64,000 bases of DNA. Origin: Lachnospiraceae bacterium oral taxon 500 (GTDB lineage: Bacteria; Bacillota; Clostridia; Lachnospirales; Vallitaleaceae). Positions 1 to 64,000 of the stretch are shown here, one piece after another. The stretch spans positions 1,491,001 through 1,555,000 of the forward strand of contig CP027241.1 of assembly GCA_002999035.1 (NCBI GenBank), in the 5' to 3' direction. The position numbers were made by a program, and so were the translations under genes. Below the pieces are notes generated by a model, which ran no database searches, was not told the origin of the DNA, and saw only the letters and a program-made list of their open reading frames with translations. Numbering within the stretch: position 1 is the stretch's first letter; each line of letters starts with the position of its first letter.

Positions 1-464
1 CGGATGTCGAGGAGTTGCGGGACGATTTTCAGCTGCCGGGGATGAAAATTTTGCAGTTTGGCTTTGAAAATATAGAAGAAAACGGCGATTTGCCGCATTA
101 TTATCCGCGCAACTCGATTTGCTATACCGGCACGCATGACAATGACACGACGCTGGGCTGGTATGAAAAGCTGCCGGAAGTGTCCAAGGATAAGGTTCGC
201 CGTTACTTAAATACGGATGCCAATACGATTTGCTGGGATTTTATCCGGCTGTGCTTCGGTTCGGTATCGAAAATGGCAATCGTACCCTTACAGGATATCT
301 TATCCTTTGGTTCGTTTTCCCGGATGAATACACCGGGGGTAGAGGCCGGCAACTGGCAGTGGCGCTATACTGCCGAGATGTTAAGTCCGCATATCCGTGG
401 TCAGCTCAGCTATGTGACTAAGCTGTACGGGCGCGTTCGGCTGCCGGAGGAAGAGCAGGCTTAA
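1..464 (+). CDS. malQ: 4-alpha-glucanotransferase (amylomaltase), C-terminal part only
   Basis: The gene enters the window already open (reading frame begins at base 3), so only the last ~154 codons are seen. The product is a cytosolic GH77 enzyme that transfers alpha-1,4-glucan segments between maltodextrins. The conserved THDNDT motif of the C-terminal barrel is visible, followed by the family-typical DILSFGSFSRMNTPG region and a W-W-R-tail ending. The stop lies 18 bases before plsC, whose ribosome-binding site overlaps the gap, so the two are probably co-transcribed. The missing N-terminal part prevents any check of the catalytic residues. Confidence 0.9.
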   Translation, partial: DVEELRDDFQLPGMKILQFGFENIEENGDLPHYYPRNSICYTGTHDNDTTLGWYEKLPEVSKDKVRRYLNTDANTICWDFIRLCFGSVSKMAIVPLQDILSFGSFSRMNTPGVEAGNWQWRYTAEMLSPHIRGQLSYVTKLYGRVRLPEEEQA

Positions 465-482
465 TGAGGAAAGGAGTTTGCG

Positions 483-1226
483 ATGCGTAAAATCTTAATC
501 TTTGCCTATGTTGGTATTTTTTTTCTGGTGACTTTGCCGCTGCTGCTGCTTTACTGGCTGCTGGGTCTGTTCAGTGTGCCGCTGCGCAACCGTCTGACCT
601 TTGCGACCGCTCAGCTTTTTTTCCGCAGTGTGCTGACTTGCCTGGGAGCGGAAGTTGATGTTCAGGGTTTAGAGCATATTCCGGCGGAGGGAACGGTATT
701 GTTTGCCGGGAATCATAAAGGAACCCTTGATGTGGTGCTGCTTTTGGCCTGTCTGCCGAAGCCGGCCGGTTTTATCGCCAAGGACAATCTGGCGGGGATT
801 CCGATTTTAAGCTGGTGGATGTTGGGCTTCGGCTGCTTGTTCTTAGACCGGAATAATGCCCGGCGAGCCTTGGCGACGATTTTACGCGGGATTGAAAATA
901 TGAAAAAAGGGCAGTCCTATATCATTTTCCCGGAGGGTACCCGGCAGATGAACAGCAATGAATTGCTGCCGTTTAAGCGCGGGAGCCTGAAGCTGGCGGA
1001 ACGGTCAGAATCGCTGATTGTGCCGTTTGCGCTGCGGGGAACCGATGAAATGTTTGAAGCCAATCATTATAATCCCCGGCCGGGCAAGCTTTATCTTCGC
1101 TTTGGCCAGCCGATTGACATGAAAAATCTGCCGGCGGAGGAAGTCAAGCAGATTCATGAATATGTCGAGGGGAAGGTCAGGGACTTGTTTGCGGAAACAT
1201 TTACAGATACGGAGAAATGCCAATGA
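483..1226 (+). CDS. plsC: 1-acyl-sn-glycerol-3-phosphate acyltransferase
   Basis: Membrane-associated acyltransferase that makes phosphatidic acid from lysophosphatidic acid. The 247-residue protein starts with a hydrophobic N-terminal segment (about residues 5-30). The HX4D catalytic motif is at about residues 78-83 (NHKGTLD), and the FPEGTR substrate-binding motif is near residue 150. Length and motif spacing fit the PlsC family. The start is supported by AAAGGAG seven bases upstream. The stop codon overlaps the ATG of the following zinc-ribbon gene (ATGA), which indicates translational coupling. Confidence 0.92.
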   Translation: MRKILIFAYVGIFFLVTLPLLLLYWLLGLFSVPLRNRLTFATAQLFFRSVLTCLGAEVDVQGLEHIPAEGTVLFAGNHKGTLDVVLLLACLPKPAGFIAKDNLAGIPILSWWMLGFGCLFLDRNNARRALATILRGIENMKKGQSYIIFPEGTRQMNSNELLPFKRGSLKLAERSESLIVPFALRGTDEMFEANHYNPRPGKLYLRFGQPIDMKNLPAEEVKQIHEYVEGKVRDLFAETFTDTEKCQ

Positions 1227-1432
1227 ATTGTCCAAAATGCAGGAGTGGGAATTGTCAAATCATCACCGAGGTGAAGACGAAAGGAAAAGATTATTCGGCC
1301 GGAAACGGCTGCTGCGGCTTTCTTTTGTTTGGCCCGATTGGAATGCTGTGCGGGCTTTGTGCCGAGGGCAAGCAAACGACATCGGTCAACTACTGGGTTT
1401 GTCACAACTGCGGCCATAAGTTTAAGCTGTAA
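1223..1432 (+). CDS. small zinc-ribbon protein with hydrophobic centre
   Basis: A 69-residue protein. It has an N-terminal CPKC pair and a C-terminal CHNCGHKF pair, so the ends can fold together into one zinc ribbon. The middle (about residues 30-48) is glycine-rich, hydrophobic and has additional cysteines, which resembles LITAF-like or membrane-dipping zinc ribbons. The start at 1223 is preferred over the ATG two codons upstream because it gives an ATGA overlap with plsC and lies eight bases after GGAG. Function is unknown; coupling to plsC suggests a membrane-related role, but that is inference. Confidence 0.7.
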   Translation: MNCPKCRSGNCQIITEVKTKGKDYSAGNGCCGFLLFGPIGMLCGLCAEGKQTTSVNYWVCHNCGHKFKL

Positions 1433-1446
1433 GTAAGTGTGGACGT

Positions 1447-1800
1447 ATGAGTAAGCAAGACGTTTTGTGGCTTAAATCAATGGCGATATGCTCTAAGTAT
1501 TGCCGATGCCATCAGAAACCGGAAAGAAGCTTTTTTTATCAAGGCTATCAGTTGCCTTTATGTGCAAGATGTACGGGGATTTTGGCGGGATATATAGTCG
1601 GAATGTTTAGCGCACCTTTTATCAGACGGGATCGGCGCCTGTTTTGGCTGTGCCTGCCGCTACTCATAGACGGCGGTTGGCAATATATTTCAAGTTATGA
1701 ATCCAATAACAGGAAGCGGTTTATAACCGGCGTATTGTACGGATTTGCTCTGATTCCGGGCGGGGTAGCAGTCCTCGAACGGCTGGTGCGCGGTCGGTAA
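1447..1800 (+). CDS. DUF2085 family membrane protein
   Basis: A 117-residue protein with the DUF2085 signature: an early CHQKPERSFF stretch followed by LPLCARCTGI and then hydrophobic segments. The conserved cysteines and histidine at about residues 18-40 could bind metal, but no function is established for the family. At least two membrane segments are visible (about residues 39-60 and 92-112). It follows the zinc-ribbon gene by 14 bases and is followed by a clear terminator, so it probably ends the malQ-plsC transcription unit. Confidence 0.75.
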   Translation: MSKQDVLWLKSMAICSKYCRCHQKPERSFFYQGYQLPLCARCTGILAGYIVGMFSAPFIRRDRRLFWLCLPLLIDGGWQYISSYESNNRKRFITGVLYGFALIPGGVAVLERLVRGR

Positions 1801-1828
1801 GAAGAGTTTTTGTAGGAAAAAGGAAGAT

Positions 1829-1862
1829 AAAAAAGCGATTTGGGGTTTTGAATCGCTTTTTT
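1829..1862 (+). terminator. intrinsic terminator after the DUF2085 gene
   Basis: Perfect ten-base stem (AAAAGCGATT pairing with AATCGCTTTT) around a ten-base loop, ending in a run of T. Confidence 0.85.
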
Positions 1863-1896
1863 GCTATTCACTTTTCTTGCCTGAACCGCAAAAAAC

Positions 1897-1927
1897 TTGA
1901 CAAGTATACTTGAAAAAATTCTATGTA
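1897..1927 (+). promoter_or_regulatory. possible promoter of the OPT-like transporter gene
   Basis: A perfect TTGACA at 1897-1902 is followed by only a weak -10 (TATGTA at 1922-1927, spacer 19). It lies just after the terminator and about 180 bases before the chosen start. Confidence 0.35.
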
Positions 1928-2106
1928 TTGCTTTGGATCAGAAATTGGAAGATATATATTATTTTGAATAAGAAAGAGGAGCGAAGGGATGCCGCAATCG
2001 CCGCTTTGATGTGCACGGCGGCATTGTATGGTATGAAGTAAAAGAACGAAAACAAAGCAGCAGAATAATTGTTCAGCATAAAAAATTGTTCGGAACGGAG
2101 TTTACC

Positions 2107-3669
2107 ATGAAACGATCTTACGGCATTAGTATTTTCACCGGTACGCTGATTAGTATTGTCATATCGGTGTCGGCGATTTATATGATTATGAAAAGCGGCA
2201 TGTCGGTTGTGCTCAATACGGCGGTTTGTTCGATTGTGCTGCTGGCGGTGTTTCGCCGGCAGTCAGCGGAAAACGCGGCCATTTCCGATATTTTCGCCCG
2301 GGCGGCGATTTCGGTCGCCAATTTATCGGCGCCGTATTTTGCGGTTATTTTTTTGCTGGGTCAGGAGGACGCCGGCAGCTTAGTTTCCTTTGGCGCGGTG
2401 ATTGCGGTGTCGGGGGTGTTTGGCGTACTTTTTTTCGCTGTGCTGCAAAAGCAAGCGATTCAGGGCGAATATCCGATGTTAAAGCCAAGGATTGATTTGC
2501 TTGCGGCGCTGAAAAACAGCCGGACGGAAAAGCGAAAAATTACGCTGTCCATGCTGGCCGGTGCTGTCTTTGGCGTTTTCAAGGAAGGGATGCCGCTCCT
2601 GCCGAAAGGCTGGCCGCTGCTGGATCACCCGATGTTTTGGCTGGATAACAGCTTGATTTTAGTCGGCACCAGTTATTTCATCGGGCCCGCCACCTATGGC
2701 AAGCTGGCTTTGGGCAGCCTTTATTCTTTGGCGGTTTGGCTCTTTTTCCGGGCAGGCAGTTTTCAGGAGCATTTAATGAATCCCTATATTTTTTCGGTTA
2801 CGGTCGGCTTTGCCCTGGCGACGGGGATTTTGACTTTAGGGAAGATCTTTTACCGTCAGGGCAGGGAGCTTTTGACCGGAAAAAGGAAGCTGGCCCTGAA
2901 TAACAGCGCGGTTGGGGTGCTGGCTTTTTATGTGGCGGCGGCGCTTTGCTTTTATGGCTTTTTTACCGATATACCGGTGTGGAGCCTGTTGGTGGTGCTG
3001 CCTTTTTCGGTGATGCTCAGCCTGTCGACGGTTAAAGTCATTGCCGAAACCGGCTTTTGGGTTTCCAACTTAGACGAGGTGATTCCGGTGCTGCTGATCG
3101 GGATTACTTTTTTTCAAAATATGGGTCAAATCACCTTGTTTTTAACCGGAGTGATTGCCTTTGAAGCGGCCGGGATTTATTTTGTCCTGAACCGGCGGGT
3201 CGGCGAAAGCTTCGGTATCCCGCCGAAAGCGGTAACGCTTTTAGGGGCGGCCAGTTCGGTGCTGGGCAGTATTTTATGCGTTGGCGTAACCTATTTTATC
3301 GCCACCAGCGTTGGTTTTCAAACGGCCAGTCTGCCGGCGCCGACTTCGCGCGTCTTTGCCATGACGCTGGAAGGGCTTTTGCAGTCGATTCACCAGCAAA
3401 TACTGCCGCCGTATATCAATCTTTATGTAGCGGCGACGGCCGGAGCGGTTTGTCTGCTGCTGACGCATTTCCGCTTGTCCCCCATGACGCTGGTGGCGGG
3501 CATGGTGCTGCCGTTTGGCATTATGCTGACGGTCGGGATTGGCGCGCTGCTGCGGCTGATGATTGGCAAAAGGGCGGAAAACTATCGCTATCTCTTTTCC
3601 GGCAGTTCCATCGGCGAGGGTCTGGTGACAGCGGCGGCGCTGGTGCTGGCGGGAATTAGGGGGATGTGA
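2107..3669 (+). CDS. OPT-family-like multi-spanning transporter
   Basis: About 520 residues with a dozen or more hydrophobic segments and no large soluble domain. The pattern resembles the oligopeptide transporter (OPT/YSL) superfamily: an early GTLISIVISVSAIYMIMKSG segment, a central VIAETGFWVSNLDEVIP loop, and a C-terminal SGSSIGEGLVTAAALVL segment like the 'aGEal' end of bacterial OPT proteins. A longer GTG-initiated frame exists from 2011. The ATG at 2107 is chosen because the hydrophobic region starts there and a CGGAG lies upstream. It is monocistronic between two terminators. Substrate is unknown and family assignment is by appearance. Confidence 0.6.
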   Translation: MKRSYGISIFTGTLISIVISVSAIYMIMKSGMSVVLNTAVCSIVLLAVFRRQSAENAAISDIFARAAISVANLSAPYFAVIFLLGQEDAGSLVSFGAVIAVSGVFGVLFFAVLQKQAIQGEYPMLKPRIDLLAALKNSRTEKRKITLSMLAGAVFGVFKEGMPLLPKGWPLLDHPMFWLDNSLILVGTSYFIGPATYGKLALGSLYSLAVWLFFRAGSFQEHLMNPYIFSVTVGFALATGILTLGKIFYRQGRELLTGKRKLALNNSAVGVLAFYVAAALCFYGFFTDIPVWSLLVVLPFSVMLSLSTVKVIAETGFWVSNLDEVIPVLLIGITFFQNMGQITLFLTGVIAFEAAGIYFVLNRRVGESFGIPPKAVTLLGAASSVLGSILCVGVTYFIATSVGFQTASLPAPTSRVFAMTLEGLLQSIHQQILPPYINLYVAATAGAVCLLLTHFRLSPMTLVAGMVLPFGIMLTVGIGALLRLMIGKRAENYRYLFSGSSIGEGLVTAAALVLAGIRGM

Positions 3670-3708
3670 AAAAAAGAAAGGCAAAAAGCAAGCGCCAATT
3701 AACAAGGG

Positions 3709-3737
3709 AAAGACAGTTTGGAAAGCTGTCTTTTTTT
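3709..3737 (+). terminator. intrinsic terminator after the OPT-like gene
   Basis: Eight-base stem (AAAGACAG with CTGTCTTT) followed by a run of seven T. Confidence 0.85.
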
Positions 3738-3748
3738 AAAATCCGCTC

Positions 3749-3777
3749 TTGCCATATTTTTCACAATCTGCTATAAT
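3749..3777 (+). promoter_or_regulatory. strong sigma-A-type promoter of the formate channel gene
   Basis: TTGCCA at 3749-3754 and a perfect TATAAT at 3772-3777, separated by exactly 17 bases. Transcription would start near 3784, leaving a leader of about 215 bases. Confidence 0.8.
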
Positions 3778-3779
3778 AG

Positions 3780-3999
3780 CCTTTGAGTTTAGGCAAGCCA
3801 CTTGTAATTCGGTGGAATATTGACAAATTACAAATCTGGGTGTTAAGCAAGCGAATATTGATATTTGATATGCGTCTGGAGGGAGGATTCTCCGGTTGTA
3901 TCAAATATCAATATCTGTTTGTTTGCCGAATTGTAAGTACAGCATGAGAATGATTTTTGTTAGGAGCAGAGCCGCAAGAGCGGCGGAATGGAGATTTTT
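3780..3999 (+). promoter_or_regulatory. long structured 5' leader of the formate channel gene
   Basis: This 220-base stretch has no gene. It contains a perfect 16-bp stem (3855-3870 with 3899-3914) whose loop holds a smaller GGAG/CTCC hairpin. A preceding hairpin is formed by TTGTAATT and AATTACAA near 3800-3835. The later segment CCGAATTGTAAGT is close to a complement of ACTTGTAATTCGG upstream, so two alternative folds are possible. No known riboswitch class was recognised. See findings. Confidence 0.5.
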
Positions 4000-4845
4000 A
4001 TGAGTGAAAAAGAATTGGCAACTACCGGCGAAATGCTGCAAACCATAGTGCATAAGTTTACCAAAAAGGCGCATCGGCCGTATAAGGATATGATTTTGCT
4101 GGGCTTTTTGGCTGGTGTTTTTATTGCCTTAGCGGGTGCCGGTGCTGATATGGCGGCACATAATCTGTTGATGAATCCGGCTACCACCGGGCTGGGGAAG
4201 CTTGCTTCGGGCATTATCTTTCCGGTGGGGCTGATGCTGGTTGTGTTTGGCGGTACTGATCTTTTTACCAGTAATTGTCTGGCCTTTACCGGCGTATTGG
4301 CGGGAAAAGTCAAACTGGCGGAGCTATTGGTTAACTGGCTGATTATTTATCTCAGTAATTTTGCCGGGGCACTGCTGGTGGCTTTTTTATTTTTTCAAAG
4401 CGGCGAACTGCATTTATCCGAGAATGTGCTGGGGGGCTTAGCCGTTAAAATGGCTTACGGCAAGATTCATTTAAGTCCGGCCGAAGCGGTCAGTCTCGGG
4501 ATTTTATGTAATATCTTAGTTTGTCTGGCGGTTTGGCTGGCGAGCGGTATGAAAAAGGTGTCTGCTCAGTTTATGGCGATTTTCTTTCCGATTTTCTTAT
4601 TCATTACTTCCGGCTATGAGCATAGTGTGGCCAATATGTTCTACCTGCCGCTGGGAATTTGGGCTAAGACCAATCCTGCCTACGCTGCGGCCTCGGGGCT
4701 TTTGCCGGAGCAGTTGGCGCTGGTTAACTGGGGAGATGCACTTCTCCGCAATCTTCTGCCGGTAACGGCCGGCAACATCATCGGCGGTGCGCTGCTGATT
4801 GGCGGAATTTATTTTCTGCTGCATGGGAAAGAATTAAAGGGGTAA
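4000..4845 (+). CDS. focA: formate/nitrite transporter (FNT family channel)
   Basis: A 281-residue pentameric-channel type membrane protein that moves formate, nitrite or a related small anion. Six hydrophobic segments are visible. FNT landmarks include VFGGTDLFTSN (about residues 85-95), GILCNILVCLAVW (about 170-182) and GYEHSVANMFY (about 207-217), which includes the central conserved histidine. Start at 4000 is preferred over 3988 because the upstream ATGGAG then serves as the ribosome-binding site. In a fermenter lacking visible respiration genes here, formate export is the likely role, but hydrosulfide or nitrite cannot be excluded. Confidence 0.85.
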   Translation: MSEKELATTGEMLQTIVHKFTKKAHRPYKDMILLGFLAGVFIALAGAGADMAAHNLLMNPATTGLGKLASGIIFPVGLMLVVFGGTDLFTSNCLAFTGVLAGKVKLAELLVNWLIIYLSNFAGALLVAFLFFQSGELHLSENVLGGLAVKMAYGKIHLSPAEAVSLGILCNILVCLAVWLASGMKKVSAQFMAIFFPIFLFITSGYEHSVANMFYLPLGIWAKTNPAYAAASGLLPEQLALVNWGDALLRNLLPVTAGNIIGGALLIGGIYFLLHGKELKG

Positions 4846-4860
4846 AAGAAAATAGCAGAT

Positions 4861-4905
4861 AATCTTCGGAACGCCGTACGAGCGCGGCTAACCGGAGATT
4901 TTTTT
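4861..4905 (+). terminator. intrinsic terminator after focA
   Basis: Long imperfect stem (AATCTTCGG with CCGGAGATT, and ACGCCG with CGCGGC inside) followed by TTTTTTTG. Confidence 0.8.
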
Positions 4906-5009
4906 GATTGTATTTTAGGAAAAAGTACCTATGGGCTTACAAAACGGCAGCCTTTTTTCTCTTTTATCATTAGATAGGCTTTGTTATATACTTTTTTTAA
5001 ACTTTTTGT

Positions 5010-5015
5010 TATAAT
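5010..5015 (+). promoter_or_regulatory. -10 element ahead of the PTS operon
   Basis: A perfect TATAAT in a T-rich region 42 bases before the IIA start. No good -35 is found at 16-18 bases upstream, so activator dependence is possible. Confidence 0.4.
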
Positions 5016-5056
5016 AAATTTAATTTCAGGTGACATGAAAAAAGGAGGGATTGACT

Positions 5057-5494
5057 ATGAAATCTAATTTGCTGCCGGAGCACCGGGTCTGTCTGTTGAA
5101 ATCACCGGCCGATTGGAAGGAGATTATCCGCCAAGGCTGTAGGTTAATGGAAGAAGATGGGGTGATTGCGGCTGGATTTTATCCGGAGATTATTCGCCAG
5201 ATGGAAAAGCTGGGGCCGTATATGGTGCTGGCGGATGGCTTTGCGCTGCCGCATTTGGTGTCGGCGGTGCTGGTGCATGAAGCAGGCTTTGCCCTGATAA
5301 TCAGCCCGCAGCCGGTTGATTTTTTAGGCGAGGCGGTGAAAGCGTTTTTGATTATGGCGACGCCCAATTCTTCAGCGCACGTTAAATTTTTGGCAAAAAT
5401 TGCCGAGACTTTGTCTGAACCGGAAAACTTAGCGGGACTTTTGCGCGGCGACCGGCAGATGATAGAAATGCTGTATCAAACCGAAGGGAGGTGA
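5057..5494 (+). CDS. PTS IIA component, ascorbate/mannitol-type fold
   Basis: A 145-residue cytosolic phosphocarrier. The GFALPH motif places the phosphorylated histidine at residue 66, embedded in the LADGFALPH context typical of SgaA/UlaC-like IIA proteins. The start is the ATG seven bases after AAAGGAGGG; a TTG two codons earlier is less likely. It is the first gene of a IIA-IIB-IIC-SIS operon. The sugar is not evident: the family includes ascorbate permeases, but no ascorbate-catabolic genes (ulaD/E/F, ulaG) lie nearby. Confidence 0.8.
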   Translation: MKSNLLPEHRVCLLKSPADWKEIIRQGCRLMEEDGVIAAGFYPEIIRQMEKLGPYMVLADGFALPHLVSAVLVHEAGFALIISPQPVDFLGEAVKAFLIMATPNSSAHVKFLAKIAETLSEPENLAGLLRGDRQMIEMLYQTEGR

Positions 5495-5498
5495 TGAA

Positions 5499-5780
5499 GT
5501 GAAAATTTTAGCGGTTTGCGGTTTTGGCGTGGGTTCTTCGATGGTGCTGAAAATGACAATTGAAAAAGCGCTGCGGGAACTGAACGTGACCGCCGAGGTG
5601 GAAAATACCGATTTGACTTCGGCCGGGTCAACCGCCTGTGATGTGATTTTAACCAGTGAAGAGCTGCTTGAAAACCTGCGCAGTGCCGGTACCTGTCCGA
5701 TTTACCCAATCAAGCGCTACATGGATAAGCAGGAGGTCAAAGCGGCGTTGGAAAAGTTTTTACAGGAGCACGGCAGCTGA
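5499..5780 (+). CDS. PTS IIB component, ascorbate-type
   Basis: A 93-residue IIB protein that takes phosphate from IIA to the sugar. The phosphorylated cysteine is residue 7 in the CGFGVGSS P-loop, the hallmark of the UlaB/SgaB group. It starts with GTG, preceded by GGGAGGTGA within the end of the IIA gene. It lies four bases after the IIA stop and 115 bases before IIC, so a single transcript is likely. Confidence 0.85.
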   Translation: MKILAVCGFGVGSSMVLKMTIEKALRELNVTAEVENTDLTSAGSTACDVILTSEELLENLRSAGTCPIYPIKRYMDKQEVKAALEKFLQEHGS

Positions 5781-5895
5781 TTCGGCTTTGGTAAATGGCG
5801 GCAGGCCGGTTTGATTTCGGCATATGCTGCCGATACACCGAAAGTCGGAGAAGAAGGACTTAACACATGAAAAAAGAAAGGGAAAGGAGCTTGTT

Positions 5896-7152
5896 ATGAA
5901 CTTTATTACCTCTAATATTTTACGGAATCCGCCGGTGTTATTGGGATTAATTGCGGCTTTGGGTCTGATTCTACAAAAAAAGAGTCTGACGGACGTGATT
6001 AAGGGTGTATTTTTAACGGCCTTCGGCATGGTGATTTTAAGCGCCGGTGTGTCAATGCTGGTTAATTCTATTTTACCGATCAATCAAGCGTTTCAGTCAG
6101 CTCTGACGCAGGCGGGCGGAGCGGAGGGACTCAATGACGCTACGTTTACGGCCACTTATGGCGGTGAAGTCGGCATGGCTATGTTTATTGGTTTGGTTTT
6201 GCATCTTTTGATTGCCCGACTGACCCCGTTTAAAATCATTTTTTTAACCGGCCATATGATTTGGTGGTTTCCCTTTATTTTTGTGGCTGCCGGAGTGGAG
6301 GGCGGCTTGCGCGGAACGGCGCTGGTGGTTTTTGGCGCGGTTTTTTCCGCTCTGTATTGGTCGATCATGCCGTGGGTACTGCGCAAATATGTTTGGGCGG
6401 TAACGGATGACAAAGGCTTTACTTTGGGACACCCGGCCGGTATGCTGGCTTTGATTGCCGGTGCGGTCGCCAAGGTCAGCGGCGATAAGAAAAAATCCAC
6501 GGAAGATATTGCCCTGCCCAAGTCGCTGTCCTTTTTCCGGGAAATTTCCATTACCGGCGGTTTGGTTATCACCATTATGTTTGTAATCATTGCCCTTGTG
6601 ATTCCGGCGGTCTTGCCGGAGGGAGAAAATATTATCATGTTTTCTTTTGCGCAGGGACTGAACTTTGCAGCGGGGCTTTTAATCCTGCTTTATGGTGTCA
6701 GAATGCTGATCAGTCAAATCGTGCCGGCCTTTCAGGGGATTTCCGAAAAACTGGTACCGAATGCGATTCCGGCGTTTGACTGCCCGATTTTATTTAACTA
6801 TAAGCCGAATGCCGTGCTGATTGGCTTTATCTTTGCCATGATTGTATCCACGGTGATGATTGTGATTGCCAACAGCCTTAATTTGTTCGGTATTATCTTG
6901 ATTCCGCTGGTCATTACTTCTTTCTTTGAATGCGGTACGGCGGCGGTTATTGCCGAGGGGCAGGGAGGCCTGCGCGGCTGTGTGATCGGCACTTCGGTGG
7001 CCTCGATTTGTATGGTCGCGTTTATGGGCGTATCGGCGCTGCTTTATGCCGGCACGATTCAGAACTGGATTTTGATTTTCGGCGGCAATGACTTTTCTGT
7101 TTTCGGTGCATTGGCCCGGTTAATTGCCAGCCTGTTCGGAATGGCGGTATAA
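5896..7152 (+). CDS. PTS IIC component, ascorbate-type (SgaT/UlaA family)
   Basis: A 418-residue integral membrane permease of the SgaT/UlaA family. It has many hydrophobic segments, an N-terminal SNILRNPPVLLGLIAALGL stretch and the family's central AFDCPILFNYKPNAVLIGF loop. It translocates and phosphorylates its sugar together with the upstream IIA and IIB. The ATG at 5896 is chosen because AAAGGAG lies eight bases upstream; a longer open frame from 5824 has no signal. The downstream SIS gene starts two bases after the stop. Confidence 0.85.
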   Translation: MNFITSNILRNPPVLLGLIAALGLILQKKSLTDVIKGVFLTAFGMVILSAGVSMLVNSILPINQAFQSALTQAGGAEGLNDATFTATYGGEVGMAMFIGLVLHLLIARLTPFKIIFLTGHMIWWFPFIFVAAGVEGGLRGTALVVFGAVFSALYWSIMPWVLRKYVWAVTDDKGFTLGHPAGMLALIAGAVAKVSGDKKKSTEDIALPKSLSFFREISITGGLVITIMFVIIALVIPAVLPEGENIIMFSFAQGLNFAAGLLILLYGVRMLISQIVPAFQGISEKLVPNAIPAFDCPILFNYKPNAVLIGFIFAMIVSTVMIVIANSLNLFGIILIPLVITSFFECGTAAVIAEGQGGLRGCVIGTSVASICMVAFMGVSALLYAGTIQNWILIFGGNDFSVFGALARLIASLFGMAV

Positions 7153-7154
7153 AG

Positions 7155-7892
7155 ATGCTGAGTTATATAGCCAAAATTAAGGAACTGATTGATCGGATTG
7201 AAGCCGCCGAAATCGACGGCATTCGGCAGGCGGCGGGCTGGGTGGCGGACGCTTTGGAAAACGGGCATGCCATTTATGTATTCGGGGCCAGTCACGCCTC
7301 TATTTTAAGTCAGGAGCTTTTTTACCGGGCCGGTGGTTTGCTGCCGGTGACACCGATTTTTGGCCGGGAAATTATGCTGGATACGGCACCGGTGACTAAG
7401 ACCAGTCAAATGGAGCAATTAGAGGGCTATGGCCGGATTTTGGCGAATAGTTATCCGCTGGCGGCCGGTGATGTGCTTTTGATTCATTCCGTTTCCGGCC
7501 GCAATCCGGTGGCGATTGATCTGGCGCTGGCAGCCAGGGAAAAAGGCGTTCGGCTGATTGCTGTTACCAACCGGACTTACAGTGCGTCGGTCTCTTCCCG
7601 TCATTCCAGCGGGAAAAAGCTGATGGATTTATGCGATTTGGTGTTGGATAATCACGGCGAAATCGGCGATGCCTGCTGTTCGGTCGAGGGACTGCCGATC
7701 AAGGTGGGGGCGTCTTCCACGGTAACCGGCTGCCTGATTGCCAATGCGGTGATGGTTGAAGCGGTAGAGCAGATTCAAAAAAATAAAAAGATTCCGGCGC
7801 CGGTTTTTTACAGCGCCAACTTAGACGGCGGCGCCGAAAAAAATCAGGAACTGTTCGAGCGGTTTCGGGAGCAGATTCATTATGAGTTTTAA
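7155..7892 (+). CDS. SIS-domain sugar-phosphate isomerase-like protein (UPF0309 type)
   Basis: A 245-residue cytosolic protein with a single SIS (sugar isomerase) domain. The phospho-sugar-binding serine/glycine loops are visible as FGASHASI (about residues 43-50) and LIHSVSGRNPVAID (about 114-127). Late residues match the UPF0309 group, often found next to sugar uptake genes. As last gene of the PTS operon it probably acts on the imported sugar phosphate, which favours an amino-sugar or similar substrate over ascorbate. The last 75 bases recur at 16493-16567 (see repeats and findings). Confidence 0.75.
   Translation: MLSYIAKIKELIDRIEAAEIDGIRQAAGWVADALENGHAIYVFGASHASILSQELFYRAGGLLPVTPIFGREIMLDTAPVTKTSQMEQLEGYGRILANSYPLAAGDVLLIHSVSGRNPVAIDLALAAREKGVRLIAVTNRTYSASVSSRHSSGKKLMDLCDLVLDNHGEIGDACCSVEGLPIKVGASSTVTGCLIANAVMVEAVEQIQKNKKIPAPVFYSANLDGGAEKNQELFERFREQIHYEF
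7818..7892 (+). repeat. direct repeat, intact copy (3' end of SIS gene)
   Basis: Seventy-five bases encoding the last 24 residues and stop of the SIS protein. They match 16493-16567 at 73 of 75 positions. Similarity ends at the stop codon on the right and at this point on the left. Confidence 0.95.
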
Positions 7893-7918
7893 AAACGAAA
7901 GGTAAGGAGCAGTCCTGC

Positions 7919-7954
7919 AATATAGGTGTCAATTTTTTGGCACCTATATTTTTT
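7919..7954 (+). terminator. intrinsic terminator after the PTS operon
   Basis: Perfect ten-base stem (AATATAGGTG with CACCTATATT) running directly into further T residues. Confidence 0.85.
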
Positions 7955-8161
7955 AAATCAGTTCAGGCAACTGCAAATATGTACTTGCTTAATGTCCGGT
8001 TTTGCAGTTTATCGGAAGTTATTTATATTCAACATACTCTTTATATATTTCGAGGAACCGAAAGTGCTGGTCTGGCAGCAGATTGGAAAAATACCAATAC
8101 AAAAGGGAAATAAAGCTGGCAAAACGACGAAAAAACAGATGCAAAATCCCAAAATATATAG

Positions 8162-8190
8162 TATAATCATTTATTATAACGTTTCAATAA
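8162..8190 (+). promoter_or_regulatory. -10 element and LacI-type operator upstream of the fused regulator
   Basis: TATAAT at 8162-8167 is followed by a 20-base dyad at 8171-8190 centred on ACGT, with 8 of 10 positions symmetrical. A repressor bound there would cover the start of transcription, so negative autoregulation by the following gene is likely. The site resembles those at 10585 and 10634. Confidence 0.55.
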
Positions 8191-8204
8191 CAAGGAGAAG
8201 GAAA

Positions 8205-10388
8205 ATGGCTACTATATTGGATGTCGCAAAGTTAGCAGGGGTATCCCAAGGCACGGCTTCTAATGTCTTGAACGGCAAGGGTAATGTCAGCAGCGAAAAA
8301 ATTAAGCTGGTGGAAGAAGCGGCCAGACAGCTGGGCTATACGATCAACGAACGGGCTAAAATATTAAGAAAAGGCAGTGGCAATTTGATTGGTGTGATTT
8401 TACCGTCAATTGAATATAAGAAATACCGGGAGTTTTATTACAGCTTCAAGCATTTTATTGAGCAAAACGGCTATATTACCGAACTTTTTCTGTCAAACGA
8501 AAATCCGCAGACGGAAATTGAGCTGATTCAGCGGGCGCAGGCGATGATGGCGACGGCAGTGGTGACGATTACCTGTATCAAGGAGCCGCGGGATTATTAT
8601 GCTGAAAAAGGCTTTGATAAAGTTTGTTTTGTGGAAAGAAAGCCGGGATTTGCGGCTGATTACTACGGCTTTGATTATGAAGCGGCCGGCCGGGCGCTGG
8701 CTCAGACCACTCTGCAGAAGAAATGCGGCAAGGTTCTTTTGATCACTGACTCGCTCCGCTATTCCAATGAAAAAGAATTTTACACCGGATTTCAGGCAGA
8801 ATTCAATCGACAGGAAACATCCTTTAACCATATGTCCACTAATATTCGCCGAATTTCACATACCATTTTAAATATGCTGACAGCCAGTGAAAAAATAGAC
8901 GCGATTGTTACATCGAACATCAGCTTTGCCGAAGAAATCAAGAAAACGGCGGAAGCGTTTAATGATATGGGAAAAGTTCCGATTTATACATCGTCGACAG
9001 TGGTGTCTTTGCCGGAAAGAAACTTTTATAAATATGAGTTTAATTACAGCCTGCTGGGGCGCGAGGTGGCGGCAGCAGTGACCCAAAGAGACGCAGCTCG
9101 AACCGGACGTGCTTGCATTTTGGCTAATGACGGCTTTCGAAACTGGACTGATATTAAAGCCGGTAAGCACCCGGCTCCCCGGATTCATGTGCTCACTTTG
9201 GAAAGCCCGGAAGCGAACATTATGCAGGGGTTGGCTAAATTATACACCGAAGAAACCGGCACCGAAGTTAAAATTTCCATTTTTTCCTATGATGAAATAT
9301 ATGAGCAGTTTCTGTATTCGCAGGATTCGGATCTCTATGATGTGCTCAGAATTGACGTTACCTGGCTGTCGTGGTTTGCCGATCGTTTTTTTGTACCGCT
9401 GGAAGAAATAGATCCTCAGATTAAAAACGTCTTTGCTGAATATATTCCGGCACTGAAAGGAAAATATTCTTATGCCAACGGTAAAATATACGCGCTGCCG
9501 GTTACGCCCAGTGCGCAGCTTCTTTTTTACCGGAAAGATTTGTTTGAAAGCAATGTCAATAAGCGACTGTATCGGGAGAGGTATAGGAAAGAATTAAAGG
9601 TGCCTCAGACTTTTCGAGAATACAATCAAATTGCCGAGTTTTTCTTCGACTTGGCCGGAGAGGGGGCGGCGGATGTCAAATACGGCACAGGATTGACTTT
9701 GGGGAATACCGGTGTGGCCTCGACAGAGTTTTTGGCCAGATTGTTCAGTCATAAAAAACGGCTGTATGACGAGCGGGGCTGGATAACCGTCAATGACGAG
9801 GCCGGCTTGGTGGCGATGTGTGAGCTGATTGAAGTTCAGAAATATGCACCGCAGAAAACAACGCGCTGGTGGACAACGGCGGCACAGGAATTTGCCAGCG
9901 GCGAACTGGCGATGATGATTAATTTCAGCAATTATGCTTCGGAAATTTTAGGACATAATTCAAAAGTGGCTGAAAACATCGGTTTTGGTGTAGTGCCGGG
10001 CGGAAATCCGATTTACGGCGGCGGGACTTTGGCTGTGTCTAGGAACAGCAGGTATAAAGAAGATGCCGTTTCCTTTATCAAATGGATTACCAAAGAGCCG
10101 GTGGCCTCGGCTATGGCCATGCTGGGCAGTGTCTCGCCTTGTTTAAAAACCTATTCCAAATACGATATTATTGATACGTTTCCCTGGCTGGAATTGTCCA
10201 AGGAAAGCTTCGCTTATTCGACGACCAACCGGACACCGGAGGATGGCGCACACCCCTTTGATGAAAAGCGCTTTTTGAATATTCTGGGAACGGCCGTTAA
10301 AAATGTGATTACCGGCATTTACACTATGCAGGAAGCGCTTGATCAGGCGCAGGAGTTGATCGATAAAGAACTTAATTTCCGGCGCTGA
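8205..10388 (+). CDS. LacI-family regulator fused to a full extracellular-type solute-binding domain
   Basis: A 727-residue predicted cytosolic protein without signal peptide. Residues 1-55 form a LacI HTH (ATILDVAKLAGVSQGTASNVLNG), about 60-320 a LacI/periplasmic-binding-like sensor domain, and about 327-727 a second complete domain resembling SBP_bac_1 ABC solute-binding proteins, including an internal GGGTLAVSRNS segment. Typical LacI proteins end near 330-350, so the second half is an added sensor. The start at 8205 follows AAGGAGAAG and matches the LacI N-terminus; the longer open frame from 7926 runs through the terminator. It precedes an ABC importer with matching operator sites, which it probably controls. 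Confidence 0.85.
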   Translation: MATILDVAKLAGVSQGTASNVLNGKGNVSSEKIKLVEEAARQLGYTINERAKILRKGSGNLIGVILPSIEYKKYREFYYSFKHFIEQNGYITELFLSNENPQTEIELIQRAQAMMATAVVTITCIKEPRDYYAEKGFDKVCFVERKPGFAADYYGFDYEAAGRALAQTTLQKKCGKVLLITDSLRYSNEKEFYTGFQAEFNRQETSFNHMSTNIRRISHTILNMLTASEKIDAIVTSNISFAEEIKKTAEAFNDMGKVPIYTSSTVVSLPERNFYKYEFNYSLLGREVAAAVTQRDAARTGRACILANDGFRNWTDIKAGKHPAPRIHVLTLESPEANIMQGLAKLYTEETGTEVKISIFSYDEIYEQFLYSQDSDLYDVLRIDVTWLSWFADRFFVPLEEIDPQIKNVFAEYIPALKGKYSYANGKIYALPVTPSAQLLFYRKDLFESNVNKRLYRERYRKELKVPQTFREYNQIAEFFFDLAGEGAADVKYGTGLTLGNTGVASTEFLARLFSHKKRLYDERGWITVNDEAGLVAMCELIEVQKYAPQKTTRWWTTAAQEFASGELAMMINFSNYASEILGHNSKVAENIGFGVVPGGNPIYGGGTLAVSRNSRYKEDAVSFIKWITKEPVASAMAMLGSVSPCLKTYSKYDIIDTFPWLELSKESFAYSTTNRTPEDGAHPFDEKRFLNILGTAVKNVITGIYTMQEALDQAQELIDKELNFRR

Positions 10389-10460
10389 TGTTTTATCTTT
10401 GCATTCAGAGCCGCTGGCGGCGGTGTTTACAGGAGTGTTTTATGGCTCTTGAATAAATGA

Positions 10461-10494
10461 GAACCAAAAGTTGAGTTTTGGTTCTTTTTTATTT
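10461..10494 (+). terminator. intrinsic terminator after the LacI-fusion gene
   Basis: GAACCAAAA pairs with TTTTGGTTC around a short loop and is followed by TTTTTT. A weaker AGAGCC/GGCTCT hairpin lies just upstream (about 10407-10450). Confidence 0.85.
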
Positions 10495-10584
10495 GTGTTT
10501 TGATCTGGCAGGAAGAGATTTACGGAAAAACAGACAAAGAAAAAGAAAAGCTCTGAAAAAATTTAAATAAAATTTCGCCTTTTA

Positions 10585-10616
10585 ATATTGACACGTTTCA
10601 AAATAAGATATATAAT
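10585..10616 (+). promoter_or_regulatory. promoter with overlapping operator for the ABC importer operon
   Basis: Perfect TTGACA (10588-10593) and TATAAT (10611-10616) with a 17-base spacer. A LacI-type dyad at 10585-10604, centred on ACGT and 8 of 10 symmetrical, covers the whole -35 element. Repression by the upstream LacI fusion protein is therefore likely. Confidence 0.8.
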
Positions 10617-10633
10617 CAAAAACATAAGGAAGA

Positions 10634-10653
10634 AAAATAAAACGTTACAATTT
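10634..10653 (+). promoter_or_regulatory. second LacI-type operator
   Basis: A dyad centred on AACGTT with 7 of 10 symmetrical positions, 49 bases centre to centre from the first operator and between the promoter and the start codon. The pair could support a repression loop. Confidence 0.4.
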
Positions 10654-10669
10654 TTAAAGGAGGGTTATG

Positions 10670-11809
10670 ATGAAACGAAAGATTTTAAGTTTGCTGTTAG
10701 CGACAGCGGTGGGTGTCTCTTTATTGGCGGGGTGTACCACTCAGAAGGAAGAAACGGCCAAGACGGATCAGAAAACAGAGCAGACTGCGGAGCAAAAACC
10801 GGAACAAAAACCGGAACAAAAACCGGAAGAAAAGCAGAATGAAAATACCGGCCAACAGGCACCGAGCGGTTCAACGGTTGTGGTTTATACCAACAGCGGT
10901 TCGGAAGGCCGGAGCGAGTGGCTGACCGAAAAAGCAGCGGCAGCCGGCTTTAATATTCAGGTTGTAGCCATGGGTGCATCGAAACTGACGGAACGGATCA
11001 TTGCCGAGAAGAACAACCCGCTGTGTGACGTGACTTTTGGTTTGAACAATATTGAATATGAAAAATTAAAGGCGCAGGATATCCTGCAAAAATGGCAGCC
11101 GGATTGGCTGGACGGCGTTGATCAGGACTTGGTTGATAAGGATGGCTTTTATTATCCGATTAGCACCACACCCTTGGTCTTGATCGGCAAGGATGATTTT
11201 GACGATATGCCGGGTGATTGGACGGATCTGATTCAGGAAAAATACAAGGATAAGTATCAGTTATATGGCTTGGGCGGAGGCACTGGTAAAACCGTATTTG
11301 CCAGCGTAGTCAGCCGTTATCCGGATCCCAACGGCGAATTGGGCATTTCTGAAGAAGGCTGGAAAGTTGCAGGCGCTTATTTGAGCAATTCACATATCGT
11401 TGCGGATGGCGAGGATCCGATCGGTAACGTGATCAACGGTACCTATCCCTTGATGCAGCGTTGGGCTTCGGGTGTCATCACCGAGCAAAAGACCAGAAAT
11501 TACAAGTTCCAGGTGATGAAGCCGGAAATCGGTGAGCCGTTTGTGGTTGAGTCTTTAGCCATTGCCAAGGGCGCCAAAGACTATGATGAATGCGTCCGGT
11601 TTTTAAACTGGCTGGGCAGCGCAGAGGTGCAGCTGGCTTGGTCAAACGAGTTCGGTACGATTCCCTGTCAGAAAGAGGCTTTGGCCAATGTCAGTGCTGA
11701 AATCAAGGAGTTTATGGAAGGCTTAAAGCCCCAGCAGCTGGATTGGCAATTTATCGCCCAAAATATTGATGCCTGGGTGGAAAAAGCGGAATTGGAATTT
11801 ATTAAATAA
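10670..11809 (+). CDS. ABC transporter substrate-binding lipoprotein
   Basis: A 379-residue lipoprotein. The signal peptide ends in a LLAGC lipobox (cysteine at about residue 23). A charged, low-complexity linker follows, built from three in-frame EQKP repeats (12-base units at about 10792-10830). The mature domain resembles the iron(III)/thiamine/phosphonate type of binding proteins (VVYTNSGSEGRSEWL at its start). Start is the second of two adjacent ATG codons, six bases after GGAGG. With the downstream ATPase, fused permease and phosphodiesterase it forms one operon; the ligand may be a glycerophosphodiester, which is inference. Confidence 0.85.
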   Translation: MKRKILSLLLATAVGVSLLAGCTTQKEETAKTDQKTEQTAEQKPEQKPEQKPEEKQNENTGQQAPSGSTVVVYTNSGSEGRSEWLTEKAAAAGFNIQVVAMGASKLTERIIAEKNNPLCDVTFGLNNIEYEKLKAQDILQKWQPDWLDGVDQDLVDKDGFYYPISTTPLVLIGKDDFDDMPGDWTDLIQEKYKDKYQLYGLGGGTGKTVFASVVSRYPDPNGELGISEEGWKVAGAYLSNSHIVADGEDPIGNVINGTYPLMQRWASGVITEQKTRNYKFQVMKPEIGEPFVVESLAIAKGAKDYDECVRFLNWLGSAEVQLAWSNEFGTIPCQKEALANVSAEIKEFMEGLKPQQLDWQFIAQNIDAWVEKAELEFIK

Positions 11810-11852
11810 TTTAGGCAATAAGAAAGAAACATTAAAGGAGAGGAAACCTGCA

Positions 11853-12857
11853 ATGGTAAAATTTGAAAATGTGGAAATCCGGTATGGAAAATTTGTGGCC
11901 ATTGAGAATCTGAACCTGGATATCAAGGAAGGTGAGTTTTTCACCTTCCTTGGCCCCAGCGGCTGCGGGAAAACCACTTCGCTCCGGGCGTTGGTTGGTT
12001 TTATCCACCCGTCCAAGGGAAAAGTTTATATTAATGGGCAGGACGTGACCAATTACCCGGTTGAGGATCGCAATGTCGGTATGGTCTTTCAAAGTTACGC
12101 CCTGTTTCCGACGATGACGGTGTATGAAAATATTGCTTTCGGCATGAAAGTAAAAAAAATGAGGAAAGAAGAAATTGACCGGAAAGTTCGGGAAATCGCT
12201 AAAAAAATAAAAATTACCGATGAACAGCTGGCCAAAAATGTCTCTGAGCTGTCCGGAGGCCAGCAGCAGAGAGTGGCGTTAGCCAGAGCAATCGTGCTTG
12301 AACCCAAAATTCTATGTCTGGATGAACCCTTGTCCAACTTGGATGCCAAGCTGAGAATCAACATGCGGTTGGAATTGAAGCGCCTGCAAAAGGAACTGGG
12401 CATTACCACCCTTTATGTTACTCATGATCAGGAGGAAGCTTTGACCTTATCCGACCGGATTGCCGTTTTTAATAACGGTTATGTTGAGCAGGTAGGAACA
12501 CCGTATGAGATTTACAATAAATCGCAAAGCGAGTTTGTCTGTGACTTTATCGGTGATATTAATAAGCTGGGCGAAAATATTTTAAATGAAATCAACCGGC
12601 TGGCGAACTCGGATCTGAATGTTAAAAAATCCGGCTTTATCCGTATTGAGCAGTGCCTGAGTGAAAATAAGGGCGATCAGGTTAAATTGGTCGGTACGGT
12701 CAGCGAAGTCGAGTTTAATGGGGTTTTGACCAAATATACTTTGGAGTGTCTGGGAGAAACGATTAAATATCTGGAAAAAAATGACGGCTATAAATTATAC
12801 GGGGAAGGCGATCAAATTGAAATTTATATTAATCCTAAAGATATTATGCAGTTTTAG
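11853..12857 (+). CDS. ABC transporter ATP-binding protein
   Basis: A 334-residue importer ATPase of the spermidine/iron/sugar (CUT1-like) group. The Walker A GPSGCGKT is at residues 34-41, and Q-loop, LSGGQQQR signature, CLDEPLSNLD Walker B and a switch histidine in YVTHDQEE follow in order. The region after about residue 235 is a short regulatory C-terminal extension. The start at 11853 has AAAGGAGAGG upstream; the longer frame overlaps the binding-protein gene without a signal. It energises the two-domain permease encoded next. Confidence 0.9.
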   Translation: MVKFENVEIRYGKFVAIENLNLDIKEGEFFTFLGPSGCGKTTSLRALVGFIHPSKGKVYINGQDVTNYPVEDRNVGMVFQSYALFPTMTVYENIAFGMKVKKMRKEEIDRKVREIAKKIKITDEQLAKNVSELSGGQQQRVALARAIVLEPKILCLDEPLSNLDAKLRINMRLELKRLQKELGITTLYVTHDQEEALTLSDRIAVFNNGYVEQVGTPYEIYNKSQSEFVCDFIGDINKLGENILNEINRLANSDLNVKKSGFIRIEQCLSENKGDQVKLVGTVSEVEFNGVLTKYTLECLGETIKYLEKNDGYKLYGEGDQIEIYINPKDIMQF

Positions 12858-12868
12858 GAGGGAAATAA

Positions 12869-14623
12869 ATGAATAAAATAAAAGATGCCTTGCGCAGACG
12901 CGATATCCGGATTTCGTTGCTGCTGATTAAAATTGCGTTAATTTGGTTCATAGTCACCTTTTTAATTTTTCCCAATGTGAATTTGCTGATGCGGGTTTTC
13001 ACCCGGGATGGGCAGTTTTCCCTGCAGGCGATTACCAAGATTATGAAGTCGGGCCGAGCCATCGGCAGCTTGCAGAACAGCTTTTTACTGGCGGTATTTT
13101 CGATTGTCACGGTTAATATTTCCGGTATTTTGATTGTCCTGTTTACAGAATATTTTGATATCAAAGGTGCGAGATTGCTAAGCTTAGGTTTCATGTCAAC
13201 CTTGATTTACGGCGGCGTAGTGCTGGTCACCGGCTATAAGTTTGTTTACGGCGAGACCGGCGTAGTTACTAATGTACTGCTTCGCTTTTTTCCCGGCATG
13301 GATCCCAAGTGGTTCGTCGGCTTTGGAGCGGTGTTGTTTATTATGACCTTTTCAGCCACCTCCAATCATATGATGTTTTTAACCACGGCCATCCGCAATC
13401 TGGATTACCACACGATTGAAGCTGCCAAAAATATGGGTGCGTCGCAGAAGCATATCTTGTTTAAAATCGTGCTGCCGACCATGAAGCCGACAATTTTTGC
13501 GATTACGATTTTAACCTTTATCGCGGCGTTAAGCACGATGTCCGGACCGTTAATTGTCGGCGGCAAGGATTTCCAAACTATCAATCCAATGATTAAAACC
13601 TTTGCCGGTATGACCGGCTCCAGAGATATTGCGGCGCTGCTGGCGATTATTTTGGGACTGTCGACTTCGATTTTGCTGTTTTTCATGCAAAAAATTGAAA
13701 AAAAAGGTAATTTTGTGTCAGTTTCTAAAACCAAAGCCAGAATGGTTAAACAAAAGATTGAAAATCCGGTCTTAAATGTAGTGGCACACATTGTTGCATA
13801 TTTAATGCTGGTCATTTATATGCTGCCGATTGTCAATGTATTGGTATTTTCTTTTACTGACGGTCTGACGGTGCAAACCGGCATTATTCGGCCTGATTCT
13901 TTTACATTGGCCAATTATGCCAAATTGTTCCGGTCTGCTGCGGCTTATAAGCCATATCTGGTCAGTATCGGTTACGCTCTGATCGCTTCGCTAGCAGTAG
14001 CGGTGCTATGTATCACCGTTGGCCGGATCGTGACCAGTCCGCGTCGAAAAACGGATAAGCTGTTTGAACCGGCAGTATTGATTCCTTGGCTGCTGCCATC
14101 GACGATGATTGCGTTGGGTTTGATGATGACTTATGATGAGCCGCGAATACTTTTGGGTAATAAAGTCTTGGTGGCAACGCCGATTATTATGCTGTTAGCC
14201 TATATTATTATCAAAATTCCATTTTCCTATCGGATGATTCGGGCGGGATTTATCGGCTTTGATAAAAATATGGAAGAGGCGGCTCAGGTCATGGGTGCCA
14301 AGCCCTTTTACACCATGCGCAAAGTCATTCTGCCGATTTTGATGCCGGTTGTCTTATCGGTCATTGTGTTAAACTTTAATTCCCTGCTGTCGGAATATGA
14401 TTTGTCTGTATTTCTTTATCATCCTTCGTACCAACCGCTGGGAATTGTGATTAAAATGGCGAGCGATGAAATGGCAACGGTGGATTCGCAGTCAATGGCC
14501 TTTGTATATACGGTTGTTTTAATGATTATCTCTGTATTTACGCTGTGGATGGCCAGATATGACGGAATTAAAACAATAAGGAGTTTATTTGCAAAAATCA
14601 GAAAAGGAAGAGTGAAAATATGA
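12869..14623 (+). CDS. ABC transporter permease, two permease domains fused
   Basis: A 584-residue membrane protein with two binding-protein-dependent permease units. The first has an EAA-type loop near TIEAAKNMGASQKHILFKIV (about residue 190) and the second near MEEAAQVMGAKPFYTMRKVI (about residue 475). This FbpB-like arrangement means one polypeptide forms the entire channel, matching a single ATPase. Start ATG is preceded by AGGAGGG. It is 11 bases after the ATPase gene and its stop overlaps the next start (ATGA). Confidence 0.9.
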   Translation: MNKIKDALRRRDIRISLLLIKIALIWFIVTFLIFPNVNLLMRVFTRDGQFSLQAITKIMKSGRAIGSLQNSFLLAVFSIVTVNISGILIVLFTEYFDIKGARLLSLGFMSTLIYGGVVLVTGYKFVYGETGVVTNVLLRFFPGMDPKWFVGFGAVLFIMTFSATSNHMMFLTTAIRNLDYHTIEAAKNMGASQKHILFKIVLPTMKPTIFAITILTFIAALSTMSGPLIVGGKDFQTINPMIKTFAGMTGSRDIAALLAIILGLSTSILLFFMQKIEKKGNFVSVSKTKARMVKQKIENPVLNVVAHIVAYLMLVIYMLPIVNVLVFSFTDGLTVQTGIIRPDSFTLANYAKLFRSAAAYKPYLVSIGYALIASLAVAVLCITVGRIVTSPRRKTDKLFEPAVLIPWLLPSTMIALGLMMTYDEPRILLGNKVLVATPIIMLLAYIIIKIPFSYRMIRAGFIGFDKNMEEAAQVMGAKPFYTMRKVILPILMPVVLSVIVLNFNSLLSEYDLSVFLYHPSYQPLGIVIKMASDEMATVDSQSMAFVYTVVLMIISVFTLWMARYDGIKTIRSLFAKIRKGRVKI

Positions 14624-15453
14624 GCAGAGCAGTGGATTTAATCAAAGAAAAAGGGATTTTGGTGGCGGCGCATCGGGGGACATCAGGTGGAAATATTCCG
14701 GCTAATACCATTGCGTCCTTTGATATCGCACTCAGGGACGGGGCGGATATTTTAGAAATGGATTTGGCTAAAAGCTCGGACGGTAAGCTTTTTATCTTTC
14801 ATACCGGGATGGAACCGGCACATTTGGATCGGCACATCCGATTTGGTGAGCATTCGGCGGCGGAAATTGAAAAAATGAGGCTGTGTAATGTTGACCTGAT
14901 CGAAACTTTTTTGCCGGTTAATACCTTTGCCGAAATACTGGAAAGGTACAAGGGGAAATGTATTTTAAACCTTGACCGGTGCATTGGCTTTGTTGAGGAT
15001 GTGATGAAAGAAGTCAGGCGGCATGGTATGGTCGAACAAATTCTGTTAAAAAGCGATCCTTCTGATGAGTCTTTGCGGAAGATAGAAGCCTTCGCATCGG
15101 ATGTGGACTATATGCCGGTTTATATGGAAGAAGATCCGGCTACCGAAAAAATTGAGAAAATGAATATTAAATTTATCGGCGCCGAGTTAGTATTCAAAAC
15201 AGTGGATGCCCCGATTGCCCGCCCGGAGTATATTGAAAAAATGCATAAAAAAAGCAAGTTCTTATGGGGCAACAGTTTGGTTTATTCCAGCAAAGTCCCT
15301 CTGGCAGCCGGATACAGCGATGATCTATCATTGACTGAGAATCCTGATTTGGGATGGGGCAAGCTGGCGGAAATGGGATTTGATATTATTCAGACTGACT
15401 GGAGTAAGCATTGCTTAGAATATTTAAAAGCGAAACAGTACAGAAAACAGTAA
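14620..15453 (+). CDS. glycerophosphodiester phosphodiesterase
   Basis: A 277-residue GDPD-family enzyme that cleaves glycerophosphodiesters to glycerol-3-phosphate and an alcohol. The AHRG motif (residues 18-21), the following N-T segment and the ILEMDL metal-binding acidic pair are present, and a later histidine (FHTG) matches the catalytic set. There is no signal peptide, so it acts in the cytoplasm. Its start overlaps the permease stop (ATGA), linking hydrolysis to import. This is the main reason to propose a glycerophosphodiester as the transported substrate. Confidence 0.85.
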   Translation: MSRAVDLIKEKGILVAAHRGTSGGNIPANTIASFDIALRDGADILEMDLAKSSDGKLFIFHTGMEPAHLDRHIRFGEHSAAEIEKMRLCNVDLIETFLPVNTFAEILERYKGKCILNLDRCIGFVEDVMKEVRRHGMVEQILLKSDPSDESLRKIEAFASDVDYMPVYMEEDPATEKIEKMNIKFIGAELVFKTVDAPIARPEYIEKMHKKSKFLWGNSLVYSSKVPLAAGYSDDLSLTENPDLGWGKLAEMGFDIIQTDWSKHCLEYLKAKQYRKQ

Positions 15454-15552
15454 AGGCTTGGACTAAAAAAGGTTTTGCTTTTTGGCTGCCGGCAGCTTGG
15501 CGTTTTATGACACAGCCATTGCCCTAATCCCCGAAAAACAAATAAATTTTGT

Positions 15553-15586
15553 TCGCCGCGTTTCCCTATGGAGGCGCGGTTTTTTA
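15553..15586 (+). terminator. probable terminator after the GDPD gene
   Basis: CCGCG pairs with CGCGG around a 14-base loop, followed by TTTTTT. The short stem makes it weaker than the others. Confidence 0.55.
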
Positions 15587-15589
15587 AAA

Positions 15590-15781
15590 AGGCGGTTTTT
15601 AATCGGAAGCCCTGTGTCTTTCGGAGGGAAACAAGAACATCGGGTAAATAACGATGCCTTCAGATGACAACGGGTGCCGTGCGGGCCGCACAGCCTTGCG
15701 GAAACATGAAACGTTTTGCGCGCTTGGTGCAAGACGGTACTCGCGCAAGCAAAGCTGAGCATATAAAAAAGGAGAAGCAAT
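15590..15781 (+). promoter_or_regulatory. structured region upstream of the mgtC-like gene
   Basis: No gene is seen here. Hairpins include GTGC/GCAC around a GGGCC core near 15688-15702, and a seven-base perfect stem TTGCGCG/CGCGCAA (about 15716-15755) that encloses a CTTG-GTG-CAAG hairpin. MgtC genes are often controlled by magnesium-sensing leaders, but the conserved M-box segments were not found. Confidence 0.35.
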
Positions 15782-16465
15782 ATGTTTTATGAGCATTTAA
15801 GAGGTATCGGCTTAGAGGCGTTAATTGTAAAAACGGTTCTGGCTTTAGTTGTGGGCGGAGTATTGGGCCTGGAGCGGGGGAGAAAAAGGCGGCCGGCCGG
15901 GTTTCGAACCTTTATGCTGGTATGCTTTGGTTCGATGTCAGTCGCGGCGGCTAATTTTTATGTATTTAAAGTTTTTCAGGTATCCGATCCCGTCCGGATG
16001 GGAGCGCAGGTGGTCAGCGGTATTGGCTTTTTGGGGGCGGGAACAATCATTACCAATTCCAAAAATCAGATCAGTGGGATTACCACCGCTGCCAGCCTGT
16101 GGACGGCGGCTTGTTTGGGGCTGTCAATCGGCATTGGCTTTTATGAGCTGGCATTGATCGGCGTGGTAATGGTGCTGCTGATAAATTCCGGTTTTCAATA
16201 TGTTGATAATTATTTAGCTATGAACTCCAGATTTCTGAAACTATACATTGAGTTTGATTCGGAGCGGCAAATCAGCCAGCTGATTGAATTTGCCCGGGCG
16301 AATAAATATGATATCCGGGATATGCAGATCAAAAGAAATAAAATCAATAAAGAGGTAGCCAGTGTTATATTGCTGCTCCGCTCCGGTATTAAAAAATCTC
16401 ATGCGGAAGCAATTCAGGAATGGGAAAATATAGAAGGCGTATCGTTTATTGAGGAGATTGAATAA
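15782..16465 (+). CDS. MgtC/SapB family membrane protein
   Basis: A 227-residue protein. The N-terminal half has four or five membrane segments with the MgtC signature: VVGGVLGLERGRKRRPAGFR (about 23-42), then GIGFLGAGTII, then TAASLWTAACLGLSIGIG. The C-terminal cytosolic domain (about 145-227) is ACT-like, as in YhiD-type members. The family is linked to growth under low magnesium and to modulation of membrane ATPases rather than transport. The start follows AAAGGAGAAG. It is the last gene of the 8.7-kb segment bounded by the SIS-tail repeats. Confidence 0.85.
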   Translation: MFYEHLRGIGLEALIVKTVLALVVGGVLGLERGRKRRPAGFRTFMLVCFGSMSVAAANFYVFKVFQVSDPVRMGAQVVSGIGFLGAGTIITNSKNQISGITTAASLWTAACLGLSIGIGFYELALIGVVMVLLINSGFQYVDNYLAMNSRFLKLYIEFDSERQISQLIEFARANKYDIRDMQIKRNKINKEVASVILLLRSGIKKSHAEAIQEWENIEGVSFIEEIE

Positions 16466-16492
16466 AAAGCCCCCGGTCAATTAAATTGTTTA

Positions 16493-16567
16493 AACTTAGA
16501 CGGCGGCGCCGAAAAAAATCAGGAACTGTTCGAGCAGTTTCGGGAGCAGATTCATTATGAGTTTTAG
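16493..16567 (+). repeat. direct repeat, orphan copy of the SIS gene 3' end
   Basis: Matches 7818-7892 at 73 of 75 positions, including the stop codon position (TAG here, TAA there). It encodes the same last residues with one R-to-Q change, but has no upstream coding region, so it is a gene fragment. Confidence 0.95.
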
Positions 16568-16618
16568 TGCTTAAAAGCAAGTCTGAAAAATAAAAAAATT
16601 ATGCCGGCAGTCGGCACT

Positions 16619-16654
16619 AAAAACGTCAAAGTTTAAAGAGCTTTGGCGTTTTTG
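16619..16654 (+). terminator. intrinsic terminator downstream of the orphan repeat
   Basis: Stem of about 12 bases (AAAAACGTCAAAG with CTTTGGCGTTTTT) with one G-T pair, ending in T residues. It may be the original terminator of the PTS-SIS operon before the 8.7-kb segment arrived. Confidence 0.8.
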
Positions 16655-16721
16655 CGTAAAAAACTATGACGACTGCGGCCGGAGCAGAAAAAAGAAGTAT
16701 TTCCTTAGGATAAAGTTGAGT

Positions 16722-16750
16722 TTGAATTTTAAAATTAAATTTGCTATAAT
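16722..16750 (+). promoter_or_regulatory. promoter of the pyrophosphatase gene
   Basis: TTGAAT at 16722-16727 and perfect TATAAT at 16745-16750 with a 17-base spacer, 68 bases before the start codon. Confidence 0.8.
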
Positions 16751-16817
16751 AAAAAAACAGAAGGTGCTTCGCTGTGTGGGGACAGCGGAGGAAACAGTTT
16801 TTAAGGGAGGAAAATTT

Positions 16818-17360
16818 ATGAATATTTGGCATGATATCAAACCGGAGCGGGTCACGCCGGACAAGTTTATTGCCGTGGTTGAAATCAGCGGCGGCAGCAA
16901 GGTGAAGTATGAAATGGACAAAGCGACCGGTCTTTTGCGGATGGACCGGGTGCTGTATACAGCCACTCACTATCCGGCCAATTACGGCTTTTTGCCGCTG
17001 ACCTATGCCAATGACAAAGACCCGCTGGATGTGCTGGTACTGGCCTCGGTCAATTTTGTGCCGATGTCAATGGTCGAGTGCTATCCGATTGGGGTGGTGA
17101 TCATGGAGGACGAAGGCTACCGGGATGAAAAAATCATTGCCATTCCCTTTACTGACCCGACGTACAGCAGTTTTCAGAAGATTGAAGATCTGCCGGCTCA
17201 TATTATGAAGGAACTCCTGCATTTCTTTGAAGTGTATAAAACCTTGGAAGGCAAGGCCACGGCGATTGGCAGCGTCGAAGGGAAAGACGCGGCCAAAGAG
17301 ATTATTCGCCAGGCTTTGGCGGAGTATTGGCAGCTCCGCTCGGAAGGCAAGCTGGGATAG
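16818..17360 (+). CDS. ppa: inorganic pyrophosphatase, family I
   Basis: A 180-residue soluble enzyme that hydrolyses pyrophosphate to phosphate. Family I landmarks are the YPANYGFLP segment (about residues 53-61) and the metal-binding DKDPLDVLVL motif (about 68-77), then later acidic residues. The start has AAGGGAGG upstream; the longer open frame from 16716 covers the promoter. It is followed 16 bases later by a phosphoesterase gene in the same transcription unit. Confidence 0.92.
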   Translation: MNIWHDIKPERVTPDKFIAVVEISGGSKVKYEMDKATGLLRMDRVLYTATHYPANYGFLPLTYANDKDPLDVLVLASVNFVPMSMVECYPIGVVIMEDEGYRDEKIIAIPFTDPTYSSFQKIEDLPAHIMKELLHFFEVYKTLEGKATAIGSVEGKDAAKEIIRQALAEYWQLRSEGKLG

Positions 17361-17376
17361 CGAAAAGAGGGCGATC

Positions 17377-17871
17377 ATGAAAATAGTGCTGATCAGTGAT
17401 ACGCATGGTTATTGCGACGGCTTAGCCGACAGTATAAAGCAGCAGCAGGCGGATTATATCCTGCATATGGGCGATGGTGTGACGGATGCTTACCGGCTGA
17501 AGCGGGAAACCGGACTGCCTGTTTTTGTGGTGGCCGGCAATAATGACTACGGCACACAGGAGAAAGAAGCGTTGTTTTTGATTTTAGAACACATACCGAT
17601 TTTTATGACCCATGGACATCGCTACGGCGTGCATTACGGCCGGGAGCAGTTAGCGGAGACGGCCTTGCAGAAAGAGGCCAAACTGGCACTCTATGGCCAT
17701 ACTCATATTTTTAAGGATGAGGAAATTGCCGGTGTCCGGTTGATTAATCCCGGTTCACCTACCCTGCCCCGTGGCGGCGGGAGCCCGAGCTATGCAGTTT
17801 TAGATCTGACCGACGGAAAGCTGCAAAGAATTACCGTACCGGTGCCGAAGGGACTGCGCTGGTTTTTTTAA
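17377..17871 (+). CDS. YfcE/MJ0936-type metallophosphoesterase
   Basis: A 164-residue calcineurin-like phosphodiesterase. The metal ligands appear as SDTHG (residues 6-10), MGDG, AGNNDY, THGH and GHTH in the order expected for the YfcE group. Members hydrolyse small phosphodiesters in vitro but cellular substrates are unknown. The start has AGAGGGCG upstream. A terminator follows. Confidence 0.88.
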   Translation: MKIVLISDTHGYCDGLADSIKQQQADYILHMGDGVTDAYRLKRETGLPVFVVAGNNDYGTQEKEALFLILEHIPIFMTHGHRYGVHYGREQLAETALQKEAKLALYGHTHIFKDEEIAGVRLINPGSPTLPRGGGSPSYAVLDLTDGKLQRITVPVPKGLRWFF

Positions 17872-17918
17872 ATGGCTGTAAAACGGTTTAAGACTGACAA
17901 TAAGATAGAAGTTTTTTG

Positions 17919-17967
17919 ATATCTGGCTGCTGTAAGGGAAATCCTTAGGGCAGCCGGATTGTTTTTT
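17919..17967 (+). terminator. intrinsic terminator after the phosphoesterase gene
   Basis: GGCTGC pairs with GCAGCC and TAAGG with CCTTA in one extended stem, followed by GTTTTTT. Confidence 0.85.
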
Positions 17968-18009
17968 GCCGATGAAAAAGCAAATCAAACGATGAGGAAA
18001 CGTGTATAC

Positions 18010-18052
18010 AAAAAGAGCCGCCCGGAAGTATAAATCCGAGCGGCTTGCCTAG
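18010..18052 (-). terminator. intrinsic terminator of the oligopeptide ABC operon
   Basis: On the minus strand, AGCCGCTCGGA pairs with TCCGGGCGGCT and is followed by CTTTTTG. An overlapping plus-strand hairpin (GGCTTGCC/GGCAGCC) precedes a T run at 18062, so the region stops both directions. Confidence 0.75.
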
Positions 18053-18099
18053 GCAGCCACGTTTTTTATTGCCTAATAATCCTAATGTTTATTTACTTT

Positions 18100-19800
18100 T
18101 TATTTCACCACTTTCGCATACTTAAAGGAAAGCTGACTGAGCGGTGATAAACTCCAGCCTTTGACATAGTCTTTCATCATCAGGCTGCTGGAACGATGGT
18201 ACATCGGCAGGAACGGATAATCGGCCATCATAATGTCCTCGGCTTCCCGAATCAGGGTCAGGGCTTTTTCCGGATCCAGTTCGCTCTTGATCTCATTGAC
18301 CTTGGCATCATAGACCGGATTAGCGTAACCGGTGTTGTTAAGATAATCGTTGCTCATAAATGACGGCAGGAAGGTCATCGGATGCATAAAATCAGCGCCC
18401 GCGCCCATAGCGGCAACCTCGTATTTCATTGCCTGAACGTCATCGTAGTAAACCGCCCACTCAGAGTTGCTGATTTCGACATTAATATTCAGGTTTTCTT
18501 TAAACATTTGCGCCAGCGCTTCAGCGATCAGCTTGACCTGCGGGCTGGTGTAATAAGACAGCTGCAAAGTCGGGAAGCCTTTGCCGTCCGGATAGCCGGC
18601 TTCGGCCAAAGCTTTTCTGGCTTCTTCTACATTGGCGGTATCGCTGATGCCATAATCCGAGCGCCCCTCAATATAATCCTTACCGTTGACCACATAGCCG
18701 GGGCCAAGTAAAGCATGCGCCGGCAAATCCGAGCTTTGCAGAACGTTTTCAATCAGAGACTTGCGGTCAACTGCCAGGTTCAGCGCTTTTCTGACCAGAA
18801 CATTGTCATACGGTGGTTTCTGGGTATTGATCAAATAATAGGAAGTAGCATAGGTCGGCATAATATGCAAATCATTGCTCTCGGCTTTGAGGCGGGCAAA
18901 GTCGGCCATCGGTACCGACCGCATACCGTCGATTTCATTGCTGTCAAAAGCAATAAGGGCGGTGGCTTGATCCTTGATCATACGGAAAGTAACTTCTTCC
19001 AAAGTAACATTGGCGGCATCCCAGTAATTTTCATTCTTGGTTAAAACCGTAGCTTCGTTTAAGTTCAGCTTGGTAATCTTAAACGGGCCGTTGACGACAT
19101 AGGTATCGGCCGATAAGGTCCATTTGTCGCCGTTGGCTTCTATGGTCGCCTTATTTAGCGGATCGTAAACATGGAGCGACACCAGGTCAATGAAGAAAGA
19201 GGTCGGGCTAGTCAGTTCGATCACCAGAGTCTTTTCGTCCGGTGCTTTAAAACCGACCTGATCAAAAGGAACGGTGCCCTCATAGCAGGCCTGCGCGTTC
19301 AGGACATAATTGGTAATCATGTTAACGTTTTGCGAGGCTGTTTCCGGTTTCAGCGTCCGCTCAAAGCTGTACATAAAATCCGCCGAAGTCAGGGGCGATC
19401 CGTCGCTCCATTTTAAGCCATCTCTTAAAGTAAAGGTATAGGTTTTGCCATCCTCGGAAACGGTCCAGCTTTCTGCCAGAGCCGGAACCAGTTCATTGTT
19501 GGCGTTGGATGTAACTAGGCCTTCAAAGCAGTTATCTAAAAACGGCATGGCAAAAGAGTTGTTGGTAACGATCGGATCCAGTCCGTCCGGTACGTCATGC
19601 AGGGCAAAAACAATCTTTTGCTCGACGGTACTACCAGTATCGGTCGGAGTGGTCGAAGTTTCTTTGGTGTTGTCTTTTGAGGTTTCTTTGGTTGGAGTGT
19701 TGGTGTCTTCTTCGGTTTTGCTGGCCTGATTGCCGCCGCAGCCGGACAGCAGGGACAAAACCAGAAGCAGGCTTAAACCCATCGTTAAAAATCGTTTCAT
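18100..19800 (-). CDS. oppA: oligopeptide ABC transporter substrate-binding lipoprotein
   Basis: A 566-residue lipoprotein of the SBP_bac_5 (OppA/DppA) family. The signal peptide ends at LLSGC with the lipidated cysteine at residue 21. A threonine/lysine/glutamate-rich linker (about 25-60) tethers the binding domain, which starts with the typical ALHDVPDGLDPIVTNN stretch. Start ATG follows AGAGAGG. It is the last gene of the minus-strand operon, 274 bases after oppF, a spacing that suggests independent processing or extra promoter input. Confidence 0.88.
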   Translation of the reverse strand: MKRFLTMGLSLLLVLSLLSGCGGNQASKTEEDTNTPTKETSKDNTKETSTTPTDTGSTVEQKIVFALHDVPDGLDPIVTNNSFAMPFLDNCFEGLVTSNANNELVPALAESWTVSEDGKTYTFTLRDGLKWSDGSPLTSADFMYSFERTLKPETASQNVNMITNYVLNAQACYEGTVPFDQVGFKAPDEKTLVIELTSPTSFFIDLVSLHVYDPLNKATIEANGDKWTLSADTYVVNGPFKITKLNLNEATVLTKNENYWDAANVTLEEVTFRMIKDQATALIAFDSNEIDGMRSVPMADFARLKAESNDLHIMPTYATSYYLINTQKPPYDNVLVRKALNLAVDRKSLIENVLQSSDLPAHALLGPGYVVNGKDYIEGRSDYGISDTANVEEARKALAEAGYPDGKGFPTLQLSYYTSPQVKLIAEALAQMFKENLNINVEISNSEWAVYYDDVQAMKYEVAAMGAGADFMHPMTFLPSFMSNDYLNNTGYANPVYDAKVNEIKSELDPEKALTLIREAEDIMMADYPFLPMYHRSSSLMMKDYVKGWSLSPLSQLSFKYAKVVK

Positions 19801-20074
19801 AAAATTACCTCTCTTTCTTTTATTTTGCGGTTACTCTATCTTTCCACTTTCTCTATTAACCGATTTTGTCCGGCTGTGGCTGCCCAAAACGGTTTGCTGT
19901 TTTTGCAATCTTCCGTTAAAAGCTTTGCTTTTGCGGGTGCAGGCTTTTTGACGGCTGATGTTGGCACGCACACAGTCAACTTGTTTTAGCTAATAGCAGA
20001 AAGTTGGAGCTAACGCTTTTTCACAGAGCCGGAAAGAGTTCCGGTCTTCCGGCAGCGAAAACAGCGCAAAGCTT

Positions 20075-21031
20075 TTAGTACAAATGGCAGGCGACCTGAT
20101 GGCCGGGAGCGGCTTCTTTCATCACCGGATCCATTTCCTGGCAAATCTTTTTGGCGTAGGGGCAGCGGCTATAAAAGCGGCAGCCCGGCGGCAAAGAAAT
20201 GGGACTGGGGATATCGCCGCTCATTTCTGCCTGACTGGTCAGCTTGGCAGCCCGGACGTCAAGGCTGGGAATACTGGCCAGAAGTCCTTTGGTATAGGGA
20301 TGCAAAGGATTCTTATACAGTTCCTTGGACTCGCTCAGTTCAACCAGCTTGCCCAAATACATCACGCCGACATAGTCGGAAATATATTCCACTACCGATA
20401 AATCGTGGGCGATAAATAAATACGTCAGCTTTTCCTTTTGCTGGAAATCGGTCAGCAGATTGATGATTTGCGCCTGAATCGAAACATCCAGCGCCGAGAT
20501 CGGCTCGTCGCAGATAACCAGTTTCGGCCGCAAAATCAACGCCCGGGCAATGCCGATCCGCTGCCGCTGTCCGCCCGAAAACTCATGGGCATAGCGGGTG
20601 CTGTGCTCGGCGTTTAAGCCGACCTGCTTTAAAATTTCATTGACCATGTCGTTACGTTCTGCTTTGCTGCTCCCGATTTGATGCGCTTCCAGCGGCTCGG
20701 CGATGATATCGCGCACGGTCATCCGGCCGTTTAAGGAAGTATACGGATCCTGAAAGATCATCTGTATATTTTTACGGACAGGTTTCAGCTGCTTTTGCGA
20801 AAGTCCGGCAATGTCCTGACCGTCAAAAATGATTTGGCCGCTGCTTGGGTCATAAATCCGAATAATGGTCCGGGCGCAGGTGGATTTGCCGCAGCCGGAC
20901 TCACCGACCAGCCCCAGAGTTTCTCCTTCGTTGATGTGGAAGCTGACGTCATCAACGGCATGGACAACTTGGTCTTTATAATTTTTTACCGGAAAATGCT
21001 TGACTAAGTTTTTAATTTCCAGCAGTTTCAT
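20075..21031 (-). CDS. oppF: oligopeptide ABC transporter ATP-binding protein
   Basis: A 318-residue ATPase. Walker [10 protein letters not shown] lies at about residues 41-49, the [15 protein letters not shown] signature at about 150-164, Walker [12 protein letters not shown] after it, and the oligopeptide-type C-terminal [14 protein letters not shown] cluster near the end, which in this family can ligate an iron-sulphur cluster. The ATG at 21031 is preferred over the upstream GTG since GTGGAGG then acts as ribosome-binding site. Confidence 0.9.
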
Positions 21032-21052
21032 ATCTTTTTCCTCCACTTTCGT

Positions 21053-22063
21053 TTATTTCTGCGCAAAGGGATTCTGCTCGGCCGGCGCGTTTTCGGAAAT
21101 CAGCCAGCAGCCGGAATAGTGATGCTCGCTGATTTGGGTATAGGGCGCCATTTTTTTAGCGCAAATCTTGCGGGCATAACGGCAGCGCGGTGCAAAGGGA
21201 CAGCCGGCCGGGGGGTTAAGCATATCCGGCGGCGAACCGAGGATGGGCTGCAGGGGTATGGATTTATCCTGTCCGATTTTGGGGATGGACTGAAGCAGCC
21301 CCATGGTATAGGGGTGCTTGGAGTTTAAAAATAAATCCTCCATCAGCCCTTCTTCCATTTTCATGCCGCCGTACATAACAATCGCCCGGCTGCACAACTG
21401 CATGACCACGCCTAAGTCATGGGTAATAAATAATATGCTCATGCCTAGTTCTTTTTGCAGTGAGGCTAAAAGTTTTAAAATCTGGGCCTGAATCGTCACG
21501 TCCAGCGCGGTGGTCGGTTCATCGGCAATCAAAACATCGGGTTTGCAGGCCAGTGCCAGTGCAATCATAACCCGCTGCCGCATACCGCCGGAAAACTCAT
21601 GGGGCAGGCTTTTGTAGCGCTTTTCCGGTTCGGGAATCTTGACCAGCCGGAAAAGCTCCAACACCCGCGTTTTCATTTCTTCCTTGCCGACCTTCGGATA
21701 ATGGATCCGAATCATTTCAGCCACCTGTTCGCCTACTGAAATCAGCGGGTTTAAGGAAGACATCGGGTCCTGGAAAATCATGGAAATCTCCTTGCCGCGA
21801 ATGACCCGGATTTCATTTTTGGACATGGCCGAAATGACTTTGCCGTTAAAGGTGACAGTTCCTTCTTTAATTTTGGCGTTTTCCGCCAAAAGCTGCAGAA
21901 CTGACATACTCATCACGCTTTTGCCGCTCCCGGATTCGCCGACCACACCCAGTGCTTCGCCGGCCTCAAGCGACAGGTTCATCCCGCGCAGCGCCTGAAC
22001 TTCTCCGTTTTGGGTATAAAAAGAAGTTTTCAAATTTTCTATTTGTAATAAAGCCTGTGTCAT
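21053..22063 (-). CDS. oppD: oligopeptide ABC transporter ATP-binding protein
   Basis: A 336-residue ATPase, partner of the following oppF. Walker [10 protein letters not shown] (about 41-49), [15 protein letters not shown] signature, Walker [12 protein letters not shown], and the C-terminal [14 protein letters not shown] cysteine cluster are all present. Start ATG has AAAGGAT upstream. It lies 21 bases before oppF and 101 bases after oppC. Confidence 0.9.
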
Positions 22064-22164
22064 ATCGTATCCTTTCGTGGTTATAGTTCAGTCAACTTGC
22101 TGAACGCCCTCACACCAGCAGTTTGTCTGAACGGCAACACTTATGAGGGGTTCTTGAACAGCAA

Positions 22165-23331
22165 CTATTTTTTCAACTTCGGGTCAAGTGCGTCCCGCAA
22201 ACCATCGCCGACATAGTTAAAAGCGAACATGATCAGGCAAATCATCAGCGAAGGCATAAGCAGCTGATAGGGGTTGGTACGCAGCATTTGAATCGAGTCG
22301 TTGCACATGGTTCCGAGGCTGGCCATCGGAGCGGCAATACCGATGCCGATAAAGCCCAGGAAAGCCTCCATAAAAATAGCGGACGGAATCATCATGGTGG
22401 CGGTAACTAAAATCGGCCCCATTGCGTTGGGCAAAAGATGCCGGAATAAAATCGTGGATTGGCTTGAACCGATGGTTTTAGCGGCGTAAACAAACTCATT
22501 TTCTTTCAGGGAAAAGATTTGTCCGCGCACCACCCGTGCCATTGTCACCCAGTAGACACTGGACAGGGCGATAATAATGCTTAAAAAGCCGTCGGATAAA
22601 ACCACCATAATCAAAATGACATACAGCGTCAGCGGTACTGTGCTGATGATATCAACCACCCGCATCATGACGGCATCGACGTTGCCGCCGGCATAAGCGG
22701 AAATGCCGCCGTAAATCATGCCGATGGTCATATTAACCAGGGTTGCGATAAAAGCGACAATCAGCGAAATCTTAGTGCCGTACATCAGCCGGGTCAGCAA
22801 ATCCCGGCCCAGGCCGTCCGTCCCCAACAGGAAAGTGGTGTTCCAAACCCGGTTATCCTTGGCCAGACGTTTTCCTTCCTTATTTAATAAGGCTGCAGGT
22901 TTTTTGGCGTAGCTGAGAACGATTTCTTTGCCCTTAAAAGTAAAATAAGTGATCTTCTCCGCCGGGTTATCGTGTTTTTTGTCCAAAGCCGACAAGAGCT
23001 TGCCGCCGGGACTGACGTTGACGACTTTTAGGTTCGGTGTGATATAAAACAGGTCGCCGTCAATATTGGTCACCTCCAAAAGCGGTGGGATATTGGTAAA
23101 GTCCAGCTTTTGCGAGTCGAAAGAGTAGGGCGTGAAGTACGGCCCGATAAAAGCGAACAGCATCAGCAGTAAAATAATGAGCAGGCCGACAAAAGCGGAT
23201 TTTTTATGAGAAAAGCGGAACCAGACGTCCTCGAAAAAGGTGCGTTGCTTGCTCCATATTTTTTCGCGAAGCTCATCTTCTTCGCCCAAAGGTTCCCAAT
23301 CGGAAACAGGAATTGTTAAATTCTTATCCAT
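22165..23331 (-). CDS. oppC: oligopeptide ABC transporter permease with extracytoplasmic insertion
   Basis: A 388-residue permease. The N-terminal OppC_N segment has one membrane helix (about residues 45-68). About 110 residues of soluble, lysine-rich sequence follow before the LLGTDGLGRDLLTRLMYGTKIS entry to the transport core. Typical OppC/DppC proteins are near 300 residues, so this loop is an insertion outside the membrane. The EAA-like loop VYAAKTIGSSQSTILFRHLLPNA lies around residue 285. Confidence 0.88.
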   Translation of the reverse strand: MDKNLTIPVSDWEPLGEEDELREKIWSKQRTFFEDVWFRFSHKKSAFVGLLIILLLMLFAFIGPYFTPYSFDSQKLDFTNIPPLLEVTNIDGDLFYITPNLKVVNVSPGGKLLSALDKKHDNPAEKITYFTFKGKEIVLSYAKKPAALLNKEGKRLAKDNRVWNTTFLLGTDGLGRDLLTRLMYGTKISLIVAFIATLVNMTIGMIYGGISAYAGGNVDAVMMRVVDIISTVPLTLYVILIMVVLSDGFLSIIIALSSVYWVTMARVVRGQIFSLKENEFVYAAKTIGSSQSTILFRHLLPNAMGPILVTATMMIPSAIFMEAFLGFIGIGIAAPMASLGTMCNDSIQMLRTNPYQLLMPSLMICLIMFAFNYVGDGLRDALDPKLKK

Positions 23332-23571
23332 GATTTATCCTTTCTGCCGCCGGACTGATCCGGTGAGGCTTGCGTATATTCTCTGCTTTCATCGTGTTCC
23401 GCTCTTATCTGCTGTCAGATATTTAGTGCCGGCATATAGCCAGCCAAACTGCAAGCTCTATATCAAAGCGCTTTGTGTGTCTGCTGCCGATGCACCAGCC
23501 TTATTCTGTTAAAAGAGGCGGCTTTTTATGAGCGGTCAGTAAAAAATGTTTATGAATATTCGGAGTTTGAA

Positions 23572-24489
23572 TTATTCATATTTAATGCGCGGGTCAATCA
23601 GCATGTAAAACATATCCACTAAAAAGATCATGACGATTAAAAAAGTGGCGTAAAAAATGGTCATGCCCATAATGGCGGTATAATCGCGCTGGGCCACGCT
23701 GTCGACAAAATAAACACCCATGCCGGGAATGGCAAATATTTTTTCAATTACAAACGAACCGGTCAGCAGTCCCGCCACTGTCGGCCCTAAAATGGTAATG
23801 ACCGGAATCAGCGCGTTGCGCAGGGCATGATGAGTGATGACTTTAAACTCGGTTTGACCTTTCATGCGGGCGGTTCGGATATAGTCCTGCTTCATCACTT
23901 CCAAAAGACTGGAGCGCATCAGCCGGGCAATAAAGGAAATGGAATACCCGCCGAGGGCAATCACCGGCAGGATATAGCCCTGCCATGAATCCAAACCGAA
24001 AGTGGGGAGAAGCTCCAGCCGAAAACTAAAAAAGTAAATCAAGGCAGTGGCGATAACAAAGGAAGGAATTGTTACGCCCAAAGTGGCCAGTGTCATAACA
24101 AAAGCATCCTGCCATCTGCCGTTTTTGATCGCGGCCAGAATCCCCAGCGGCAAAGCAATCAGGACGATAAAGACCAAAGTAATCAGCCCGAGTTTGGCCG
24201 AAACCGGAAAGCCCTCGCTGATAAAATCGTTGACGTTTTTGCCCTGGTATTTAAAGGAAGGGCCGAGATCCAGCCGAACCAGTCCTTTTAAATAGTCAAA
24301 AAATTGTTTCGGCAGCGGATCGTCCAAATGATATTTTTGATTCAGGGCTTCCTGCACTTTCGGAGGCAGTTGTTTTTCTCGGGTAAAGGGACCGCCGGGC
24401 ACTGCATGCATAAAAATAAAAGTAAGCAATATAATTATAAAAAGCGTGAGGAAAGTCATGGCGATTCTTTTTAAAATATAACGAAACAT
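23572..24489 (-). CDS. oppB: oligopeptide ABC transporter permease
   Basis: A 305-residue permease starting MFRYILKRIAMTFLTLF, the standard OppB N-terminus. The extracytoplasmic PGGPFTREKQLPPKVQEAL segment and the C-terminal DYTAIMGMTIFYA and LIDPRIKYE endings are family-typical. A frame extending to 24573 is open, but AAAGGAG lies eight bases before the ATG at 24489. It is the first gene of the operon; 240 bases separate it from oppC. Confidence 0.9.
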   Translation of the reverse strand: MFRYILKRIAMTFLTLFIIILLTFIFMHAVPGGPFTREKQLPPKVQEALNQKYHLDDPLPKQFFDYLKGLVRLDLGPSFKYQGKNVNDFISEGFPVSAKLGLITLVFIVLIALPLGILAAIKNGRWQDAFVMTLATLGVTIPSFVIATALIYFFSFRLELLPTFGLDSWQGYILPVIALGGYSISFIARLMRSSLLEVMKQDYIRTARMKGQTEFKVITHHALRNALIPVITILGPTVAGLLTGSFVIEKIFAIPGMGVYFVDSVAQRDYTAIMGMTIFYATFLIVMIFLVDMFYMLIDPRIKYE

Positions 24490-24569
24490 AATAGATGGCT
24501 CCTTTCGTTTTTGCAGGAGAAAACTGCCGTCGGCTTTGCTTTTTTCAAGCTTTCGTGCCTGAATGATAG

Positions 24570-24608
24570 GCAAAAGCCGCCGTATTTATCGGAACCGGCG
24601 GCTTTTGT
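24570..24608 (-). promoter_or_regulatory. hairpin in the oppB leader, possible attenuator
   Basis: Perfect eleven-base stem (24572-24582 with 24596-24606) that ends in TTTT on the transcribed strand. An earlier leader segment around 24640-24655 repeats the 5' arm (AAAAGCCGCG), so it could pair with the 3' arm instead and undo the hairpin. Confidence 0.45.
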
Positions 24609-24698
24609 GTTTATACCGTCTTGCCCTGAATGTGTTTGTCACGCGGCTTTTGTCGGTAAATTTATGTATAAAAATAGAATGTAGAAAATATTTTAGAC

Positions 24699-24727
24699 AT
24701 TATACCACATAAAAAAGAGGATTGCAA
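24699..24727 (-). promoter_or_regulatory. promoter of the oligopeptide ABC operon
   Basis: Minus-strand TTGCAA (24722-24727) and perfect TATAAT (24699-24704) with a 17-base spacer. The leader to the oppB start is about 200 bases. The rest of 24490-24933 holds this leader, AT-rich sequence and the mscS terminator, without genes. Confidence 0.75.
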
Positions 24728-24886
24728 TTTTATTTTTCGTTTCTTGCAAATATGGGAAAGAGATATAAAAACATTAAAAAAATATAAGAAATTCTGGTTA
24801 TATTATTGATTGAAAAAAGACAAAGAAATAAAATCGAGTTTTTTTGATGAGATTATGCAGAGAAATATGTTCTTTTTGCCGAAAAG

Positions 24887-24920
24887 AAAAGCGCTGCTTG
24901 TCGGGCAGCGCTTGAGTTTT
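24887..24920 (-). terminator. terminator of the mscS gene, possibly bidirectional
   Basis: Perfect nine-base stem AAGCGCTGC/GCAGCGCTT (24889-24897 with 24905-24913), with T-rich sequence on either strand. Confidence 0.75.
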
Positions 24921-24933
24921 TTAAAAGACGGTC

Positions 24934-25791
24934 TTAGCGAATAGGGGGCAACGGAGTGTTGATATTAACGTCCAGCTTATTGTACGGGATTTCAATTCCG
25001 GCCTGATCCAGCAGCTGCTTGGAGCTTTCCAGCAGATCATAGGTCACGTCCCAGTAATCCTCGCTTTTAACCCAGACCCGGGCGGTAAAGTTCAGAGAAC
25101 TGGCGGCCTGCGCCGTCATGCGCAGAAAGGGAGCCGGGTCGTTTAGCACCTTGGGATGAGTAGTCAGCAGATCCATCAGCAGTGATTTTACTTCGGCAAT
25201 ATCGCTGCCGTAGCCGACCTGAAAGGTCAGATCGACTCTCCGGGTCGATTTAGCGGAATAATTGATCACAATTGAGTTGATCAGTGTGCCGTTGGGGATG
25301 GTAACCCTTTTGTTGTCGGGGGTGAGCAGGTAGGAATGAAAGACCTGAATTTTCTCGATTTTACCGGAAAAGCTTTGCACCTCGATGAAATCTCCGACTT
25401 TAAAGGGCTTTAAAATCAGAATCAAAACACCGCCGGCAAAATTAGAGAGCGAGCCTTGCAGGGCCATGCCGATCGCCAGACCGATTGTGCCGAGCAGGGC
25501 AATGATTGAACTTTCCTTAACCCCCAGCTGCAAAACAACCGAGATAACTAAAAATCCCTTTAAAGCAATGCCGATAAAGGATTCCAAAAAACTGGCCGCT
25601 GTCGGTTCCATTTTGGCTCGCCGAAAGGCCGGCCGAATCAGCTTTCCGGCTCGGGCAATCAAAAATAGTCCTACCGCCAGGGTCAAACCGGCCAGCAAAA
25701 TCCGCCCGCCCAATGTGGCCAAAAAATCGAAAATTGCTTGTTTCTGCCCGCTCCAGGAAAAAGAAGCAGAAGTAAGAAAAAATGATGGCAT
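24934..25791 (-). CDS. mscS: small-conductance mechanosensitive channel (MscS family)
   Basis: A 285-residue membrane protein. Two to three N-terminal helices precede the pore-lining segment rich in glycine and alanine (GLAIGMALQGSLSNFAGGVLIL, about residues 105-125). The cytosolic beta domain follows (FKVGDFIEVQSFSGKIEKI), as in MscS. It opens on hypo-osmotic shock to release solutes. Start at 25791 is chosen since AGGAGG lies six bases upstream; an earlier in-frame start is possible but lacks a signal. Confidence 0.9.
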   Translation of the reverse strand: MPSFFLTSASFSWSGQKQAIFDFLATLGGRILLAGLTLAVGLFLIARAGKLIRPAFRRAKMEPTAASFLESFIGIALKGFLVISVVLQLGVKESSIIALLGTIGLAIGMALQGSLSNFAGGVLILILKPFKVGDFIEVQSFSGKIEKIQVFHSYLLTPDNKRVTIPNGTLINSIVINYSAKSTRRVDLTFQVGYGSDIAEVKSLLMDLLTTHPKVLNDPAPFLRMTAQAASSLNFTARVWVKSEDYWDVTYDLLESSKQLLDQAGIEIPYNKLDVNINTPLPPIR

Positions 25792-26155
25792 AAAATCCTC
25801 CTGTGACAACTGTTTGCAATGAACTAAACTTGTTCGACCGGAGCAGGCAGCTGGAAAGGCTCTGCCTTTTTGCGGAAACGAAATCCGCTGGCCAAACCGT
25901 CATATTCGCCAAGCCCGACGGTGAAGCGGGGAAAAACTCAAACCAAGCTTTTCTCTGATCGCAGTGCTGTGGCGTCTACCCGGGGCAATCTGCCCCTGAT
26001 CGAAGTGGGCGGCCTGTCTGCTCGAAAGCTTCGCTTTCCGCTCCGAAAAGACTGACCTGCCAACTAACATGGGAAAGTTGAGTAATGATTATTTGCTTAC
26101 AGTGTAAAACTTTTTCGCCGGAAAGTAAAGAAAAAAACGATTAAAACTCCCGCGA
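25792..26155. other. non-coding interval with palindromic segments
   Basis: No convincing gene. Short inverted repeats occur (GCAATCTGCCCC-like and GAAAGC/GCTTTC pairs), and GGGAAAGTTGAG at 26071-26082 matches the right end of the palindromic elements near 61 and 63 kb. From about 26090 onward base composition becomes AT-rich. Confidence 0.4.
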
Positions 26156-26392
26156 TCAAGCAGAGAGCATTTTGTCAAGTACCTTTTGAGATTTATAGAC
26201 GTTTTTTTCTGTTGAACGGTTGAATCGCTCACATTTTTCAAAATACTGAGGACATTCCTGCGGATTTATCTCATCTTCACATAGAGTAATTATGCTTTAA
26301 TTATCCTTATCATCTTTACTATTTGCCTTTTTTATTTCTGCTCCATGCAGACCACAATTTAAAAGAAGAGCCCAATACAGCAGCATAAACAT
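26156..26392 (-). pseudogene. possible broken gene fragment, unknown family
   Basis: On the minus strand a reading frame starting MFMLLYWALLLNCGLHG at 26392 meets an in-frame TAA at 26297-26299 and continues for 46 codons to 26156, with a cysteine-containing stretch CEDEINPQECPQYFEKCERF. The composition of both parts looks protein-like, but no family is recognised and there is no strong start signal. It could equally be chance open sequence in AT-rich DNA. Confidence 0.3.
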
Positions 26393-26446
26393 TTGATTTC
26401 CGATGCTGTTGCGTATCTGTTCCTTTCTTCTAAAATCTGAGCAATA

Positions 26447-26482
26447 AAAAACAGTAACCCTTTTTTGATTTACTGTTCTACA
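26447..26482 (-). terminator. terminator of the 261-residue protein gene
   Basis: On the minus strand AACAGTAA pairs with TTACTGTT and runs into TTTTTAT. Confidence 0.7.
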
Positions 26483-26535
26483 TTTACTCTATTAAAATAC
26501 AAGGCGATATGCTATTTGCCGTAAAATAGTTTTAC

Positions 26536-27321
26536 CTATAAATCCAGAAGCTTTTTATATTTACTAATATTCGGCTCTTTTCTGTCAATACACCATGCTC
26601 TTACCATCTCTTTTAATTCATTCTTATCTTTTATGAGAGTTTGATATAAAGCGCCATCTTTTTCAATCTCAAAAAAATAACCGGATATATCATTTGATTT
26701 GTTTTTGTAAAGGATATTCTTAAAAAATCCTTTTGACTTATAAGACGGGGTAGCTTGAACAAAGGTACTCTCCACACCGTCTGTTTCAAACCAAATTGTA
26801 ATAAATGCATTCTCTCTATTAGTTGTTCCTCTTTCTATGCTATCAAGAGTATCAATCACTCTCTCAATATTGTCAAGGTCGCATATCGTATCACCATGAC
26901 TCTCTGTTCTATATTTCAAAATTTCAATTCCTTTGCCGAAAATCGCATCATTACTTTGTATGTCATAAAAACCTACCTTGTATTCGTCGGCAATGCTTTT
27001 TATATATTCAAGAGCCTTCTCGGCAACGGAATAGGAAAATGCACAATACACCCCATGTTTTCCAAGACTATAGTCTGTTAGATGGTTTTCCGATTCTTCT
27101 GATGCATAAGCAATTTCATCAGGTGGTGCATATTCTCCGTTCATCGGTGGAAATTTCTCGAACATTTTTTTCGCCCACGAGGAGATAATATCAGAACACC
27201 CATTCAAAGAGTTATAGTCTTTATCTTCTGTATACTCTGTAAACTTCTCCTGATAAGAAAAAATGTCCAAAGAAGTATTGATACAACTTCTTCTCTCAAA
27301 AACAAATAAATCAAAACTCAT
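26536..27321 (-). CDS. hypothetical protein, MSFDLFVFE-type
   Basis: A 261-residue soluble acidic protein without signal peptide or membrane segments. The N-terminus MSFDLFVFE and the later YCAFSYSVAEKALEYIKSIADEY stretch resemble small cytosolic proteins often seen near toxin-immunity or phage-related loci, but the likeness is from memory and no motif proves it. It has its own promoter and terminator, and is clearly more AT-rich than the flanking genes, which fits horizontal acquisition. Function unknown. Confidence 0.6.
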   Translation of the reverse strand: MSFDLFVFERRSCINTSLDIFSYQEKFTEYTEDKDYNSLNGCSDIISSWAKKMFEKFPPMNGEYAPPDEIAYASEESENHLTDYSLGKHGVYCAFSYSVAEKALEYIKSIADEYKVGFYDIQSNDAIFGKGIEILKYRTESHGDTICDLDNIERVIDTLDSIERGTTNRENAFITIWFETDGVESTFVQATPSYKSKGFFKNILYKNKSNDISGYFFEIEKDGALYQTLIKDKNELKEMVRAWCIDRKEPNISKYKKLLDL

Positions 27322-27457
27322 ACCTTATCATTATCTCCATTCATATAAGTTGCTTATCTCTCCTCATGTTCCATAACTTTTATTTTACTCTATCAATTGC
27401 CCTAAATCTATTTCTTACTTCTCTAAAATTCGAATTTGTTTATTAATATTAACTAAT

Positions 27458-27486
27458 ATTATAGCATTTTTTAGGCGTTTTGTCTA
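27458..27486 (-). promoter_or_regulatory. promoter of the 261-residue protein gene
   Basis: Minus-strand TAGACA (27481-27486) and TATAAT (27458-27463) with a 17-base spacer. The region 27322-27975 has no intact gene. Confidence 0.6.
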
Positions 27487-27590
27487 CTTCCAGATTTTCT
27501 GCTCACTCACTACTATTTGCCCTTAGAATGTATTGCCTTTATGAGCTTATCTTGAAATGTTTCCTTGCTTTTTTGACATCTCGCTTATCT

Positions 27591-27749
27591 CTATAATGCT
27601 TTTTGGTCTTGAATGACTATATCGTCACAATACTCCTGACTTTTCAAAATGTGTGTTAGGGTTGCTTTATTCCAGTTATAGCGTTTTTTTATTCGGTTTT
27701 CTGTTTTTTGCCGTTCCTCCTTTTTTGTGTGTCTATATATCACTCCTGT
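27591..27749 (-). pseudogene. possible remnant of a site-specific recombinase or similar mobile-element gene
   Basis: A 52-codon open stretch on the minus strand contains RYNWNKATLTHILKSQEY, which resembles the segment of large serine recombinases where W-x-x-x-T-I-x-x-I-L-x-x-x-x-Y occurs. A different frame immediately after it continues with a basic stretch (YRDKRDVKKARKHFK). There is no start codon context. It reads as a decayed fragment; assignment is tentative. Confidence 0.25.
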
Positions 27750-27939
27750 TCAGTTAATATTATGCAACCCAGTTTTCGTACCAAGGTAAATAGGAATGAA
27801 TAGATTATCCGAAAATACTGAAATTTTGCTTTATACAGCAAGATCAGTTCAATATTGAATAATCCCCTAAGTTGCCATGAATGACATTTTTCTTTTTGCA
27901 AAGAGAGCGAAGAAAAACAAAACCAACGGTGGATTTGGT

Positions 27940-27968
27940 TTGACATTTGGCCGGGGCGTGCTTATAAT
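27940..27968 (+). promoter_or_regulatory. consensus promoter ahead of the winged-helix fragment
   Basis: Perfect TTGACA (27940-27945) and TATAAT (27963-27968) with 17 bases between them. The first in-frame ATG follows only eight bases after the -10, so translation would be leaderless or use a later start. Confidence 0.65.
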
Positions 27969-27975
27969 CTGTAGT

Positions 27976-28287
27976 ATGAAATATAATTTGCATCGGAGAG
28001 CAGCCGAAGCAGACAATAACAATGTGATTAATCCTAAGAAGTTTATAAAAACGGATGGTAACGTGACGAGTGCGACTAAAGGTGCGGCTGATATATCTGC
28101 TTTGTTTACTGATAGAGAGCACGAGATCATAGAAGCTATCAGAAAAAATCCTCAAATTACGCAAAAACAGCTTGGTGAAGCAACAGGAATTGCGGTGGGA
28201 ACAATCAAGCGATTGCTGCCCAAGATGCAGGCACAGAGAATCCTAAAAAAAATTGGCAGCCGCCGCTCGCGGGAATGGCGGGTTTAA
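27976..28287 (+). pseudogene. winged-helix fragment, probable C-terminal remnant of a larger regulator
   Basis: About 103 residues. The end forms a classic winged helix: TDREHEIIEAIRKNPQITQKQLGEATGIAVGTIKRLL..., with a final wing and a W-R-V end. This matches the C-terminal domain of AlbA/RecG-like ATP-binding regulators, which are normally 400-500 residues. The N-terminal part here is unrelated-looking and lacks a ribosome-binding site, so a truncated gene is the simplest reading. A functional small DNA-binding protein remains possible. Confidence 0.45.
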
Positions 28288-28331
28288 AACCATCGGCAAA
28301 AAGATATGGCGGTATAGGAAGGGAGCGGAAA

Positions 28332-29702
28332 ATGGATAAGGAAAGCGGCAAAGAGACAGTAAAAAATATAGAAAAATGGGCGGCGGCGGCCGAAGCCAAC
28401 ACCAAGATTCCAAATGAGCTTTATCCTAAGTTTGATGTCAAAAGGGGCTTGCGGGACAGCAACGGCAAAGGAGTTTTGGCGGGGCTGACCAATATCGGCG
28501 GAATTCATTCCTATTATGTGGATGAGGGCGAGATCGTGCCGGTTGACGGTGAGCTTTTTTACCGGGGCTACGATATCCGGCAGCTGGTGGATGGCTTTGT
28601 CCGGGAAGAGCGGTTTGGCTTTGAGGAAATCGTTTATTTGCTGCTAATGGGCAATTTGCCGAATCGGGCGGAATTAGAGGCTTTTCAGCAGGAATTAAGC
28701 GGCTGGCGGCAAAGGTTCCCGGAGGATTTTACTCGCGGCATTATTTTGAATATGCCCAGCCATTCGCTGATGAACAGCTTTGCCAGAAGCGTTTTATCAC
28801 TCCACAGCCTTGACCCGGATGCGGAAAGTGCTGAACCGGAAAAGGTACTGAAGCAGTGTATCCGACTGATTGCAATTTTTCCGATGCTGGCGGTGTACAG
28901 CTATTATGCGGCGGAGCATTATCACAAAGGGAAGAGCTTAGTCATTCACGCGCCTGAGGCCGGTTATTCAACGGCCGAAAACTTTTTGCACATGCTGCGC
29001 AAGGATAATCAGTTTACTCCAACGGAAGCGAGATTATTGGATATTTTGCTGGTACTGCACGCCGAGCATGGCGGCGGTAATAACTCCACCTTTACCGTCC
29101 ATGTTGTTTCATCTGCCGGAACCGATACCTATTCGGTTATAGCGGCGGCTTTAGGGGCGCTGAAAGGGACAAAGCACGGCGGCGCGAACAGCAAGACGCC
29201 ACAAATGATGAAGGACTTAAAGCAAAATGTTAAAGATTTGACGGACGAAGCGGAACTGGAGGCTTATTTGCAGGCGGTTTTGGATAAGAAAGCCTTTGAT
29301 CGGCAGGGTTTGATTTATGGGGTCGGGCATGCGGTTTATACCTTATCCGACCCCAGAGAAATATTACTGAAAAAATATGCGGCGGACTTGGCGGCGGAAA
29401 AAGGACGGGAAGAAGAGTTCCGGCTGTACCAGACAGTGGAACGGCTGGCGCCGCGGCTGGTCATGCAGCAAAAAGGTTTAAAAACGCCGGTAGCGGTTAA
29501 TGTTGATTTTTACAGCGGCTTGATTTATGATATGCTGGGCATTCCTGAGGAACTGCTGACACCGCTGTTTGCAGTGGCCCGGATTGCCGGCTGGTGTGCG
29601 CACCGGCTGGAGGAGTCAGTCAATCAAAGTAAAATCATTCGCCCGGCTTACAAAATGGTGGGCGAGCGCAAAGAGTATACGAAACTATCGAAAAGAGGTT
29701 AA
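28332..29702 (+). CDS. gltA: citrate synthase
   Basis: A 456-residue enzyme condensing acetyl-CoA and oxaloacetate. Catalytic residues are visible: first histidine in LVLHAEHGGGNNSTFT, second in LKGTKHGGANSK, the GVGHAVYTLSDPR segment, and the aspartate in NVDFYSGLIYDMLGIP. The longer N-terminus and length resemble the clostridial form in which citrate synthase feeds glutamate synthesis. Start at 28332 follows GGGAGCGG. It lies six bases before the aconitase gene; no isocitrate dehydrogenase gene follows. Confidence 0.93.
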   Translation: MDKESGKETVKNIEKWAAAAEANTKIPNELYPKFDVKRGLRDSNGKGVLAGLTNIGGIHSYYVDEGEIVPVDGELFYRGYDIRQLVDGFVREERFGFEEIVYLLLMGNLPNRAELEAFQQELSGWRQRFPEDFTRGIILNMPSHSLMNSFARSVLSLHSLDPDAESAEPEKVLKQCIRLIAIFPMLAVYSYYAAEHYHKGKSLVIHAPEAGYSTAENFLHMLRKDNQFTPTEARLLDILLVLHAEHGGGNNSTFTVHVVSSAGTDTYSVIAAALGALKGTKHGGANSKTPQMMKDLKQNVKDLTDEAELEAYLQAVLDKKAFDRQGLIYGVGHAVYTLSDPREILLKKYAADLAAEKGREEEFRLYQTVERLAPRLVMQQKGLKTPVAVNVDFYSGLIYDMLGIPEELLTPLFAVARIAGWCAHRLEESVNQSKIIRPAYKMVGERKEYTKLSKRG

Positions 29703-29707
29703 GGAAA

Positions 29708-32329
29708 ATGCTGGATAAGGAGAAATATCAAGCGGAATTAGAGGGCGGGCAGCACTATTTTGATATTGTCGGCTGGTGCGCAGCACATGAGGTCGATATT
29801 GATGAACTGCCGTTTTCGATTCGCTTATTATTGGAAAATAATTTGCGTCATTATGATGGGAAATACTTCACCGATGAATATTTGCGCCGGCTTTCCGGCT
29901 GGAGCAAGGGCTATGAGGCGAAAGAGGTTCCTTTTTTGCCGGGGAGGATTTTGCTGCAGGATTTAACCGGCGTACCGGCAGCGGTTGATTTGGCGGCCAT
30001 GCGCGAGAAAGCGGCGGCGATGGGGCTTGACCCGGCCGCTATATATCCGCGGATTCCGGTGGATTTGGTCATTGATCATTCTGTTTCCATGGATTATACC
30101 GGCACGCCCGAAGCGCTGGCTCAAAATGTGGAATTGGAGTTTGAGCGCAATGCCGAGCGCTATCGTTTTTTGAAATGGGCGGAAAATGCCCTGCCCAATT
30201 TTAAAGTACATGCACCGGGACAGGGAATTTGCCATCAGGTCAACTTGGAGCAAATCGCCGGCGTGGTGCTGGCTGATGACGGCCTGTGTTACCCGGATAC
30301 GGTTGTCGGCACGGACAGCCATACGACCATGATTAATGGTCTGGGCGTCTTGGGCTGGGGTGTCGGCGGTATTGAAGCGGAAGCGGCCATGCTGGGGCAG
30401 CCGATTTATTTGCTGAATCCCGAAGTTGTGGGAGTTGAGCTGACGGGGCGTTTGTCGGACGACGTAACGGCCACCGATTTGGTTTTATATTTGACGCATT
30501 TGCTGCGTAAAGTTAAGGTTGTAGGTAAGTTCGTTGAATATTTCGGGGAAGGCGCAGAGAGTTTAGGCGTAACCGACCGGGCAACCGTTGCCAATATGTC
30601 GCCGGAATACGGTGCGACTATGGGCTATTTTCCGGTTGATGAAAAAACATTGGATTATTTGCGCCTGACCGGCCGCACGTCCGGGCAAATCCGGCTGGTT
30701 GAAAATTACTGCCGGAAGAATAAGCTGTTCCGGGGAAAAGGCAGTCGTCAGCCGAAGTATACGCAGGTAGTGACAGTTGATTTAAGTGCCGTCCGGCCGG
30801 CTTTGGCCGGGCCGAAACGGCCGCAGGATCTGGTGCTGCTGGCGGAGACGAAGGCCAGCTTTGCTGCCGGTTATCCGCTGCGGACAGAGCCGCGACAGGC
30901 AGATGCGGCCACAGAAAAAAGCGGTACATTTACTTTGGCTAACGGCGATATTGTGTTGGCGGCAATTACCAGCTGCACCAATACCTCCAATCCGCAGGTT
31001 ATTTTGGGAGCGGGGCTTCTGGCTAAAAAAGCGGTTGCGGCCGGTTTACGGGTACCTGGTTATGTTAAGACCAGTTTTGCGCCGGGTTCTTTAGCTGTGA
31101 CCCGTTATCTGCAAAAGGCAGGTCTGCTGCCCTATTTGGAGAAGTTGGGCTTTGCTGTGGCCGGTTATGGCTGTGCCACTTGTATCGGCAACAGCGGGCC
31201 TTTATCCGAGGAAGTCAGTCGGCAGATCAAAGCCGGGGACTTGCAGGTGGTTGGCATTTTAAGCGGCAACCGAAACTTTGAGGGGCGGATTCATTCGCTG
31301 ATTCCGGCTAATTATCTGGCGTCGCCGCTTTTAGTGGTGGCTTTTGCTCTGGCCGGCCGAATTGATATTGATTTAACAACCGAACCGCTGGGCTTTACCG
31401 CAGAAAAGAAAGCGGTTTACTTTAAAGATATTTGCCCCAGCCGGGAAGAGATTGAGGAAGCCGTTAAGGCGGCAGTGCTGCCGGAGTTTTTCCGTGAGAA
31501 TGCCAGCGCCTTTACCGAAAAATGGCAGGCGCTGTCGGGTAAAAACACGCCGCTTTATCCCTGGGAGCCGGATTCAACCTATGTCCGCCTGCCCGACTTT
31601 TTTGACCGTCTGCCGCAGACAGGACAAGCACTTTGCTTTTTGGAGAAAGCCAAAGTGTTGGGCGTTTTGGGCGATTCGATAACAACGGATCATATTTCCC
31701 CGGCGGGCAGTATTGCACTGGATAGCCCGGCTGCCCGATATTTGACCGAACATGGCACGGCGCCGGCTGATTTTAACTCCTACGGCTCACGGCGCGGCAA
31801 TCATGAAGTGATGATGCGGGGAACTTTTGCCAATATCCGTCTGCGGAATCAAATGGCAGGTGGCAAAATCGGTGGCTACACCATGAAAGATGGGAGATTG
31901 TTGTCGATTTATGACGCGGCGATGGAGTATCAAAAAGAAGGAACGCCGCTGATTATGCTGGCCGGCAAGGAGTACGGTACCGGCAGCAGCCGGGACTGGG
32001 CGGCCAAGGGGCCGTTGCTGCTGGGGGTCAAGGCGGTCATTGCCGAAAGCTTTGAACGGATTCATCGCAGTAATTTGCTGGGCATGGGCATTTTGCCTTT
32101 GGAGTTTTTAGAAGGGGAATCGGCGGCAGGGCTTGGACTTAGCGGTACAGAGGAATATACCATTTGCCTGACCGGCGGCTGGCAGCCGAATGTACTTTTG
32201 CAGGTTGAGGCAGCGGGCGAGGGCAACCGGAAAAGCTTTGCAGTCAGAAGCCGGCTGGATAATGAAATCGAAATCGAATACTTTTTAAACGGCGGGATTT
32301 TAAATACGGTGTTATTGGGCTTATCATAG
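29708..32329 (+). CDS. acnA: aconitate hydratase
   Basis: An 873-residue [4Fe-4S] enzyme converting citrate to isocitrate. Cluster ligands are C423 (TSCTNTSNP), C489 and C492 (GYGCATCIGN). Other signatures are GTDSHTTMINGLGVLGWGVGGIEAE and, in the C-terminal swivel domain, GDSITTDHISPAG and GTGSSRDWAAKGP. Domain order and length fit the AcnA/IRP type. It is co-transcribed with citrate synthase. Confidence 0.95.
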   Translation: MLDKEKYQAELEGGQHYFDIVGWCAAHEVDIDELPFSIRLLLENNLRHYDGKYFTDEYLRRLSGWSKGYEAKEVPFLPGRILLQDLTGVPAAVDLAAMREKAAAMGLDPAAIYPRIPVDLVIDHSVSMDYTGTPEALAQNVELEFERNAERYRFLKWAENALPNFKVHAPGQGICHQVNLEQIAGVVLADDGLCYPDTVVGTDSHTTMINGLGVLGWGVGGIEAEAAMLGQPIYLLNPEVVGVELTGRLSDDVTATDLVLYLTHLLRKVKVVGKFVEYFGEGAESLGVTDRATVANMSPEYGATMGYFPVDEKTLDYLRLTGRTSGQIRLVENYCRKNKLFRGKGSRQPKYTQVVTVDLSAVRPALAGPKRPQDLVLLAETKASFAAGYPLRTEPRQADAATEKSGTFTLANGDIVLAAITSCTNTSNPQVILGAGLLAKKAVAAGLRVPGYVKTSFAPGSLAVTRYLQKAGLLPYLEKLGFAVAGYGCATCIGNSGPLSEEVSRQIKAGDLQVVGILSGNRNFEGRIHSLIPANYLASPLLVVAFALAGRIDIDLTTEPLGFTAEKKAVYFKDICPSREEIEEAVKAAVLPEFFRENASAFTEKWQALSGKNTPLYPWEPDSTYVRLPDFFDRLPQTGQALCFLEKAKVLGVLGDSITTDHISPAGSIALDSPAARYLTEHGTAPADFNSYGSRRGNHEVMMRGTFANIRLRNQMAGGKIGGYTMKDGRLLSIYDAAMEYQKEGTPLIMLAGKEYGTGSSRDWAAKGPLLLGVKAVIAESFERIHRSNLLGMGILPLEFLEGESAAGLGLSGTEEYTICLTGGWQPNVLLQVEAAGEGNRKSFAVRSRLDNEIEIEYFLNGGILNTVLLGLS

Positions 32330-32488
32330 CACATACGGAATCTTTGAACTGGTAAGCTGCGGGTAAAGTATGAGCAAGGGTTTCCCCGATGAGGGAAGGG
32401 GCTGGATAGAAAGCCGGGAGTTGCTTTCGCATTTTCGTTTGACATCGCATGAAAGAGCAATAGGAAAATCAGTAGAAACGGAGCAAAT

Positions 32489-33571
32489 ATGAAAAAAGAC
32501 TTGGATTATGATATTGTCATTGTTGGAGCGGGGCCGGCCGGAGCGACCTTGGCCCGGCTGCTGCCGGATTCTTACCGGGTGCTGCTGCTGGATAAAAAGC
32601 CGCTGGCGGAGGCGGACTGGCCGATGAAATGCTGCGGCGGACTGTTGTCGGAAAGCGCCCAAAAGGTAATGGCCGAGATGAACTTAAACTTGCCGACGGA
32701 GGTGCTGATTCAGCCGCAGACCTTTGTGCTGCGGGTGATGGATTTAAATTATCCGCTGGAACGCAGCTATCAGAAGCGTTATTACAATATGGACCGGGGA
32801 AAGTTTGAACAATGGCTGGTCAGCCTGGTTCCGGATACCGTAGAAAAAAGAGGCGGCTATGCTGTTAAGGACTTTCACCGCTGCCTGCAAGGAGTTGAAC
32901 TGGTTATAAAAAATCGGGCTAACGGTGAGGAGAAAAGAATCCGCAGCCGGATGGTAGCGGCGGCGGACGGGGCAAGTTCCGTTTTCCGTCATAAGCTCTA
33001 TAAAAACTGTGATGATCCGCGCTATGTGTCGATTCAGGAATGGTATGAAAATACGGGCGGGATTGATTATTATGCGGCGATTGTTGACGAGCAGGTGACG
33101 GATTTTTATTCTTGGCTGATTCCCAAAGGGAATGCCGTGATTTTGGGCGGCGCGTTTCGGCAGGATAAAACGCTGGGGAGTCCCAGCGACTGCTTTTTAC
33201 GGCTGAAAGAAGGCCTAATGGCCAGAGGGCTGTTGCTTGGAGAGAGGCTTCGCCGCGAGGGCTGTGAGCTGCTGCGGCCGGTTAATAACCGGATGATGAC
33301 CGGAAACCGCAAGATTGCCCTATTGGGGGAAGCGGCCGGCTTTATCAGCCCCAGTTCGGCCGAGGGTTTCAGCTATGCCTTTCGCTCGGCTTTGGGCTTG
33401 GCGGAAGCCATTAAAGCGCGCGGTATAGAGAACTTTGCCGGACAATACGCTGCCGCCTGCCGGCCGCTGAGAAGGAATATTTGGCTTAGAAATGTTAAGG
33501 CTTGGGGAATGTATCATCCGCTGACCCGCAGGGCTGCGCTGCGCAGCGGCTTCGGGGCGCTGAAAGGATAA
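32489..33571 (+). CDS. FAD-dependent oxidoreductase, geranylgeranyl reductase family
   Basis: A 360-residue flavoprotein. It has the dinucleotide-binding GAGPAGATLARLL fold at residues 12-24, an early MKCCGGLLSESA stretch typical of the geranylgeranyl reductase superfamily, and the second FAD motif near IALLGEAAGFISPSSAEGFSYAFRSAL (about 275-300). Members reduce isoprenoid double bonds or act on polyketide-like substrates; the substrate here is unknown. A 159-base gap separates it from aconitase, so it may have its own promoter. Confidence 0.8.
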   Translation: MKKDLDYDIVIVGAGPAGATLARLLPDSYRVLLLDKKPLAEADWPMKCCGGLLSESAQKVMAEMNLNLPTEVLIQPQTFVLRVMDLNYPLERSYQKRYYNMDRGKFEQWLVSLVPDTVEKRGGYAVKDFHRCLQGVELVIKNRANGEEKRIRSRMVAAADGASSVFRHKLYKNCDDPRYVSIQEWYENTGGIDYYAAIVDEQVTDFYSWLIPKGNAVILGGAFRQDKTLGSPSDCFLRLKEGLMARGLLLGERLRREGCELLRPVNNRMMTGNRKIALLGEAAGFISPSSAEGFSYAFRSALGLAEAIKARGIENFAGQYAAACRPLRRNIWLRNVKAWGMYHPLTRRAALRSGFGALKG

Positions 33572-33855
33572 GAAAAAGAAATTAAAAAAACTTAAAATAG
33601 AGAAAATTAAGCTAAAAAACGGGAATGTTTATTTTGAAAATTTACCGGCAAAAGAATTTATCATTTTTTATTTGTTTTTTCTTAAAAAAAGAATATAATA
33701 TAGATGTCAACAAAGATTATATTATATTTTAATAGGCTCTCGGAATCTTGAGCCTGCCGCTCAAGATTTCTCGGTCGGAGGAAGGCTGAAAAGTAAATAT
33801 TATCCAGAACAGTACAGACGAAGGATAAGATTTGAAAAAATGGCGTATTTTAATA
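33572..33855. other. AT-rich non-coding interval before the IS element
   Basis: No gene. A perfect TATAAT occurs at 33694-33699 and a nine-base palindrome ATCTTGAGC/GCTCAAGAT lies near 33748-33770. Confidence 0.4.
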
Positions 33856-35503
33856 GACCATGAGTCAGAAATGGGGTATACTGGTAGTGCTTATTCAGTT
33901 AAGCGGCTTGCGCAAAGAGATCTTTTAAGTGGGATGACTTTGGCAAGTCCCATGCATCAAGATGTTGACACATCATGATGGCGAAGAGGCGGCAGTACCA
34001 CAATTTAGTAGTGCGGTGTCTGCCGTCTTCTAATTTGTAGTCTATCTTTTCCCTCTTATTACAGCGTTCGGAAGATGTTCTTGCATTGTATTCGGCTTTC
34101 CATTTTTTGCTGCTGCGCGGCGGATCGTTAAAAAGCCTTGGGTTATCTTTCAAAACAAGGTGGACGGTACGGCCATACTTCGCATCCGAGCAAGGATGTT
34201 CACACGTGCAGGCTGGGATTCCACCGACAAAGCTGATTTTGGGGCATTTGAATTTCATACGGCCCTTTGCGTTCTCCGTGCCATCGCGGCGCATACGGAA
34301 ACCTTCTTTGCAAACAGGGACGCCATCAGAATCTATCGTGAAGTCATCTTTGTAAACCGGAGGGTGTCCGCCTTTGCCATTGAGGTCAATGAAAGGTTGG
34401 ATCCCCTGCTCGCGGCAGTACTCGTAGTATGCCATTGCATCATGGGCAGAATCCAGAAGGAGCTTGTTGACGTGGACGTCCGGGAGATACTGTTTCATGG
34501 AAAACCAGTTATACAGGAAGCCATGCGAGTCATGCCGTGAGGCAGGACTCAGGAAAGGGAAAAGGGGGAGATCGTTTTTGGAGTCGGAGGCCGTAAGCAT
34601 GTAAAGGCTATATCCGAAGTAATAGCGATCTCTGTGGGAATCCCATCCGATATTACAATCCGGTTGATGGTAAATGCGGCTGCATGAACAGTCACGGATG
34701 CCTTTTTTCAGGCAGTTGCAGATACGTGTTTTGCGTTCTTTGGCGGCTGTATAAACGGGGGTGCCGTCACCGGAAATGGCGAGATTGTTAAAATCGATTC
34801 GCCCATTTTCGGCGGAGAGATTCAGGAACTGAGATTGGAAGATTTCAAACAGGCGTGCAGCTGGGGCGAAATCCTGCGGAGGCTGAATACCGAACTGTTC
34901 CAGAAGGTCATATACCGTCACTTTTTCTGCCGGTGCCGCTTTCTCCCCCTTCTTCTTTGGCTTTTTCGGCTTTTCCTTTGGTGGGTGGAGAGGGTTGGAA
35001 ATGTTGTTTTTCTCCGACAGCCATAAGTGCTTCATAAAGTCATAAAAGGTACCGGTGCCGGGAGTATCTCCGACAGGAAATCCGGAAAGGATGGCATACA
35101 GGTGGTTTTGCTTCAGGCAGGAAGCCCAGGAAGTCAGGGAAGGGACCTTAAACTTCATGGAAAGCAGGTAAGAACGCAGCATATCAGAAGGAAGCCGTGG
35201 CTTAGGACCAAAGACAGAGTAACGATCCAGCATGATTTGATCTACCGAGGAGAGATCCAACCCCCAGAACTGTTCGAGCACGTCCCAGGTAGAGGAGTCA
35301 AAAGCAACATCGGCATCAGGATAATATTTACGAAGTTGAATCAGAACGCGATTCTGATAGGTGGCATGGCCGCCAGTGTTAATTGGTTTCAAAATGTGCA
35401 CCTCCAATCAAGAGTGAATTTGCTTTTTAATTGAAGGGCGCGCCTCGCTTCCTCTGCGAGGCGATATCAGCAAGGCGCGCCGCACATTTTTGGCCTCGTG
35501 TCA
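33856..35503 (-). mobile_element. insertion sequence, IS4 superfamily (boundaries approximate)
   Basis: The transposase gene is flanked by a candidate pair of imperfect terminal inverted repeats: GACCATGAGTCAGAAATGG at 33856-33874 and, on the opposite strand, GACACGAGGCCAAAAATGTG near 35484-35503. About two thirds of positions agree when one gap is allowed. The implied size (about 1.65 kb) suits the group. No obvious target duplication was found, so the ends remain uncertain. The right end contains a strong CGCCTCGC/GCGAGGCG hairpin. Confidence 0.5.
33899..35407 (-). CDS. transposase, IS4-superfamily DDE type
   Basis: A 502-residue transposase. The DDE residues are placeable: first D in ISGDGTPVY, second in LLLDSAHD, and the E within an exact Y-(2)-R-(3)-E-(6)-K signature, YNARTSSERCNKREK, near residue 450, which defines the IS4-like fold. 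A cysteine-rich insertion (CNCLKKGIRDCSCSRIYHQPDC and CTCEHPC) may bind zinc. A proline/lysine-rich linker lies near 145-160. The reading frame is intact, so the element may still be active. Confidence 0.85.
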   Translation of the reverse strand: MEVHILKPINTGGHATYQNRVLIQLRKYYPDADVAFDSSTWDVLEQFWGLDLSSVDQIMLDRYSVFGPKPRLPSDMLRSYLLSMKFKVPSLTSWASCLKQNHLYAILSGFPVGDTPGTGTFYDFMKHLWLSEKNNISNPLHPPKEKPKKPKKKGEKAAPAEKVTVYDLLEQFGIQPPQDFAPAARLFEIFQSQFLNLSAENGRIDFNNLAISGDGTPVYTAAKERKTRICNCLKKGIRDCSCSRIYHQPDCNIGWDSHRDRYYFGYSLYMLTASDSKNDLPLFPFLSPASRHDSHGFLYNWFSMKQYLPDVHVNKLLLDSAHDAMAYYEYCREQGIQPFIDLNGKGGHPPVYKDDFTIDSDGVPVCKEGFRMRRDGTENAKGRMKFKCPKISFVGGIPACTCEHPCSDAKYGRTVHLVLKDNPRLFNDPPRSSKKWKAEYNARTSSERCNKREKIDYKLEDGRHRTTKLWYCRLFAIMMCQHLDAWDLPKSSHLKDLFAQAA

Positions 35504-35628
35504 AGAGTTTTTTTGAAAAACCGATGAAAAAACGTGGGGGAATTTAAAAAATGGAACATCTGAAAGCCAGAATTTATGCGGCTCAGAGATTCCGAGAGTC
35601 TATTTTTATATTAAAGGAGAAATTGAAA

Positions 35629-36902
35629 ATGAGGAAGAAAGTGGGATTGTTGACAATCATTGTTTTTTTGTTTGGGTTTTCGGTGTTTTCCAATGCAGCA
35701 GAGAATTTATTATTAGAAGATTTTTTGACAGATACTTTTCAAAAATTGATTGCACTTGCCGATAATGCGGTTGATTTTAACTCACAGTCAATAGAACTGG
35801 AAACCGTTTTATCGGATAAAGAAATCGTGCTGGCAGAAGAGGTAAAAGATTTATTCCGGTACAGAAAATCACTGGAGGATTTGTTTTCAACCTATACTTC
35901 AACAGCAAAAATGAATTATCGCCTTTCTATTCGGTTGCTTTCTAAAAAAGAAATAGGTGAGTTGTGTTTTTATGAAGTGGCCAAAGCATCAGAATATAAC
36001 TATACCGATTTGCCGGATGTTTTGTCCAAAGAGGGACGGATTGTGCAATTTGTTACTCGTCAGGATTCTTTGACGGGGAAAGTGGAAATAATAGACTTTT
36101 TTGTTCCTGATGATTACGAGTTGCGTGGCTGCTTGGAGGAGCTTTCTTTATATGATTTATATCAGGAGAACCGTGCGGATAGTGAACTGTTGTTTTTAAG
36201 GAAAAGCAATTTGAAAGAGAACTATGATAACATTTTCCGGTCGACGTCGGAATATATTAAGCAGAAAACAGAAGAAGCGGAGAATGTTACCCCAGAAGAA
36301 AATGCAGATATAACGGAGATAAATAGAATACCGCTTTCTAAATATGCTATTAAAGATTATGCGCGGAGAAATTGTTCAAAAGATCAGCCATTAGCTGGTT
36401 GGGGAGATTCCGTAGCGCCATACTATGACTTTTCTCAAATTTTCCGGGAAATTATGATTGTACTAATTTCGCTTCACACGCGATATTAGCTGGAGGAGCG
36501 AACATTTGTTATAATGGGAATCCGAGTACCGGTTGGTATTTTAAATCTCTGAATGACCGTTCCTATTCATGGTCTGGTGTCCCCAAATTAAGAGATTTTT
36601 TGGTTTCAAACAGCAATATTGGTCCATATGGACACGAGTTAAACTACAGAACATATTCAGATATAAATTCAATTCCGTATGAATTTGGTGATTTAATTCA
36701 ATTTTACCAAGCAGATGGATACAATAATTGGCGACATTCAGGGATAATAACACAATTTTATAAACTTCCTTCATCTACTACACAATATGGCGTATTGTAT
36801 TGTGCTAGAATTGCAAAGGGAATTTATGAATATGATGTCAAAGCAGAAAAGAAGTATGGAAAGCAACCGAAAAGAGTGATTGCTCTTGATGGAACAAGGT
36901 AG
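35629..36902 (+). pseudogene. secreted amidase-domain protein gene, frameshifted
   Basis: The first part (35629-36489) begins with a signal peptide (MRKKVGLLTIIVFLFGFSVF), after AAAGGAG, and continues as a helical domain. Near 36431-36447 the coding frame changes by one base: the second frame continues as GNYDCTNFASHAILAGG and runs to 36902, with a later WRHSGIIT histidine. D-C-T-N-F-x-S-x-A plus a late H is the hallmark of the putative amidase domain (Amidase_6). Without repair the product ends after 286 codons and lacks the catalytic cysteine. The gene lies next to the IS element and is AT-rich. A sequencing error is an alternative. Confidence 0.8.
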
Positions 36903-36943
36903 TGTTAAAATTTGAAATAATTTGAAATAATTTTAAAAAAGGC

Positions 36944-36988
36944 TTGACAAGATATGAATTCTCCTATATGATAATGATATTCATTATC
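36944..36988 (+). promoter_or_regulatory. promoter with Fur-type box for the metal importer operon
   Basis: Perfect TTGACA (36944-36949), 17-base spacer, TATGAT (36967-36972). Overlapping the -10 is GATAATGATATTCATTATC at 36970-36988, which differs from the classical 19-base Fur consensus at one position. A metal-loaded Fur-family repressor bound here would block transcription. Confidence 0.85.
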
Positions 36989-37197
36989 AACAAAAAAGGA
37001 GGAAGTATTTGCAGACAAAAGAAACTTGAAAAACTCCGTTTTGAACGTTTATCAGCCATCAGCCCAAGTCTTCGGGAAATGGCAAAATGAGTGAATGAGC
37101 CGGAAGGATTATGAACTTCGTCCCGGCCGCGCTAAGTACAAGATTTTTCGATCGAATCAGGGAAAGTCGAGCCACTAACTGCAAAGAAAAAAAGAAA

Positions 37198-38178
37198 ATG
37201 AATCAACCAGTAAACAACAAACAATTAAAAGGTTTTGCCCGGCTAAGAAAGGCGAGCGCGCTATTCTTAGCTCTTTTTTTGGTCATTGGTCTGGCCGCCT
37301 GCGGACAACCGGCGGCCAACGGGGAAAAGAAGGCGGACACGGGAGAGAAAAAGTACAATGTCGTTGCCACTTCGACCATGCTGACCGATTTGGCTAAAAT
37401 TATCGGCGGCGATAAGGTCGAAGTCAACGGCCTGATGGCAGCCGGGGTTGACCCGCACTTGTATCAGCCGACGGCCGGCGATGTGGCTAAGCTCCAGGCG
37501 GCCGATATGGTTGTAATCAACGGCCTGCATTTAGAGGGTCAGATGGGCGAGGTTTTTTCCAAGCTGACAGAAGCCAACAAGCTGGTGGCCGAGGTCGGCG
37601 AGTCCATTCCGGTTGAGGATCGGCTGCCCTTTGCCGATTCGATTTATGACCCGCATATTTGGTTCAGCGTACCGAACTGGAAATTGGCGGCCAGAAATGT
37701 AACCGATACCTACATTAAATTGAGCGAAAAAGACAAGGATTACTTTGAAGCCAATTATGAAAAATACATCAAGGAACTGGATGAGTTGGACAGCTATATC
37801 CGCGCCCAGATTGAGAGTCTGCCGGAGCAGTCCAGAGTGCTGATTACGGCGCACGATGCCTTTAACTATTTCGGCAGGGAATATCATTTTGAAGTTATCG
37901 GCTTGCAGGGCATTTCGACCGAATCGGAAGCGGCTACCTCGGACGTGGCAGAGTTAGCGGATTACATCGTTAAAAATAAGATTAAAGCGATTTTTGTGGA
38001 GTCCTCGGTGCCGAAGAAAAATATTGAAGCCTTGCAGGAAGCGGTCAAGGCCAAGGGCTTTGACGTTCAGATCGGCGGCGAGTTGTATTCCGATTCGCTG
38101 GGCGTGGGCGAGGACGGCACGTACATTGGTATGTTTAAGGCTAATATCAATACCATTGTCAGTGCGCTGAAGGATTAA
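37198..38178 (+). CDS. troA: metal ABC transporter substrate-binding lipoprotein (TroA/ZnuA family)
   Basis: A 326-residue cluster 9 binding lipoprotein. The signal peptide ends at GLAAC. Metal-binding histidines appear in DPHLYQPT, LHLEG and TAHDAFNYFG, with the final acidic ligand in the C-terminal lobe. No histidine-rich loop is present, which argues against a dedicated ZnuA and fits manganese or iron types. An upstream extension of the frame to 37111 lacks a signal. A strong ribosome-binding site (AAAAGGAGGAAG) near 36997 serves no obvious long frame, so a short leader peptide may precede the gene. Confidence 0.88.
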   Translation: MNQPVNNKQLKGFARLRKASALFLALFLVIGLAACGQPAANGEKKADTGEKKYNVVATSTMLTDLAKIIGGDKVEVNGLMAAGVDPHLYQPTAGDVAKLQAADMVVINGLHLEGQMGEVFSKLTEANKLVAEVGESIPVEDRLPFADSIYDPHIWFSVPNWKLAARNVTDTYIKLSEKDKDYFEANYEKYIKELDELDSYIRAQIESLPEQSRVLITAHDAFNYFGREYHFEVIGLQGISTESEAATSDVAELADYIVKNKIKAIFVESSVPKKNIEALQEAVKAKGFDVQIGGELYSDSLGVGEDGTYIGMFKANINTIVSALKD

Positions 38179-38233
38179 CCGGCGGCTGACAGAACCTTAT
38201 TCGCAGCGGTTGGTGCCGGCCATTTACACTTCA

Positions 38234-38333
38234 CGGCAAGCTTTATTGGGATTCCTAAACAGGTGCTGTTTGTTTGCCTGTCCGTGCGGAAAGCGGAGAT
38301 TCAGACGGAGCAAGGCGGCCGAAAAGCTTGCCG
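38234..38333. repeat. inverted repeat within the troA-troB gap
   Basis: Perfect eleven-base arms CGGCAAGCTTT and AAAGCTTGCCG about 80 bases apart, with further small hairpins inside. A second hairpin CTCGTAAT/ATTACGAG follows at about 38369-38397. The 331-base gap has no gene. Confidence 0.6.
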
Positions 38334-38509
38334 AGAAAGGAAATTAGCCCGATAGTTCGGGTAAACTGCTCGTAATTCGCTCTTCGCGGATTACGAGTGC
38401 GGCGCTCACGGAAATAGATATTTATGCTTACTGTGTCTGCGGAGAGCAAGCTTTCTATTGTCATAGCGGATTATTTAGCAGCAATAAGTTACCGGAAAAT
38501 AAAAAAAGA

Positions 38510-39262
38510 ATGGGGCATGAAATGGAGAAAGAAACGAAGTATATTATCAATGTCGAGGATATGACGGTGGCGTATCAGATTAAACCGGTGCTGTGGGATA
38601 TTGATTTCCGGGTGCCGGAAGGTGTTTTGATGGCGGTAATCGGGCCGAACGGCGCGGGGAAATCGACTTTGATCAAGGCGATGCTGGGGCTGTTAAAGCC
38701 GGTTTCGGGCACGGTTCTTTTTTGGGGAAAGCCCTATCACAGTGAGCGGAAAAGAATCGGCTATGTGCCGCAGCGGGGGAGCGTCGATTGGGATTTTCCA
38801 ACGACGGTCTTAGATGTGGTTTGTATGGGGCGCTACGGTGCGGCCGGCTGGATTAAGCGAATCAGCAAAGCCGATAAACAGATTGCACTGGAGGCGCTGG
38901 ATAAGGTCGGTATGCTGGAGTTTAAAAACCGGCAAATCAGCCAGCTGTCCGGCGGTCAGCAGCAGAGAGTCTTTCTGGCGCGGGCTTTGGCGCAGGATGC
39001 TGAGGTTTATTTTATGGACGAGCCTTTTCAGGGGGTGGATGCCCGGACGGAAAAGGCGGTAATTGATATTTTAAAGAGGCTCCGCGATAACGGCAAAACC
39101 GTGGTGGTTGTTCATCACGATTTGCAGACGGTGCCGGAGTATTTTGACTGGGTAACGCTTTTAAATATTCAGCTGATTGCCAGCGGGCCGACAGCGGAGG
39201 TTTTTACCGAGGAAAATCTGAAAACGACCTATCGCACGACCGGCGAGGCGATGAAGGAGTAG
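38510..39262 (+). CDS. troB: metal ABC transporter ATP-binding protein
   Basis: A 250-residue ATPase of the zinc/manganese/iron cluster 9 group. Walker [10 protein letters not shown] (about residues 44-52), [15 protein letters not shown] signature, Walker [12 protein letters not shown], and the switch histidine in VVVHHDL are in order, and [17 protein letters not shown] is typical of Mn/Zn importers. Start could be 38510 or the ATG at 38522; neither has a strong ribosome-binding site. It is followed two bases later by the first permease gene. Confidence 0.9.
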
Positions 39263-39264
39263 TT

Positions 39265-40395
39265 ATGGCAAGTATTTTTTCAGACTATACGACGCAGATT
39301 GTTTCGGCGGGAGCGACTTTGCTGGGTGTTTCGGCTGGGGTTTTAGGCTGTTTTATCGTCCTGAAAAAAGAGTCGCTGGTCGGCGACGCGATTTCTCATG
39401 CCGCGCTGCCGGGAATTTGTCTGGCTTTTATTTTGCTTGGGACGAAAAATTTGTCTTTGTTTTTAGTCGGCGCGCTGGCGGCCGGGCTGCTGTCAATGCT
39501 GATTGTGCGGACGGTGGTAAAGTATTCCAAGATTAAGTTTGACAGTGCCTTAGCCATTGTCCTGTCAGCCTTTTTCGGGTTGGGTCTGGTTTTTCTGACC
39601 TATATTCAGCGGATTCCCAATTCCAATCAGGCGGGCATGGAAAAGTTTATTTTCGGTCAGGCCTCGACCATGCTGAGGCGTGAGGTTTATCAGTTGCTGG
39701 CGGTGGGGATTATTTTGCTGGTTTTGATTGTTTTGTTTTGGAAAGAGTTAAAGCTGTATGTTTTTAATCCGGAATATGCCGACAGCTTGGGTTTTTCCAC
39801 CAAGCGCATCAGTCTGCTCCTGATTTTGATGACGGTGTTGGCAGTGGTGGCCGGTTTGCAGACGGTAGGCGTTATTTTAATGAGTGCCATGTTGATTTCG
39901 CCGGCAGTCGGCGCCCGGCAGTGGACGGATCGCCTGTCGGTGATGGTGGTCTTAGCCGGATTTTTTGGCGGTGCGTCGGGGCTTTTGGGGACGCTGGTCA
40001 GCTCCTCGATCCGCAATATGCCGACCGGTCCGTCGGTGGTGCTGGCGCTCAGCGTATTTGTGCTGTTCAGCCTAATCTTTGCGCCCAACCGCGGGCTGCT
40101 GTGGCGGCAGATCCGGCATCGCCAAAATATTAAGAGCATTGGCCGGGATAAGGTGCTGATGAACTTATACTATTTGTCGCTGCAGCATCAAACGCCGCAT
40201 GCTCATTCGCTGGAAGCGATTGGTCTCGGCCGGGAGAAAGGAAAAGAAAAGCATTTTCGCCGGGTTTTGGATAAATTAGCGGAAGACGGGTTTGCGGTGA
40301 AGGAAAAGCCGGATTATTACCGGATTACCGACAGCGGACAGGCGCATTTAGCGGAAAACGGACTAATCGAGGGGGTAAAACATGGTTTACTTTGA
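39265..40395 (+). CDS. troC: metal ABC permease fused to a winged-helix domain
   Basis: A 376-residue protein. Residues 1-275 are an ABC-3 type permease with about eight membrane helices and the GDAISHAALPGI segment conserved in the family. Residues about 290-376 are cytosolic and form a winged helix resembling the DNA-binding domain of DtxR/MntR-type repressors (RRVLDKLAEDGFAVKEKPDYYRITDSG). TroC-type permeases of this layout are known. The last 14 bases overlap the start of the second permease gene. Confidence 0.88.
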   Translation: MASIFSDYTTQIVSAGATLLGVSAGVLGCFIVLKKESLVGDAISHAALPGICLAFILLGTKNLSLFLVGALAAGLLSMLIVRTVVKYSKIKFDSALAIVLSAFFGLGLVFLTYIQRIPNSNQAGMEKFIFGQASTMLRREVYQLLAVGIILLVLIVLFWKELKLYVFNPEYADSLGFSTKRISLLLILMTVLAVVAGLQTVGVILMSAMLISPAVGARQWTDRLSVMVVLAGFFGGASGLLGTLVSSSIRNMPTGPSVVLALSVFVLFSLIFAPNRGLLWRQIRHRQNIKSIGRDKVLMNLYYLSLQHQTPHAHSLEAIGLGREKGKEKHFRRVLDKLAEDGFAVKEKPDYYRITDSGQAHLAENGLIEGVKHGLL

Positions 40396-41497
40396 GATTC
40401 AGTTGATTGCGGTGGTCGTGGTGGCTGCCTGTGCGATTCCGGGCGTCTTTTTGATTCTGCGCCAAATGGCGATGATGACGGATGCAATCAGTCACACGGT
40501 GCTGCTGGGAATTGTTTTGGCGTTTTTTATCACAATGGATTTGGGCTCGCCGTTTTTGATTGTCGGCGCGGCGCTGATGGGTATTTTTACGGTTTATTTT
40601 GCCGAGGTACTGAATCGGACCAAGCAAATGGCCGAGGATTCGGCAATTGGCATTGTCTTTCCGTTTTTATTCAGCATTGCCATTGTCCTGATTTCGCTGT
40701 TTGCCCGCAATGTTCATTTGGATGTGCGCTGCGTCCTGCTGGGCGAGTTAGTGTTCGCGCCGTCGTACCGGCTGGTGATTGGCGGGGTTGATTTGGGGCC
40801 GCGGGCGCTGTACACCATGGGCACGATTTTGCTGATTAACTTGGGTTTTGTGGTGGTTTTCTTTAAGGAACTGAAATTAACGACTTTTGATGAGAACTTA
40901 GCGGCGGCCTTGGGCTTTGCTCCGGCGCTGCTGCATTACGCTCTGATGACGGTGGTATCGGTCACGGCGGTCGGAGCGTTTGAAGCAGTCGGCTCGGTGC
41001 TGGTAATTGCCTTTATGATCGGGCCGGCGGCAACCGCTTACTTATTGAGTACGGATATTAAAAAACTAATGCTGCTCAGTGTCCTGATCGGCGCGGTCAA
41101 CGCGATCGTCGGCTTTTGGCTGGCAATGTGGATTGACGTTTCGATTTCCGGCATGATGGCGGTGGTAACGGGCCTGACCTTTGGTCTGGTCTTTGTTTTC
41201 GGCAAGGACGGCTTGGTGTCGATTGCCCGGCGGCGCAAGCAGCAGGAAAGAGATTTCGCTGATTTGACCATGCTGTTTCATATTTTCCGGCATGAAAACA
41301 GTCCACGGGCGGAGATTGAAAACGGAATGGATACGATTTCCAAGCATCTGAACTGGAAAGAGGCTAAGATTACTGCCCGGGCGGCTGACCTAATCGGCAA
41401 AGGCTTTTTGGTCAAGGAAAATAATCAGCTGATTTTAACCGAAGCCGGCCGGAATTACACCAAGGCCAGCTTTGCGTCATGGATTCAGGCAAGATAA
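40382..41497 (+). CDS. troD: metal ABC permease fused to a winged-helix domain (second)
   Basis: A 371-residue paralog of the preceding permease, with MMTDAISHTVLLGI in place of GDAISHAALPGI and about eight membrane helices to residue 280. A C-terminal winged helix follows (about 295-371, ITARAADLIGKGFLVKENNQLILTEAG). The two permeases probably form a heterodimer. Translation is coupled by overlap with troC. A bidirectional terminator follows. Confidence 0.88.
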   Translation: MVYFEIQLIAVVVVAACAIPGVFLILRQMAMMTDAISHTVLLGIVLAFFITMDLGSPFLIVGAALMGIFTVYFAEVLNRTKQMAEDSAIGIVFPFLFSIAIVLISLFARNVHLDVRCVLLGELVFAPSYRLVIGGVDLGPRALYTMGTILLINLGFVVVFFKELKLTTFDENLAAALGFAPALLHYALMTVVSVTAVGAFEAVGSVLVIAFMIGPAATAYLLSTDIKKLMLLSVLIGAVNAIVGFWLAMWIDVSISGMMAVVTGLTFGLVFVFGKDGLVSIARRRKQQERDFADLTMLFHIFRHENSPRAEIENGMDTISKHLNWKEAKITARAADLIGKGFLVKENNQLILTEAGRNYTKASFASWIQAR

Positions 41498-41510
41498 GAA
41501 AAGGAAATAA

Positions 41511-41540
41511 AGAAGCGCCGGTACATTGCCCGGCGCTTTT
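41511..41540. terminator. bidirectional terminator between troD and the J-domain gene
   Basis: Nine-base GC-rich stem AAGCGCCGG/CCGGCGCTT around a short loop, with TTTTTA on the plus side and CTTCTTT on the minus side. Confidence 0.8.
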
Positions 41541-41543
41541 TAG

Positions 41544-42866
41544 TTATTCGTTGTTTGCCCCTCCCCCCAGTTCCGCGGTTCGCCGGTTATACTGATCCTG
41601 CATCAGGGTAAAGCTTTCGCTGTGGCCGCCGGCATCGGGATGATAGATTTTGGAGAGCGCCCGGTAACGCCGTTTCAGCTCTTCTTCGGTTTGACAGCCG
41701 GCAAAAAAATCAGGTGCGGATTGATTCTGCCGGGTCTTTGTCTGCCGGCTGAGGGCGGACAATACTTTTTGCGTCAAATCATGAGAGAGCTTTTGCGCTT
41801 TTTTAATTTCGGGAATAAATAAGGTTTCAAAGTCATGGCAGGGAATTTCCTTTTTATATTTAGAAAAATCTGCCAGTATTTTTTCAAGTAAGCTCATATA
41901 CTCCGCAAAATCATAGGCCAGAGCCGGATCGGGCTTGATATTCATGACCGCATCAACCTGTTGCTGCAAGCTCTCAGCCTCATTTAACAGGAGCTGCAAG
42001 CTGTCCATATACTCCTGACATTTAGCCGCATCGCCGGTGCTGCCTGACTCCGCCAGCGGAGAAAGGGGGGCATCCATCTGCATTGACTGTTCCAGCAGGG
42101 CATTGCGGTATTCCTGATAATTTTGAGTGGAGAACTTCAGCAGTTTTCCCCATTCCATCCATTCCATGCCGAGAGTCACCAAAGCCGTGGCAATGGTCAA
42201 AGCGGTAACGACGAAATAAAGGACGGAAAAAACGACGTTGACGGTGGGGAACAGTTTTAAATAAGCAAAAATACCAAGACCAAAACTTTGGCTGGTAAAG
42301 CGGTGAACCGAATAAACCAGGTAACCGATTATTCCGATGGAGGCGCAAATTGCCAGCGGTCCGGCGATAGAAAGCAGAAAAACAATCAAGGCGTTCAGCC
42401 CTTTCATCAGATAAAAGAAGGGACAGGCCAAACGCAGAGCCGGGCTGGCCGAGTCAGCGGTTAAAGCGCTGTGGTCGCGCCTGCAAATATCAAATAACCG
42501 GCAGTAAAGGTCATGACAAAGATGAAAGACCGAGTCCAAAATTGTTGTTAAAAGCGAGATAACAGCAGTCACCAGCACTGCTGCGACGGTTCCGAATAAG
42601 AACAGGATGGCGGCAACAATCAGGATAATGCTGCCAAAAACAATGAGTATGGCGAAGAAAGTGCCTAATCCGTCTAAAAAGCCGCCGGGATTATTAAAAA
42701 GCAGGTTTAAGAGGAATAAAGCGAATAAAGCTGCGCCCAGCCCAATGAAAACCATTGTTTTTTGCACTGCCTTCATCAGCAGCTGGGCAAGAATGGTTAA
42801 CAGGAAAAAGGGCAGAGCCAGCAGCGAAAGAAAATTGATTTTTAAAACTTTTAGTATATTTGCCAT
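41544..42866 (-). CDS. membrane protein with C-terminal J domain
   Basis: A 440-residue protein. The N-terminal half has several hydrophobic segments (about residues 10-110 and 145-225). The middle is helical and acidic (about 250-370). The last 60 residues form a J domain: EEELKRRYRALSKIYHPDAGGH contains the invariant HPD. J domains at the C-terminus of membrane proteins recruit Hsp70 (DnaK) to a membrane site. Nothing indicates the client. It lies nine bases after the lipoprotein gene, in one operon. Confidence 0.75.
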   Translation of the reverse strand: MANILKVLKINFLSLLALPFFLLTILAQLLMKAVQKTMVFIGLGAALFALFLLNLLFNNPGGFLDGLGTFFAILIVFGSIILIVAAILFLFGTVAAVLVTAVISLLTTILDSVFHLCHDLYCRLFDICRRDHSALTADSASPALRLACPFFYLMKGLNALIVFLLSIAGPLAICASIGIIGYLVYSVHRFTSQSFGLGIFAYLKLFPTVNVVFSVLYFVVTALTIATALVTLGMEWMEWGKLLKFSTQNYQEYRNALLEQSMQMDAPLSPLAESGSTGDAAKCQEYMDSLQLLLNEAESLQQQVDAVMNIKPDPALAYDFAEYMSLLEKILADFSKYKKEIPCHDFETLFIPEIKKAQKLSHDLTQKVLSALSRQTKTRQNQSAPDFFAGCQTEEELKRRYRALSKIYHPDAGGHSESFTLMQDQYNRRTAELGGGANNE

Positions 42867-42875
42867 GATATTCCC

Positions 42876-43808
42876 CTATTCGTATCGTTCAAACTCATAT
42901 AAAATGCTGCCGATAAAATTATCCTCAGCGCCGACGGTCAGGCTGATCCGGTCGCCGCTGACGCTGTCCAGATAAACCAAAGTAGTCTTGTCATGACCGG
43001 TGCCGATCAAAGGGCTGCCCTGGCAATAAGCCGGTGTACCTAAGATACCGGTTTCTTTATGGGCGATTTCCGCCAAACTCATACCCAGCCGAATGCCTCT
43101 GGGCAGGATGACCTGATTGCTGTGGAAACGGACACCGATAAACTGGGCGTCTTTTAATGCCGCTAAACTGCCGCTTTGGTTTTGGACGACCATTGCTACC
43201 CCGGCATGACTGGAAGAAGCAATGTCATAAGTTTCGGCGGGCTTGAGCATTTTGTTTTCAAGCACGGAAAACTGCATTATCTGCGGAATGGCGGTTAAGT
43301 CAAGAATTTGCCCGTTATACTGGACTTTTCTGGAATAAGGCTCCAAAGCTAAAATTTCAGCAGAAGCCTGATTGCGTAAAACGGAAGCGGCAAAGCCTTC
43401 CGGGTCGGTCAGTGTGAGCGGCAGCTCCATTTTTTCATCCTTGCGGATATCTATTGTTTTCAGGTCAGTGGTAACGTCAAACATTGCTAAATTTTTATCG
43501 CTCATATAAAGGCTGGCGATTTCATAGCTTCCCGGCAGCAGAGCTAAGTCGGCGGAATAATGATTGGCATCGGTCAGCTTGGCTCTGAACTTTTTATCGG
43601 AGGTGGTGTGTCGCAGCGTGATGGAGATGGTAACCGCATTTTTAATTTCCGGGGAAAGCTGCTCGTATTCCGGCGGAAGCTGCGTCAAAAAAACATGACA
43701 GCCGGCGTTCCACTTGGCGGTATTTTCCGGGCCGCAGCCGGAAAATAGAAGAGCGCTCAGGCAAAACGCGGATAATAGAATGAGTTCCTTTAGTTTTAAG
43801 TTTTTCAC
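42876..43808 (-). CDS. hypothetical lipoprotein
   Basis: A 310-residue lipoprotein: the signal peptide ends at LLFSGC with the lipidated cysteine near residue 25. The rest is beta-rich, with an early domain of carboxypeptidase-regulatory-like character (ADLALLPGSYEIASLYMSD) and no catalytic motif that can be recognised. Start ATG is preceded by GGAGGAT. It precedes the membrane J-protein gene in the same operon, so the two may act together at the cell surface. Function unknown. Confidence 0.7.
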   Translation of the reverse strand: MKNLKLKELILLSAFCLSALLFSGCGPENTAKWNAGCHVFLTQLPPEYEQLSPEIKNAVTISITLRHTTSDKKFRAKLTDANHYSADLALLPGSYEIASLYMSDKNLAMFDVTTDLKTIDIRKDEKMELPLTLTDPEGFAASVLRNQASAEILALEPYSRKVQYNGQILDLTAIPQIMQFSVLENKMLKPAETYDIASSSHAGVAMVVQNQSGSLAALKDAQFIGVRFHSNQVILPRGIRLGMSLAEIAHKETGILGTPAYCQGSPLIGTGHDKTTLVYLDSVSGDRISLTVGAEDNFIGSILYEFERYE

Positions 43809-43954
43809 AACAAATCCTCCTGTTTTGGGGGCATATATTTGTTAAAGTTGATCTTACTTACCTGCTTGGCTTTCCCGTTACCGTGCGGTAAACACCTTAT
43901 TTGTGTCTGCCGAAAGGCTTTGCTGTTTCGCCGGCATTCGCGTTTCTGTCAGCG

Positions 43955-43999
43955 AAAAAGACGGTATCTTTTCGCAGGAACGGAAATCGCCGTCTTTTT
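43955..43999. terminator. orphan terminator-like hairpin
   Basis: Ten-base perfect arms AAAAAGACGG and CCGTCTTTTT. No gene ends nearby on either strand. Confidence 0.5.
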
Positions 44000-44045
44000 C
44001 TCTCTATTTTAAGGGCTGTGCCCGGCTTTGTCAATTGGGATTTTC

Positions 44046-44128
44046 CGGTCAGACCGGCGAAATCAATGAAAAAAAATGAGTATTTTGCGGTCAGGCCGAC
44101 GAAAATCATGAAAATAATGAGGATTTCG
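44046..44128. repeat. two imperfect tandem repeat units
   Basis: Units of 42 and 41 bases (44046-44087 and 44088-44128) that both start CGGTCAG and share a GAAATCAATGAAAA-like core; a third partial unit begins CGGTACC. The 43809-44275 interval has no credible gene apart from these repeats and hairpins. Confidence 0.6.
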
Positions 44129-44188
44129 CGGTACCTAAATCAGAAATGCAGAAATACCGGCCGAACGATAACATTTGCTTTTGACAGA

Positions 44189-44228
44189 AGAAAAAAGGCA
44201 AAGCCTGTATTTGGACTTTGCCTTTGAA
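44189..44228 (-). terminator. terminator of the argF-arcC operon
   Basis: On the minus strand AAAGGCAAAG pairs with CTTTGCCTTT and continues into TTTC. Confidence 0.8.
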
Positions 44229-44275
44229 AATCAAACTGATAAACCATCAGCTTTGTATTGTTCTTTCGGATTTTC

Positions 44276-45211
44276 TTATTTTACAATCTTTGTTCCGGTC
44301 AGGCCCTTGATGGCTTCATCGGCCTTTTCCAGTGAAGTAATGATTGCTTCACGGTTTTCACCGGCCATTACAAAGTCAAGGCAGGCTTCCACTTTCGGCA
44401 GCATGCTGCCCTTAGCGAAATGGCCTTCTTGGATGTACTGATTGGCTTCGGCTGAAGTCATTACATCCAGCGCCTTTTGTTCCGGCTTGCCAAAGTGAAT
44501 GCAGGCCTTTTCTACTGCCGTCAGAATCAAAAGCACATCTGCTTCGATATCATTGGCTAATTTGGCGCAGGATTTATCCTTATCGATAACCGCATCAACC
44601 CCGACTAATTTTCCGTCTTTGCGGACAACCGGAATTCCGCCGCCGCCGACCGTAATCGGAATCATATCCTGAGCAATAATCTTGTTAATTGCGTTTAACT
44701 CAACAATCGCCGTCGGTGCAGGTGAGGGCACAACCCGGCGGTAGCCCCGGCCGGAATCCTCAATGAAAGTAAAGCCTTTTTGCGCCGCCAGCTCGTCAGC
44801 CTTTTCCTTGGCATAGAACATACCAACCGGCTTGGTCGGATGTGCGAAAGCACTGTCCTTTGCATCCACTTCAACCTGAGTGACAACACAGATTACATCC
44901 TTATCGATGCCTTCCTGGCGGAACTTTTCTTCAATCGCCTGCTGCAAATGGTAACCGATATAGCCCTGCGACATAGCGCCGCATTCAACTAAAGGCATCG
45001 CCGGCATCTTGACTTCGCCTTCTGCCGCATAATCCATCGCCAGATTGATGATACCGACTTGCGGGCCGTTGCCGTGACCGATAATGATCTGATTACCGGA
45101 ACGTACCAGTTTGGCAATGGTTTCGGCTACGAAATCAACGGCATCCCGCTGTTCCTTTGGTGTAAAGCCTAAAGCGTTACCGCCCAGAGCAATGACAACT
45201 CGTTTTCCCAT
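44276..45211 (-). CDS. arcC: carbamate kinase
   Basis: A 311-residue enzyme that makes ATP from carbamoyl phosphate and ADP. The N-terminal VVIALGGNAL, the HGNGPQVG segment (about residues 46-53), the EDSGRGYRRVVPSP stretch and the VGGGGIPV loop match the family. It follows ornithine carbamoyltransferase by 21 bases, so the pair performs the energy-yielding end of arginine/citrulline catabolism. No arginine deiminase gene is in the window. Confidence 0.95.
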   Translation of the reverse strand: MGKRVVIALGGNALGFTPKEQRDAVDFVAETIAKLVRSGNQIIIGHGNGPQVGIINLAMDYAAEGEVKMPAMPLVECGAMSQGYIGYHLQQAIEEKFRQEGIDKDVICVVTQVEVDAKDSAFAHPTKPVGMFYAKEKADELAAQKGFTFIEDSGRGYRRVVPSPAPTAIVELNAINKIIAQDMIPITVGGGGIPVVRKDGKLVGVDAVIDKDKSCAKLANDIEADVLLILTAVEKACIHFGKPEQKALDVMTSAEANQYIQEGHFAKGSMLPKVEACLDFVMAGENREAIITSLEKADEAIKGLTGTKIVK

Positions 45212-45232
45212 AAAAAACCTCCGTGACTGCTC

Positions 45233-46225
45233 TTAGCATAAAGTAGCGTAAATAACCGCTTTGATCGTGTGCATTCTGTTTTCGGCTTCGTCAAAGACTA
45301 CGGATTGCGGGCCTTCAAAGACTTCGTCGGAAACTTCCATTTCCGGCAGGCCGAACTTTTCGTGAATTTCCTTACCGATGGTGGTCTTTAAGTCATGGAA
45401 GGACGGTAAGCAGTGCATGAAGATTGCTTCCGGATTAGCGTTCGCCATAGCTGCCTTATTGATTTGATAGGGCTTTAAGAGGCGAATTCTTTCTTCCCAA
45501 ACACTGTCCGGCTCGCCCATTGATACCCAAATATCGGTATAAAGCACATCGGCGCCGGTGGTGCCTTCTTTCACGTCCTCGGTGAAGCGGACGGTGCAGT
45601 GGCTCTGTTTAGCAATTTCCTGAGCCTTGGCCTGCAGTTCTTCATCCGGCCACAAAGCCTTCGGTGCGCAGCCGGTGAAATCAAGACCCATCTTAGCGCA
45701 GGCAATCATCAAAGAGTTGCCCATGTTGTTTCTGGCATCGCCCATATAGGTGAAGTTTAAGCCCTTTAAGCGGCCGAACTTTTCTTCGATCGTAAGCAGG
45801 TCAGCCAGCATTTGGGTCGGGTGGAAACGGTCGGTCAGGCCGTTCCAAACCGGTACGCCTGAATATTTGGCTAAGGTTTCAACCAAAGATTGATCGAAGC
45901 CGCGGTATTCAATACCGTCATACATCCGGCCCAGTACCCGGGCGGTATCTTCGATACTTTCCTTTTTGCCCATCTGCGAGCTGCCCGGATCAAGGTAGGT
46001 CACGCCCATACCCAGATCCATACCGGCCACTTCAAAAGAGCAGCGGGTGCGGGTTGAGGTCTTTTCAAATAACAGAACAATGTTCTTTCCTTCTAAATAG
46101 CGATGAACGGTACCCGTTCTTTTTAATTCCTTAAAGTTTCTTGATAAATCAAGCAGATAGCGAATCTCGTCGCTGGTGAAGTCCAATAAAGTTAAAAAAC
46201 TCTTACCACGTAAATTTTTAGCCAT
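45233..46225 (-). CDS. arcB: ornithine carbamoyltransferase
   Basis: A 330-residue enzyme. The carbamoyl-phosphate motif STRTR lies at about residues 55-59 and the ornithine-binding HCLPSFHD near 270. Linkage to carbamate kinase favours the catabolic direction (citrulline plus phosphate to ornithine plus carbamoyl phosphate). Start is the ATG eight bases after AAAGGAG; the open frame extends further upstream without signal. Confidence 0.93.
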
Positions 46226-46341
46226 GTTAGCTCCTTTCTTGATGAGTTGCTCCGCTTTTAAATAGAAGAAAGAGGAGCGGGCAGTCATATAACTGCCGAG
46301 GTTAAATAATTATAACTGCAATATTGATTATCGTGCCTTTT

Positions 46342-46347
46342 ATTATA
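46342..46347 (-). promoter_or_regulatory. -10 element of the arcB-arcC operon
   Basis: Minus-strand TATAAT about 115 bases before the start codon, preceded by GG as in some extended -10 sites. No good -35 at the usual distance, so an activator is plausible; the divergently placed AraC-type gene is a candidate. Confidence 0.45.
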
Positions 46348-46636
46348 CCTTATTTTCAATAAAAGGTGTAGCAAATCTGGGCGAAATCATTGTACAATTT
46401 TGCTTTTCTTTTGACCGGATTTTGCCTCAAACCGACGTCAAAATTTAAGAATAGAAATGAAAAAAAGGAATTAGAGCCGAGTTGTCGAATAATTAAAAAA
46501 GGATATAAATCGAGAAAAGAAAACGTAAAAACAGCATAAATAAAGGAAAAAACGGAGAAGGAGGGAAGCTAAAAACAGAAAGTCAAAAAAATATCAGACA
46601 TAGTAAAACCATACAAAAAATTTAGAATTGAATGTC

Positions 46637-46665
46637 TTGATTCGGATTATATTACCATTTATAAT
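46637..46665 (+). promoter_or_regulatory. promoter of the double-AraC regulator gene
   Basis: TTGATT (46637-46642) and perfect TATAAT (46660-46665) with a 17-base spacer. The 499-base divergent gap 46226-46724 is otherwise AT-rich and geneless. Confidence 0.75.
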
Positions 46666-46724
46666 AAGGGTAGGTTCGTCAAAACCCTTAAAACAGAAGT
46701 TTTATAGAAATGGGTTGGTGAAAG

Positions 46725-48005
46725 ATGACGAAATACAAAAGAGCTGATATACAGCCAATTGATTATTCCAGCATGAAGCTGGAGGGACTGTTTAGTTTTG
46801 ATCGTGAAGTGATTGAAGCACCGACACTGCCGTTGCTGCATCAGGCGGCTCGCTTTCTTTTGATTTTAGAAGGCGAAGGAGTGATCAATATCAACGGCCG
46901 GGACTGCCCGCTGACGAAGGGCACTTTGCTGGCCATGATGCCTTGGCATTTTTCTGAGGTGACCAAAGTCGAAAAACCGCTGCAATACTACATTTTAAAG
47001 TATAATGTCGATATTGTGAACCGGTTTGTCAAGACGTTGCATGATTTGGATGATAACAGCAATTTTTTGGATCTGCTTTATTCCAAGCATACCATTTCCT
47101 GTGATAAATCAGAATTGGAAATATTGAAAAATATTTTTACTTCGATTAAAGAGGAATTAGGTGAGGAATCCGTTTTCACCGAAGGGAAAAAGCGGCCGCT
47201 GACAGAAGTTTTTGTCATTTGTAAGATTATTGAGATTATTACTTTGTTTATCCGTAAGTCGGAACAGGATGAAGCGCTCCCGCCCGAGGAAGCTGCCGCC
47301 GAGGCGGAAGAAGCGGCCGGTGACGATAAGGCGCTGGTTAATGTCTTTAAATATATTTATTCCCATTTGGGCAGGGGATTAAGCGCTGAAAATGTGGCCA
47401 ATGTCTTTTTTACCAGCAAATCAACGCTGACCAAATACATTAAAAAGACCACCGGCTTATCCTATGAAAATCTGGTCAATGAGATGAAGATTGGCAAGAT
47501 TATGGAAATGCTGCTTTATACGGAACTGAGTATTAACGAGATTGCCTTTATTTTGGGCTTTGTCGATCAAGCGCATTTGACCAAGGTATTCAGCCGCCGG
47601 ATAGGCAAATCGCCCAATAAATACCGGCAGATTTTTGGCAGCAAACTGCTTTTATATAATGAAAATGATATCCGGCTGTTTTATAAGATTTTGGATTATG
47701 TCTGTAAAGGGTACAGCGGAGATCTTTCGATTGAGGTAGTCAGCAGCGAGTTTGGTCTGACCAATGCCCAATTAAATGAGATGTTTATTTACCATGTGGA
47801 AAAGAGTTTTGCTGATTTTGTCAATTTTATCCGAATCGGCAATGCCTGCAAAATGCTTTTGAATTCGAATAAAAATATTACCAGCATTGCTTTTGAGGTT
47901 GGTTACAACAATTCCAAGACCTTTTTGCGCAACTTTAATAAGCTGCGGGGCATGGCTCCGTCCGAGTTCCGGTTAAGCGGAAACTTACAGGAGTTTGATT
48001 TATAA
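46725..48005 (+). CDS. AraC-family regulator with two HTH domains
   Basis: A 426-residue protein. Residues about 20-100 form a cupin-like ligand-binding domain (LLILEGEGVININGRDCPLTKG). An acidic alanine/glutamate linker lies near 187-202. Two separate AraC-type HTH regions follow: about 206-305 (VANVFFTSKSTLTKYIKK then INEIAFILGFVDQAHLTKVFSRRIGKSPNKYR), and about 318-422 (ITSIAFEVGYNNSKTFLRNFNKLRGMAPSEFR). Two complete AraC domains in one chain are unusual. It is encoded between arcBC and the transport genes and probably regulates one or both. Confidence 0.85.
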   Translation: MTKYKRADIQPIDYSSMKLEGLFSFDREVIEAPTLPLLHQAARFLLILEGEGVININGRDCPLTKGTLLAMMPWHFSEVTKVEKPLQYYILKYNVDIVNRFVKTLHDLDDNSNFLDLLYSKHTISCDKSELEILKNIFTSIKEELGEESVFTEGKKRPLTEVFVICKIIEIITLFIRKSEQDEALPPEEAAAEAEEAAGDDKALVNVFKYIYSHLGRGLSAENVANVFFTSKSTLTKYIKKTTGLSYENLVNEMKIGKIMEMLLYTELSINEIAFILGFVDQAHLTKVFSRRIGKSPNKYRQIFGSKLLLYNENDIRLFYKILDYVCKGYSGDLSIEVVSSEFGLTNAQLNEMFIYHVEKSFADFVNFIRIGNACKMLLNSNKNITSIAFEVGYNNSKTFLRNFNKLRGMAPSEFRLSGNLQEFDL

Positions 48006-48160
48006 AAGTTTGTTTTTGAGTATTAAAAGATTTAAAATTCTTTTGCAATTAATCATGCATCGGTTTTTGAAGTTTTTGATACTTTTTATACAATATTGAT
48101 TTATCGTAGGAGCAACTGTTAACCAAGACGACAATATTATTTTTATTAGGAGGAAATAAT

Positions 48161-49561
48161 ATGAATCAAGTGGTAGATTTGATCACAACCTTTACAAACT
48201 GGCTGTGGGGACCGCCTTTACTGATTTTGGTAGTTGGCGGCGGTATTTTACTGACGGTCCGGTTGGGATTTTTTCAGATCAGGTATTTTCCTTACATTAT
48301 GAAACAGACCTTCGGTAAGATTTTTTCCAAGGCCGAGGGAGAAGGCACACTGACACCATTCCAGGCGGCAACAGCGGCGCTGGCTTCGTCGATTGGTGCG
48401 GCCAATATCGTAGTAGTTCCGTCCATTATTTTCGTAGCGGGGCCAGGAGCGGTTTTCTGGATGTGGGTTACAGCGGTGCTGGGTCAGGCTACTAAGTTTT
48501 CGGAAATTGTACTGGGCTTAAAATACCGCGAGAAAAATGCGGAAGGCGAATATGTCGGCGGCCCGGCGTACTATATGAAAAAGGGCATCAAGGGTACAAT
48601 CGGTAAGATTTTAGGCTTTTGTGTTTCTTTCTTCTTTATGATTGAAATATTGCCGTCGATTACCTTGCAGACACTTTCAGCCGCTTCGCCGCTGGAAACT
48701 TTGGGCGTCGATAAAAAGATTGCGGTTGGTTTGATTTTGGCTTTGGTGCTGCTGGTTGTTTACGGCGGTATCAGCCGGATCGGTAAGGTTACGGAAAAAT
48801 TAGTGCCGTTTATGGCTTTGGCTTACTTTGTAGTAGCGCTGATTGTCATTTTGATTAATATCGGCCAGATTCCGAATGTGCTGTATATGATTTTTGCCGG
48901 TGCTTTTAACCCGCAGGCAGTGGCTACCGGTATCGTTGGTGCAACGGTTGCCAAAGCCATTCAAAACGGTGTGGCCCGCGGCGTATACTCCAATGAAGCC
49001 GGCATGGGTTCGGCTCCGTATGCTCACTCGACAGCGGTAACCGATCATCCTTGCCGCCAGGGGATGTGGGGTATTTTTGAAGTATTTGTTGATACAATTG
49101 TAGTTTGTTCTATATCGGCGCTGGTTGTTTTATCCACTGGTGTCTGGACACCGCAGACGACACCGGATTCCGAATTTAAGGCAGTGGCTGTTACCAAGGC
49201 AGTCAGCAGTATTTTCGGCAATGTCGGTTCGGTGATTGTATCGATTTGTTTATTCCTGTTTGTTCTTTCCACCATTATCGTCATTGTTTTTTACTGCGAA
49301 AAACAAGCGGAATACCTGTTTGGCAGCTTCCTCGGCAAGATCATGCGTTTTGCCGCTACGGCCATGGTAGCAGTGGCTCTGTTTATCAGCTTTGATAATG
49401 CCGGCGTATTCTTAGACTTTACTTTGGGTCTGGTGGTTGTGCCGAATATGATCGCTTTGATCTTATTGAGCGGTGAAGTGGTCAAACTGAAAGAGGAATT
49501 CTTTAACACCCCCGGTAAATATTATCTGAAAGATATTGATAAGAACGCCGGTAAAAAATAA
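48161..49561 (+). CDS. AGCS-family sodium:amino-acid symporter
   Basis: A 466-residue transporter of the alanine/glycine:cation symporter family. Landmarks include the N-terminal WGPPLLILVVGGGILLTVRL, the ALASSIGAANIVVVPSII segment (a variant of the usual IGTGNI), and RGVYSNEAGMGSAPYAHS in the middle. About ten membrane helices are visible. Start ATG follows AGGAGG. Substrate in this setting might be a small neutral amino acid or an ornithine-pathway product. Confidence 0.88.
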   Translation: MNQVVDLITTFTNWLWGPPLLILVVGGGILLTVRLGFFQIRYFPYIMKQTFGKIFSKAEGEGTLTPFQAATAALASSIGAANIVVVPSIIFVAGPGAVFWMWVTAVLGQATKFSEIVLGLKYREKNAEGEYVGGPAYYMKKGIKGTIGKILGFCVSFFFMIEILPSITLQTLSAASPLETLGVDKKIAVGLILALVLLVVYGGISRIGKVTEKLVPFMALAYFVVALIVILINIGQIPNVLYMIFAGAFNPQAVATGIVGATVAKAIQNGVARGVYSNEAGMGSAPYAHSTAVTDHPCRQGMWGIFEVFVDTIVVCSISALVVLSTGVWTPQTTPDSEFKAVAVTKAVSSIFGNVGSVIVSICLFLFVLSTIIVIVFYCEKQAEYLFGSFLGKIMRFAATAMVAVALFISFDNAGVFLDFTLGLVVVPNMIALILLSGEVVKLKEEFFNTPGKYYLKDIDKNAGKK

Positions 49562-49641
49562 TGAGGCAAGAGGTTTTTTGGCAGACAAAAGCAAGGCTTG
49601 CTTAAAAACGCTAAAAAATCAGGATTAACGATGCCAACCAA

Positions 49642-49693
49642 AAATACCTTCTTAGCGGGCTAAAAGCAGTTGTCTGTTCGGAAGGTATTTTTT
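49642..49693 (+). terminator. terminator after the AGCS symporter
   Basis: AAATACCTTC pairs with GAAGGTATTT around a 29-base loop and continues into TTTTG. Some transcripts may read through into the next gene. Confidence 0.7.
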
Positions 49694-49730
49694 GAACAGC
49701 GGCATTTGAGGAAAGGATTTAAAAACAGGA

Positions 49731-50888
49731 ATGGATAAGAATGACAATAAGGTAAGAACCAAAAAAGAAATCAGTCTCGAAGCAGTTGTCTTTTTAGTCG
49801 GATTTTTGGCCTTTTTTATTGCGGTCGGCCGCATTATGGGCGGAACCAATATGCTGAAAACGATGATGGCTACTTCCTATGACCTGCTGATGAACGTGTG
49901 CTTTTATTTAATGGGCGTAGCGGTTCTGGCCGGCGGGATTTCCGGCGTGTTTTCCGAATTTGGTGTCATTGCCTTAATCAATAAAGGATTATCGGTTGTA
50001 ATGAAACCGATCTATGATCTGCCCGGTGCCAGTTCACTGGGAATGCTGAATTGCTTTATGTCGGATAACCCCGCGATTTTAACGCTGGCGCATGACGACA
50101 ACTTTCGTCAGTATTTCAAAAAATATCAGCTGCCGGCGCTGACCAACTTAGGTACGGCCTTCGGCATGGGACTGATTATTACCACTACGATGATGGGCTT
50201 TCCAGTCGAGGGCGCGATTAAAGCGTCACTGATCGGTGTTTTAGGTGCGGTTGTAGGCAGTGTTATTTCGGTTCGGCTGATGATCTTAAAAACCAGAAAA
50301 TATTATGGTACAACGGAACGGGTAGAGGCCAAAAGTATTACTACGATTCCGGCCGGACAGCGGAAAATCCGGGACGGATCCGTTGGCTCCCGCTTTATTC
50401 AGTCCTTGCTGGAAGGTGCCAAGATCGGCGTGGATATGGGATTATCCATTATTCCCGGTGTGCTGCTGATTTGTACGGTTGTGATCATGCTGACTAACGG
50501 TGTCGGCGATGCCGGTGTTTATAACGGTTCTGCTCGTCAGGGCATAGAGATTCTGCCCAAGATTGGATCGTATCTCAGCTTTGTTGTAAAACCGCTGTTC
50601 GGTTTTAGTACGCCGGAAGCGATTGCCGTACCGATTACGGCGCTGGGTAGTGCCGGAGCGGCAATTGGGATTGTCAATGAGATGGCAATCAGCGGTAAAG
50701 TGACGGCTAATGATATTGCTGTCTTTACTTCGATTTGTATGTGCTGGAGCGGCTATTTGTCAACGCATATTGCCATGATGGACGCGCTTGATACTAAGGA
50801 AATGACCGGCAACGCCATTTTGTCCCATACCATTGGCGGCCTGGGAGCCGGTGTAGCGGCTCATCTGCTGTGGATGCTGCTGGGTTAA
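49731..50888 (+). CDS. CD0519/CD1768-type membrane protein (nucleoside-recognition/GATE-like)
   Basis: A 385-residue membrane protein. It starts with a charged N-terminus and has eight or more hydrophobic segments. The LLMNVCFYLMGVAVLAGG and MLNCFMSDNPAILTLAHDD stretches match proteins known from Clostridioides difficile as the CD0519/CD1768 family, related to Gate-domain transporters. Function is not established, but its relatives occur with amino-acid metabolism genes. It lies between the AGCS symporter and the ClpB-like gene. Confidence 0.75.
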   Translation: MDKNDNKVRTKKEISLEAVVFLVGFLAFFIAVGRIMGGTNMLKTMMATSYDLLMNVCFYLMGVAVLAGGISGVFSEFGVIALINKGLSVVMKPIYDLPGASSLGMLNCFMSDNPAILTLAHDDNFRQYFKKYQLPALTNLGTAFGMGLIITTTMMGFPVEGAIKASLIGVLGAVVGSVISVRLMILKTRKYYGTTERVEAKSITTIPAGQRKIRDGSVGSRFIQSLLEGAKIGVDMGLSIIPGVLLICTVVIMLTNGVGDAGVYNGSARQGIEILPKIGSYLSFVVKPLFGFSTPEAIAVPITALGSAGAAIGIVNEMAISGKVTANDIAVFTSICMCWSGYLSTHIAMMDALDTKEMTGNAILSHTIGGLGAGVAAHLLWMLLG

Positions 50889-50896
50889 AGAAGATT

Positions 50897-50929
50897 ATTC
50901 AGGCAGGCAGAAAGCCTGCTTGCCTGAAT
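50897..50929 (+). other. intercistronic hairpin
   Basis: Perfect nine-base arms ATTCAGGCA/TGCCTGAAT plus GGC/GCC inside, without a T run. It may stabilise or process the transcript between the transporter and ClpB-like genes. Confidence 0.5.
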
Positions 50930-50952
50930 AGTAACATATAAAGAGGAAATAC

Positions 50953-53463
50953 ATGGATAAGTCAAAATATTCACAGGCGGCGCTTGATGTGATTAAGGAA
51001 GCGCATCAGTCGGCGATCAAAAATCAAAATGCGGAAGTGACGGACCTCCATTTGATGCAGGCGATTTTGCGTCAGCCCGATACCGAGATTGTTCGGGTGC
51101 TGACGGAAATGGGTGTGATCACCAAGGCGCTTTCGCTGGATTTAGAAGAAGCGATCGGCCGAATCCGGTCGGCTAAGGGGATTACCAGTCTTTATGTCAG
51201 CCGCTCATACCAAAGAGCGCTGCTGATTGCCGAAGAGATTTGCCGTAACTTGTACGAGTCTTTGGTAACGGTGACTCATCTTTTTTTGGCTCTGCTGCGG
51301 GAAGAGGATATGGCGGCGGCAAAGCTGGCCGGAGTTCACGGCTTAAGCTATGATGCTTTGCGCAAAGAATTAGTTCGCCGCTGGAGCAGCGCGTTTGCCA
51401 ATGGGATTTCCGAGGAATCTCTGAAGACTTTGGCTAAGTACGGACGCAACTTAAATCAGGAAGCGCAGGCCGGTAAGCTGGATGAAGTGGTCGGCCGGGA
51501 GGAGGAAACCACTTCGGCGATTCGGGTTTTGTCGCGCCGGATTAAAAACAATCCGGTACTGATCGGTGAACCGGGGGTAGGCAAAACGGCGATTGTCGAG
51601 GGGATTGTCCAGCGGATTGTGAAGGGTGATGTCCCCGATCCGCTGAAAGATAAGCTGGTCTTTGCGCTCGACATGACGGCGGTGATTGCCGGCGCTAAGT
51701 TCCGCGGCGATTTTGAGGAAAGACTGAAGCAGATTTTAGAAACAATTAAGAACTCTAACGGCCGGATTATTTTGTTTATTGACGAACTGCATAATATTAT
51801 CGGTTCGGGCAATACCTCCGGTACGATGGATACTTCCAATATTTTAAAGCCGATGTTAGCCCGGGGGGAACTCCTTCTGATCGGAGCAACCACCATTGAG
51901 GAATACCGGCTGCATATTGAAAAAGACGGAGCGCTTGACCGGCGCTTTCAAAAAATACTGGTTGAGGAGCCGTCGGAGGAAGCGGCGATTTCGATTTTGC
52001 GGGCTTTGAAAACCCGGTATGAGCATCATCATACCGTCCGGATCAGTGACCCGGCGATTATTGAAGCGGTGCGGTTAGCTAAGCGCTATCTGACCGAACG
52101 GCGGCTTCCCGATACGGCGATTGATGTGATTGACGAAGCCTCGGCGCTGGTGCGGATGTACCGCGATGAAAGGCCGGCGGCGCTGGAAGAAACGCATCGC
52201 AGCCTAGTGCAGCTGGAAACAGAGCGGATTTTACTGGCTAAGGAACAGGACAAGGTTTCAAAGTATCGTCTGGCTGAGCTGGAAGAAAAGATTGTCGCTT
52301 TGACAGCCGAGTTTAACCGGATGGAAAAGGCCTATCAGGCCGAAAAAAGCCGGCAGACGGAAATGGCTCGGTGCCGGCGCGATCAGGAGCTTTTGCAGCT
52401 GCAAATGGAAGAGGCCAAAGCCGAGCATCGCTTTGCTGATTTGGCGGAGCTTTTGCCGGTACTGGAGAAAACACAGGCTGCTTTGACGCGGCTGGAGGAA
52501 GCGGGCGAGGCTTTTCCGCTGCCGTCCGAGGTGGGCGTTGAAGAGGTCAGGGAAATTGTATCCAAGTTATCCGGCAGCCCGAAACAGCGGCTGGAAAGCG
52601 ATCAGCTGGCACATATCGCTGAAATTCGGGAAAGTATGCGCCGGAAGATGATAGGCGGCGACGAAGCGATAGAAGGGATTATCAATGCCTATATCCGGGC
52701 GCAGTCCGGTCTTCTGCCGCGACAAAAGCCAATGGGCAGCTTTATTTTGTGCGGGCCGTCCGGCACCGGCAAATCCTATCTGACCAAATTGACGGCAGAT
52801 TACTTATTTGACGGGGAAAGAAGCCTGATTACCCTGGATATGAGTGAATATACCGATAAATCCTCAGTCACCAAGCTGATTGGTGCACCGCCCGGCTATG
52901 TTGGCCATGAGCAGGGCGGAAATCTGACCGAAGCGGTTCGAACCAAGCCCTACAGCGTGATTGTCTTTGACCATGCCGAACGGGCGCAGCGGGAAGTGCA
53001 GGGTATTATCCGCCAGATTATGGCGGCCGGCGTGTTGAACGATAACCGGGGCCGGCGGATTGATTTTAAAAATACCATGATTTTTTTAACGACAGAGCCA
53101 TCTGCCGAAAGCGACGGCGGCCGGATATCGCTGCCGAATGACCTGGTGCAGGCCGCAGACAGCGAGTATACACTGAACGCTTTTGACCTGCCCAAGCTGA
53201 AAGAGCTGGCTGAACTCCGGCTTCGGCAGTTGGCGGAGGGGCTGGCGGCCGGGCATATCCGGCTGGAATGGGAGGAAACATTACCCGGCTTTTTAGCGGA
53301 ACGGGTCTATGCGCAGGGCATGGGTGCGGGACTGCTGAACAGGATGATAGAAAAGGAAATTATTACACTTCTTTCCATGAAGAGTTTTGCCGGCGGGCTG
53401 ACCGCTTTTGCAACGGTGCGGCTGGCGAAGGACGAGCAGGGCAATATTACAGTGGAAAGTTGA
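50953..53463 (+). CDS. ClpB-like AAA+ protein with degenerate second ATPase domain
   Basis: An 836-residue protein with the ClpB plan: N domain (1-150), D1, a coiled-coil middle domain (about 395-530) and D2. D1 looks active: Walker A GEPGVGKT at 205-212, Walker B IDE at 276-278, and the arginine-finger region ALDRRF. In D2 the Walker A GPSGTGKS (601-608) and pore loop GYVGHEQGG remain, but the Walker B glutamate is histidine (D673-H674), the sensor-1 asparagine is glutamate (E715), the sensor-2 GAR is GAG (G793), and the RIDEVVVF arginine-finger segment is unrecognisable. There is no ClpP-binding loop. It probably unfolds or remodels a dedicated client. Confidence 0.85.
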   Translation: MDKSKYSQAALDVIKEAHQSAIKNQNAEVTDLHLMQAILRQPDTEIVRVLTEMGVITKALSLDLEEAIGRIRSAKGITSLYVSRSYQRALLIAEEICRNLYESLVTVTHLFLALLREEDMAAAKLAGVHGLSYDALRKELVRRWSSAFANGISEESLKTLAKYGRNLNQEAQAGKLDEVVGREEETTSAIRVLSRRIKNNPVLIGEPGVGKTAIVEGIVQRIVKGDVPDPLKDKLVFALDMTAVIAGAKFRGDFEERLKQILETIKNSNGRIILFIDELHNIIGSGNTSGTMDTSNILKPMLARGELLLIGATTIEEYRLHIEKDGALDRRFQKILVEEPSEEAAISILRALKTRYEHHHTVRISDPAIIEAVRLAKRYLTERRLPDTAIDVIDEASALVRMYRDERPAALEETHRSLVQLETERILLAKEQDKVSKYRLAELEEKIVALTAEFNRMEKAYQAEKSRQTEMARCRRDQELLQLQMEEAKAEHRFADLAELLPVLEKTQAALTRLEEAGEAFPLPSEVGVEEVREIVSKLSGSPKQRLESDQLAHIAEIRESMRRKMIGGDEAIEGIINAYIRAQSGLLPRQKPMGSFILCGPSGTGKSYLTKLTADYLFDGERSLITLDMSEYTDKSSVTKLIGAPPGYVGHEQGGNLTEAVRTKPYSVIVFDHAERAQREVQGIIRQIMAAGVLNDNRGRRIDFKNTMIFLTTEPSAESDGGRISLPNDLVQAADSEYTLNAFDLPKLKELAELRLRQLAEGLAAGHIRLEWEETLPGFLAERVYAQGMGAGLLNRMIEKEIITLLSMKSFAGGLTAFATVRLAKDEQGNITVES

Positions 53464-53509
53464 GTTGATAATGAAAAGTAAACCCAAAATGACGAAAGGG
53501 AGGTTGAAT

Positions 53510-54685
53510 ATGGGATTTCAGTTACCAGAGTTTGAATACCCGGATTTTTCCGAGAAAAGGTATGCTGACGCGGCGGAGGTTCGCGTAGCGACAGTGGAGA
53601 TGGATGGCGTGGCGCCGGAGGATTTTTATCTGACCTCGCATATGCCGACTTTTTACAAGTTAAACGGTAAATGGTTTTTGCCGAAGCACAATTCGCTGAA
53701 CTGCGTGGCGATCAAATCCGGTGAGGAGATTGAGGTTGTTGAACTTCGTGATTTGAAAAAAGGGCAGGAGGTAGTGCTGGGTCAGAAAACGGACGGCAGC
53801 GAAGGAATTTTAGTTTACCGCGAGGGTTTTCCGGCTTGGGTATACTCGGAATCAGGTAAGGCAGTAGAAACCTCTTTTTCTGAGGATTATGATTTCCTGT
53901 TCCAGCTGATGGAATATGAAAAAGAGCATAACGGTAAAATCGTCTGGGTATTGGGACCGTCGGTGGTGTTTGACTACGATACCCGGGTGGCGCTGAATCG
54001 TCTTGCGGAAAACGGTTATATCAACTGTTTGCTGGCCGGCAATGCAATGTGTACGCATGACCTAGAGGGCGGTTTTTTGCGGACGGCTTTGGGGCAAAAT
54101 ATTTATACTCAGGAAAATGTGCCGATGGGCCATTACAACCATTTGGATCTGTTAAATGAAGTGCGGACAATCGGTTCGATTAAGGACTTTATTGCTTCGG
54201 GTAATGTCAAGGACGGCATCATTAAAACTTTGTCGGATATGGATATCCCCTTTGTGCTGTCCGGCTCGATCCGTGATGACGGACCGCTGCCTGAGGTTTA
54301 TAAAGAAGTTACAGCAGCATTGACTGCTACTAAGGAGAAGCTGAATGAAGCCACCTTGATTATCGGACTGGCTACCATGCTGCACAATCTGTCGGCAGCG
54401 AATATGGCATCCGGTTACCGGGTACGCGAGGACGGACGGGTAACGCCGGTTTACATGTATGTAATTGACGTAACGGAAAACGTAGCCAATAAAGTTGGCG
54501 CTGCCAGAGAAAATATGGCTTTCGTCCCGATGATTACCAATGTTCAGGATTTTGTGGTCAACTGCGAAAAAGCTTTGGTTAAACCGGCCGATAAGAATCT
54601 GACGGCGGCCATGGAACTGCCGGAAATGGAATATGCCGGTTTGGATAAAAAAGAAGAAGCAAGGAAAGGAGAGATGGGACGATGA
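53510..54685 (+). CDS. LOR/SDH-domain protein, archaeal-type ornithine cyclodeaminase-like (paralog 1)
   Basis: A 391-residue protein of the TIGR00300-like LOR/SDH group, whose archaeal members convert ornithine to proline and ammonia with NAD. Residues about 1-130 are the N-terminal domain and about 145-370 the nucleotide-binding part. Conserved segments kept here are VLGPSVVFDYDT, LLAGNAMCTHDLE, SGSIRDDGPLPE and LATMLHNLSAANM. Start at 53510 follows GAAAGGGAGG. Its stop overlaps the start of the second paralog. Enzyme identity is inferred from family and the nearby ornithine genes. Confidence 0.75.
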   Translation: MGFQLPEFEYPDFSEKRYADAAEVRVATVEMDGVAPEDFYLTSHMPTFYKLNGKWFLPKHNSLNCVAIKSGEEIEVVELRDLKKGQEVVLGQKTDGSEGILVYREGFPAWVYSESGKAVETSFSEDYDFLFQLMEYEKEHNGKIVWVLGPSVVFDYDTRVALNRLAENGYINCLLAGNAMCTHDLEGGFLRTALGQNIYTQENVPMGHYNHLDLLNEVRTIGSIKDFIASGNVKDGIIKTLSDMDIPFVLSGSIRDDGPLPEVYKEVTAALTATKEKLNEATLIIGLATMLHNLSAANMASGYRVREDGRVTPVYMYVIDVTENVANKVGAARENMAFVPMITNVQDFVVNCEKALVKPADKNLTAAMELPEMEYAGLDKKEEARKGEMGR

Positions 54686-55776
54686 ACTTTGAAATGCCGA
54701 AATATCATCATCCTGATTTTACGCAGGAGTTTTTGCAAAAGGCGCCGAATGTCACCTTGGAAGCGGTGGAAAGAGACGGGATCAGTCCCCGAAACTATCA
54801 CGCCCTGTCGGTTTTCCCGGAATATTTTAAAATTAACGGTAAATGGGTTTTGGCGGAGCAGTCGCGGATGGATACGGTCTGCGTGGCGGTTGACACCCCC
54901 GGGCGGGAAAGAGTCGATATTGTTGAGTTCCGGAATTTGAAGAAGGGCGATAAGGTCGTTATCGGCCGGACTGAGGATGCCTCGGAAGGAATTTATGTCT
55001 GGACGCAGGGCTTTTTGGCGGCGGATGCCGAAGCCGATACCTTTGCTTTCCGCTCCGGCCGGTCGCGGGAAACTGCTTTTTCAGTCGATTATGATACGCT
55101 TTATGATGTGCTCCGCTACGAAAAGGCGCATAACGGTTATGTTACTCTGATTGTCGGTTCGGCGCTGGCGCTCGATCGGGATTCTCGGGCGGCGTTGGAG
55201 CGGCTGATTCGTGAGGGCTATGTCCAGGCGATTTTCTGTGGTACGGAAACAGCTGCCTTTGATCTGGAGCGCGGTATCTTTGGTACGACCTGGGGACAGA
55301 GAAACTTTACCAAAGAGCAAAACACGACCAGAAATATGTATGCCGCCATTAATTTGGCCAGAAAATACGGCTCAACCAAAGCGTTGGTCGAGTCGGGACA
55401 GGTGAAGGACGGCTTTATCAAGGCCTGTGTCGAAAAGAACGTTCCCTTTGTTCTGTCCGGTACGATTCGCGACCGTTTTGGCTTGCCGGAAACGATTGAT
55501 AATGTGTATGAGGCGCAAAATATCATGCGCAGTCATGCCCGCAAGACTTCAACCATCATTATGATGGGCGCAATCCTGTTTACGATTGCCACCGGCAACA
55601 TGACCCCGTCTTATAATGTGTTTGATGGCGTAGTCCGGCCGGTATATATGTACACGATTGATATTCAGGAGTTTGCCGTCAATAAGCTGTCCGACCGCGG
55701 TACCTTGACCGCCGTGTCGATGGTCACTAACGCCCAGGACTTCATCCGCAATGTTGACCGGGCGCTGAACGGGTAA
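54682..55776 (+). CDS. LOR/SDH-domain protein, second paralog with altered motifs
   Basis: A 364-residue protein clearly homologous along its whole length to the preceding gene product, for instance in the N-terminal E-R-DGISPRNYHALS and in ESGQVKDGFIKACVEKNVPFVLSG. Several conserved stretches are changed: LLAGNAMCTHDLE becomes IFCGTETAAFDLE, SIRDDGPLPE becomes TIRDRFGLPE, and ATMLHNLSAANM becomes GAILFTIATGNM. It may be a catalytically different or inactive partner subunit. Translationally coupled (ATGA) to paralog 1; a terminator follows. Confidence 0.7.
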   Translation: MNFEMPKYHHPDFTQEFLQKAPNVTLEAVERDGISPRNYHALSVFPEYFKINGKWVLAEQSRMDTVCVAVDTPGRERVDIVEFRNLKKGDKVVIGRTEDASEGIYVWTQGFLAADAEADTFAFRSGRSRETAFSVDYDTLYDVLRYEKAHNGYVTLIVGSALALDRDSRAALERLIREGYVQAIFCGTETAAFDLERGIFGTTWGQRNFTKEQNTTRNMYAAINLARKYGSTKALVESGQVKDGFIKACVEKNVPFVLSGTIRDRFGLPETIDNVYEAQNIMRSHARKTSTIIMMGAILFTIATGNMTPSYNVFDGVVRPVYMYTIDIQEFAVNKLSDRGTLTAVSMVTNAQDFIRNVDRALNG

Positions 55777-55795
55777 GAAATAAATAAAAAGAAAT

Positions 55796-55848
55796 AAAAA
55801 AGGCGGCGGCAGGCGATGGAATAATCGCTTACCGCTGCTTTTTGCTTT
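55796..55848 (+). terminator. terminator after the LOR/SDH pair
   Basis: Long stem (GGCGGCGGCAGGCGAT with ATCGCTTACCGCTGC, a few mismatches) followed by TTTTTGC. Confidence 0.8.
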
Positions 55849-55869
55849 TCATTTGATTTAAGTTTTACT

Positions 55870-56004
55870 TTACAATACCTCGTGTGAAATGCCATATCTT
55901 TCTATCGCAATGGCACGTGCCTCAGATAGTGTTCTTGCTTCAATGTGTACAATTGTTTTTTTGCCGGTTTGTCTATCTTTAAGCGTAAAAGTAAATTTAG
56001 TCAT
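55870..56004 (-). CDS. 44-residue microprotein with strong ribosome-binding site
   Basis: A 44-codon frame too short for usual gene calling. It starts MTKFTFTLKDRQTGKK and ends GISHEVL, with an amphipathic helix-like stretch (EARTLSEARAIAIERYG) in the second half; a beta-hairpin plus helix fold is plausible. AAAGGAGGTGGG lies just before the ATG, and a TTGACA/TATAAT promoter lies upstream on the same strand. No family is recognised. The consensus signals make it a convincing gene despite its size. Confidence 0.7.
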   Translation of the reverse strand: MTKFTFTLKDRQTGKKTIVHIEARTLSEARAIAIERYGISHEVL

Positions 56005-56045
56005 TATCCCACCTCCTTTCATAATTTATTTTTATTGACAATACC

Positions 56046-56074
56046 ATTATATATATATATATATATAATGTCAA
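56046..56074 (-). promoter_or_regulatory. promoter with TA-dinucleotide repeat spacer
   Basis: Minus-strand TTGACA (56069-56074) and TATAAT (56046-56051) are separated by a 17-base spacer made almost wholly of TA repeats. The repeat tract covers about 56048-56067 (ten TA units, running into the -10). Gain or loss of one unit would change the spacer to 19 or 15 bases. Confidence 0.8.
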
Positions 56075-56159
56075 TGCTTTTTATAAATTATCATAATTAT
56101 TGAGGCATTACTTATTGTTGAATTTCTCGCTAAGTAAGATATAATATTGCGTAATAAAA

Positions 56160-56280
56160 GCGTGAGTGCAGGCTGGAGGAAAAAATGTGAAGCACGCTGG
56201 TGTGCGAAAGCGCTTGCCAAACAGGCTATATGAGCGATGATGCGGAGAGAAAATCCGCAAGGATTTTCTCGCACTCATGC
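56160..56280. repeat. palindromic intergenic element
   Basis: Outer arms GCGTGAGTGC and GCACTCATGC (9 of 10 paired) enclose a perfect ten-base stem GAGAAAATCC/GGATTTTCTC closed by a GCAA loop, plus smaller hairpins. The 56005-56540 gap has no gene; a TATAAT at 56404-56409 may serve the following membrane protein gene. Confidence 0.65.
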
Positions 56281-56540
56281 TCGATTTATGATATCATAAA
56301 CATACTGGCAAAAATGCGGCAATAATATCTTATACTAACACGAACAGGAACGTACCGCGACTTGTTTTAGAAAATTTTTCTGTTTTATTTTATAAATGTA
56401 TGATATAATCATTAATATGGCAAGTTCGCCGGAGAAAAAAGGTGAGATATCTTGCTCGGGCTGCCGGTTTAGGAGCAAAGGCAAGGTTTTTATTATGGCG
56501 GCGTTTCTGTGCCGGGAAAATTGCAAAACAGGAGAAGAAA

Positions 56541-56927
56541 ATGGTAAATGAAAACAAAGTCAAACTGATGACAGAACTGGCCTCTTATTTGGAAGGCAAG
56601 GGCAGGAGCGATTTAAAAGTCATGCGCCGCTTTAAGCTTGATTATGTTTCGCTCAACAGCTTCCGGGTGATGCTGCTGGCGACGCTGGGTCTGCTGATTA
56701 TTTTTGGCTTGGACGTGCTGAATAAGTTTTTAAGCAATATTGAAAATATTTCTGAGTTTGATTTTATCGGTCAGGGAACGGTCTATCTGACCTTATGGGT
56801 GCTGGCGATGCTGTTTTACGCGATTATCGGCGGCCGGATTTACCGGCGGCGCTACGCCGAAGCCAAACAAAGAGCGGATCGGTATGAAAGTCTGTTAAAC
56901 CGTCTGGATGAAGAAAACTTGAAATAG
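56541..56927 (+). CDS. small membrane protein of unknown function
   Basis: A 128-residue protein with a charged N-terminal region (about 1-45), two membrane segments (about 46-65 and 80-98), and a basic, helical C-terminus (YRRRYAEAKQRADRYESLLNRL) that may form a coiled coil. Start ATG follows AGGAGAAG; an open frame extends upstream without signals. It precedes another membrane protein gene by 14 bases. No family recognised. Confidence 0.6.
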   Translation: MVNENKVKLMTELASYLEGKGRSDLKVMRRFKLDYVSLNSFRVMLLATLGLLIIFGLDVLNKFLSNIENISEFDFIGQGTVYLTLWVLAMLFYAIIGGRIYRRRYAEAKQRADRYESLLNRLDEENLK

Positions 56928-56941
56928 TATTGGGGGAAAGA

Positions 56942-57883
56942 ATGATTAAACTGTATGAGATAAAGGAACTGCTTACAAATATTTATAAACGATATGAAAA
57001 GTTTATATTGCCGGTTGTCCGCTTTGTATTGGCCTATATTATCGTGGCCAGCCTGAATGGATTTTTCGGTTATGCCGCTGTGCTGAATAAGACGTCAATT
57101 CGCTTTGGTTCGGCTCTCATGGCGGCGTTTTTGCCGGGCAGCTGGTTTTTGCTGCTGCTGGGACTGATGGTGCTGTTTCAGGTCTTTTCGGTGTCGCTGG
57201 AAGCGGCGGCGGTATTATTTGTCATCATGGCGGCGGTTTATCTGCTGTTTATGCCGATGATTACCGAATACAGCTGGATTGTTATTTTGACGCCGCTCTT
57301 GCTCCACTGGAACCTGGGATATTTAATGCCCCTGATTTTAGGACTGGTATTTACGCCGCTGACTTTGATCCCGATGTCGGTGGGCATCGGCGTATATCGT
57401 TTTGCCAGTTATTTGGGCGGAATTTTACAGGTCAGCGCATCACCGGGCAAGACCTCTTTGTTTGACGCCCCGGAAAACCTCTTGGGCATGTATAATCAGC
57501 TGATTTCGGTCATGACTGCCGATAAGGTCACGGTTTTACTCGTTTTGGTATTTTCCGCCGCGCTGCTGGTGGTTCATTATATCACCAAAGTAGAAATGGA
57601 TTATGCCCATTATATTGCCATTGGCGTAGGTGCGGTTTTTCAAATGCTGACGTTGATTGTCGGCAATATTTTATGGAAAGGGTATTTAAATGTCGGCGGT
57701 ATTATCATCGGCTTGCTGTTTTCGGTCTTTTTTGCTGCCCTCTTTCAGTTTATGCGCTTCCGGCTGGATTATCAGCAGGCGCAGCGCCTGCAGTTTGAGG
57801 ATGATCACTATTATTACTATGTAAAAGCAATCCCCAAGGTTAAAGTGGCCAAAGCCGCCAAAGAAATTAAGAGAATTAAATGA
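56942..57883 (+). CDS. multi-spanning membrane protein of unknown function
   Basis: A 313-residue protein with about eight hydrophobic segments and a short charged C-terminus (VKVAKAAKEIKRIK). Segments such as LLLHWNLGYLMPLILGLVFTPLTLIPMSVG do not match a transporter family I can name. The start is the ATG after GGGGGAAAG. Together with the preceding small membrane protein and cdaA it forms a gene order that suggests an envelope role, but this is inference. Confidence 0.6.
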   Translation: MIKLYEIKELLTNIYKRYEKFILPVVRFVLAYIIVASLNGFFGYAAVLNKTSIRFGSALMAAFLPGSWFLLLLGLMVLFQVFSVSLEAAAVLFVIMAAVYLLFMPMITEYSWIVILTPLLLHWNLGYLMPLILGLVFTPLTLIPMSVGIGVYRFASYLGGILQVSASPGKTSLFDAPENLLGMYNQLISVMTADKVTVLLVLVFSAALLVVHYITKVEMDYAHYIAIGVGAVFQMLTLIVGNILWKGYLNVGGIIIGLLFSVFFAALFQFMRFRLDYQQAQRLQFEDDHYYYYVKAIPKVKVAKAAKEIKRIK

Positions 57884-57885
57884 GC

Positions 57886-57920
57886 AACTTTCCGATGTGC
57901 GACAGAACAGTCTTTTTTAG
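57886..57920 (+). repeat. partial copy of the 63-kb palindromic element
   Basis: Thirty-five bases that match 63008-63042 at 32 positions (core GACAGAACAGTCTTTTTTAG). It begins two bases after a stop codon. A separate GTGTCAAA/TTTTGACAC hairpin follows, but the right-hand arm seen at 63 kb is missing. Confidence 0.75.
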
Positions 57921-57994
57921 AAATGATATCCGTGTCAAAGAGTTTTGACACCCACAGTGACAAACGGAAACGTTAAGAATACAGGAGAAAAAAA

Positions 57995-58882
57995 TTGAGA
58001 AATTGGGTAGAAATCTGGACAAACTTAAAAACGATTCTGTCTCAGCTTCCGTCCATTCAAGTCAAAGATGGAATCGAAATCTTAATCATTGCGTATTTGA
58101 TTTATCAAATCATGCAATGGTTCTGGGGAACAAAGGCATGGACTTTGTTTAAGGGCATCCTGATTCTGCTTGCTATTTTTGCGTTTGCCTCGCTCATGGA
58201 ATTCAACACTATTTTATGGATTTTTGCTAATACCATTAATGTTGGTATTATTGCCGTGTTTATTGTTTTTCAGCCGGAACTGCGGCGGGCGCTGGAGCAG
58301 CTGGGGCGCAGCAATTTTTTCGGTAAGCTCTTAAATTTGGAGGAAGTCCGCCGGACAGGCGATGATTTAAATGAGGAACAAATCAATGACATCGTACAGG
58401 CAGCCGAGGAAATGGGCAAGGTCAAAACCGGTGCTTTAATTGTGCTGGAACAGACCGAGTCGCTCAGCGAGTATATCCGCTCCGGTATTCCGCTGGACGC
58501 GGTGGTATCCAAAGAATTGCTGATTAATATTTTTGAGCATAATACTCCCCTGCACGACGGCGCGGTCATTGTCCGGGGCGGCCGGATTGCGGCGGCGACC
58601 TGTTATCTGCCGCTGTCAGACAATTTGTCCATCAGCAAAGAGCTGGGCACCCGGCACCGGGCGGGACTGGGCCTTAGCGAAGCGGCGGACGCAATGGTGA
58701 TTATTGTGTCCGAGGAAACCGGCAAGATTTCTATGGCGGTCGGCGGCAATCTGGTCCGGTCGGTAGACTCGCAGTATTTGAAGAATAAGCTGATCGGGTT
58801 ATTCGGCAAAAAGCCGGAAGAGAAGAAGTATTTTTTGTGGAAAGGATTTGGAAAAAATGACGATAAAAAGGCTAACCAATAA
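57995..58882 (+). CDS. cdaA: diadenylate cyclase CdaA
   Basis: A 295-residue membrane-anchored enzyme making cyclic di-AMP from two ATP. Three N-terminal helices (about residues 28-95) precede the DAC domain, where the DGA motif is at 188-190 and RHR at 220-222. Start is TTG, preceded by ACAGGAG; no ATG fits. The following cdaR gene overlaps its end. Cyclic di-AMP controls potassium and osmolyte transport, relevant for the MscS and other transporters in this genome. Confidence 0.95.
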   Translation: MRNWVEIWTNLKTILSQLPSIQVKDGIEILIIAYLIYQIMQWFWGTKAWTLFKGILILLAIFAFASLMEFNTILWIFANTINVGIIAVFIVFQPELRRALEQLGRSNFFGKLLNLEEVRRTGDDLNEEQINDIVQAAEEMGKVKTGALIVLEQTESLSEYIRSGIPLDAVVSKELLINIFEHNTPLHDGAVIVRGGRIAAATCYLPLSDNLSISKELGTRHRAGLGLSEAADAMVIIVSEETGKISMAVGGNLVRSVDSQYLKNKLIGLFGKKPEEKKYFLWKGFGKNDDKKANQ

Positions 58883-60113
58883 TTTGGGATGGAAAATTTT
58901 ATCGCTTTTCTTAGCCTGTCTGCTGTGGCTGGCGGTTATTAATATTGAAGATCCGCAGGTGACAACCACGATTCGTGGGATTGCCGTAGAAAAGCAAAAC
59001 GAGGATGCAATTACCTCGCAAAAACAGGCGATTCAGTATGTGGCCGGCAATACCGTTGATGTCAAAGTCAAAGGCCGGCGGTCGGTTGTCTATAAATTAA
59101 CTTCTAATAACGTTAAGGCCTATGTTGATATGCGCAACCTGTCGATTACCGATGCGGTCGATATTCAAATAGAACTGCCGAATGACGTGGAACTCATTTC
59201 CAAAACGCCGTCTTCGGTTTCGGTTTACCGGGAAAAAATTATTGTTAAGCAAATAGAAGTTCAGTATCAGAAAAGCGGAGAAGTCAAAGCCGGCTTTGTG
59301 GATTTGAATCCGACCATCACGCCGAATGTGATTGAACTGGAAGCGGCGGAGTCGACGATTTACAAAATTGAAAAAGTAGTGGCACCAGTTAATATTGACG
59401 GGATTTCCGGTGATTTTACCATCAGTGTGACGCCGCAGATTTATGATTATGCCGGTTCGCTGGTAACGGACGTGGATATGTCGGTTCAGCAGGTACAGGT
59501 TAAAGTGCCGGTCGAAAAAACTAAAATTTTGCCGGTTTCCTTTACGCCGGCTGATGCGGTGGGAGAAAATTATGCATATTTGGGCGTTACTTTAAGCCAA
59601 ACCAGTGTGGCGGTTCGGGGTAAGCCCGCACTGATTGACGATTTGCAGGAGCTGTCGATTGACTATATTTCGATTGCCGGGATGACCGAAAAGCAAACCG
59701 TAACCGTCAATCTGGCCAAGCTTTTGCCGGATGGGGTCAGCTTAAATCAGGACAATTCGACGCTCGATGCAGAAATCGAGATTGAACCGATTGTGACGCA
59801 GGAGTTTAGCTTTGCCCCGACGGAAGTTGAAGTTCGGAGCTTGCCGGAAAATAAAGAATGGCTTGTCCTAAGTGAAAATCCGGTTAAAGTCAGGTACCGG
59901 GGGATAGAATCAAAGATCAAGTTGCTTACCAAGGACAGCTTGCAGCCTCATATTTCGGTGGAGGGCTTAAGTAACGGAATTCATGCCGTGATGGTGCAGT
60001 GGCAGGATCCGGATGAACTGGAACGGATTTCGGCTGATGACCGGCTGACAGTTGAAATTTTTGATAAAGAAGCGGAAAAAACGGTAGAAACCAGTCCGGC
60101 CAATAACCGCTGA
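58857..60113 (+). CDS. cdaR: YbbR-domain regulator CdaR
   Basis: A 418-residue protein with one N-terminal membrane helix (about residues 10-28) and four YbbR-like repeats outside the membrane (each containing V-x-V-x-G/K-type strands, e.g. NTVDVKVKGRRSVV). CdaR binds and modulates CdaA activity. The gene overlaps cdaA by 26 bases, the standard arrangement in Bacillota. Usually glmM follows; here a parvulin gene follows instead. Confidence 0.92.
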   Translation: MTIKRLTNNLGWKILSLFLACLLWLAVINIEDPQVTTTIRGIAVEKQNEDAITSQKQAIQYVAGNTVDVKVKGRRSVVYKLTSNNVKAYVDMRNLSITDAVDIQIELPNDVELISKTPSSVSVYREKIIVKQIEVQYQKSGEVKAGFVDLNPTITPNVIELEAAESTIYKIEKVVAPVNIDGISGDFTISVTPQIYDYAGSLVTDVDMSVQQVQVKVPVEKTKILPVSFTPADAVGENYAYLGVTLSQTSVAVRGKPALIDDLQELSIDYISIAGMTEKQTVTVNLAKLLPDGVSLNQDNSTLDAEIEIEPIVTQEFSFAPTEVEVRSLPENKEWLVLSENPVKVRYRGIESKIKLLTKDSLQPHISVEGLSNGIHAVMVQWQDPDELERISADDRLTVEIFDKEAEKTVETSPANNR

Positions 60114-60262
60114 TTTAAGCGGCCATTATCTGCCGGTTGAAAAGCGGCGACGGCTTTGCCTTGTTGCCGTGCTGTTATGACTGAAATAAATGTTGCGCCG
60201 GAGAGCAGCAGTTGGCAGCTGCCGAGCGGGCGACAGAGAAAAGGAATGGAAGAGAGGAAAAA

Positions 60263-61021
60263 ATGGAAGAAAATATTTTGGCGACAGTCGGCGACCGGGA
60301 GATAACCCGGGATATGATGTTAAATATTATGCGCAGCATGCCCCAGGAAGAACGGGATTTTGTTGCCGGCGAAGCGGGACGGAAGCTCCTGCTGGATGAG
60401 ATGATTGCGGCCGAACTCCTTTATTTGGATGCGGCGGCGCATCACTGGGAAGAAGAAAAGGATTTTATGAAACTCTTGGCCGAGGCCAAGAAGGGACTGA
60501 TGCAAAGGTATGCAGTCGGTAAATTATTTGACACGATTCAGATTTCGGATGATGAGATTAAAGCCTATTACGATGCTCATTCGGCTGAGTTTAAGCAAGA
60601 GGAAAAGATGTCGGCCAAACATATTTTAGTAGACAGCCTGGAAGCGGCGGAAAAAATCAGCGCTGAGATCAAAGCCGGGAAAGCCTTTGAAGATGCAGCC
60701 AGAGAGTATTCCAGCTGCCCGTCCAAGTCCAGAGGCGGCGACCTCGGTACTTTCAGCCGGGGAAAAATGGTCAAAGAGTTTGAGGACGCAGCTTTTGCAC
60801 TGACGCAGGGCATGGTCAGCGCCCCGGTCAAAACTCAGTTTGGCTATCACCTGATTAAGGCTGGAGAGATGACACCGGCGGAAGCAGCGGATTTGGAAGC
60901 GGTTAAAGATCAGATCAGAAAGCGCCTTTTTCAAGCCAAGCAAAAGGAAGTTTACGCCAAAAGGCTGGAAGAATTAAAGGAAAGCTATCCGGTTCAAATC
61001 AATCTGGCAGCTTTAAAATAA
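60263..61021 (+). CDS. parvulin-type peptidyl-prolyl isomerase, cytosolic
   Basis: A 252-residue protein with a SurA/PrsA-like N-terminal helical region (about 1-110) and a parvulin domain (about 112-210: MSAKHILVDSLEAAEKISAEI, then GGDLGTFSRGKMVKEFEDAAFAL, then FGYHLIK). There is no signal peptide or lipobox, so unlike PrsA it is expected in the cytoplasm. Start follows GAGAGGAAA. Client unknown. Confidence 0.85.
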   Translation: MEENILATVGDREITRDMMLNIMRSMPQEERDFVAGEAGRKLLLDEMIAAELLYLDAAAHHWEEEKDFMKLLAEAKKGLMQRYAVGKLFDTIQISDDEIKAYYDAHSAEFKQEEKMSAKHILVDSLEAAEKISAEIKAGKAFEDAAREYSSCPSKSRGGDLGTFSRGKMVKEFEDAAFALTQGMVSAPVKTQFGYHLIKAGEMTPAEAADLEAVKDQIRKRLFQAKQKEVYAKRLEELKESYPVQINLAALK

Positions 61022-61030
61022 GCGCGCAAG

Positions 61031-61117
61031 CATAAATGAATGCGACCGCGAAGCGGGCATATTCATTTTGCCGCGCTTCCCGGCAGACGGGGGCACGAAG
61101 TGCCGCGGGTATTTATG
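61031..61117. repeat. palindromic intergenic element
   Basis: Outer arms CATAAAT and ATTTATG enclose an ATGAATGC/GCATATTCAT stem and a perfect GGCAC-GAA-GTGCC hairpin. It is followed by AAAGTTGAG, also found at the right end of the 63-kb element. Confidence 0.6.
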
Positions 61118-61143
61118 TAAAGTTGAGATAAGAAAGGGCGGAT

Positions 61144-62037
61144 ATGACAGTGAGCAGACAAACAGCAGCGCCGCAGATTTTAAAAAATCAGACGCTGAAA
61201 GAATATACAACTTTTCGGATTGGCGGTCCGGCCGATTTTTGGGCGGAACCGAAAACACCGGCAGAATTAAGAGCTTTGCTGGAAATATGCCGAGAGCGCT
61301 CGCTCCCTTATTTTATTTTGGGTCAGGGTTCCAATGTGTTGTTTACCGATAAGGGCTATCGCGGTATGGTTATATTTTTGGGCCAGCATTTTGGCCGAAT
61401 CAGCCGGGAAGAGGAAACAATTCGAGTCGGAGCCGGAGTGCGCTTAAAAGATGCGGCTCAGTATGCGCTGGCGGAAGGTCTGGATGGCTTGGTTTTTGCC
61501 TGCGGGATTCCGGGCAGTATCGGCGGAGCGGTGTTTATGAATGCCGGTGCTTATGACGGCGAAATGAAGCAGGTAGTGGCTGAAGTCACGGTTATGGATA
61601 GGCAGGGCAATATTCACTGTTACTCAGGTGAAGAAATGGACTTTGGCTATCGCCGCAGCCGGATTCAGGAAAGCGGCGAGATTATTTTGGAGGCTTTGTT
61701 GCAACTTAAGCCGGGCGACCGGCAGGCAATGGCTGAAAAAACAGCGGAGCTGACCCGGCGGCGGGAGGAAAAACAACCTTTGGAGCTGGCCAGCGCCGGT
61801 TCCACTTTTAAACGGCCGGAGGGTTATTTTGCCGGCAAGCTGATTATGGATGCGGGACTGGCCGGGTATACCTGCGGTGATGCGGCGGTCAGCACCAAAC
61901 ATTGCGGCTTTGTAGTTAACCGGGGAAATGCCAGCTTTGCCGATGTGATGAATGTGATTGGGCATGTGCAAAAAACAGTGGAAGAAAAGTTTGGAGTCAG
62001 GCTGCAGCCGGAAGTGAGAATTGTAGGCGAAAGATAG
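61144..62037 (+). CDS. murB: UDP-N-acetylenolpyruvoylglucosamine reductase
   Basis: A 297-residue flavoenzyme for the second step of peptidoglycan precursor synthesis. The FAD-binding LGQGSNVLFTDKGYRG segment, the PGSIGGAVFMNAGAYDGE stretch and the AGSTFKRP motif with the catalytic serine are present. The missing extra C-terminal loop makes it the type II (Gram-positive) form. It is encoded just before yvcK and whiA. Confidence 0.95.
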   Translation: MTVSRQTAAPQILKNQTLKEYTTFRIGGPADFWAEPKTPAELRALLEICRERSLPYFILGQGSNVLFTDKGYRGMVIFLGQHFGRISREEETIRVGAGVRLKDAAQYALAEGLDGLVFACGIPGSIGGAVFMNAGAYDGEMKQVVAEVTVMDRQGNIHCYSGEEMDFGYRRSRIQESGEIILEALLQLKPGDRQAMAEKTAELTRRREEKQPLELASAGSTFKRPEGYFAGKLIMDAGLAGYTCGDAAVSTKHCGFVVNRGNASFADVMNVIGHVQKTVEEKFGVRLQPEVRIVGER

Positions 62038-62045
62038 GAGGCGGC

Positions 62046-63008
62046 ATGAAACGGACAAAGGATGAACGCAGGATTGTGTGTGTCGGCGGAGGAACAGGGC
62101 TTTCCACATTACTTAGGGGATTAAAGCTTTACGCGGCGGATATTACGGCAATTGTGACCGTAGCCGATAATGGCGGCAGTTCCGGGCAGCTCCGCCGGGA
62201 AATGGGGATTTTGCCGCCGGGCGATATCCGTAACTGTGTGCTGGCACTGGCGGAAATAGAGCCTTTAATGGAAAAAGTGTATCAGTACCGCTTTTCCGAG
62301 GGCAGTTTAAAGGGACAGAATTTGGGCAATTTGATTATTGCCGCTTTAACCGATATCAGCGGCGGCAGCTTTGAAAAAGCGGTGGAGCAGTTGAGTGATA
62401 TTTTGGCGGTGAAAGGCAAGGTTTTGCCGGTTACCGATGAAAAAATAGAACTGATGGCTACTTACTCGGATGGTACGCGCATTTTCGGGGAAGAGGAAAT
62501 TGTTTATCAAAACAAGGTTTCCCGCAAAAAGATTCAGACCATCGAAATGCTGCCCAAGCCCCCGCAGGCCAACCGTAAAGCGGTGCGGGCGCTGGAGGAT
62601 GCGGAGTTGATTGTGCTTGGACCGGGCAGCCTGTATACCAGTATTATTCCCAATTTATTGGTGAAAGGAATCCCGGAAGCGATTCGCGGGTCGAAAGCGA
62701 AAGTGATATATATCGGCAATCTGATGACGCAGCCGGGGGAAACGGATTTTTTTGCGCTGTCTGATCATGTCGGTGCGATTGAGCGGATTTTGGGCAAGAA
62801 TGTGATTGATGTGATTGCGATTGACGGCAATAGCCAGCTGCCGGAGAATCTCAGCTTTTATGAAGCGGATGATTCCTATCCGGTCAGAAATGATTTACAG
62901 GACTCGACCGAATATAAGGTTGTCAGCGGCAATTTGTGTGTGGCTGACGGTGATTATATCCGGCATGATCCGAAAAATCTGGCTAAGTTCGTTTTGGGCA
63001 TTACCTAA
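62046..63008 (+). CDS. yvcK: YvcK/CofD-like protein (gluconeogenesis factor)
   Basis: A 320-residue cytosolic protein of the CofD-like group. The N-terminal CVGGGTGLSTLLRGLK, the VADNGGSSGQLRREMGILPPGDIRNC stretch and the GPGSLYTSIIPNLLVKGI segment are diagnostic. YvcK is needed for gluconeogenic growth and cell-wall synthesis in Bacillus. In many Bacillota rapZ lies directly upstream; here murB takes that place. Confidence 0.93.
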   Translation: MKRTKDERRIVCVGGGTGLSTLLRGLKLYAADITAIVTVADNGGSSGQLRREMGILPPGDIRNCVLALAEIEPLMEKVYQYRFSEGSLKGQNLGNLIIAALTDISGGSFEKAVEQLSDILAVKGKVLPVTDEKIELMATYSDGTRIFGEEEIVYQNKVSRKKIQTIEMLPKPPQANRKAVRALEDAELIVLGPGSLYTSIIPNLLVKGIPEAIRGSKAKVIYIGNLMTQPGETDFFALSDHVGAIERILGKNVIDVIAIDGNSQLPENLSFYEADDSYPVRNDLQDSTEYKVVSGNLCVADGDYIRHDPKNLAKFVLGIT

Positions 63009-63152
63009 ACTTTCCTATGTTTGACAGAACAGTCTTTTTTAGGCTCGTTGCATGGGTAAGAACGGAATGCGATTTGCGCAGCAAATTGCGAGAGTGGACC
63101 CATGCACCCGCTCTTTGAGCGGGATAGAGCCAAAAAAGACTATAGGAAAGTT
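63008..63152. repeat. palindromic structured element between yvcK and whiA
   Basis: A 145-base inverted repeat. The left arm AACTTTCCTAT...AGTCTTTTTTAGGCTC (with a 12-base insertion) pairs with the right arm ending CCTATAGGAAAGTT-like sequence (GAGCC, AAAAAAGACTATAGGAAAGTT). The centre holds GCATGGGT/ACCCATGC, GCGATTTGC/GCAAATTGC and CCCGCTC/GAGCGGG hairpins. It starts at the last base of the yvcK stop codon. Confidence 0.8.
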
Positions 63153-63167
63153 GAGGTTATTTTGAAG

Positions 63168-64000
63168 ATGTCTTTTTCAGGGCAAGTTAAGCGGGAGCTG
63201 GCGGCGCTGGGCAAAATGCCCCGGCACTGTGCGCTGGCGGAATTAACCGGTTTTTTGTATTTTGGGGCGGACAGCCGGTCCGGGCAGATTCGCTTTCGGA
63301 CGGAAAACCTGGCGGCGGCTGGACGGGTTGGTGAGTTGACAGAAAGATTGCTGCGCTTTCGGCCGGAGGTCAGGCTTCGGCTCAGCCGGCACGGTCGGCG
63401 AATTTATGACAGCTATGTCATCCGGCAGCACCGGCTGCTCCTTGATATTTGCGGCTATCAGCCGCAGCCGGTGTTTACGTTTAAGCAGGCTTGCTGTAAG
63501 CGGGCATTTTTGCGGGGAGCGTTTTTGGCGGCCGGTTCGGTCAGCAGTCCCGAAAAGACCTATCATTTGGAATTTATGACTAAAAATACGATGCTGGCAG
63601 AGCAATTAATCGTTTTAATGCGGGAATTTGAAATTGACGCAAAAATAATTAGACGAAAGAACCTGCCTGTGGTATATTTAAAAGAAGGAGAGCAAATTGT
63701 TCGCCTGTTAAATGTTATGTCGGCGCATTCGGCGCTGATGGAGCTGGAAAATCTGCGGATTGTTAAGGATATGCGCAATTCCGTCAACCGGATTGTGAAT
63801 TGTGAAACAGCCAATTTAAACAAGACAGCGCAGGCGGCCTGGCAGCAGCAGGCAGCGATTAATTTAATTGAGGAAACGGTTGGTCTGGATTTTTTAAACG
63901 AGAGTTTACAGGAAATTGCCATTTTGCGCAAAGCCAATATGGAGGCCAGTTTAAAGGAATTGGGAGAAATGCTTTCTCCTCCCATCGGCCGGTCGGGCGT
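63168..64000 (+). CDS. whiA: sporulation/cell-division regulator WhiA, 3' end cut by the window
   Basis: The frame is open from 63168 to the window end (about 277 codons), nearly the full length of WhiA. The N-terminal LAGLIDADG-like domain (MSFSGQVKRELAALG; FLRGAFLAAGSVS) is followed by the conserved ALMELENLRIVKDMRNSVNRIVNCETANLNKT and LKELGEML region of the HTH domain. The start may instead be the TTG two codons earlier (63162). The gene lies behind the palindromic element, whose right end may supply its ribosome-binding region. Confidence 0.93.
   Translation, partial: MSFSGQVKRELAALGKMPRHCALAELTGFLYFGADSRSGQIRFRTENLAAAGRVGELTERLLRFRPEVRLRLSRHGRRIYDSYVIRQHRLLLDICGYQPQPVFTFKQACCKRAFLRGAFLAAGSVSSPEKTYHLEFMTKNTMLAEQLIVLMREFEIDAKIIRRKNLPVVYLKEGEQIVRLLNVMSAHSALMELENLRIVKDMRNSVNRIVNCETANLNKTAQAAWQQQAAINLIEETVGLDFLNESLQEIAILRKANMEASLKELGEMLSPPIGRSG

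Follow-up and report, generated by a model that had tools for sequence, protein, structure and literature searches.

The division of work between the rings of two-ring Hsp100 proteins is commonly tested via engineered Walker mutants. NSF and Sec18 belong to a different AAA+ subfamily and are without an M domain. In NSF, D1 hydrolyses ATP and does the work, and D2 is mainly structural, holding the hexamer (excerpt of PMC4428496). Pex1/Pex6 also keeps a catalytically dead ring, one of two stacked rings; the dead ring there is D1, with D2 active, and the complex is a heterohexamer (excerpt of PMC10518020). Among Hsp100 proteins, ClpA is driven principally by D2 (excerpt of PMC9663308), high ATPase activity of ClpG requires both rings, and a block of one ring of ClpB raises the ATPase of the other (both from an excerpt of PMC8024975). 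The plant SMXL/D53 proteins are described as atypical Clp ATPases that resemble ClpB; they regulate signalling, carry an EAR motif that lies between two subdomains of D2, and have an elongated M domain (excerpt of PMC9133912). A literature search for naturally occurring Hsp100 proteins whose D2 has degenerated found no report on such a bacterial ClpB, as judged by titles and the opening of abstracts.

The gene described here would be a natural experiment on which Hsp100 ring works, since evolution appears to have shut down D2 but spared the pore loop of that ring. Its product shares with bacterial ClpB (TIGR03346; M. tuberculosis 6dju and E. coli 4d2q) the domain order, a full-length M domain, the D1 motifs and the D2 pore loop, but it is without the D2 catalytic and signalling residues and the Tyr503 position. 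The likeness to NSF and Sec18 is an analogy, as the sequence belongs with the Hsp100 proteins, and in contrast to those proteins it has lost the D2 finger and sensors. Pex1/Pex6 shows the mirror image, and the plant proteins differ in role and architecture as described above. ClpG and ClpK are also Hsp100 disaggregases related to ClpB, but the protein scores 500.0 and 493.3 bits on their models (NF033607 and NF033606), against cut-offs of 1900, and its one apparently intact ring sets it apart from ClpG, which needs two working rings to reach high ATPase.

The gene is an open frame at 50953-53463 on the plus strand of the window (the whole stretch of DNA analysed, 64,000 nucleotides), with an ATG start, 836 encoded amino acids and no internal stop. 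The ClpB plan that the first-pass annotation had proposed, including the middle coiled coil, was borne out: Pfam places Clp_N, AAA, AAA_lid_9, AAA_2 and ClpB_D2-small on the protein, giving two AAA modules, an AAA lid and the small D2 domain, with an M domain of about 120 residues. We compared the protein with 24 canonical ClpBs, comprising one from the source genome, 22 from the genomes of searched relatives and one named Lachnospiraceae record; the set contains near copies, a split frame (L030) was excluded, and alignment A1 holds 22 of the 24 (without L016 and L021). Positions with the same residue in at least 23 of the 24 were taken as invariant. The features of the gene, all on the plus strand, are as follows.

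50953..53463, plus strand: ClpB-like gene, with Clp_N, D1, M and D2 in that order (open frame; Pfam; NCBIfam ClpB TIGR03346)
50953..51402, plus strand: N domain, residues 1-150, with 7/16 canonical-invariant positions kept (alignment)
51421..52152, plus strand: D1, residues 157-400, with Walker A 205-212, Walker B D277 E278 and Arg fingers R330 R331 intact
52153..52512, plus strand: M coiled coil, residues 401-520 (alignment)
52753..52776, plus strand: D2 Walker A GPSGTGKS, residues 601-608, P-loop consensus kept
52873..52941, plus strand: D2 pore segment with GYVG, residues 641-663, 17/19 invariant positions kept
52969..52974, plus strand: end of D2 Walker B, with D673 kept and His674 at the catalytic Glu (alignment)
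53023..53028, plus strand: D2 signalling Asp pair, here Ala691 Ala692 (alignment; offset from the Walker B Glu)
53095..53097, plus strand: D2 sensor-1 Asn, here Glu715 (alignment)
53179..53181, plus strand: D2 Arg-finger position, here Ala743 (alignment-dependent)
53329..53331, plus strand: D2 sensor-2 Arg, here Gly793 (alignment)

The top NCBIfam family was ClpB (TIGR03346), with 786.4 bits, far below the cut-off of 1232.1, and the score for TssH/ClpV (TIGR03345) was 633.8 bits against a cut-off of 884.95. The nearest solved structure by sequence was M. tuberculosis ClpB (6dju). With the order of N domain, D1, M and D2 and competent D1 motifs present, and with the ClpB cut-off missed and competent D2 motifs lacking (E674H, D691A, N715E, R743A and R793G), we call the protein ClpB-like and not a ClpB, a name given on sequence grounds. 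The source genome, a single contig of 3.2 Mb, also encodes a canonical ClpB (869-aa open frame at C1:2635716) and two more Clp ATPases, whose open frames span 809 and 776 aa, and the ClpB-like protein is thus an extra protein.

The D1 ring appears competent. All catalytic positions checked against the 24 ClpBs were kept (G205/G210/K211/T212, D277/E278, sensor-1 T313 and R330/R331), and the pore residue is aromatic (F250; Tyr in 21/24 canonical ClpBs and Phe in 3/24). The large D1 subdomain was the best-kept part of the protein, with an identity of 0.67 to the canonical ClpB of the same genome.

Five functional elements of D2 are altered. Three substitutions named by the first-pass annotation were correct: the Walker-B Glu is His674 (DE to DH at 673-674), the sensor-1 Asn is Glu715, and the sensor-2 Arg is Gly793 (GAR to GAG), each at a position where all 24 canonical ClpBs carry the expected residue. 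The Arg finger, Arg in 24/24, is Ala743 in a remnant LNAFD that lies opposite LNRID, a placement that depends on the alignment. This remnant is flanked by deletions of 11 and 9 residues, so the annotated loss of the whole RIDEVVVF finger segment was right as to the missing arginine and much of the surrounding sequence, but part of the segment stays. Beyond what had been noted earlier, the intersubunit-signalling Asp pair, both Asp in 24/24, reads AA at 691-692 (D691A), and four residues are deleted from the M domain. The role of the signalling Asp was taken from an excerpt of PMC4428496, and we located it 17 residues from the Walker-B Glu by the numbering there. D2 keeps the P-loop Lys607, in a Walker A stretch that fits the consensus as annotated, together with the Walker-B Asp673 and the GYVG of 648-651. 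Loss of D2 hydrolysis with retention of the P-loop, the central claim of the annotation, is well supported by these sequence comparisons. The D2 is a well-supported sequence oddity of a single genome.

A frameshift or sequencing error in D2 was considered and set aside. By eye, the other five frames of 53050-53480 contain no RPEFLNRIDE-type segment, which makes a compensated frameshift unlikely.

The losses in D2 exceed what paralogy of such depth brings. The protein keeps 90/112 canonical-invariant positions in large D1 versus 59/101 in large D2 (Fisher p 0.0006), and 8/25 in the end of D2, after residue 720. Six ClpC/ClpA proteins from other subfamilies, two of them from the source genome, served as controls. 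These are as distant as the ClpB-like protein in D1 (85-95/112 kept), and they keep D2, with 80-89/101 positions in large D2 and 15-19/25 in the D2 end. The D2 catalytic positions were complete (7/7) in five controls and 6/7 in the sixth (L004), where Glu replaces the signalling Asp. Within large D2 of the ClpB-like protein, the pore segment keeps 17/19 positions versus 37/74 elsewhere outside Walker A (p 0.0017, a guide only, as the segment borders were chosen after seeing the alignment); the controls keep 14-16/19 there. The Walker A stretch (600-608) keeps 5/8 invariant positions with its consensus intact.

A deletion in the M domain suggests that canonical Hsp70 tuning has been lost. Four residues matching E. 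coli QYGK are deleted between residues 499 and 500, and the deleted stretch covers E. coli Tyr503, counted along the E. coli chain. In E. coli ClpB, Y503D is hyperactive without Hsp70 and E432A is repressed (excerpt of PMC4023160). The deletion may mean that Hsp70 does not regulate this protein as it does a canonical ClpB. The Glu432 position (E. coli numbering) is kept, the canonical M-domain Trp is Tyr461, and the M-D2 linker Trp, found in 24/24 canonical ClpBs, is Leu539.

AlphaFold2, run on a 23-row alignment, gave a model with a mean pLDDT of 76.5 and a pTM of 0.44. Values of pLDDT below 50 fell at 145-150, 281-291 (D1), 647-653 (the D2 pore tip) and 717-743 (surrounding the lost finger segment), and apart from the last two regions D2 is folded in the model. 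Among the best 50 matches listed, a structure search returned ClpC, Hsp104 and ClpB chains at query TM of 0.31-0.57 over the whole chain, values to be expected when a chain has several domains whose placement is uncertain; this search adds little.

On balance, the sequence probably encodes a ClpB-type Hsp100 remodeller that is driven by D1, with a D2 that grips without hydrolysing and a division of labour like that of NSF. D1 would be the only ATP-hydrolysing ring and would do the pulling. In all likelihood D2 remains folded, and it may bind nucleotide; it would not hydrolyse ATP or signal nucleotide state between neighbours, and would act as a passive lower ring that helps to hold a presumed hexamer and grips the chain through its retained pore tyrosine. 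A machine driven by D1 alone is plausible given the raised ATPase of ClpB when one ring is blocked. It is also surprising, the main motor of ClpA being D2, and since ClpG reaches high ATPase only with both rings, such a machine may be a weak one. The D2 ring could itself be weakened by the missing Arg finger and signalling Asp.

The alternative that fares best, which we regard as unlikely, is decay of a spare ClpB: the gene would be a paralogue heading for loss, with a D2 eroded by chance as selection relaxed. Relaxed selection alone might account for the changes in D2 and the M domain, and the state of D2 is known from one sequence, whose eroded C-terminal part (8/25) also fits slow decay. 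Against decay, the frame is open throughout, the D1 catalytic residues are kept and the D2 pore segment is spared. When neutral drift of D2 to the observed 34.5% identity was simulated, with the canonical clpB D2 of the same genome as ancestor and indels ignored, a mean of 9 stops arose and 1/500 runs had none. On inspection, a plausible ribosome-binding site is also seen, and the next gene starts a short distance away. Its GC content (0.53) is slightly higher than that of other genes measured nearby (0.41-0.52); GC3 (0.60) is inside the range of the neighbours (0.50-0.64), and the canonical clpB is similar, with GC 0.50 and GC3 0.59.

Decay would also fit the lack of an orthologue in the genomes searched. 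A search with D2 in 391 genomes of the class gave 17 matches at E 1e-40, the protein itself and 16 at 38-43% identity; Walker B read DE in 15/16 and sensor 1 TSN in 14/16 of these, the rest being unread by crude patterns and not contrary. At the level of the order (392 genomes, E 1e-43) the only match was the source genome itself, and, the source genome apart, no match in 22 genomes of the family exceeded that of a canonical ClpB. When the whole protein was searched in 59 relatives and 20 genomes with neighbour families, matches listed besides itself (8 in the second of these sets) had at most 55% identity, and among the 59 relatives the three top-scoring non-self matches were the ClpBs of its own genome and two congeners. 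A genome-contig scan, which requires that at least one of six eight-residue stretches match exactly, found nine sequences related to the C-terminal D2 (26-51% identity), all nine with DE and TSN by eye. The class, order, family, 59-relative and 20-genome sets overlap, and the first four of them include the source genome. Orthologues may exist elsewhere, as the genome sets cover about half of GTDB species and three of the searches sampled groups, or their D2 neighbours, without exhausting them.

Origins on mobile elements were also considered and rejected. A viral contig scan gave 10 relatives with 31-33% identity to D2, and all 2060 plasmid records matched at less than 60% identity (best among the matches listed, 40.9%).

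The branch of the ClpB-like protein is very long (1.67 changes per column in the D1 tree and 3.94 in the tree of D1, M and large D2), as a decaying spare might show. Trees were built from 48 rows, with L005, L006, L007, L030, L037 and the short L043 excluded. With D1 alone, a ClpB clade without the protein was not rejected (p-AU 0.48). With D1, M and large D2, such a clade was rejected (p-AU 0.02), which would place the protein inside ClpB, subject to the long branch and to row L046, which was counted as ClpB, groups with ClpC/ClpA rows in this tree and clouds the test. Recent duplication within the genus, tested as one clade with the ClpBs of its own genus, was neither supported nor rejected (p-AU 0.20 for D1 and 0.11 for D1, M and large D2).

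The gene lies in a metabolic cluster, with an AraC-type regulator, an AGCS symporter and a CD0519-family protein upstream and two cyclodeaminase homologues downstream. The neighbours are as follows.

44276..46288, minus strand: carbamate kinase and ornithine carbamoyltransferase, a divergent pair (NCBIfam)
46725..48005, plus strand: AraC-type regulator (Pfam)
48161..49561, plus strand: AGCS sodium:alanine-type symporter (Pfam and NCBIfam)
49731..50888, plus strand: CD0519/CD1768-family membrane protein, transporter-like (NCBIfam, 579 bits against a cut-off of 300)
53510..54685, plus strand, start 53471 or 53510: first putative nickel-pincer-nucleotide ornithine cyclodeaminase homologue (NF052526, 428.8 bits, just below the cut-off of 440)
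54682..55776, plus strand: second putative nickel-pincer-nucleotide ornithine cyclodeaminase (NF052526, 465.5 bits, above the cut-off of 440)

Between the ClpB-like gene and the first cyclodeaminase homologue the gap is 7 or 46 bases, depending on the start of the latter. The two tandem cyclodeaminase genes overlap by four bases and their proteins are 40% identical; a LarC1 homologue (cofactor synthesis) is present in the source genome. In the mechanism favoured above, the client would be a product of this cluster, and a dedicated client, which the first-pass annotation had also proposed, is a guess based on gene order in one genome. If the link to the cluster is true, the protein would be a private unfoldase for a metabolic pathway. 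A fuller version, with D2 switched off, D1 alone threading, a ratchet-like grip by D2, the Hsp70 switch removed and the whole acting as a dedicated remodeller, or as an activase, for the membrane protein encoded alongside or for the cyclodeaminase pair, we consider quite unlikely to hold in all its parts.

We sought the neighbour families in 398 genomes of the phylum each, the source genome included. NF052526 matched in 39 genomes at E 1e-50, with 7 above the cut-off, and NF049989 in 12, all above the cut-off. No gene like the ClpB-like gene was found at E 1e-8 in 21 regions around these families, which extend roughly 10 kb to each side or to the contig end, some ending early for the latter reason. 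The regions come from 20 other genomes: every other one with NF049989 (11), every other one with NF052526 above the cut-off (6), and 3 of the 32 others with NF052526 below it (29 were left out).

The protein could instead be a regulatory subunit that forms mixed hexamers with the canonical ClpB of the genome and alters its activity. Such a partner is present, and the large D1 subdomain is indeed the part closest to it, but an intact D1 active site with its fingers is needless for a purely regulatory role, D2 is eroded, and the gene sits in a metabolic cluster 1.09 Mb away from canonical clpB. We find this reading doubtful and give it a low probability. A D2 that still hydrolyses ATP by way of His674, Glu715 and a displaced finger is very improbable, since, for all that Walker A Lys607 and Asp673 remain, five elements are altered together and the alignment offers no visible substitute for the Arg finger or the sensor-2 Arg.

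Part of the arginine/ornithine cassette (44276-55776) appears to differ between close relatives. In two congeners, one with a genome that is 89% complete, the second cyclodeaminase had no match at E 0.001 and the AGCS symporter none at E 1e-30, so these genes were apparently either acquired in the source genome or lost from the congeners. Both congeners are collinear with the window from about position 56409 rightwards, with 58-84% protein identity for the main frames, and to the left of the collinear block both carry a different gene, cardiolipin-synthase-like by eye.

Several further elements were seen in the region. A transposase-like frame, named by eye from its translation, lies about 9 kb left of the cassette (33899-35407, minus strand). 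Just upstream of the ClpB-like gene, in the gap that follows the membrane-protein gene, 50894-50932 can form a strong hairpin of 17 pairs with a loop of 5 (-27.4 kcal/mol, z -6.7); by eye it has no T run, and its first 22 bases are unique in the window at up to 3 mismatches. On the minus strand at 55870-56074, a full-consensus promoter-like site (TTGACA-17-TATAAT, 12/12) precedes a 44-codon minus-strand frame with a good ribosome-binding site by eye.
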